34,925 bases of DNA from a virus. The notes under the pieces are model-generated. The model did no database searches. It was not told the DNA's origin and worked only from the letters and a program-made list of their open reading frames with translations. Every line of letters begins with the position of its first letter. The first letter of the stretch is position 1. The stretch lies in IMG/VR virus record IMGVR_UViG_3300010354_000015, positions 1-34,925 of that record; one strand, given 5' to 3'. Of the stretch, positions 1 to 34,925 are shown piece by piece. The translations under genes and the position numbers were made by a program.

Positions 1-123
1 CATGCATGTAAAAGGTCAGTGGATACATAAGGGTAAAAGTTGTAGGTTATGTGGATTATTGCTTAGTGATACTAGAGTAATAGATAAGCATCAGTATATT
101 TGCAAAGTGCTAAATAAAAAAGA
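1..123. repeat. Terminal direct repeat, left copy
   Basis: Bases 1-123 are identical to 34803-34925. An exact overlap of this size at the two ends is what a circular or circularly permuted genome gives when an assembler opens it at an arbitrary point; a short true terminal redundancy is the alternative. The unit genome is then 34,802 bp. An open reading frame continues without a break through the join, which favours an arbitrary opening. Confidence 0.95.
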
Positions 124-139
124 CACTGAGGAAGATTAA
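2..139 (+). CDS. Zinc-ribbon-like small protein, C-terminal part (continues from the window end)
   Basis: This is the 3' part of the gene that begins at 34648. Joined across the 123-base overlap the product is 97 residues; 45 of them can be read here from an internal ATG at 2 to TAA at 137-139. It carries CRLC followed by HQYIC, a C-x2-C ... H-x3-C arrangement that would suit a small zinc ribbon, in a lysine-rich background. The function is unknown; nucleic-acid binding is a guess from charge and motif. The next gene begins one base after the stop. Confidence 0.8.
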   Translation: MHVKGQWIHKGKSCRLCGLLLSDTRVIDKHQYICKVLNKKDTEED

Positions 140-140
140 C

Positions 141-287
141 ATGCCTGTACAAATGGTTATACGTGGTGGTAAAAGATATTATCGCTATGGTGAAAGTGGT
201 AAAGAATACGAATCAAGAGCAGAAGCAGAAAAGCAGGGTCGTGCAATTAGAGCCAGTCAGGCAAGAGAAGAAGCAAAAAAGAAGTGA
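141..287 (+). CDS. Small basic phage protein, 48 aa
   Basis: An ATG at 141 opens a 48-codon frame ending in TGA at 285-287. The product starts MPVQMVIRGGKRYYRYGESG and ends in an Arg/Lys/Glu/Ala-rich, probably helical tail. I have the impression that short proteins with a GGKRYYRYG-like start occur near packaging genes of aquatic phages, but no function is known to me. The start is supported by placement: the stop of the preceding gene is at 137-139, and this gene's TGA overlaps the GTG start of the next by four bases, as in translationally coupled genes. Confidence 0.75.
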   Translation: MPVQMVIRGGKRYYRYGESGKEYESRAEAEKQGRAIRASQAREEAKKK

Positions 288-856
288 GTTACGCATTAGT
301 GATAGGTAATGGTCGTAGTCGTTTAAAATACGATTTACACCAACTTAAAAAGTATTACACAACATATGGGTGTAATGCTCTTTATAGAGATTTTCTACCA
401 CATGTACTAGTCAGTATGGATATACATATGGTTACAGAAATCATTAATAGTAGAGTACATCATAAACTAAAGTTCTATACACAGCATGTAAACGATATGG
501 ATACACTTGCTGGTGTTGGCGAGCCAATACATTTTGTGCAAACATATCAAAGCACACCAGACAGTGGCACAGCAGCATTAGAGTTAGCAGCACAGAACCA
601 TGAAGTTGTATACATTATAGGTTTTGATTACCATAATGGTGGTCATAACAACGTTTATGCTGGTACTGCAAACTATAATTCAAAGCAATATAGCACACCA
701 ATTATACAAGACGAAAAATGGCGTCAACGTTTTAACACAATAGTCAAGCGTTATCCAGAAACACAATTTTATAAAATTACTGACGATATTGAGAAGTCAA
801 CTTACAGTAATTTACATTTTATGGAAATCAATCAATTTGAGGAGTCAATATGTTAG
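284..856 (+). CDS. DUF115/GT42 sialyltransferase-like Rossmann protein
   Basis: 190 residues, starting with GTG within the previous gene's stop (GTGA). The N-terminus ALVIGNGRSR (residues 4-13) resembles a nucleotide-binding glycine loop. TPDSGTAALELA (91-102) followed by a beta strand and IIGFD (111-115) resembles the S-G-x-x-A ... GFD block shared by DUF115/MptE-like proteins and CST-type (GT42) sialyltransferases. That family link is from memory of the motifs. A role in transferring or modifying a sugar is inference; it fits the other glycan-related genes here (FkbM, GT-B, second methyltransferase). It is shorter than typical GT42 enzymes, so it may be a minimal catalytic domain or a binding protein. 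Confidence 0.55.
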   Translation: MSYALVIGNGRSRLKYDLHQLKKYYTTYGCNALYRDFLPHVLVSMDIHMVTEIINSRVHHKLKFYTQHVNDMDTLAGVGEPIHFVQTYQSTPDSGTAALELAAQNHEVVYIIGFDYHNGGHNNVYAGTANYNSKQYSTPIIQDEKWRQRFNTIVKRYPETQFYKITDDIEKSTYSNLHFMEINQFEESIC

Positions 857-1134
857 AATTTAAGTATCATGTAGAAACAGGACCCGATGGTATACGCTGG
901 GTCAGCATAGAACCATTAATGGATGATATCGTAGGTGCTATAGAAGGACTTATGAAACTACCCACAGATAATCTAGACGATGATGGTAAGCACATTATCG
1001 ATATGAAGATTGTAGCACTACGTAGTGTGCATGAATTTCTAGGTAGCATCATTACAGCAGATAATTTAAAGAAAATGAAGGAAAATACAAATGGGCAAAG
1101 CGAGCAGAAAGAAACGTCAACTATCGTCCACTGA
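850..1134 (+). CDS. Hypothetical acidic protein, 94 aa
   Basis: The ATG at 850 overlaps the end of the previous gene (its TAG is at 854-856) and is preceded by a GAGGAGTC ribosome-binding sequence. The product starts with a short beta-like stretch (FKYHVETGPDGIRWVSIEPL) followed by probable helices (residues 25-75) and a polar tail. I do not recognise the family. The last 44 bases overlap the next gene in another frame. Part of a tightly packed run of small genes ahead of the terminase. Confidence 0.7.
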   Translation: MLEFKYHVETGPDGIRWVSIEPLMDDIVGAIEGLMKLPTDNLDDDGKHIIDMKIVALRSVHEFLGSIITADNLKKMKENTNGQSEQKETSTIVH

Positions 1135-1504
1135 TGATTTAGCACTTAAACTTATGGTCGATAAGCCTGTTGTTACTAGTAACATCAGAGTGTTCGACAA
1201 GATGTGTACTGAATTAAGTCCATATATGACTGAACTAGAAGTAGATCAGGTCGTGAGTTTCATGCTAGAAATACAGCATAGCAAATGGGACATTAATCCT
1301 ACAGTAGATGATAGCAAAACACAGTTACAGTTAATTCTAGGAAGTGAACGCTTTGCAGAGATATGCAAGCAATGGAATCGCAAGAATCAGAAATGGTTAA
1401 CAGTATTTGGTACACGCAAATATAAAAAGAAAGACGATAGCAGTTACTGGGACGGATTAGACCCAGAAGATAATCCAGAGGATTACGAAATTGTTTGGAT
1501 CTAA
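1091..1504 (+). CDS. Hypothetical protein, 137 aa
   Basis: The ATG at 1091 lies inside the end of the previous gene and is preceded by GAAGGAAAATACAA, a usable ribosome-binding site. The N-terminus is strongly basic (MGKASRKKRQ), the middle looks helical and the C-terminus is acidic (about residues 118-134, ending DYEIVWI). This basic-to-acidic layout is seen in small DNA-binding phage proteins, but no family is recognised. The overlap with the preceding frame suggests coupled translation. A hairpin-rich gap follows. Confidence 0.7.
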   Translation: MGKASRKKRQLSSTDDLALKLMVDKPVVTSNIRVFDKMCTELSPYMTELEVDQVVSFMLEIQHSKWDINPTVDDSKTQLQLILGSERFAEICKQWNRKNQKWLTVFGTRKYKKKDDSSYWDGLDPEDNPEDYEIVWI

Positions 1505-1523
1505 ACACTTACGTGAAAAGAAC

Positions 1524-1640
1524 ATGAGTTATGCCAGACATTTGTGTAGGGCATTAAGTATAGCCTGTGTTTTAGTGGTCCATGGGCTATTACCAAATGT
1601 CTGGCAGAATAAGGCTAGTGACATGCTATGCAAGCACTAA
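1524..1640 (+). CDS. Possible small hydrophobic protein, 38 aa
   Basis: A 38-codon frame (ATG 1524, stop 1638-1640) encodes a peptide with one hydrophobic stretch (ALSIACVLVVHGLLPNVW) that could span a membrane. It fills an otherwise empty 120-base gap, and has only a weak AAAAG upstream. The same bases form a long inverted repeat (1532-1606), so the open frame may be accidental. If real, a small membrane protein (for example holin-like) is possible, which is speculation. Confidence 0.25.
   Translation: MSYARHLCRALSIACVLVVHGLLPNVWQNKASDMLCKH
1532..1606. other. 75-base inverted repeat with nested stem
   Basis: TGCCAGACATTTG (1532-1544) is the exact reverse complement of 1594-1606. After a one-base bulge (1545) the pairing continues with GTA (1546-1548) to TAC (1591-1593), and an inner stem ATAGCC (1560-1565) pairs with GGCTAT (1585-1590). 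No T-run follows, so this is not an ordinary terminator. It sits about 0.4 kb upstream of the terminase genes, so a packaging recognition site, an RNA-processing stem or a small RNA are all possible. Confidence 0.55.
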
Positions 1641-1825
1641 ACGATGAGGATTTTATATTCCACGCACGATATACTAAAGTAAACACTATATCTAAACAGT
1701 TACGAGAATATATGGAACAACGTTTAGATAGTTTAGGATACACTATAGAATATGGATGCTGTGGTAGTAATATATTAAGGATGAAGAAAAATGAAAGACA
1801 GTCACATATATCAACGAATGAGTAA
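1628..1825 (+). CDS. Hypothetical protein, 65 aa
   Basis: The frame opens at ATG 1628 and encodes MQALNDEDFIFHARYTKVN, then a helical section with CCGSNIL and a lysine-rich end. No clear ribosome-binding site precedes it, so the start is uncertain; coupling to the frame ending at 1640 is possible. Its last 35 bases overlap the next gene, which has a better ribosome-binding site. No family recognised. Kept because it fills the gap in the same orientation with phage-like composition. Confidence 0.5.
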   Translation: MQALNDEDFIFHARYTKVNTISKQLREYMEQRLDSLGYTIEYGCCGSNILRMKKNERQSHISTNE

Positions 1826-1985
1826 TCCAACAGTAATTAAGACATATGTACATATGATTAATACCTATGAAATGGATACTGTTACAGAGTTATACAACAA
1901 TATAACAAAACAAGCAAATGATCATCCACGCTATAATGCAATTGTAGAAGCCTATAATGCAAGATTGCAAAAAGATGGTATTTAA
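1791..1985 (+). CDS. Hypothetical protein, 64 aa
   Basis: The ATG at 1791 follows AAGGATGAAGAAAA, a good ribosome-binding site, and the gene ends two bases before the small-terminase candidate. The product is mostly predicted helix, with several tyrosines and an end (YNAIVEAYNARLQKDGI) typical of an amphipathic helix. The function is unknown. Its position directly ahead of the terminase genes would suit a packaging accessory role, but nothing in the sequence shows it. Confidence 0.65.
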   Translation: MKDSHIYQRMSNPTVIKTYVHMINTYEMDTVTELYNNITKQANDHPRYNAIVEAYNARLQKDGI

Positions 1986-1987
1986 AT

Positions 1988-2341
1988 ATGGAAAACAATC
2001 AAATTCAAACAAAAAAGACCCGTGGCGGGAAACGTCCTGGGGGTGGGAGAAGAAAGGGATCCACGAACAAATTGGCAGCATCAACGTTACTACACGAAAT
2101 AGCAAAACGAGACAAGCCATTTGCGATAGGATTAGCAGAGGATTATCACAACGCTCGTATCTCCGGGGACAAACATTTGGTGATGAAATACCAACAGATG
2201 ATATTGAATAAGGTCGTTGCAGATAAAGTTGACGTAGACCATACAACAATGGGACAACCATTACAAGCAGTGTTTAGTTTTCCACAGAAGGAATTACCTG
2301 ATTGGACAGACATACCTGCTACATTTACAATAAAGGAATAA
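1988..2341 (+). CDS. terS: Probable terminase small subunit (DNA recognition)
   Basis: 117 residues. The N-terminus holds RGGKRPGGGRRKGSTNK (residues 12-28), the basic Gly/Arg/Lys segment common at the start of phage small-terminase or terminase-associated proteins, followed by helices (30-85) that could form the oligomerising core. Family knowledge: TerS rings bind the packaging start site and load the large subunit. The large terminase lies about 0.9 kb downstream with an FkbM gene between, which is consistent but not adjacent. A helix-turn-helix is not obvious by eye. A competing frame (1957-2211) lacks any recognisable content. Confidence 0.6.
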   Translation: MENNQIQTKKTRGGKRPGGGRRKGSTNKLAASTLLHEIAKRDKPFAIGLAEDYHNARISGDKHLVMKYQQMILNKVVADKVDVDHTTMGQPLQAVFSFPQKELPDWTDIPATFTIKE

Positions 2342-2346
2342 ATCAA

Positions 2347-3264
2347 ATGCAAATAACAAGTGAAATAGTAACAACACCAATAGAAGTAACAAAATATGTT
2401 ACGCCAGATTTGTTTAATGAACGTAACATACATTTTGCTGACCCTAAACTAACTGATAAGGTTATGTACAGTTCAACACGTTATGGATCAGTTAATTTTT
2501 ATAAAGGTGATAATGTTATTGGAATAAGCCTACATTATTATGGTGAATATACACAATATGAAATTAATTTATTAAACAACTTTATACACAAAGATACAGT
2601 CGTTTATGATATAGGCGCTAATATTGGTTTTCATAGTTTAGGTCTAGCAGAGCATGCCAAACATTTGTACGCCTTTGAACCTAACAACAAAAATTATAAA
2701 CTATTGCGTATGAATACTGGACATGTCAAAAACATTAGCACATACAATGTAGGATGCAGTGATAAAAATGGTACTGCATACATACAGGACTTTGAGCCAG
2801 GCACTAACAATAACAATGGCGAACTAATGTTAGCAGAAACTGGACAGCCATGCGATATTGTCAAACTAGATGATTATGTTAAAGTGCATCATATACCTGA
2901 TCCACAAGTTGTTAAGATTGACGTAGAAGGTCATGAGTATGAAGTATTAATGGGCATGGATCAAATGATACGCAATAACTTGCCAGTAATATTTTATGAA
3001 CATCAAACAGGTAAACTACCAGAAATATATGATTACCTAGATAGTTTAGGTTATACAATATATTGGTTCGCATCACCAAACTTTAATCCTAACAATTATA
3101 AAAATAATCAAACACAAATATTCATGCCTGGTAGTGGCGTTGTCAACGCATTGGCTATACCATTTCATATCGATTTAAAAACTAATTTACCAAAGAAATT
3201 AAGTCGTGATGAAACATACAATGATATGGTAGAGCGTTACATGAAAGAACATGCAAAAAATTGA
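2347..3264 (+). CDS. FkbM-family SAM-dependent methyltransferase
   Basis: 305 residues from ATG 2347, chosen because AAAGGA lies nine bases upstream; an earlier in-frame ATG at 2302 would overlap the preceding gene by 40 bases and adds an unconserved stretch. SAM-binding motif I is VYDIGANIG (86-94), the acidic ribose-binding site is YAFEPNN (108-114), and VKIDVEGHEYEVLMG and VIFYEHQ are the FkbM-family (Methyltransf_21) signatures. Such enzymes O-methylate sugars or small molecules. In a phage this probably modifies a glycan of the virion or host surface, which is inference. The end overlaps the large terminase gene by 14 bases. Confidence 0.9.
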   Translation: MQITSEIVTTPIEVTKYVTPDLFNERNIHFADPKLTDKVMYSSTRYGSVNFYKGDNVIGISLHYYGEYTQYEINLLNNFIHKDTVVYDIGANIGFHSLGLAEHAKHLYAFEPNNKNYKLLRMNTGHVKNISTYNVGCSDKNGTAYIQDFEPGTNNNNGELMLAETGQPCDIVKLDDYVKVHHIPDPQVVKIDVEGHEYEVLMGMDQMIRNNLPVIFYEHQTGKLPEIYDYLDSLGYTIYWFASPNFNPNNYKNNQTQIFMPGSGVVNALAIPFHIDLKTNLPKKLSRDETYNDMVERYMKEHAKN

Positions 3265-4690
3265 CATACCACTATATGGCGAACAAGCCACAGTATTACA
3301 TGATTGGTTAAATACCGATAAGCATTGCATCGATATCTTACCAGTAGGTAGCGGCAAAACATTTCTTGCCGCTATCGCATTACCAATATTTGCTAGTGAT
3401 TACAGATATCATAAAGGCAAAGACATAATCTATAGTGCGCCAACAGGTGCAATGATCAAATCACTTATTTGGGAACAACTGAAAAATAGTTGCATGGAGC
3501 ATTTTGGTCTCAAAGATGGTGTTGATATAAACAACAGTGAACTTACAATTAAGTTTCCTAATGGCGTGTTTATACGTTGTAAAAGTGCAGAGCAGCGTGA
3601 AAATTTACGTGGTCTAAACGTAGGCGTATGGATCGCTGACGAAGCAGCATTGTATACGCAAGAAACATTGCAAGAAATAACCAATCGCTTACGCCCACGT
3701 GTTGGACAACCTGATACTGCTGGTAGATTAATTGTGATTAGCACGCCTAATGGCACTGGACCATTATATGATTTGTTTCAATATGCATTAACTAAAAAAG
3801 AGCGTTATATAGTCAGACATTTTAACTACATGCAAATGCGTAGTGGGAATCGCACATATATTGACGAACAGAAGCGTATACTGTCACCACTAAAATTCAA
3901 TCAAGATTATATGTGTCAGTGGGAAAGCGTTGCTGACCAATTCTTTTATACATTTGATAAACATAAACACTGCCGTGAAATTGTAGATAGACATGGGGAC
4001 CTGTACACATTCCACGACTTTAACAAGCGTGTAATGTGTGCTGTGGTTGCGCAAGTAAAACATGCTGGTGAGAATCATGGCACAATGGAAATACTAAAAA
4101 GTTATGCTATACCAGATTGTGGCACAGAAGGTATAGCACAAGCAATACGTGAGGATTTTCCACGTAGACGCATTAACAGTATTATAGACATGTCAGGCAC
4201 ACAAACTAATCGTGACACTACCAGTCCATTTGGTGTAACAGATCGTGTTATATTAGAAAAGTATGGCTTTACAATTATTAATACACGTAAGAGTAATCCA
4301 TTAGTTACAGATACAGATAATACAACCAATGCCTTTATACAACGTAATGGGTTGGCAGTAAAACCTGATGACAAATATTTGCTTGAGGCATTACAAACAT
4401 ATCATTTTGAAGATGCCTCACGCAAACGTTTGGTAAAATATACTGAACAAAAATATGCACACATTGACGGTCTAGGTGATTGTTTACGTTATGGTATACA
4501 TCATCTATTTCCAATTACACATGATAGTGTACCTTATCCAGAATATCTTGGCATGGATGAACGATTACTTAATCGCGCAAGACCAGGACTTGAACACATG
4601 CCAGAAAGTCCATTATATCCAGGTGGTCCTACATGGGCACAAATACTTGGTGAAGAAACTGAAGAAACAAATCAAATGAAGTGGAGTTAA
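3251..4690 (+). CDS. terL: Terminase large subunit (packaging ATPase and nuclease)
   Basis: 479 residues, a normal length. Q-motif-like YGEQ (9-12); Walker A-like LPVGSGKT (30-37), which has Leu where Gly/Ala usually opens the motif; Walker B VWIADEAAL (126-134) with D130/E131; coupling motif ISTPNGTG (163-170). The C-terminal nuclease shows acidic sites in TFHDFN (D256), SIIDMSGT and HIDGLGD, as in RNase H-fold terminase nucleases. It translocates DNA into the prohead through the portal and cuts it. The start overlaps the FkbM gene, and HNH endonuclease and portal genes follow directly. Confidence 0.95.
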   Translation: MQKIDIPLYGEQATVLHDWLNTDKHCIDILPVGSGKTFLAAIALPIFASDYRYHKGKDIIYSAPTGAMIKSLIWEQLKNSCMEHFGLKDGVDINNSELTIKFPNGVFIRCKSAEQRENLRGLNVGVWIADEAALYTQETLQEITNRLRPRVGQPDTAGRLIVISTPNGTGPLYDLFQYALTKKERYIVRHFNYMQMRSGNRTYIDEQKRILSPLKFNQDYMCQWESVADQFFYTFDKHKHCREIVDRHGDLYTFHDFNKRVMCAVVAQVKHAGENHGTMEILKSYAIPDCGTEGIAQAIREDFPRRRINSIIDMSGTQTNRDTTSPFGVTDRVILEKYGFTIINTRKSNPLVTDTDNTTNAFIQRNGLAVKPDDKYLLEALQTYHFEDASRKRLVKYTEQKYAHIDGLGDCLRYGIHHLFPITHDSVPYPEYLGMDERLLNRARPGLEHMPESPLYPGGPTWAQILGEETEETNQMKWS

Positions 4691-4696
4691 TAAATT

Positions 4697-5176
4697 ATGC
4701 CTAGACGTAGAACAGAAACAGTATTAGAACGATTGATGCGCAGATCAAATATACCTAAAAATAAGAATGGTAATAAAAGCAAAACACAGTGTTGGACATG
4801 GACTGGACCCACAAACAATGCTGGATATGGTATGATGAAAGTTAGTAAAGAATTAAATATGGCTACTGTGCATCGTATCATGATGGTAGAATATCATGGT
4901 AATATTGATTATGGTGACAAAGTAGAAGTATTACATCAATGTGGTAACAAATTATGCGTAAATCCACATCATTTAAGTTGCGGTACAGTCAAAGACAGAC
5001 AAGTATTACAACGCAAATATAAAGCATATAATAAGAATTTTGGTAATCCTGAATATATGTGGCGTACTTGTGAGCATTGTGGTAATGTTGACTATCTACC
5101 GCATTTTAAACGTAAACATAGTGTATGTAACTATTTGGCACAGCATAAATACACTACGCAACCTATATTGGAATAA
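4697..5176 (+). CDS. HNH endonuclease with an extra C-terminal zinc finger
   Basis: 159 residues; GGAG upstream. An HNH_3-type domain spans about 31-100: CWTWTG (32-37), GYG (43-45), VHR (58-60), VLHQC (78-82), then CVNPHHL (87-93) and GT (96-97). Residues 125-144 form a second possible zinc site, CEHC followed by H136, H141 and C144. HNH proteins beside terminase and portal genes often act in packaging or cleavage of replicated DNA; a homing endonuclease is the alternative. It sits between terL and the portal gene with gaps of only 6 and 5 bases, so it is integrated into the operon. Confidence 0.85.
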   Translation: MPRRRTETVLERLMRRSNIPKNKNGNKSKTQCWTWTGPTNNAGYGMMKVSKELNMATVHRIMMVEYHGNIDYGDKVEVLHQCGNKLCVNPHHLSCGTVKDRQVLQRKYKAYNKNFGNPEYMWRTCEHCGNVDYLPHFKRKHSVCNYLAQHKYTTQPILE

Positions 5177-5181
5177 CCTTA

Positions 5182-6822
5182 ATGAAAATAAAAGATTTGA
5201 TGAAAAAGAACCAAGTGTATCAGGCTGTGTATCAGCAAATGCTTGGTTATCAATATGCATATCTTGGTGGCTATACATTCAAACAATATGTACGCAAAAA
5301 GCGTCCTAGTGAAGATTCAGCATTATGGATCGATTTAATTAATAACACAGTAGCGCAACCTATTAGCCGTTATATTGTTGATACAATTAACGATGTATTA
5401 TTTGAGCCAGGCGTTAAAAGAAATTTACAGTTTGCTACACCTGAAGGTGTGAACATTGACCCAAAGAATACCGAATGGGCCGACTTATTCTGCCTAGACA
5501 GCGATATGCAGAATCGTGACATGACTGGCTTTATGGAGCAAGTAGGCGATTTGACTAGCATATTTGGACATTGCTGGGTAGCAGTAGACATGCCTAAAAT
5601 GGAAGAAGGAAATCTTGGCAGACCCTATGTTGTAGCAATCAGTCCTATTAATGTTTGGGATTGGGAGTGGGAATATTATTGTGGCAGACCAATCGTCAAA
5701 TATGTTAAGGTAATGGAATATGAAGATGGTGAAAATTTTTATATAAAATGTTACCATCTTGGTGATAGCGAAAATCCTAGTCATTGGGTAAGTTATGAAG
5801 TACCTAAACAAAGTGTAGGCAGCAAACTAGATCAAGATGCAGAAATAACAGGTGAAGGACAATTTCCTCCTGGCATGAGCGTACCAGTATTCATTGCATA
5901 TGGTCGTCGTGATCCGCGCACAATTGATTTAGGCATTAGCGATATTGACGCAGCCAGTGATGCACAACGTGAACATTATAAATTAGAATGCGAAGCCTAT
6001 ACTTCAATACAGTTTGCCAAAACATTAATTCGTGCTGATAAAGGCATTGCAGTACCAGCGCAAGCAGGTGCAATCGTTCGTGCAGCAGAAGGTCAAGTAG
6101 AAGCCATACCTGTTTCAACAACTGATGTTGATACAGTTATGAAAAAGCAGGCTGATATTTTAGAACAAATTGAAAGCCTAACAGGATTAGGTGGATTACG
6201 CACAAGCCGTCATCAACCACAGTCAGGCATAAGTATTATTGAAGAACGTAAAACATTACATAAAACAGCAAAGGCAAAAGCACGATTAATGGAAGTATGT
6301 GAAGAAATGATTTTCACATATGCTGCACGTTTTATGAATCAACGTTGGGCAGGCGAAGTACATTATAATACAGATTACGAAGCAACAGATACCAATTATA
6401 GATTAGCACTAGCCAAAGAAGCAAAGGCACTTGTACAAGGTAATCCAATTATTGATGCACTTGTTAATCGTGAAATTATTGGTATGCTTGCTCCACAAAA
6501 TGCTATACCAGAATTTGAACAAGCATATGTTAACACTATACCTGATCCAGCACTACGTGATTTGTTAACACAAGAAGATAAGGTAATGATGACACGCGAT
6601 CTTGGTAGTCAAATACCTGTTGAAGAAGAAAACGAAGATGAAACAGAGTATGATGATAAGGTCAGTGGTAATGATGACTATGAGCAAGAAGGTGGCTTTG
6701 GTCAAGCAGAAAACGAACAGTTAATGGGCGGCGTAGGTACACCAATCGTCAACACAGGATTAAGTTACTATCCACAGCAAGCCGTTGCTGTACAATTAAC
6801 AGGCATGAATACAGGAAGATAA
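5182..6822 (+). CDS. Portal protein
   Basis: 546 residues, in the usual range for portals. The N-terminal part (GGYTFKQYVRKKRPSEDS at 29-46, then helices with NNTVAQPISRYIVDTINDVLFEPG) and the central stretch with QADILEQIESLTGLGG and the RHQPQSGISIIEERK helix are typical of SPP1/gp6-like portals of aquatic siphoviruses. Its position after terL and before the scaffold and capsid genes supports this. Twelve copies would form the DNA channel and terminase dock. The tail of the protein (about 470-520) is highly acidic and Gly-rich, perhaps disordered or facing DNA. Confidence 0.85.
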   Translation: MKIKDLMKKNQVYQAVYQQMLGYQYAYLGGYTFKQYVRKKRPSEDSALWIDLINNTVAQPISRYIVDTINDVLFEPGVKRNLQFATPEGVNIDPKNTEWADLFCLDSDMQNRDMTGFMEQVGDLTSIFGHCWVAVDMPKMEEGNLGRPYVVAISPINVWDWEWEYYCGRPIVKYVKVMEYEDGENFYIKCYHLGDSENPSHWVSYEVPKQSVGSKLDQDAEITGEGQFPPGMSVPVFIAYGRRDPRTIDLGISDIDAASDAQREHYKLECEAYTSIQFAKTLIRADKGIAVPAQAGAIVRAAEGQVEAIPVSTTDVDTVMKKQADILEQIESLTGLGGLRTSRHQPQSGISIIEERKTLHKTAKAKARLMEVCEEMIFTYAARFMNQRWAGEVHYNTDYEATDTNYRLALAKEAKALVQGNPIIDALVNREIIGMLAPQNAIPEFEQAYVNTIPDPALRDLLTQEDKVMMTRDLGSQIPVEEENEDETEYDDKVSGNDDYEQEGGFGQAENEQLMGGVGTPIVNTGLSYYPQQAVAVQLTGMNTGR

Positions 6823-6824
6823 TC

Positions 6825-7256
6825 ATGGCACTAGCAGATACATTAAAAGAACAACTAGGCACATTAGAAGCCTATCGCATTAAAGCACAGGGTTTTCACT
6901 GGAATGTTGAAGGTGAAGGTTTTGTAAGTTTACATGAATTGTTTGGAAACATTTATGAAGATGCTGATGGTGCCATAGATACATTAGCCGAACATATCAG
7001 AACATTAGAAGTTTATGCTCCTGGCAGCATGAAACGTTTTATTGAATTATCTGCTATCGATGAACAAGAGAAAATACCAAAAGCAATGCTAATGGTAAAA
7101 GAATTGATCAGTGATAGCGAAATCATCTTGGGACACCTCGACAAATGCTTTGCGGAGGCTACCAAAGATAATAAGCAGGGTATTGCAAATTTTATTGCTG
7201 ACCGTCAAGCGGCTCATGCAAAATATTTGTGGATGCTCAAATCATACGCAAAGTGA
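6825..7256 (+). CDS. Dps-like ferritin with an altered ferroxidase site
   Basis: 143 residues, starting two bases after the portal stop with GGAAG upstream. HWNVEG (25-30), LHELF (36-40) and IDTLAEH (51-57) form the Dps signature. Aligned with E. coli Dps (H51, H63, D67, D78, E82), the ligands here are H25, H37, G41, D52 and E56: four are kept and one Asp is replaced by Gly. Dps proteins assemble into 12-mers that oxidise and store iron and can coat DNA. E. coli-type basic N-terminal extension is absent. Placement inside the head cassette implies co-expression with virion proteins; packaging with phage DNA or peroxide protection during infection are both inferences. Confidence 0.9.
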   Translation: MALADTLKEQLGTLEAYRIKAQGFHWNVEGEGFVSLHELFGNIYEDADGAIDTLAEHIRTLEVYAPGSMKRFIELSAIDEQEKIPKAMLMVKELISDSEIILGHLDKCFAEATKDNKQGIANFIADRQAAHAKYLWMLKSYAK

Positions 7257-7288
7257 TTCGTTTGTTACGTTATAACTAAAGAGGAAAT

Positions 7289-8059
7289 ATGAGCGATTAT
7301 CAAAATGAATTCGTTGGCAACGATACAGCCGAAAATGTAGATGCAGCAGATCAATCTACAGATGCTAAAGTAAATCCAGGTGCAATTCGCAAAAGCACTA
7401 CAAGTGGTATCCTAAATGCATTGTCAAATGCAAGTGGGCAACAATTTGAAAGTGTTGAAGCAGCAATTGCTTACATGGCACGTACCGCAGCACAAGCAGG
7501 ATCTGCACCCGTTGGTAACGTAAAACCAGTGGAACAGTCCAAGCAATCTGGACGTGTCACTACAAATGACCTACATGACCAGTTCAACAAACTTCAAATG
7601 GATCTTGCACGTAAAGAGCAAGCATTACGCGAGAAGGAATTAGATGGAGAAATCATGAAGGCTATGGGTGACAAGTTCGATAATGACCTACTTGATTACG
7701 CATTGGGTAAAGTAAGATCAAACATTCAATGGAATGAAGATGGTACTTATTCAATTATAGATAGCAAGGGTCGTGAAAGATATGGCATGGATGGTAACCC
7801 ATTAACTATCTCTGGATTAGTAAATGAAGTAGCAAAGGGTAATCCTAAGTTACTCAAACAGAGTAATCTAACCGGTGGTAGTGGATTGAGACAGAACGGT
7901 AATTTTGCAGGTGCTCCAGAAGATGGCATTCCTGACTATACCAAAGATCCTGCTGCGTTTAACGCATGGGCTCAAAGAAATGGTTTAGGCAAGCGTGTTG
8001 GACTTAAGGGCGCAACTGTAGAAGTACATGCTCAACAAATGTCTCGCAAAATACTCTGA
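7289..8059 (+). CDS. Probable capsid scaffolding protein
   Basis: 256 residues with an AAGAGGAAAT ribosome-binding site. It lies immediately upstream of the major capsid gene, where scaffolds usually sit. The N-terminal third is low-complexity Ala/Ser/Asn/Gln; residues 90-130 (LHDQFNKLQMDLARKEQALREKEL overall) look like a coiled coil; then come a compact region and a Gly-rich linker. Phage scaffolds are typically acidic at the start, coiled-coil and poorly conserved. No protease motif is visible, so removal without proteolysis or by a host protease is likely. Confidence 0.7.
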   Translation: MSDYQNEFVGNDTAENVDAADQSTDAKVNPGAIRKSTTSGILNALSNASGQQFESVEAAIAYMARTAAQAGSAPVGNVKPVEQSKQSGRVTTNDLHDQFNKLQMDLARKEQALREKELDGEIMKAMGDKFDNDLLDYALGKVRSNIQWNEDGTYSIIDSKGRERYGMDGNPLTISGLVNEVAKGNPKLLKQSNLTGGSGLRQNGNFAGAPEDGIPDYTKDPAAFNAWAQRNGLGKRVGLKGATVEVHAQQMSRKIL

Positions 8060-8091
8060 TTGCCAACATTATATTTTAAAGGAGAATAACA

Positions 8092-9153
8092 ATGGCATAC
8101 GTATTAGGCGGTCCTAACAACGAAGCCGATGGATTCACAACTGCAATCGCATCATTCGCACTACGCGCAATGCACGAATCACAAGGCCTTGTTAACATGA
8201 CCAACGTTGTTACACCTACACAGGGTAACACATTCTTGGTACCAAATTTCGCTCCTATCACTTATCAGGACTATAATCCAAATAGTTCAAGTGGTACATA
8301 CGGCGTATTTGGCGGTAACGCAGTCGTTCAGAACCCAGCATTACAACAGGGTTCAATCACTGCAACACCAGCAGTCGCAACAACTGCATTCGATATTTTC
8401 TACGGCTGGACTACATCATTCCAGTTGGCAGCAACTCTCGGTGCAGAACTAGGCGACTCATTCGCAGAAAAAGTAGATCAACGTGTAACTGCTGCCTTCT
8501 TAGCATTCAAGGCTACACCAGGCAACGTATTTTACACTAACACACCAGCAGACGGTTTCCCTCGCGTACTACAATTAGGCGCAATGGAACTTGTACAGGA
8601 TGGTCTACCAAGTTCAACTGCAGGCTGGACAAATGGTTTCACAGCAAACAGCGTTTTAGAATTGATTCGTTTAGTAAAACAACAATTCAAGATTGCTCGT
8701 ATGCCTGGCAACCCAGTAATCGTTCTTGACAGCAATGGTGACGCCGCAACTGTAAGCGCCAGCGTACAGCAAGGTTCTTCATTGACTCGTCTATTGGGCG
8801 AATTAACTGGTGGCGCAGTATCACAATCAGGTGGTGCTAACCTATCTGCTCTAGGTAACGAATTGCTATCAAGTGGTAAGATTGAAAGCGTATATGGCTG
8901 CATGGTCATGTTCACTACATTCCTACAATCAGCAAATCGTGTATTCTTAGGTCAGATGTCAGCCAGCCCATGCTTGGTCGGTGCCTACATTGGTGACAGT
9001 GCAGTATTCACTGTTCTCAAGGAAGGTCTACAGATCAAGACAGGTGAAGTACCAGGCGGTCTACAGATGTGGTTAACAGGCGTTGGCTACTTTGGTAGCG
9101 GCGTTGGTGACCTACGTCGTGGTGGTGCAATTAACATTCTACAGGCCCCATAA
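8092..9153 (+). CDS. Major capsid protein
   Basis: 353 residues behind a strong AAAGGAGAATAACA ribosome-binding site, one of the best in the window, as expected for an abundant product. The codon use is more GC-rich than its neighbours. The sequence is Ala/Gly/Thr-rich with few charges and no low-complexity repeats. It follows portal, Dps and scaffold genes and precedes connector genes, the standard head order of HK97-fold phages. The fold itself is inferred from position and length; I could not recognise a specific subfamily. Confidence 0.85.
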   Translation: MAYVLGGPNNEADGFTTAIASFALRAMHESQGLVNMTNVVTPTQGNTFLVPNFAPITYQDYNPNSSSGTYGVFGGNAVVQNPALQQGSITATPAVATTAFDIFYGWTTSFQLAATLGAELGDSFAEKVDQRVTAAFLAFKATPGNVFYTNTPADGFPRVLQLGAMELVQDGLPSSTAGWTNGFTANSVLELIRLVKQQFKIARMPGNPVIVLDSNGDAATVSASVQQGSSLTRLLGELTGGAVSQSGGANLSALGNELLSSGKIESVYGCMVMFTTFLQSANRVFLGQMSASPCLVGAYIGDSAVFTVLKEGLQIKTGEVPGGLQMWLTGVGYFGSGVGDLRRGGAINILQAP

Positions 9154-9170
9154 TATAGGAATTTAGTAAT

Positions 9171-9698
9171 ATGTCAGTACCATATCAAAGAGTTAGTAAT
9201 GCTACAGTAAGGGACATAATTTTTTATGATCCTGCTGCTGAACGCCGTGCTGCTCAAATGCAGGTTAATTGGGATGACTACTTTCATGTAGGCTCTCAAG
9301 AAATACTTTACCAACTAGAATTTGGTTGGTGGCAAAAGTATTGCGATACTGTGATTGGTGCTTATTATTATACTAACTTACCTAATGGGCAACTGATTTC
9401 GTCATTCAATCCAAGCCTATTGATTAAGAATGATCAAACACTTATTCGATTAGATACGTTTAAGGCGGTTCAGATATTTTACGAAAGTATTGTATCTGAC
9501 CCCTCAAACGTAAATGAAGTTGATAAGGCAAACTTTGATCATAGTACTCGTAGGTATAACGCTGAATGGCAAAAAGCATTGCAACTCATGAACTTCTATG
9601 ACCTTAATCAAGACGCACCAGATGGTCCAACAACAAAGTTGGAAGAAAACTGGACTGCGGACGTTGACTACTTTAATAATGATCGTAGGTACTTCTAA
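9171..9698 (+). CDS. Probable head-tail connector (adaptor) protein
   Basis: 175 residues, preceded by AGGAATTTAGTA. The position between the capsid and tail-terminator genes is that of head-completion adaptors. The protein has an aromatic-rich core (VNWDDYFHVGSQ, QLEFGWWQKY) and helical C-terminal half (FYESIVSDPSNVNEVDKANF). I do not recognise a named family; the call is from gene order. Its stop overlaps the ATG of the next gene by one base. Confidence 0.6.
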   Translation: MSVPYQRVSNATVRDIIFYDPAAERRAAQMQVNWDDYFHVGSQEILYQLEFGWWQKYCDTVIGAYYYTNLPNGQLISSFNPSLLIKNDQTLIRLDTFKAVQIFYESIVSDPSNVNEVDKANFDHSTRRYNAEWQKALQLMNFYDLNQDAPDGPTTKLEENWTADVDYFNNDRRYF

Positions 9699-10123
9699 TG
9701 TCAATGCCATATCTCACTAAACTTGAAGTGTATGATTATCTACATGCAATTTGTTCAAAACTAAATCCGCCTGTAGATGTGATTACAACTTATCCAAGTC
9801 AAGGTGATAATGTTGGCTATGGTGTTTATATTAATAGCATTAATGCTGTTAATCGTGCACCATATAAACTTGGCTTACAGAAATGTGGTAGCATTTATAC
9901 TGTGACTGATGAATTTTATATAATTTTTGTCAGTTTCCAGAATGATCCTAACGCAGGTGCTGTAACAGAAGCAATACAAACACTTATTGAAGATAGCAAC
10001 TTTTGGGATGGATATCATGAGGTGGATTTTACAAACAGCATCACATTCGGTGCTAGAAATAAGATTCGCACATATGTAATCAGTGCTAAAAGAGTTAATT
10101 TTAACATCACTGCCACAACTTAA
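9698..10123 (+). CDS. Probable tail terminator / tail completion protein
   Basis: 141 residues starting at an ATG that shares its A with the previous stop. An alternating hydrophobic pattern (YTVTDEFYIIFVSFQND at 66-82, ITFGARNKIRTYVISAKRVNFNI near the end) suggests a mixed alpha/beta fold with a final sheet, as in tail terminators of the lambda gpU class. The gene sits between the connector and the tail tube gene, where such a protein is expected. Assignment rests mainly on context. Confidence 0.55.
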   Translation: MSMPYLTKLEVYDYLHAICSKLNPPVDVITTYPSQGDNVGYGVYINSINAVNRAPYKLGLQKCGSIYTVTDEFYIIFVSFQNDPNAGAVTEAIQTLIEDSNFWDGYHEVDFTNSITFGARNKIRTYVISAKRVNFNITATT

Positions 10124-10137
10124 AGGAGATAACCAAA

Positions 10138-10683
10138 ATGGCAAGAATAACAGTCAATGAAACTGGAACACACCCACTAGTATTACTTTCAACAACTATT
10201 GGTAACACAACACAGTTGGAAGATGGTAATATTAATAGTGCAAATGTTCTATCAGTTACTTGCTTGCAGGATATCACCATTACATCAAGCACAGGTATCT
10301 ACAGTTATGTAGATTTCTGTTCAAAAGATATCAATAAACTAACTACTCCAGCCGACAACGAAATTAGCATGAACATCGTAATCGATCCAACTGCTTATTT
10401 CGGTGCAAACGTCGCAAATGCCGGCGCAAGTAATAAGGGTATTGCTTATCTTTCACAGAACAAAGTACCTGTACAATTCTTGGTTGTATGGAACTATGAT
10501 TTATCCACAGCAAACGTTGTCGGTGGTAACATCGCCAACTTAAGTAACGTATACTACAGTTCAGGCACAGGTTACATTAGTAGCCTTGCCCCAACTGCTG
10601 CACCAGATGCTCCGGTGTTCGTAACACCAATCAGCATCGCAGTAGATGGTACTATGTATACTGCAAGTAGCGATAGCATTTAA
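10138..10683 (+). CDS. Major tail tube protein
   Basis: 181 residues with a strong AAAGGAGATAACC ribosome-binding site, like that of the capsid gene, as fits a protein made in many copies. The sequence is Thr/Ser/Asn/Val-rich and beta-predicted throughout, and it lies upstream of the chaperone and tape-measure genes. An intrinsic terminator follows directly, another common feature of tail tube genes. The family is inferred from position and composition. Confidence 0.75.
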   Translation: MARITVNETGTHPLVLLSTTIGNTTQLEDGNINSANVLSVTCLQDITITSSTGIYSYVDFCSKDINKLTTPADNEISMNIVIDPTAYFGANVANAGASNKGIAYLSQNKVPVQFLVVWNYDLSTANVVGGNIANLSNVYYSSGTGYISSLAPTAAPDAPVFVTPISIAVDGTMYTASSDSI

Positions 10684-10704
10684 TGCTGTTCAGTTAAGCA
10701 AAAC

Positions 10705-10736
10705 AAGGAAGGGAATGGAAACATTCTCTTCCTTTT
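10705..10736 (+). terminator. Intrinsic terminator with GAAA tetraloop
   Basis: AAGGAAGGGAATG (10705-10717) pairs with CATTCTCTTCCTT (10722-10734), 13 base pairs with one G-U, closed by a GAAA loop (GNRA type) and ending in TTTT at 10733-10736. It lies 21 bases after the tail tube stop. In mid-operon it probably lets capsid and tube mRNA exceed that of downstream genes, or protects the 3' end of processed mRNA. Confidence 0.85.
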
Positions 10737-10751
10737 ATTATAGGTGAACAA

Positions 10752-10940
10752 ATGAGCGAAACATGGTTAAAAACAACTGAAGAAAAATTGCGTAGCCTAA
10801 TTGCTGATGAAGCAAAAGTGTTACCAATGTTAACGAATATGGAAGCAACAATACGTCAACTAAAAGCCAAACAGGCATTTAGATTGGCATTGTTGAATCA
10901 AATGTTAGAAGAACACTATGACAAATATAGTGGCAATTAA
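10752..10940 (+). CDS. Small helical protein, 62 aa
   Basis: ATG 10752 follows AGGTGA just after the terminator. The product is almost wholly helical with heptad-like hydrophobics (LRSLIADEAKVLPMLTNME ... IRQLKAKQAFRLALLNQML), suggesting a short coiled coil. The function is not known; its position next to the tail chaperones suggests a role in tail assembly or in chaperone binding. Confidence 0.65.
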   Translation: MSETWLKTTEEKLRSLIADEAKVLPMLTNMEATIRQLKAKQAFRLALLNQMLEEHYDKYSGN

Positions 10941-10975
10941 ATAAATACTAGTGAATAATTAATAAGGAGAAACAA

Positions 10976-11272
10976 ATGAAATTATCACAAATCTGTTCTG
11001 AACCACAACTCGTAGAAGTTACCTTAGATGACAAAGAAACTGTAAAGCAATATGGTGAAGCCATATCATTTTACACTTGGGATCGTCAGCCTATGGAAGT
11101 TTTTATGAAGTTGGCAAATATCGATCAAAAAAATACTGGTGATTTAATTAATGTTGTAAAAACATTAATTTTGGACGAAGAAGGTAAGCAAGTACTTACC
11201 GATAAAAATATGTTGCCCACTAGTGTATTAATGAAGGTAATTGCCAAGGTCGTTGAACAATTGGGAAAATAA
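10976..11272 (+). CDS. Tail assembly chaperone G (upstream frame)
   Basis: 98 residues with an AAGGAGAAAC ribosome-binding site. The short alpha/beta protein lies between tail tube and tape measure genes, where lambda G and its equivalents lie. Its last sense codons are TTG GGA AAA before TAA, giving the slippery heptamer GGGAAAA in the correct phase. Most ribosomes stop here and make G; a minority shift -1 and make GT. Family knowledge: G and GT coat the tape measure protein and recruit tail tube subunits, and neither is in the virion. Confidence 0.88.
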   Translation: MKLSQICSEPQLVEVTLDDKETVKQYGEAISFYTWDRQPMEVFMKLANIDQKNTGDLINVVKTLILDEEGKQVLTDKNMLPTSVLMKVIAKVVEQLGK

Positions 11273-11312
11273 CAAATGATGCCATCGACCCAGATAGTGC
11301 TAAGATGGTATC
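11263..11312 (+). promoter_or_regulatory. Programmed -1 ribosomal frameshift signal
   Basis: GGGAAAA at 11263-11269 is read G GGA AAA in the zero frame, matching the X XXY YYZ rule and differing in one base from lambda's GGGAAAG. Eight bases later GATGCCATC (11278-11286) pairs with GATGGTATC (11304-11312), nine pairs with one G-U and a 17-base loop. Slip site, spacing and stem are all as expected for stimulated -1 shifting. The -1 frame is open from the slip to 11523. Confidence 0.92.
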
Positions 11313-11523
11313 TATTTTACAATTGGATAGTCTTGGAAAAAGGTATGGGCTTTTACCAAGTGAAGTATTAGGTAGAGGAAATACTTTTGATCTTTATATT
11401 ATGGATGCTGCAATGACATTTGAACATTTTCATATCAAAAAAGCAGAAAACAAGGGTAAGGTCCCAACAGAATTTTACAGCGAAGATCAGTTGATGAATA
11501 TTATGAATAAGGCAAAGCAATGA
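11269..11523 (+). CDS. Tail assembly chaperone T extension (made as GT by -1 frameshift)
   Basis: This is the -1 frame that continues from the slippery site: it adds 84 residues (starting ITNDAIDPDSAKMVSILQ) to the 98 of G, for a GT protein of about 182. The only early ATG (11305) lies inside the stimulatory stem and has no ribosome-binding site, so independent translation is unlikely. T domains bind the tail tube protein in lambda. The stop TGA overlaps the ATG of the next gene (ATGA). Confidence 0.88.
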   Translation: MTNDAIDPDSAKMVSILQLDSLGKRYGLLPSEVLGRGNTFDLYIMDAAMTFEHFHIKKAENKGKVPTEFYSEDQLMNIMNKAKQ

Positions 11524-11825
11524 GTTTTAAATTAAACGTAAGCATACAAAATAATATTAGTCCTGCTTTACAGTCAATGAAGCAGAAACTAAACAAATTG
11601 CCTGACGATGCCTACAAAGTATTTGTTAAAGAAACACCTGTACGCAGTGGTAATGCAAGACGCAATACCAAATTAAAGAATAATAAAAAAAGCATAGAAG
11701 CAAATTATCCATATGCTGAACGTTTGGATACTGGATACAGTAAACAAAGTCCACAAGGTATGACTGAACCTACTATGGATTATATTGCTGAAGAATTTGT
11801 AAAAATAATGACAGGACGCAAGTAA
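11520..11825 (+). CDS. HK97-gp10-like neck/tail completion protein
   Basis: 101 residues, start overlapping the T stop. The pattern TPVRSGNARRNTKL (39-52) followed by NYPYAERLDTGYSKQSPQGM resembles the HK97 gp10 family, small proteins at the head-tail joint. The place is unusual, since such genes are normally next to the connector and terminator genes, whereas here it lies between the chaperones and the tape measure. A separate tail function is possible. Confidence 0.6.
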   Translation: MSFKLNVSIQNNISPALQSMKQKLNKLPDDAYKVFVKETPVRSGNARRNTKLKNNKKSIEANYPYAERLDTGYSKQSPQGMTEPTMDYIAEEFVKIMTGRK

Positions 11826-11826
11826 C

Positions 11827-14337
11827 ATGGCAACAGCAACAACTACAGTACAATTAAATGTTACTGGTAACGCACAACAGGTTTTAGAAAAGACACAAAA
11901 ATCTGTACAAAAATTACAAGATAGTTTTGGTAAACTGCGTAATGCTGTTGCTGGATTAGCAATTGGTGCAATGATCACCAATATGTTTCGTGCTGCTGAT
12001 GCCATTACAGATTTAAGTGATGCTACTGGTATTGCTACATCAAGCATTATGGCATTACGCCAAGCCTTTGCATTAAGTGGTGGTGATGCTGCTGGTGCAG
12101 AAAGCGCAATTTTAAAATTATATCAAAGTATAGATGATGCTGCCAATGGCAATGACAAATTAATTAAATCATTTGGTAAAGTTGGTGTCACATTAAATGA
12201 CATTGGTACACTAAGCGAAGAAGAAATTCTTAACAAAGTTATTAAGAATTTAGGAGCAATGGGCAGCAGCGCAGAAAGCGTTGGACTCAAAATGGATCTT
12301 ATGGGCAAACAAGCCCGTAGCGTCAATATCACTAGTGTCGCACAACAATTTGATCAATTAAAAAATAGTGCTAAAGGTGCAGAACCTGGTATCGTTGCTG
12401 CAGGCAAAATCTTTGATAATTTTCAAAAATTTAAAGGTGACTTTGGTGCTGCTCTTGCTAAACAGTTTAGTGGATTATTAACTACATTAGAAAAATTAAC
12501 AGGCAATACAGAAAATTTAGCCAAATCATTAGCCGAACTTGTTAGAATAGTAACAATACTTGGCACAGCATTTTTAATCTTTACCAAAGTATTACCTGCA
12601 TTAAAGAGTTTGGGTGATGCATTGTTTGTTGCTGGTAATGCTGGTAAATTCTTTGGTACTCAAATGCGTTGGATTTTTATGAATTTAAAAGCATTGCCAA
12701 AAAATATTGCAGCCTTTATATTAAGTTTGGTTGGATTAAAAGATGCATTAGGTGCTACTGCTGGTCGTGCAGGCGGCTTAAAGAGTTTAGGAGCAGCATT
12801 ATTAAACGTATTACGTATTGGATTACGTTTTGCTGGTCTTGTAGGCATTATTATTGGTGTAGCACAAGCACTTAATTTCTTAATTAAAACTATAACAGGA
12901 TTTGATGTCCTTGATTGGTTAGGAGAAAAGTTAAGTTACGTTATTGATAAATTTAAAGAATTTGCAGGCTTATTACTTGCTGGCGATACTAATTACTTTA
13001 AAGAAACTGCTGAAGGTGCTGAACTTACAGCCGACGCATTAGAAGAAGTTGTAAGTCAAGCAGCAGAAACACGCGATAGATTACAAGCAATTCGTGAAGA
13101 AAATGAACGTTTTATGGACAGCGTTCGTGATATTACCAAAGCATATCAAGAACAAAATGCAGAAACATTACAAAGTTTGGGTAATGAGATCAAATATCTG
13201 TCAATGACAGAAGAACAAATTGCATTAGATAAACAACGTATTGCTAATGAAAAATCATTAAAAGAAACATTAGATCAATTAGATAAAAAACGTAAGGAAG
13301 CAGCAGCCGACGAAAGTAAGTCAAAAAGTGGTTTACTTGCACAAATTGATGATGAAATTAAAAAAGTAAAAGCCAGTGGTGCAGTAGTCAAAACTGAATC
13401 TGATAATAAAATTAAAAATTATTATCGTGAAATAGAAGCCATACGTGCTAGAAATTTAGCATTAGATTTAAAAGAAGAAAACAGACAACGACAACAAGTA
13501 TTAGATTCTTTTAATGACGAAATTAAAATGCTTGGAATGACAGCAAGAGAACGAGAAAAACTTTCTGCTGTTCGCCAAGAAGAAAATAAATTTCAAGATG
13601 AACTAGCCAAAATTCAAGATGAGCAGGCACGTTTAGGTAGCAAAATAACTGATGTTGATATATTAAATTTCAAACGTAGAAAACTTGCTGCCACAAATTA
13701 TTATAATGAAAGATTATTGCAAATTGAAAGTTTAGGAGATGCTGAAGATACAAGAGATAAGAGTTATCTTTCTGGATTTTTTGATAGATTAAAAGCAATG
13801 AAAGAAGAATTAAAGCCTTATACATTAGGTGAAGGATTAGCAAATGCTCTTGGTTCTGCTATAGATAATTTTGTCAAAACAGGTAAATTTAAATTTAAAC
13901 AATTTGCTGCTGATGCTATAAAAGAATGGGCAGCAATGAAAGCCAAACTTGCTATGATCAATGTATTTGAAGGCGTGTTTAATCAATTAAAAAATCTTGT
14001 AGCACAAAAAATAGGAGGAATGATCATCGGTAAATTATTAGGATTTGCTGAAGGTGGTAGTCCCCCAGTTAATAAACCTAGTGTTGTAGGTGAAAAGGGT
14101 CCAGAACTATTTGTGCCAAAAACAGCAGGTACAATAATACCTAATGATCAATTAGGTAAAGGTAAGAGCATGGGAACAAATTCAGTTAGTGCACCTGTGA
14201 CTAATAATTACAATACATATAACATTAGCGCACTTGATGCTAAATCAGTAGCACAAATGTTTGCTGAAAATCGTAAAGCAATATTTGGAGCAAACAAAAT
14301 GGCAGAGCGTGAAATGAGTTACGCTGGAGCAAGATAA
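11827..14337 (+). CDS. Tape measure protein
   Basis: 836 residues. After a polar start, residues 35-50 and 225-380 are strongly hydrophobic with several possible membrane segments; 400-640 is long charged helix and coiled coil; near the C-terminus GFAEGGSPPVNKP followed by GEKGPELFVP is the signature ending of lambda-type tape measures. It sets tail length and probably forms the DNA channel in the host membrane. At about 0.15 nm per residue the tail would be near 125 nm. No peptidase domain is visible. Confidence 0.93.
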   Translation: MATATTTVQLNVTGNAQQVLEKTQKSVQKLQDSFGKLRNAVAGLAIGAMITNMFRAADAITDLSDATGIATSSIMALRQAFALSGGDAAGAESAILKLYQSIDDAANGNDKLIKSFGKVGVTLNDIGTLSEEEILNKVIKNLGAMGSSAESVGLKMDLMGKQARSVNITSVAQQFDQLKNSAKGAEPGIVAAGKIFDNFQKFKGDFGAALAKQFSGLLTTLEKLTGNTENLAKSLAELVRIVTILGTAFLIFTKVLPALKSLGDALFVAGNAGKFFGTQMRWIFMNLKALPKNIAAFILSLVGLKDALGATAGRAGGLKSLGAALLNVLRIGLRFAGLVGIIIGVAQALNFLIKTITGFDVLDWLGEKLSYVIDKFKEFAGLLLAGDTNYFKETAEGAELTADALEEVVSQAAETRDRLQAIREENERFMDSVRDITKAYQEQNAETLQSLGNEIKYLSMTEEQIALDKQRIANEKSLKETLDQLDKKRKEAAADESKSKSGLLAQIDDEIKKVKASGAVVKTESDNKIKNYYREIEAIRARNLALDLKEENRQRQQVLDSFNDEIKMLGMTAREREKLSAVRQEENKFQDELAKIQDEQARLGSKITDVDILNFKRRKLAATNYYNERLLQIESLGDAEDTRDKSYLSGFFDRLKAMKEELKPYTLGEGLANALGSAIDNFVKTGKFKFKQFAADAIKEWAAMKAKLAMINVFEGVFNQLKNLVAQKIGGMIIGKLLGFAEGGSPPVNKPSVVGEKGPELFVPKTAGTIIPNDQLGKGKSMGTNSVSAPVTNNYNTYNISALDAKSVAQMFAENRKAIFGANKMAEREMSYAGAR

Positions 14338-15026
14338 TGGCAGCAGGATTACAAAATATAATTGACAAAGCAAGTGCTTTAACAATAGATCGTCGTAAGG
14401 TCGTTGGTGTACAAATTACACGCAACGAAATACCACGTACTAGTCTTACACCAACTAAACAGCCTTGGCGTTTTAAATTAACTATGCCAAATAGTTTACG
14501 TTATTATAATAGTCGTGATATATTGGAAGCATTAGATACTATTGATAGATATACACCACAACTTGTTACGTTTAGTAACAATAGTTGTTTGAGTTGGATA
14601 TTTCGTTATCAAGGTAGATTGACAACAGCACAAATTGCTGGATTAACAGTAAGCAGTTTTGTTGGTAATCAATTAGTATTGAGTGGTTTACCAGGCGTGG
14701 GTGCAAATACAGTAATGTTTGAGCCAAATGATTTAATACAGATTGGTAGTCATACATATCCATTTACAAGTACAACACAAATATTACGTGGTAGTGCAAG
14801 CACAGTTACAATTACAACAAATAGACCAAACATTATCACAGGTTCAGTTGTTGGTGATGGATTAACAGTTGGCAATGATTGCACATTCTATATGTTTTGT
14901 CCAAATATGCCTACATATAAATTAATACCAGGTGGTTATGTAGAAAGCAGTGGAACTACTTTAAATAATGCATTGATAGAATTTAGTGATGATTTTGAAC
15001 TTTATGAATGGGTAGGTGCAGCATGA
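14337..15026 (+). CDS. Distal tail / minor tail protein
   Basis: 229 residues, the ATG sharing one base with the tape measure stop. It is beta-rich (TMPNSLRYYNSRDILEAL, then several short strands) and has a Gly/Thr-rich central insert (about 115-180). The position straight after the tape measure is that of lambda gpM or distal tail proteins. No motif fixes the family, so the call is from order and composition. The end overlaps the next gene by four bases (ATGA). Confidence 0.6.
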   Translation: MAAGLQNIIDKASALTIDRRKVVGVQITRNEIPRTSLTPTKQPWRFKLTMPNSLRYYNSRDILEALDTIDRYTPQLVTFSNNSCLSWIFRYQGRLTTAQIAGLTVSSFVGNQLVLSGLPGVGANTVMFEPNDLIQIGSHTYPFTSTTQILRGSASTVTITTNRPNIITGSVVGDGLTVGNDCTFYMFCPNMPTYKLIPGGYVESSGTTLNNALIEFSDDFELYEWVGAA

Positions 15027-15859
15027 CACAAAGTATACCTGCTGTTGCTAATGGCGCAACACAAATTAATAATGCTGAGTTTGTTAAGATTACAATCTAT
15101 AACGAATATCCTTATACAGATGCAGCAAATGTATCAGCCAATACTACCTATATTATTAAAACAAGTGGCAATACAAATTGGACTGCAATAGGTGCAAGTA
15201 GTAATGCTGTTGGTACATTCTTTACAGCCAATGCCGCTGGTACAGGTAATGGCACAGCAGCCAATGTTACTGTATTAACTTTTAGCAGCAGTTATAAAGA
15301 TGAAGTAATTAGTGGTAACACATATAATGCATTAGGTGGTTTATTGAGCGTAGGTGCACAAACTCGTAACCTTCGTGCAACAAGTGGTGAAACAACAATA
15401 GCACTAAGTGGCATTGATGGCAATAACATTTATAATGTGCTTGCTACAAATATTCGTGGTAGTGAAGTAGAAGTATTACGTGGCTTCTATAATAACAATA
15501 TGGTTCTTAGCAATGTCTATAATAGATTTAAGGGTATTGTAACCAGTTATGGTATTAGTGAAGAACGTCAAGAGCAAGAAGATAATTTTACTGTTAGCGT
15601 AGGTGCTAGCAGTTATAAAACTGTATTAGAAAATCGTATAGCGGGAAGAAAAACTAACAAGGAAAGTTGGCGTTATTTTGATAGTACAGATAGTAGCATG
15701 GATCAAGTTTATGCACTATCAGGCGTAACATTTGACTTTGGTGTAACACCAAAAGCAGGTAGTGTTGTACCTGGTGGCGGTGGATTTCCAGGTGGTGGTG
15801 GATTTCCAGGTGGTGGTGGTTTCCCAGGCGGTGCAGGTGGACAGGTAATGGACAGATGA
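15023..15859 (+). CDS. Minor tail protein with inserted beta module and Gly-Phe-Pro repeats
   Basis: 278 residues from ATG 15023, which overlaps the previous stop as ATGA; the upstream in-frame start at 15008 is less likely. Residues about 40-75 (TYIIKTSGNTNWTAIGASSN, then NAAGTGNGTA) are a small module recurring in phage tail fibres, apparently inserted in a lambda gpL-like or DUF2163-like minor tail protein (…GIVTSYGISEERQEQEDNF…). The C-terminus ends in three GGGGFP units and is likely flexible. It may join the tube end to the tip protein. Confidence 0.6.
   Translation: MTQSIPAVANGATQINNAEFVKITIYNEYPYTDAANVSANTTYIIKTSGNTNWTAIGASSNAVGTFFTANAAGTGNGTAANVTVLTFSSSYKDEVISGNTYNALGGLLSVGAQTRNLRATSGETTIALSGIDGNNIYNVLATNIRGSEVEVLRGFYNNNMVLSNVYNRFKGIVTSYGISEERQEQEDNFTVSVGASSYKTVLENRIAGRKTNKESWRYFDSTDSSMDQVYALSGVTFDFGVTPKAGSVVPGGGGFPGGGGFPGGGGFPGGAGGQVMDR
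15773..15826 (+). repeat. Three 18-base tandem repeats (GGGGFP)
   Basis: Units at 15773-15790, 15791-15808 and 15809-15826 each encode Gly-Gly-Gly-Gly-Phe-Pro and differ only at a few third positions. They lie at the 3' end of the minor tail gene and give it a flexible tail. Slipped-strand copying is the likely origin. Confidence 0.85.
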
Positions 15860-16323
15860 TTATACGCGAAGCCAATAAATTTGATTTACCTTATTTCATA
15901 GATTTGATACATCGTATTAATAATATGGATGAACTTGGTGATGTTGTTCAAGGTGAATTAGATGATGAATATCTTAACCAAATATTTGCTACTGTGTTAG
16001 CAGGTGCAGGTCTATGTTATATTGCAGAAAGCGATGATCGCATAGGTATGATATTAGGTGTAATCAGTCCTAATATGTGGGCACCAAAATACTTGTTTAT
16101 GCATCAAGTATTGTATTGGGTAGAAGAAGAATACAGAAATACACGCGCAGGTTATATGTTATTTAAAGAATTTGACAAACATTGCCAAAAGTTAGTAGAC
16201 ATGAAACGCATACATCATGTTACATTAAGCGCACCAAAGACATTAATGGATATGGACTTTGAGCGTTTTGATTATGAACTAAGTGAAAAAACATGGATCA
16301 AAAAAGGTATGAGACATGAGTAA
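15856..16323 (+). CDS. GNAT-like acetyltransferase domain protein
   Basis: 155 residues; ATG overlaps the previous stop (ATGA). MIIREANKFDLPYFIDLIH is a typical GNAT start, ILGVISPNMWAPKYLFMHQVLYWVEEEYRNTRAGYMLFKEF (about 74-114) matches strands 4-5 and the helix after the acetyl-CoA loop, with R-N-T-R-A-G-Y standing where the Q/RxxGxG/A loop is expected. The loop is imperfect, so activity is unsure. A GNAT gene between minor tail and tip genes recurs in some phages; it could acylate a tail component, or be a structural derivative. It overlaps the next gene by eight bases. Confidence 0.65.
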   Translation: MIIREANKFDLPYFIDLIHRINNMDELGDVVQGELDDEYLNQIFATVLAGAGLCYIAESDDRIGMILGVISPNMWAPKYLFMHQVLYWVEEEYRNTRAGYMLFKEFDKHCQKLVDMKRIHHVTLSAPKTLMDMDFERFDYELSEKTWIKKGMRHE

Positions 16324-18889
16324 GGTCGTCAAAAAAATTGCTACTGCTGTTGCTGTAGTTGCTGCTGTTGTTTTTACAGGTGGTACAGCATTAATTGCAA
16401 CTATTGGTAAAGCATTAGTTACTGCTGCTGTAAGCATTGGCGTCAGTCGCCTTGTTGCTAAACGCGCAAATACACCAGCCGATGCAGGTGGCGAAGGTGG
16501 CGCAAGAATACAGTTACCTCCTGCAACAGTTAATAAATTGCCTATCATATATGGTACAGCATTTGTAGGTGGTAGCATAACAGATGCAATGTTAAGCACA
16601 GATCAAAAGACAATGTGGTATGTGATTGCATTAGCAGAAGCAAGCGATGACCAAGGTGGTGGCGGTGGTAGTTATACATTTGATACTAATAAATGTTATT
16701 ATGATGGTAAGCAAATACAATTTGGTAGTAATGGTGCAGTTACTGGACTTATAACAAATACAAGCACACCACAAGTTGATACACGCTGTAATGGATTTTT
16801 ATATGTTTATTTGTTTAATAATGGTAGCAGTAGTGGTGTAAACACAGGTGGTCAAACTGCTGCACAAATATTAAGTACAACAAATGGTGTACCAGCAAGT
16901 AAAGCATGGACATCAGCACAAGCAATGACCAATTGCGCATTTGCTATCGTTAAAGTAATTTACAATACAGACGCAGGTACAACTGGCGTTGGTCAATTAA
17001 TGGTTAATATAACAAACAGTTTGACTAAGCCTGGTGATTGTATACTTGATTACATGCTTAATGAACGTTATGGTTGTGGAATACCAATTACTAGTATTGA
17101 TACTGCAAGTTTAACAGCATTAAACACATATAGTGATGAGTTAATTGATTACAAGCCAGTGGGTTGGAATACAGGTGATCCATATAGTCAACAAGCACGT
17201 TATCGTATCAATGGTCCATTAGATACAGGATCAAGTTGCTTAAACAATTTACAATTCTTAGTAGATAGTGCTGATAGTTGGTTACAATATAGTGAATTAA
17301 CTGGTAAATGGAAAGTAGTTATCAACAAGTTATATACTGGATATCCTAATGTTACTGGTTTATTTGCCGTAAACAGTAGTAATTTAGTTGGTGGTATAGA
17401 AGTTAGTCCAATTGATCTAAACGAAACATATAACCAAATTGAAGTTGCATATCCTAATACAAATATTAAAGATCAAACAGATTATTACATCATAGATTTG
17501 TTTGAGGAAGACCCACAGTTATTAAGTCCTAATGAAGCAATTAATCGTCTTAATGTTACATTGCCATTAGTTAACAATGCAGTACAGGCACGTTATCTAG
17601 CAGCAAGACGCATATATCAAAGTCGTGAAGATTTGGTTATAGCATTTAGATTAGATTATAGTGGTATACAAGTAGAAGCAGGTGATGTGATTCGTGTCAC
17701 ACATGAAGTATATGGTTGGACAGATAAATTATTCCGTGTCAATAATGTAGCAGAAACAAAAGATGATACTGGTAATTTGTATGCCGACATACAGGCATTT
17801 GAATATAGTGATCAAATTTATGATGACATTGTAGAAGATTATGTACCAGCATTTAACACAGGTCTAGAAGATCCAAATGTTATTAGTGAACCTGGCGCAC
17901 CAACAATTGCAACATTTACAGATGCAAATGCACTGATTACAGGTTTTGAAATTACAAGTACAAGTCCAGCAAATGGTATTGTATTGTATATGGATTTCAA
18001 TTATGGTAATAGTAATGTTGTTACAGATCATAGATTATATCGTACAGTACAACAATCAAATAGTGCACCATATGCTGCTAATACAAGTGTAACTATACCA
18101 GTCAATGATTTGGCTGCTGGTAATTATTATTGGTCAACAACTGCACGTAATAATACTAGTGGTAAGCGTAGTAATAGTAGTGGTGTATTAAATTGGGCTG
18201 GTGCTAATATACAACCATATAATCCTAATACTAATACTGGTGGTATCATAGGTAATCAAATTTCTAGCAATACAGTTCCATATAGAAGTATTGGTCCTGG
18301 ACTTACTGCTGTAAGTTTATTAGCAGATGGAACATATTATGCTGATCCAATTGATTTTCCTGTTAATGTAACCAGTCGCACAAGTCTAAATCAACCAATT
18401 TATATAATTGGTACAGATCCTGGAAGTAATTATTATTATCCATATTATCAAGCAACAAGTACAACAGCAAATGGATATGATGCCAATAGTATAAGTTCAT
18501 TTAATCCTTATAGTGCTGTAACTTGGCAAAGAGCAGACGGAGATTGGGATTGGTGGGTCGTCAACTGGTTATATGTTAATACTCCTATTGCAGCAGGAGA
18601 ACAAATTACTACAACTTCATATTTACAATTTGTATCTGATATTGATGCAACAATCCAAATTACTGGAGTCTTTACTAGTGTATCATCAAATACAATATAT
18701 GAAGGTAATGATTTATTCTTGAATACAATAAATTTAACAGCAAATCAACCTGTATATTATCGTTATCAAGATGTTGCATATTTTACAGGTACATTAGGTG
18801 GATTAGGAATTATGATGAGAAATATTACTAATGGCGCAAACGTAATTGTTGTTGATAGTTTACTACAACTAAGTAAGGCTAAAAATTAG
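16316..18889 (+). CDS. gpJ-like tail tip / central fibre protein
   Basis: 857 residues. Residues 8-45 form one or two hydrophobic segments (KIATAVAVVAAVVFTGG, then IGKALVTAAVSIGVSRLV), as at the start of many gpJ-like proteins and lambda gpI/J region proteins. The centre (about 200-540) has PGDCILDYMLNERYGCGI and NRLNVTLPLVNNAVQARYLA, resembling the tip-hub (Phage-tail_3/gpJ) family; 540-640 looks like a fibronectin type III domain (ANGIVLYMDFNYGNS, AAGNYYWSTTARNN). The C-terminal part is beta-rich and probably contacts the receptor. Confidence 0.75.
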   Translation: MSKVVKKIATAVAVVAAVVFTGGTALIATIGKALVTAAVSIGVSRLVAKRANTPADAGGEGGARIQLPPATVNKLPIIYGTAFVGGSITDAMLSTDQKTMWYVIALAEASDDQGGGGGSYTFDTNKCYYDGKQIQFGSNGAVTGLITNTSTPQVDTRCNGFLYVYLFNNGSSSGVNTGGQTAAQILSTTNGVPASKAWTSAQAMTNCAFAIVKVIYNTDAGTTGVGQLMVNITNSLTKPGDCILDYMLNERYGCGIPITSIDTASLTALNTYSDELIDYKPVGWNTGDPYSQQARYRINGPLDTGSSCLNNLQFLVDSADSWLQYSELTGKWKVVINKLYTGYPNVTGLFAVNSSNLVGGIEVSPIDLNETYNQIEVAYPNTNIKDQTDYYIIDLFEEDPQLLSPNEAINRLNVTLPLVNNAVQARYLAARRIYQSREDLVIAFRLDYSGIQVEAGDVIRVTHEVYGWTDKLFRVNNVAETKDDTGNLYADIQAFEYSDQIYDDIVEDYVPAFNTGLEDPNVISEPGAPTIATFTDANALITGFEITSTSPANGIVLYMDFNYGNSNVVTDHRLYRTVQQSNSAPYAANTSVTIPVNDLAAGNYYWSTTARNNTSGKRSNSSGVLNWAGANIQPYNPNTNTGGIIGNQISSNTVPYRSIGPGLTAVSLLADGTYYADPIDFPVNVTSRTSLNQPIYIIGTDPGSNYYYPYYQATSTTANGYDANSISSFNPYSAVTWQRADGDWDWWVVNWLYVNTPIAAGEQITTTSYLQFVSDIDATIQITGVFTSVSSNTIYEGNDLFLNTINLTANQPVYYRYQDVAYFTGTLGGLGIMMRNITNGANVIVVDSLLQLSKAKN

Positions 18890-18891
18890 TT

Positions 18892-19092
18892 ATGACTAGA
18901 ATAGTAGAATTAAAATTTGAAAATAAATTATCATTTATTGATAATGCACCATTACAGGAATTTATTGATTTTGCTAAAAATTACAATATTTTTCAAAATA
19001 GCAATAATAAAGTTTATCAAATACTTTGTGACAAAATTAAAAAACGATTAGATCGTGAAGGTCTGTCTTATGAAACAGTACGACCCGACTAA
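18892..19092 (+). CDS. Hypothetical protein, 66 aa
   Basis: A short frame two bases after the tip protein gene, with AAGG upstream. The product MTRIVELKFENKLSFIDNAP... is helical with a lysine-rich C-terminus and has none of the Thr/Asn/Gly bias of the fibre proteins around it. It may be a tail assembly chaperone rather than a virion part, but nothing fixes the function. Confidence 0.65.
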   Translation: MTRIVELKFENKLSFIDNAPLQEFIDFAKNYNIFQNSNNKVYQILCDKIKKRLDREGLSYETVRPD

Positions 19093-19115
19093 ATAATATA
19101 TAGGAATTTACTAAA

Positions 19116-19619
19116 ATGAGTTTATTATTAAACGGCGCAAAAACAATGACAATAGCAGGCACAGAAATGCAGTGCCTCGAAATTTATACGGGTGAAGCGT
19201 ATACTTTCCCATTAACATTTACAGATGCTAATGGTAATCCTGCAAACTGTCAATTACCAGCAAACTGGAATATTGCTGCTAGTGCCAAATATTATACATT
19301 GACTGATGTAACATATAGTGATGCTGATCCTAATCAAGTTATATTAGGTAATTTGACATTAGATGTCAGTCAACCAAATCCAGCAAATTATACATTACAA
19401 ACTGCATTTAGCAATCGTGCTAATGGTACAGCATATTTGTATCTAGGTAGTGATATTACTGGTAATGGTAGTAGCACACCTACAGTAGCATTAGCAAATA
19501 ATACTGCTAATAGTACACTATTTTTGGTTACATTAACTGTAACAAGACAAAGTAGTGCAAATGCAAGTTTAAACAATGTCAATCGTGAACCAATTGGATT
19601 TATTGTAAGGTATCAATAA
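19116..19619 (+). CDS. Beta-rich structural protein of the tail fibre region
   Basis: 167 residues, preceded by AGGAATTTACTAAA, almost the same leader as the connector gene at 9171. The sequence is Thr/Asn/Ala-rich with alternating hydrophobics (EAYTFPLTFTDANGNPANCQ, TLFLVTLTVTRQSS) typical of an Ig-like or BppU-like baseplate or fibre-anchoring domain. No specific family is recognised. The stop is two bases before the fibre gene. Confidence 0.6.
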   Translation: MSLLLNGAKTMTIAGTEMQCLEIYTGEAYTFPLTFTDANGNPANCQLPANWNIAASAKYYTLTDVTYSDADPNQVILGNLTLDVSQPNPANYTLQTAFSNRANGTAYLYLGSDITGNGSSTPTVALANNTANSTLFLVTLTVTRQSSANASLNNVNREPIGFIVRYQ

Positions 19620-19621
19620 TA

Positions 19622-22108
19622 ATGTCAGAAATTAATGCTAATTTCGTTGTAACGCAAACACCATTAACAGTAACTACAGAAAGTAGCAATATTACTGTTG
19701 ATACTGATCCAATAAATCTTAATGTATTTGCATTAGGTTTTACTGCTGCTGGTGGTCAACCAGGTAATTTGCAATATAATGATAATGGTGGATTAGGTGG
19801 CGCAGCAAATACAATAGTCAGTGCGGGTAATGTACGCTTTACTAACATTAGTAATCTTAAAATTGCCAATGGTAGTAATGGATATTTCTTACAAACAGAT
19901 GGTACTGGTAACTTAACATGGGCACCAGGTACTGTAACTGCTAATGGCAATGGTACACCAGTAGGTGCTAATACACAAATACAAGTTACTGATGGCTCAG
20001 GCAATTTCGTAAGTGCGCCAGGATTTACATTTGATAATAATACAAATGTTTTTACAACACCTGGTAATGCAGTAATTAATGGTAATGTAAATGCTACAGG
20101 AAATGTTACTGCTAGTTATTTTATAGGTAATGGTAGTCAATTAACTGGCATTTCTGGTAATGTTGCAGTAACTAATGCCAATTCAACTAGCAATACAACT
20201 TATTATCCTGTATTCGTATCAGGTATAGGCAATGTAGAACCACAAATAGATAATTTTGGTAATGTATTAGCCTTTATTCCTGATAGCGGTACACTTAATA
20301 CAAATATTTTAGATATTTCTACAATTAAAAATAGCAATGGTAATATTAATATTAGCAATAATGTTGTAGTAAATGCTAATACAAGTGCAAATTATTTTAT
20401 AGGTAATGGTAGTACCTTAACTGATATTACAGGTGCTAATGTTACTGGTACTGTAGCAAATGCAAATTATGCTGCAAATTCAGGTAATGCTAACGTAGCC
20501 AATTCAGCAACAACTGCAGGTACAGTAACAACAAACTCACAGCCAAACATAACTAGCGTAGGCACATTATCTAATCTTGATGTTACAGGTAATATTACAG
20601 CAGGTAATGTTACTGGTGCTAATTTAATGTCAGCCAATTATTTGGCAGGCACACTAACAACAAATGCGCAACCAAATATAACTAGTGTTGGTTCATTATC
20701 AAATTTAACTGTTACTGGTAACATATCAGCCGGTAATGCCAATTTAGGTAATTTAGTAACAGCAAATTATTTTAGTGGCGATGGTGCCAATATTAGTAAT
20801 GTACGTAGTATAGCAAATGGTATATCTAGTATTACTATACCTACTGCTAATGGTAATATACAGGTAAATCCTGGCGGTATCACAAATCTTGTTACATTTA
20901 GTAATATTGGTATGAGATTGTTTACCAATGAAATTGCATTAGGAGCAAGTACTGCTACCGCTGATAGAACAGTTGCTATTGGATATAATGCTTTAGGTAA
21001 TAATCCATCAATGTTGGGAGTTGGTATTGGTGCTAATACTGGTAAAACAAATCAAGGCACAGGCGCCGCAGCATTTGGCGCTTATGCGCAAGAAACCAAT
21101 GCTGGAGCATATACAGTTGCAGTTGGTTATCAAGCAGGTCAAGGATATTTAGGTAGTGGTCAAGGTGCTAATGCAGTTGCAGTAGGTTATAATTCAGGCT
21201 ATAATAATCAGGGTGCAAATGCTGTTGCTGTAGGTAGTGAAGCAGGATCATTAAATCAAGGTGTTAATAGTATTGCTGTAGGTAAATTGGCAGGATATAG
21301 TAATTTAACGAGCAATAGTATAGCGATAGGACATAAAGCAGGGTATGGTGCAAATGCTATACCTAATAATACAATTTACCTAAATGCTACTGGTGCTAAC
21401 ATGGATGGATCTTCAACATTTGATCCTCCATCAGCAAATGCTTTTTATGTTAAACCATTGCGTTTTAATGGATATTATTATGTTTTAGGTTATAATGATC
21501 AAAGTGGTGAAATAAGTTATTATAATACTGCTACCACATTTGATATTGGAACATCTAATATAACCACAGCAAATATTACCAATTTAACAGTAGGTAGTTC
21601 TTTTACAACATCTGGTAACATTACAAGTAATAACCTAGTTGTAAACAATTTTGCTAATGTCAGTGGTAATTTACGTAGCAATAATTTAACAGTCAATAAC
21701 TTTGCTAATGTCAGTGGTAATATAAATGGTAACAATATTAGCATAACAAATAATTTGTCTGTTGCTAATGCTAATGTAAGCAATATTTCATTGACCAAAT
21801 ATCAAGAAACAGTCGTTGCAGGTGGTAATGCTAATGGTACAATTACACCAAATGCTAGTGCAGGTACAATTTATAATTATACATTAACTGGTAATATTAC
21901 ATTAAACACATTAGCCAATGCTGTTGCTGGTACAAGCATGACACTCATTTTAACACAAGATGCAGTGGGTAATCGTTTATTATCTAGTACTATGAAATTT
22001 GCTGGCAATTCACGAGCATTAAGTACAACAGCAAATACTACCGATATCATTTCTGTATTTTATGATGGATCAACTTATTACGCAGCATTAAGTAAAGGAT
22101 ATTTGTAA
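19622..22108 (+). CDS. Large tail fibre with YadA-like head repeats
   Basis: 828 residues. Repeated modules of the form N-V-T-A-S-Y-F-I-G-N-G-S-Q-L-T-G-I (about 155-175, 250-270, 375-395) build an elongated trimeric beta shaft. Residues about 440-580 hold runs such as AVAVGYNSGYNNQGANAVAV and SIAIGHKAGYGANAI, the 14-16-residue left-handed roll repeats of YadA/Hia trimeric adhesin heads. The C-terminal 120 residues (TPNASAGTIYNYTLTGNITL) resemble a fibre tip. Asn, Thr, Ala and Gly dominate. It probably binds the host surface. The stop overlaps the next ATG by one base. Confidence 0.75.
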   Translation: MSEINANFVVTQTPLTVTTESSNITVDTDPINLNVFALGFTAAGGQPGNLQYNDNGGLGGAANTIVSAGNVRFTNISNLKIANGSNGYFLQTDGTGNLTWAPGTVTANGNGTPVGANTQIQVTDGSGNFVSAPGFTFDNNTNVFTTPGNAVINGNVNATGNVTASYFIGNGSQLTGISGNVAVTNANSTSNTTYYPVFVSGIGNVEPQIDNFGNVLAFIPDSGTLNTNILDISTIKNSNGNINISNNVVVNANTSANYFIGNGSTLTDITGANVTGTVANANYAANSGNANVANSATTAGTVTTNSQPNITSVGTLSNLDVTGNITAGNVTGANLMSANYLAGTLTTNAQPNITSVGSLSNLTVTGNISAGNANLGNLVTANYFSGDGANISNVRSIANGISSITIPTANGNIQVNPGGITNLVTFSNIGMRLFTNEIALGASTATADRTVAIGYNALGNNPSMLGVGIGANTGKTNQGTGAAAFGAYAQETNAGAYTVAVGYQAGQGYLGSGQGANAVAVGYNSGYNNQGANAVAVGSEAGSLNQGVNSIAVGKLAGYSNLTSNSIAIGHKAGYGANAIPNNTIYLNATGANMDGSSTFDPPSANAFYVKPLRFNGYYYVLGYNDQSGEISYYNTATTFDIGTSNITTANITNLTVGSSFTTSGNITSNNLVVNNFANVSGNLRSNNLTVNNFANVSGNINGNNISITNNLSVANANVSNISLTKYQETVVAGGNANGTITPNASAGTIYNYTLTGNITLNTLANAVAGTSMTLILTQDAVGNRLLSSTMKFAGNSRALSTTANTTDIISVFYDGSTYYAALSKGYL

Positions 22109-22884
22109 TGTTTGCTAGCCGTATAGGATTTTTTGGGCCAATCAATCCTACTTTTGGTAATAGTAGTTTGTATACTACACCTACTAATATCAATCGTTAT
22201 TTAACAATAACTCCACAAACTGGTTTAATTGATATAAAAAATAGTAGTGGCTTTACTGTAGAATATTGGATTTATCCCACTACATTTACGGTGGCTGGTC
22301 CCGGCAATCCTGGTCCAGGAAATAAAAATGGTGTAGGTGCTACCTTTTGGTCTTTTGGGCCTTTAAATGATGGTGGTAATATAAGTCGTTTACAATTATA
22401 TTATTATGATTTTGTCAATTCTGCTGCTAGATCAATTTCTACAAATAATAATGCTTTAAGTACAAATACATGGCAAAATATAAGTATGGTAACTACTACT
22501 ACTAGTGGAAATACTACATTTACATTGTATATAAATGGTGTTAGGCAGCAAATAGCATTATCTAATGTAGGCACATATGGTAATACAGTAACAATAGATA
22601 GTACTACTATAAGTTCCAACACAAGTTATCCTTTTTTAATGGGTAAAGGAGATGGTTTTTTAGTTGGTTATGTCGATGAAATTCGTGTAAGCAACATTAA
22701 CAGATATAGTGGATCATCATATACAGTTGCCAATCAACCATTTACAGATGATGCTAATACACAATTATTGATACATTGTGATGGTACAAGTGGATCAACA
22801 AGTTTTACAGACAGCAGTAGTTTTAATTACACAATAACTAATAATAGTAATTTAGTCACTATAAGTAACCAGGTGGTACTATAA
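22108..22884 (+). CDS. LamG/concanavalin A-like adhesion protein
   Basis: 258 residues, AAAGGA upstream. FTVEYWIYPTTF (49-60) followed by WQNISMVTTTT, FTLYINGVRQQI and GYVDEIRVSNINRYSGSSY is the laminin G_3 fold pattern (sheet strands ending in a V-D-E-I-R-V-S strand), and PFTDDANTQLLIHCDGT is the usual C-terminal continuation. Such domains bind glycans. Placed among fibre genes it is probably a receptor-binding or decoration protein. It ends in tandem TAA codons. Confidence 0.85.
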   Translation: MFASRIGFFGPINPTFGNSSLYTTPTNINRYLTITPQTGLIDIKNSSGFTVEYWIYPTTFTVAGPGNPGPGNKNGVGATFWSFGPLNDGGNISRLQLYYYDFVNSAARSISTNNNALSTNTWQNISMVTTTTSGNTTFTLYINGVRQQIALSNVGTYGNTVTIDSTTISSNTSYPFLMGKGDGFLVGYVDEIRVSNINRYSGSSYTVANQPFTDDANTQLLIHCDGTSGSTSFTDSSSFNYTITNNSNLVTISNQVVL

Positions 22885-22949
22885 TAAATAATAATTATTA
22901 CCCAATAACTGCGAGATAGCATGGTTGGGTCAACAGCGAGGCAGCGAAG
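22885..22949. other. 65-base gap in the fibre cluster with palindrome and small stem
   Basis: Elsewhere in this cluster genes touch; here there is a 12-base palindrome TAATAATTATTA (22889-22900) followed by ACCCAA (22900-22905) that can pair with TTGGGT (22925-22930). No good promoter or T-run is visible. It may be a weak transcription or processing signal. Confidence 0.4.
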
Positions 22950-29949
<7,000 letters not shown>

Positions 29950-29950
<1 letters not shown>

Positions 29951-30162
29951 TGGAACAGGTACTAGCATACATTAAAGGATTAAGTCCTACACTTGGATTA
30001 GTTGTTAATGTATTGGTTATCGCTATTGTATTCTTAACTAGTTTTACATTATTGGCTGGTATGTGGATTGGATTCTGTATAGCAAGAAAGCGTATGAATC
30101 AAATTGCTGAAATAGAATTCTTTCCACCTAAAATAGTGTTTAAGGAAAAAATAAAAGTATAA
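29950..30162 (+). CDS. Small single-span membrane protein, 70 aa
   Basis: The ATG shares one base with the fibre stop. Residues about 13-45 (TLGLVVNVLVIAIVFLTSFT and on) form one long hydrophobic helix, followed by a basic cluster (ARKRMNQ) and a charged C-terminus, a layout predicting N-out/C-in. As the last gene of the late operon and the clearest membrane protein in the genome it is the best holin or pinholin candidate, but no endolysin is next to it, so this is only inference. Confidence 0.65.
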
Positions 30163-30169
30163 ATACAGT

Positions 30170-30264
30170 TGTAGAAGGATGTTGATGTTGTAATATTTGA
30201 CAATCTAAAAATCCTATTAATCTGATACGCCATATCAGAAAATCCGTTAAGACATCCTTCTACA
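30170..30264 (+). ncRNA. Candidate structured RNA at the 3' end of the late operon
   Basis: TGTAGAAGGATGT (30170-30182) pairs perfectly over 13 bases with 30252-30264 and encloses a second perfect stem TCTGATA (30221-30227) with TATCAGA (30233-30239) around a CGCCA loop. There is no open frame. It lies between the last gene and the terminator, where processed 3'-UTR small RNAs are found. The strand is assumed from the operon. Confidence 0.5.
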
Positions 30265-30287
30265 CTTGTAAGAAAATAACTTTGTGT

Positions 30288-30317
30288 GTCCCAGTTAGAA
30301 ATAATTGGGACTTTTTT
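30288..30317 (+). terminator. Intrinsic terminator of the late operon
   Basis: GTCCCAGTT (30288-30296) pairs with AATTGGGAC (30303-30311), nine pairs with one G-U, six-base loop, then six T (30312-30317). It ends the run of genes that starts at 34163 and crosses the window join. Confidence 0.92.
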
Positions 30318-30321
30318 ATAA

Positions 30322-30400
30322 CTAATGCCGCCCTACCTTCTGGTGTAAGGTTTGTCGCACAGCGATGGCAATATTAGGATCAAGACATTTCCGGAGTGTC
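30322..30400. ncRNA. Possible three-way-junction RNA plus hairpin
   Basis: CTAAT-GCC (30322-30329) can pair with GGC (30367-30369) and ATTAG (30373-30377), enclosing two hairpins: ACCTT/AAGGT (30335-30339, 30347-30351) and GTCGC/GCGAT (30354-30358, 30362-30366). A further stem GACATT/AGTGTC (30384-30389, 30395-30400) follows. It lies beyond the terminator and before the end of the leftward methyltransferase gene, so it could be the 3' UTR of the leftward transcript. The stems are short; confidence is limited. Confidence 0.35.
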
Positions 30401-30414
30401 AGCGATAAACCAGA

Positions 30415-31131
30415 TTAATAATTTGTGGAAATATTCAAACTATTCTGTATCTCGAAATTAAAAAAAGTATTTTCCCAAAATTTATATTGTTTATGTTGTT
30501 TACCAAATATTGTAAAACAATCATTAGTAATATTTTGTAACCAAGTTAATGTTTCTTGAGTATGGGTATAACAATTATTTTGCTGTATTAATTGTTTTAT
30601 AATTTCATAATCAACATTAGGTGCTCTACCATTAGGATTAGGTTCGTTTATATGTTTGTTCATATTACTATGATGTATAAAGGCATATCCATTTGATGAT
30701 AATACTCTAGCACATTCCTTTATATAGGATTCCATACCATCTAATCCCACATGAACTAAACTATCCATACTAAAAATAAAATCAATAGAATTTTCTTTGA
30801 TATTTTTTAATATTTTGCCATCATTTAAAATAAAATTAGCATTTTTATTAAAATAAAATCGTTGTTGACAAGTTTTTATAGCATCTTCTGAAATATCAAT
30901 ACCATAATATGTATTACAGTTATTTAATAAAAATCGTGTCCATCTACCCCAACCAGGAGCAATTTCTAATATTGTGTGTGATGGTAAAAACTTTTTAATT
31001 CTTGGTAATATAGTAATATACCATTGGTATTCACTGTTACCCCATTGATTAGACCAACCTTCTCCTTGTTCAGGAATAAATGCTTCTTCATTCCAAAGTT
31101 TTTTATTCCATTCAACTGAATGTTTTAACAT
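30415..31131 (-). CDS. Class I SAM-dependent methyltransferase
   Basis: 238 residues. Motif I is ILEIAPGWGRW (54-64), motif II YYGIDIS (75-81), followed by NDGK, FIFSMDSLVHVG and ECARVLSSNGYAFIHHS, the usual order in Methyltransf_11/25 proteins. Small-molecule or sugar methylation is typical of this class; the target is unknown. The gene runs against the late operon, is visibly more AT-rich than the structural genes and lacks a clear ribosome-binding site, all in keeping with an acquired accessory gene (moron). It follows the 69-residue gene on the same strand. Confidence 0.85.
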   Translation of the reverse strand: MLKHSVEWNKKLWNEEAFIPEQGEGWSNQWGNSEYQWYITILPRIKKFLPSHTILEIAPGWGRWTRFLLNNCNTYYGIDISEDAIKTCQQRFYFNKNANFILNDGKILKNIKENSIDFIFSMDSLVHVGLDGMESYIKECARVLSSNGYAFIHHSNMNKHINEPNPNGRAPNVDYEIIKQLIQQNNCYTHTQETLTWLQNITNDCFTIFGKQHKQYKFWENTFFNFEIQNSLNISTNY

Positions 31132-31164
31132 ATATCTAATTATGTTTTATTATTAATAAAAAAT

Positions 31165-31374
31165 TTATTTTAATTCATATGCTACAGTAAGGTTCTGTAG
31201 ATTTTTATGAAATTCTGGGTCAACCATACTATAATTCAATAATTTTAAAAAGAAACCGTAATGCTGCACAAAGTTAATATATTCATGTGAATCAAATAGT
31301 AATGCAGTATGTTCTGGAAATTTTTTTATTTCACATTTATATGCCAATTGTAACATATCTTCTGGATTAATCAT
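31165..31374 (-). CDS. Hypothetical protein, 69 aa
   Basis: The first gene of the leftward pair, starting MINPEDMLQLAYKCEIKKFP, with a probable helical core (INFVQHYGFFLKLLNYSM). No family recognised. There is no strong ribosome-binding site. The structured region 31387-31660 would be its 5' leader if transcription starts at the leftward promoter at 31677-31704. A 33-base AT-rich gap separates it from the methyltransferase gene. Confidence 0.6.
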   Translation of the reverse strand: MINPEDMLQLAYKCEIKKFPEHTALLFDSHEYINFVQHYGFFLKLLNYSMVDPEFHKNLQNLTVAYELK

Positions 31375-31386
31375 ATTACTACTTAT

Positions 31387-31660
31387 GCCCCGACTTCAGG
31401 GCTTGCTCGGGACCACACAAGAAAAAACTAATGGTGGGGTAGTCCATTAGAACCCTTGCCCTGCTTGCCGAGAAGCATCAATATTATTTAATTAAGATAT
31501 CCCGATTTGGGCGCATTCGGGATCGATGTTATGAGCGTTTGCGTTAGGTGCTCACCCACCACATGATGTCAAAAGTTCTACCGTACTGTGCGCCTACGGT
31601 AGCAGAGGTTCCAAAGGGCTTATATAGGATTTATAGTATGAACACAAAAAGTTATAAGCC
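31387..31660. ncRNA. Densely structured non-coding region (leader RNA candidate)
   Basis: Within the gene-free stretch 31375-31900. Stems: CAGGGC (31397-31402) with GCCCTG (31458-31463) and CTCGG (31406-31410) with CCGAG (31468-31472), which cross as a pseudoknot; CTAATGG/CCATTAG (31428-31434, 31444-31450); ATCCCGA/TCGGGAT (31499-31505, 31517-31523); TGAGC/GCTCA (31532-31536, 31550-31554); CTACCGTA/TACGGTAG (31578-31585, 31595-31602); GGCTTATA/TATAAGCC (31617-31624, 31653-31660). It is GC-richer than its surroundings. A leftward promoter lies just to its right, so a minus-strand 5' leader or RNA is my preferred reading. No known riboswitch recognised. Confidence 0.6.
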
Positions 31661-31676
31661 TCGATACACAATATTA

Positions 31677-31704
31677 ATTATATACAGGTTTATGTGCTAT
31701 GCAA
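31677..31704 (-). promoter_or_regulatory. Leftward sigma70-like promoter
   Basis: Read on the minus strand: TTGCAT at 31704-31699, 16 bases, TATAAT at 31682-31677. The -10 is perfect; the -35 matches at TTG only. The same TTGCAT-16-TATAAT layout occurs in the rightward promoter at 31828-31855. It would drive the structured leader and the two leftward genes. Confidence 0.6.
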
Positions 31705-31721
31705 TTTAATTGGGTAAATGC

Positions 31722-31759
31722 TTTTATGCGCATAAAACATTATTTTATGCATAAAATAA
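31722..31759. promoter_or_regulatory. Tandem palindromic operators (or origin elements)
   Basis: TTTTATGCGCATAAAA (31722-31737) and TTATTTTATGCATAAAATAA (31740-31759) are perfect palindromes sharing the TTTTATGC half site. Their centres are 20 bases apart, about two helical turns, so two dimers would bind the same face of DNA. They lie between the two divergent promoters, close to the leftward -35. A repressor or activator site is likeliest; a replication origin element is the alternative. Confidence 0.7.
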
Positions 31760-31768
31760 AACATTAAT

Positions 31769-31811
31769 AAAATCAATGACTTACAGCGCCTATTCGTAAG
31801 TCATTGATTTT
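31769..31811. promoter_or_regulatory. 16-bp perfect inverted repeat between divergent promoters
   Basis: AAAATCAATGACTTAC (31769-31784) and its exact reverse complement (31796-31811) flank an 11-base spacer. With A4 at one end and T4 at the other it could act as a bidirectional terminator insulating the two promoters, but the stem is AT-rich. A protein-binding site or an origin hairpin are alternatives. Confidence 0.65.
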
Positions 31812-31827
31812 GCTGGAATTATAATTG

Positions 31828-31855
31828 TTGCATTAGGCCTGTATATCTGTATAAT
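31828..31855 (+). promoter_or_regulatory. Rightward sigma70-like promoter
   Basis: TTGCAT (31828-31833), 16 bases, TATAAT (31850-31855). It sits 45 bases before the start of the acidic 65-residue gene and mirrors the leftward promoter. Confidence 0.65.
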
Positions 31856-31860
31856 TGATT

Positions 31861-31882
31861 ATGTAGTCGATGTTGACTACGT
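31861..31882. promoter_or_regulatory. Inverted repeat at the rightward transcription start
   Basis: ATGTAGTC (31861-31868) and GACTACGT (31875-31882) pair over eight bases with one T-G mismatch in DNA terms. Directly after the -10 it could be an operator or a 5' hairpin of the mRNA. Confidence 0.5.
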
Positions 31883-31900
31883 TGTTTTACGAGGTGATTT

Positions 31901-32098
31901 ATGTCTACTTATTCACATTTGTCTAATAGCGAGTTGTTTCAACGTATTTGTGACCTTGCTGATGATCATCGTGATGACGATGAGTTGTATAACGACACAG
32001 GTGAGGTTGATTATACATTGACTCATTTGCGTATGCTTATTGACGAACTTGACAATCGTGTTGCAGAAAAGTTGCTCAACGAGGATAATGACGAATAA
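31901..32098 (+). CDS. Highly acidic small protein, 65 aa
   Basis: ATG 31901 follows GAGGTGATTT, the strongest ribosome-binding site in the window. The product has 19 Asp/Glu against 5 Arg/Lys, mostly in DDHRDDDELYND (21-32) and the end NEDNDE, with a helical middle (LTHLRMLIDELDNRVAEKLL). It has its own promoter and terminator, so it is a stand-alone transcription unit, as early phage regulators or anti-defence proteins often are. DNA mimicry is a guess from charge. No family recognised. Confidence 0.75.
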   Translation: MSTYSHLSNSELFQRICDLADDHRDDDELYNDTGEVDYTLTHLRMLIDELDNRVAEKLLNEDNDE

Positions 32099-32120
32099 TT
32101 TATACTGTAACAATCATATT

Positions 32121-32151
32121 TAGGTCCGTGGTAACACGGACCTACCTTTTT
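32121..32151 (+). terminator. Intrinsic terminator after the acidic gene
   Basis: TAGGTCCGTG (32121-32130) pairs perfectly with CACGGACCTA (32135-32144) around a GTAA loop, then TTTTT at 32147-32151. It ends only seven bases before the glycosyltransferase start, so that gene depends on read-through or on RNA made elsewhere. Confidence 0.9.
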
Positions 32152-32158
32152 GGTAAAT

Positions 32159-33355
32159 ATGCATATGAACAACTTTAATAATTTATTTGAAACACAAGAT
32201 TACTGGTCCACATATGAGAATGGACCATATAAGGAAATAGGTTTTTTTGTAAGTGATCAACACTTTATAACAACAGGTGGTATTGGTCAATTTGCTAAAG
32301 CATTCTATGATATGTGTACAACATTTCATTGTAGAGTGCATTTTATTTTAGATAAACCACCTAGCAAAGATTTTTACAAATACTTTACAAAAGCAGTATT
32401 ACATTATCCTGATGATGTAATACCCTATACAATACATCAAGACAATTATTTTCGCACAGACACATACAATATGTATAAGCAGGCGAATTTTCATAGTGCA
32501 TTGATAAAAGCAAAACAATATTTGGATAATAAAAGTTTTGATATTATTATTTGTAATACACATGAATCACTAATGCCTGCATATAGTAATGGATGTAAAG
32601 ATATTATCTTTTACACACATTTACAAAAACACATTCATTTAAATGCTAATAGTTTTAAATTTTCACAAGAATTTCATAACTTGACTCATGTATTGAGTAT
32701 GTTGCCAGATATTACAATTGGAACGCAAAGTCAATATAACGCAAAGTTTTTACGACAACATTATAAAAATGTAGAAGTATTGCCTATACCTATGCCTGAT
32801 CAAAATTTTTTAAAAGAGTATAAAGGTGACAAACATGGTGTATTATATGTAGGAAGGTATGAAACACCTAGTAGGTCAGAAAGGTTTTTGGATATTTGTA
32901 AACAAGCAAATGTACCTGTTAAAATTATGACAACTAGAAAAAGTGCAGAAAAGTTTAAAGAAAAATGTATTGCACTAGGTTTGGAACATGAAATACGTCA
33001 TAATTTATTTGGTCAAGAAAAACTTGACTTTATGTTATCAAGTAGATTAATGTTAAATGTAAGCAAGAAAGATAGTTTTTGTATTGCTGCATTAGAATGT
33101 ATTGGACACATGCCAGTTATTGTACAAGACGATCAACAAGAATGGACACCATTTTTTGATAAACGATATATGATTACTTGTAGTAAAAAAGATATTGCTA
33201 ATCAAGTAAAGACATATTATGAATCAACTTATACCAAAGAGTTTTTTCCTAAATCATGGTACGGTAATGGTAGTTTAGATTACGTTCAATTACTTCATTA
33301 TGAAGCATATGATATTTGGAACGATTATATTAATAGAGATAGGGTAGATTTATAA
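32159..33355 (+). CDS. GT-B fold glycosyltransferase (GT4-like)
   Basis: 398 residues from ATG 32159; a TTG nine bases upstream lies within the terminator T-run and is rejected, and ATG 32165 is also possible. TTGGIGQFAKAF (38-49) is the N-terminal glycine loop, VEVLPIPMP the linker, VLYVGRYETPSR the start of the C-terminal domain, and SKKDSFCIAALECIGHMPVIV the donor-binding E-x7-E-like block in a form with fewer acidic residues. Expected to move a sugar from a nucleotide donor. With the FkbM and other methyltransferase genes it suggests glycan synthesis or modification. The ribosome-binding site is weak. Confidence 0.85.
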   Translation: MHMNNFNNLFETQDYWSTYENGPYKEIGFFVSDQHFITTGGIGQFAKAFYDMCTTFHCRVHFILDKPPSKDFYKYFTKAVLHYPDDVIPYTIHQDNYFRTDTYNMYKQANFHSALIKAKQYLDNKSFDIIICNTHESLMPAYSNGCKDIIFYTHLQKHIHLNANSFKFSQEFHNLTHVLSMLPDITIGTQSQYNAKFLRQHYKNVEVLPIPMPDQNFLKEYKGDKHGVLYVGRYETPSRSERFLDICKQANVPVKIMTTRKSAEKFKEKCIALGLEHEIRHNLFGQEKLDFMLSSRLMLNVSKKDSFCIAALECIGHMPVIVQDDQQEWTPFFDKRYMITCSKKDIANQVKTYYESTYTKEFFPKSWYGNGSLDYVQLLHYEAYDIWNDYINRDRVDL

Positions 33356-33582
33356 TGGGTCAGTATACATTAACCAAATACGAAAAGCGTTTAATTGATA
33401 AGGCTATACTAGATGGTGTAGATAAAGGTGTGTATAAGAAATTTGACATACCTACATTCAATCACGCACTATGTACAACTATGCCACAATGGCGTGCAGA
33501 AGAATTGACCAAAGGTCAGAATACACGCAATATCGCATATATTGACTATGTAAAAGATTTTTATAGAATTAAGTATAAATGA
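33355..33582 (+). CDS. Hypothetical protein, 75 aa
   Basis: Its ATG shares one base with the glycosyltransferase stop; AGGG lies upstream. MGQYTLTKYEKRLIDKAIL, then FDIPTFNHALCTTMPQWRAEEL and a basic C-terminus. Helical, charge-rich, no family recognised. Co-translated with the glycosyltransferase. Confidence 0.65.
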   Translation: MGQYTLTKYEKRLIDKAILDGVDKGVYKKFDIPTFNHALCTTMPQWRAEELTKGQNTRNIAYIDYVKDFYRIKYK

Positions 33583-33593
33583 CTAAATACTTT

Positions 33594-33617
33594 TGTACTT
33601 TAGACAAAGTACATTTT
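33594..33617 (+). terminator. Intrinsic terminator after the glycosyltransferase unit
   Basis: TGTACTTT (33594-33601) pairs with AAAGTACA (33606-33613) around an AGAC loop, followed by TTTT (33614-33617). The stem is AT-rich, so it is moderate in strength; it could instead be the first helix of the structured region that follows. Confidence 0.7.
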
Positions 33618-34090
33618 ATCCTATTGTCTGCGGGCATGTTGTTAGCGCAGCATGCCCATTCTCGCTAAAGTAGATTAATAGGATGCAGGCACATAGAGAC
33701 CAACTCAAGGCTGAAACTAACTGTATGGCATATGCAGCCACGAATGCATTGGAATCACGTAGGAAGTACGGTAACACCTGTGTCAGTTAGCACAAAATAA
33801 TTTAAGCGATGCGTCATAGTAAAAAAGGTAGAGGGCGCATACTAGACATACAGGTTCACTAACTATTCTGTATGTTAATAGTGAATACGCTAACAGCCCA
33901 TTGGGTGCGTGAGATATAGTCAATCCGCTGCGTTAAATGTTATGAGTTAGGACCTTATACCTCGGTATGGTTTGGGTTTGTGGTAATATATCTACCCCTT
34001 ACCCTGTGTATGATTTAGTATCAATTAAAAAAAGAAAACATGAGCGGGCTGTGCCCGCGAAATGTGTGTCTTGAACGAAGTGAAAGACAC
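33618..34090. ncRNA. Long structured non-coding region (candidate ornate RNA)
   Basis: No gene in 33583-34162. Stems seen: ATCCTATT/AATAGGAT (33618-33625, 33677-33684) around GGGCATG/CATGCCC (33632-33638, 33651-33657), with GTCTGC (33626-33631) able to pair across to GCAGGC (33685-33690); GGCTG/CAGCC (33709-33713, 33735-33739) crossing CTAACTG/CAGTTAG (33717-33723, 33784-33790); CATACAG/CTGTATG (33847-33853, 33868-33874) crossing TTCACTA/TAGTGAA (33855-33861, 33879-33885); GTTAGC/GCTAAC (33786-33791, 33889-33894); GGGT-GGTA/TACC-ACCC (33974-34004); GCGGGC/GCCCGC (34044-34058); GTGTCTT/AAGACAC (34066-34072, 34084-34090). The density resembles large phage RNAs such as GOLLD or ROOL; identity is not claimed. 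Strand unknown. Confidence 0.55.
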
Positions 34091-34110
34091 TTAATGTTAT
34101 CCATGCAAAA

Positions 34111-34139
34111 TTGACATAAAAAACTAAATATCTTATAAT
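34111..34139 (+). promoter_or_regulatory. Perfect consensus sigma70 promoter of the main operon
   Basis: TTGACA (34111-34116), 17 bases, TATAAT (34134-34139): no mismatch in either box and optimal spacing. It lies 23 bases before the 34163 gene. No other strong promoter is evident before the late terminator at 30288 on the circular map, so it may drive about 31 kb. Confidence 0.88.
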
Positions 34140-34162
34140 AAGTGAACAATAGGAGATAACAA

Positions 34163-34639
34163 ATGAAAGAAATAATAAAAGTGGTATACAAAACCAAAGT
34201 AACAAATAGCAATAACACATATATGGATATACCAGATAGTGTTAAAAAGCAAATACTAACTGCATTGGATAGTGTACATCATAACTTTAGTGAATTGGCA
34301 TTAAGCAGTAATAGTTTTGTACATGAATGCGTAAAATGGTATAACGAACCCAATAAAGAATTGCCATACAGCACATTACATAAATGCAAGAATAGCCCAA
34401 GTACATTTATTAGTGGTGTACTTAATAACATGCGTTATGGCAATCAATATGATTTTGCTGATACTCAATTTGAAATTATCAAAAAGTTATTGGAACAAAC
34501 ATCTAAAATATTAGAAGCCATAAAATACGATGAAAAAATTGCTGTACAAAACAAATCTAAATATGGCACTATACAATTAGTTGACAAATACGAAGATGTA
34601 TCTGGTAATGCATTTAGTCAACTATTTCAGGTCAATTAA
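34163..34639 (+). CDS. Hypothetical protein, 158 aa (first gene of the main operon)
   Basis: ATG 34163 follows AGGAGATAACA, a strong ribosome-binding site. A basic start (MKEIIKVVYKTKV) is followed by a mainly helical protein with HHNFSELALSSNSFVHECVKWY and a C-terminal NKSKYGTIQLVDKYEDVSG. Not recognised. As the promoter-proximal gene of the operon that carries the terminase it could be a regulator or a packaging accessory; this is inference from place only. Confidence 0.75.
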   Translation: MKEIIKVVYKTKVTNSNNTYMDIPDSVKKQILTALDSVHHNFSELALSSNSFVHECVKWYNEPNKELPYSTLHKCKNSPSTFISGVLNNMRYGNQYDFADTQFEIIKKLLEQTSKILEAIKYDEKIAVQNKSKYGTIQLVDKYEDVSGNAFSQLFQVN

Positions 34640-34647
34640 ATATGTAA

Positions 34648-34925
34648 ATGCCAAATCGCAAGAAATATAAAATAAGTCCATTAGAATTAAAAAGTTTGGG
34701 TATTACAGCAGGTGTCAATGCTAGCAATGCCAATCAACTTAAAAAGATATCAAAACTAAAAATCAAAAAAGAAATACCAAAAGTACCACTAAGTGACTTA
34801 TACATGCATGTAAAAGGTCAGTGGATACATAAGGGTAAAAGTTGTAGGTTATGTGGATTATTGCTTAGTGATACTAGAGTAATAGATAAGCATCAGTATA
34901 TTTGCAAAGTGCTAAATAAAAAAGA
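34648..34925 (+). CDS. Zinc-ribbon-like small protein, N-terminal part (continues at the window start)
   Basis: ATG 34648 opens a frame that runs off the window end and resumes at base 124 of the left end, stopping at 139: 97 residues in all. The N-terminal half (MPNRKKYKISPLELKSLGI, then KKISKLKIKKEIPKVPLSD) is very lysine-rich, and the C-terminal half carries CRLC and HQYIC, a possible zinc site. Probably nucleic-acid binding. It starts eight bases after the previous stop. Confidence 0.8.
   Translation, partial: MPNRKKYKISPLELKSLGITAGVNASNANQLKKISKLKIKKEIPKVPLSDLYMHVKGQWIHKGKSCRLCGLLLSDTRVIDKHQYICKVLNKK
34803..34925. repeat. Terminal direct repeat, right copy
   Basis: Identical to 1-123, both copies within the 97-residue gene. 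Marks where the circular map was opened. Confidence 0.95.

Follow-up and report, generated by a model that had tools for sequence, protein, structure and literature searches.

Comparison with relatives shows that a gene-free stretch of a virus contig encodes, on the + strand, a putative large structured RNA (hereafter RNA B) of an undescribed family, which occurs in at least two unrelated phage lineages. The window, i.e., the whole stretch of DNA analyzed, was an IMG/VR virus contig of 34,925 bases containing a terminase large subunit gene. An earlier note had treated positions 33618–34090 of the window as a single element of about 470 bases; instead, this stretch is composed of at least two unrelated RNA elements, a leader (element A, 33618–33684) and RNA B (about 33716–34013), and a pair of hairpins (element C, 34038–34090), all arranged in tandem on the + strand. 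As the best explanation overall, RNA B is a member of an undescribed RNA family accompanied by a separate leader and would represent an independent trans-acting non-coding RNA; we consider this rather probable.

No frame of at least 60 aa was present on the + strand between 33582 and 34163. The upstream neighbor, a gene of 75 aa (33355–33582, +), was closed by a terminator-like hairpin, recognized as an inverted repeat (TGTACTTT/AAAGTACA) followed by TTTTAT (33594–33617, +). The next frame (34163–34639, +), encoding a protein of 158 aa, was preceded by a perfect sigma-70 promoter (TTGACA-17-TATAAT, 12 of 12 matches; 34111–34139, +), both flanks agreeing with the earlier description. Pfam and PHROG searches with the 158 aa protein gave no match. 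Its weak match to a GajB stretch (E 7e-4) was probably due to chance.

Members of the RNA B family are 300–500 nt long, with two pseudoknots and nine or more helices; the window copy is a shortened one. Its 5' domain (33717–33790, +) comprised P1 (33717–33723/33784–33790), P2 (33727–33729/33737–33739), P3 (33758–33761/33767–33770), and the pseudoknot PK1 (33732–33736/33745–33749). Relatives were arranged alike and covariation was found among them, so that the crossing stems proposed at 33709–33790 correspond to P1, P2, and PK1. P5 (33809–33815/33834–33840) closed the conserved loop AUAGUAA..GGUAGAG; double changes were found in 7 of 7 pairs, and it was 100% paired, i.e., in all sequences with letters at these positions, via CG, GC, AU, UA, and GU. 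In the covariation alignment, P6 (33841–33844/33879–33882) enclosed the P7 hairpin (33846–33853/33868–33875), the loop of which formed the pseudoknot PK3 (33859–33863 with 33946–33950). PK3 was 93% paired with double changes in 7 of 7 pairs and was recovered by RNAalifold unprompted. Of the crossing stems proposed at 33847–33885, the hairpin was retained, while the crossing partner TTCACTA/TAGTGAA was not conserved in relatives, its place being taken by P6 and PK3 as the conserved partners. The core alignment also included P8 (33897–33899/33903–33905) and P9 (33908–33911/33929–33932), the latter closing the nearly invariant AGAUAUAGUCAAUCC at 33912–33926; many other unpaired bases were nearly invariant as well. 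At the 3' end (33960–34013, +) two copies of a CCU-type motif (33960–33969 and 34003–34013) flanked a small hairpin; these motifs were conserved in relatives, covariation being scored for the core and the 5' and P4 domains. A UUG/CAA pairing between the foot of P5 and the P6–P8 linker was dropped, being kept in just 65% of the sequences.

Most members of the family additionally contained a P4 domain (GGGACUACC..GAUGC..UCCCAU), which was missing from the window as well as from loci L084 and L112. In the window, P1–P3, PK1, P5–P9, PK3, and the 3' motifs were retained, and only a junction (33791–33808, +) was left in place of the P4/P4a domain. The window RNA B represents a longer RNA that has undergone an internal deletion. 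Since this phage lost P4 while the rest of the fold was kept, the domain seems dispensable; alternatively, its loss could reflect decay of the window copy, although P5–PK3 is intact. The window core scored 129.6 bits against covariance model R1, the alignment of which itself contains this core.

Covariation was analyzed in alignment A1, consisting of 46 distinct RNA B cores, the core being delimited to about 180 nt. Double changes were found in 35 of 38 pairs of the core, to be read with the reservation that related sequences partly inherit them jointly. Pairing was possible in 89.5% of 1714 cells, compared with 36.7–45.6% for slid versions of the structure and 70.6% for shuffles, and the covariation score was 0.549 (at most 0.124 when slid and 0.208 when shuffled); the scored structure was read from the same sequences and is therefore favored over its slid versions, while the double changes are independent of that. 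By separate counts, the 5' domain (P1, P2, PK1, and P3) was 94.7% paired and the P4 domain 87.7% paired, with at most 52% for slid versions of either. G.U pairs outnumbered A.C combinations at a ratio of 83:12 in the core and 28:3 and 16:9 outside it, and selection therefore acts on the + strand RNA. The alignments thus show that the predicted fold (P1–P3 with its pseudoknot, P5, P6/P7, P8, P9, and PK3) is maintained by selection at the RNA level.

Folding energy alone would have missed RNA B. The stems reported in the earlier note were indeed present as inverted repeats (including 33618–33625/33677–33684, 33632–33641/33648–33657, and 33846–33853/33868–33875), and the whole stretch of 473 nt folded at −144.5 kcal/mol with z = −3.2, none of 100 shuffles being equally stable (z = −2.1 for the opposite strand). 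This signal originated from element A (33616–33690, z = −4.8) and the tail hairpins (34040–34095, z = −5.1). The RNA B region gave a z of only −1.4 (33714–34016), and a part of it (33800–33955) gave +0.3. The claim of dense structure throughout the 470 bases thus holds by energy for both ends, while the middle needed comparison with relatives, on which the evidence for RNA B is based.

Relatives were collected in several ways. A search with the terminase yielded 80 loci, including L054 with similar DNA, and searches with the 158 aa and 75 aa proteins yielded L082–L086. These relatives contained two conserved blocks with a gene between them. Two DNA patterns derived from the blocks were scanned across IMG/VR, giving 73 and 103 stretches, and the whole arrangement was common to most of these matches. 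Model R1 matched 90 other sources searched with 94–186 bits; a match to L143 (22.7 bits) was excluded as chance. It also matched L084, L013, and L054, the contigs of the latter two being already counted under other locus identifiers. Matches to AAAAAAGGTAGAGG in many loci were rejected, because it is a coding sequence located directly 5' of the terminase gene. Of 17 matched records, 16 had a single copy of RNA B and one, a 277-kb contig, had two. The second copy of this contig (L240:670–1180) was divergent, followed an intrinsic terminator, and had CCACAATGT/ACATTGTGG as PK3.

Within the collections searched, RNA B was confined to virus contigs. Among 84,980 prokaryote species, represented by one genome each, 17 matches to the first pattern and none with the second block were found, the pattern being exact, so that diverged copies escape it. 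No homologues in named phages were revealed by blastn with the window and L120 as queries, and RNA B was not found upstream of the neck gene in Atu_ph07, fEgEco12, and K64-1. Two unrelated phage lineages carried it: T4-like contigs, the largest reaching 364 kb, and small phages, among them that of the window. The gene order of the T4-like lineage was MazG-like gene, RNA B, head–tail adaptor (PHROG 211), and deoxynucleoside monophosphate kinase (PHROG 139). In the tree of cores, the window grouped with small-phage copies (support 100/100). Two changes of lineage label were needed, and a single small-phage clade was not rejected (p-AU 0.40). Transfer between the lineages is thus suggested by the unrelated neighbors and not by many exchanges in the RNA tree.

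To our knowledge, few large structured phage RNAs have been described, and their functions are open. One of them, GOLLD, accumulates during lytic growth and forms a closed RNA-only oligomer. No description of RNA B was found in open papers. Searches against Rfam 15 gave no family match at E ≤ 10 for the window, L082, and L013, at E ≤ 5 for L120, and at E ≤ 0.5 for ten further loci; the covariance models of GOLLD, ROOL, and OLE were likewise without a match in these searches. ARAGORN detected no tRNA genes in 45 loci or in the window, and no tmRNA in the window or the loci. The covariance model and Rfam scan proposed by the earlier note therefore revealed homologues with compensatory changes and no known RNA, in line with its suggestion of an undescribed, structured, phage-encoded RNA.

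The analogy with GOLLD and ROOL, which the earlier note had also drawn, stood as to the kind of RNA and failed in most membership tests, there being no Rfam match and no tRNA neighbors. Both are large phage RNAs with pseudoknots; they frequently lie close to tRNA islands and form RNA-only cages (PMC12286853). RNA B shares with GOLLD its nature as a large pseudoknotted phage RNA of unknown function with a conserved 3' part and a variable 5' part (PMC12286853), as seen in the absence of the P4 domain from three copies that kept P5–PK3; it differs in the lack of a GOLLD match, in length (300–500 nt against 800 or more), and in the absence of tRNA genes from the 45 loci. ROOL is likewise a large RNA of phages and prophages with several pseudoknots and a gene-free locus (PMC12286853), whereas RNA B had no Rfam match, no tRNA neighbors, and was not found in prokaryote genome contigs. 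OLE is a large ornate RNA as well, but of bacteria, while RNA B was without an Rfam match and found in virus contigs only. The lytic phage ICP1, which has no tRNAs, produces an abundant ncRNA of about 800 nt from the orf-less gap between gp139 and gp140 (PMC7567579), also a large RNA in a gene-free gap of a phage; model R1 gave no match to this gap up to E = 10. The ICP1 gap (L239:10098–11108) scored below every Rfam gathering score and may contain another large phage RNA family. RNA B thus loosely resembles the GOLLD, ROOL, and ICP1 RNAs as a large phage RNA of unknown function and is a member of none of them by the tests made; most likely, it is like GOLLD and ROOL in kind and unlike them in sequence or fold. 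It adds a family unrelated to the described large phage RNAs, with strong covariation and about 90 contigs, ranging from a 35-kb phage to contigs of more than 300 kb. Probing, cryo-EM, and pull-down are directly feasible, since the core is short and well delimited, a deletion variant occurs naturally, and a covariance model is available.

Signals surrounding RNA B place it between transcription units. In 26 T4-like loci, a T4-late-type box ([AC]TAAATA, mostly GATAAATA) was found between RNA B and the neck gene in 23 (3.0 expected) and upstream of RNA B in one; in the window, the sigma-70 promoter occupies the corresponding position. Because the next gene has its own promoter, RNA B is unlikely to be its leader. 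RNA B would be produced from the interval that separates the upstream gene from the next promoter and would act in trans, probably folding into a compact particle with multiple pseudoknots. The nearly invariant internal loops (AUAGUAA..GAUAGAG, AGAYAUAGWCAAUCC, and the repeated 3' CCU motif) may then serve as contact sites for one partner, with RNA polymerase, the ribosome, a phage protein, or further copies of RNA B as candidates during infection. A bolder version, which we regard as possible though doubtful, is that RNA B founds a new phage RNA class that is biochemically active in its own right, as an RNA-only assembly, as a ribozyme, or by mimicry that captures host RNA polymerase or ribosomes, and has spread between unrelated phages because it is useful in infection.

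The same surroundings bear on other explanations. In many loci, 0–30 bases separated P1 from the stop codon of the upstream gene, and no recognized promoter was found directly upstream of P1, as expected if RNA B were a 3'-UTR element of the upstream transcript acting in its stability, processing, or antitermination. This is rather unlikely: the upstream gene varied (MazG-like, c8, c21, and others), and intrinsic terminators separated several upstream genes from RNA B, ending a few bases 5' of P1 in several T4-like loci. The missing promoter and these terminators also count against an independent transcript. A cis-acting regulator of the downstream gene (riboswitch, attenuator, or leader) is unlikely too. 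Large riboswitch-like folds are known, the neighboring element A is of such a type, and in the T4-like lineage a neck-protein gene usually comes next; yet a promoter-like sequence intervenes, downstream genes vary by lineage, with extra genes inserted in L094, L113, and L134, and no pairing with a ribosome-binding site was seen.

Many nearly invariant unpaired bases, pseudoknots, and a sharp 5' boundary after differing genes in unrelated lineages would also suit a ribozyme or a mobile RNA, either intron-like or similar to an omega/HEARO guide RNA lacking its nuclease. We consider this very unlikely, because no Rfam match to introns (group I or group II) or HEARO was obtained, frames on both flanks were complete, RNA B was nearly always in single copy, and padloc found no such partner among the neighbors tested. 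The GATATAGTC motif hinted at a group I intron, which was rejected, since the crossing helices lack the P3–P7 order and no gene was interrupted. A function of the structure in the DNA itself, as an origin or as a site of packaging or recombination, to which the intergenic position between transcription units might point, is highly improbable, as the excess of G.U over A.C fits selection on an RNA strand and not on DNA. An independent RNA acting in trans is thus the reading we prefer.

Element A (33618–33684, +) is formed by an outer helix (33618–33625/33677–33684), a hairpin (33632–33641/33648–33657), and a pseudoknot between the hairpin loop (33642–33647) and the tail (33663–33668). The crossing reported earlier at 33618–33690 is this pairing (TTAGCG/CGCTAA), and compensated variants were found among relatives. 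Five of them (L054:131–167, L082:7848–7884, L085:2773–2809, L230, and L238) contained a hairpin of 10–11 bp followed by the exact six-base complement of its loop, and the loop variants TTAGCG, TTAGAG, and TTGTAG represent three compensated states. The 5' strand of the element (TCCTATAATG, TCCTAATAGT, TCCTATAAA; ACCTCA in L006; TTTCTCAATC in L013) is complementary to the ribosome-binding site that precedes the following start codon, and this pairing of the outer helix with the Shine–Dalgarno sequence was kept with different letters in L238, L230, L085, L054, L006, and L013, as judged by eye, without statistical scoring. Such a layout is that of a translation switch, and element A is a probable translation-control leader that was left without its gene in the window, where the outer helix is kept and the small gene following in relatives is gone. 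A frame of 35 codons (33683–33790, +), overlapping P1–P3 of RNA B, is probably a remnant where relatives have a gene of 85–105 aa; positions 33696–33711 matched DNA within the L082 gene in a different frame. Both element A and its gene were present in L006 and L085, from which RNA B was absent by model R1. Like the riboswitch-type pseudoknot leaders controlling translation, element A has a pseudoknotted hairpin inside a helix that appears to occlude the ribosome-binding site; it differs from them in its six-base loop–tail pairing and in matching no Rfam family. It is an undescribed pseudoknot leader and could by itself represent a new translation-control motif.

Element C, located 3' of RNA B and 5' of the next promoter, was present in most small-phage relatives. 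Its first hairpin (34044–34049/34053–34058) is nested inside 34038–34041/34062–34065, and the second one (34066–34072/34084–34090) follows immediately. The first hairpin was enclosed by CAC/GUG in relatives and by CAU/AUG in the window, which is a compensatory change.

Several other features of the window were found. A strong match to the COG2908 RNA (Rfam RF02939, 69.4 bits) was located at 30326–30370 (+), 3' of a small gene (29950–30162). The gene-free stretch 31385–31640 had several visible hairpins and folded no better than shuffles on either strand (z 0.2 and −1.1). Intergenic DNA at 31722–31900 matched L084, L082, L006, and L230 in both orientations and resembles an invertible segment that carries inverted repeats and precedes the gene at 31901. 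A collagen-like protein of 2061 aa with a GATG repeat, probably a tail fiber, was encoded at 23765–29950.
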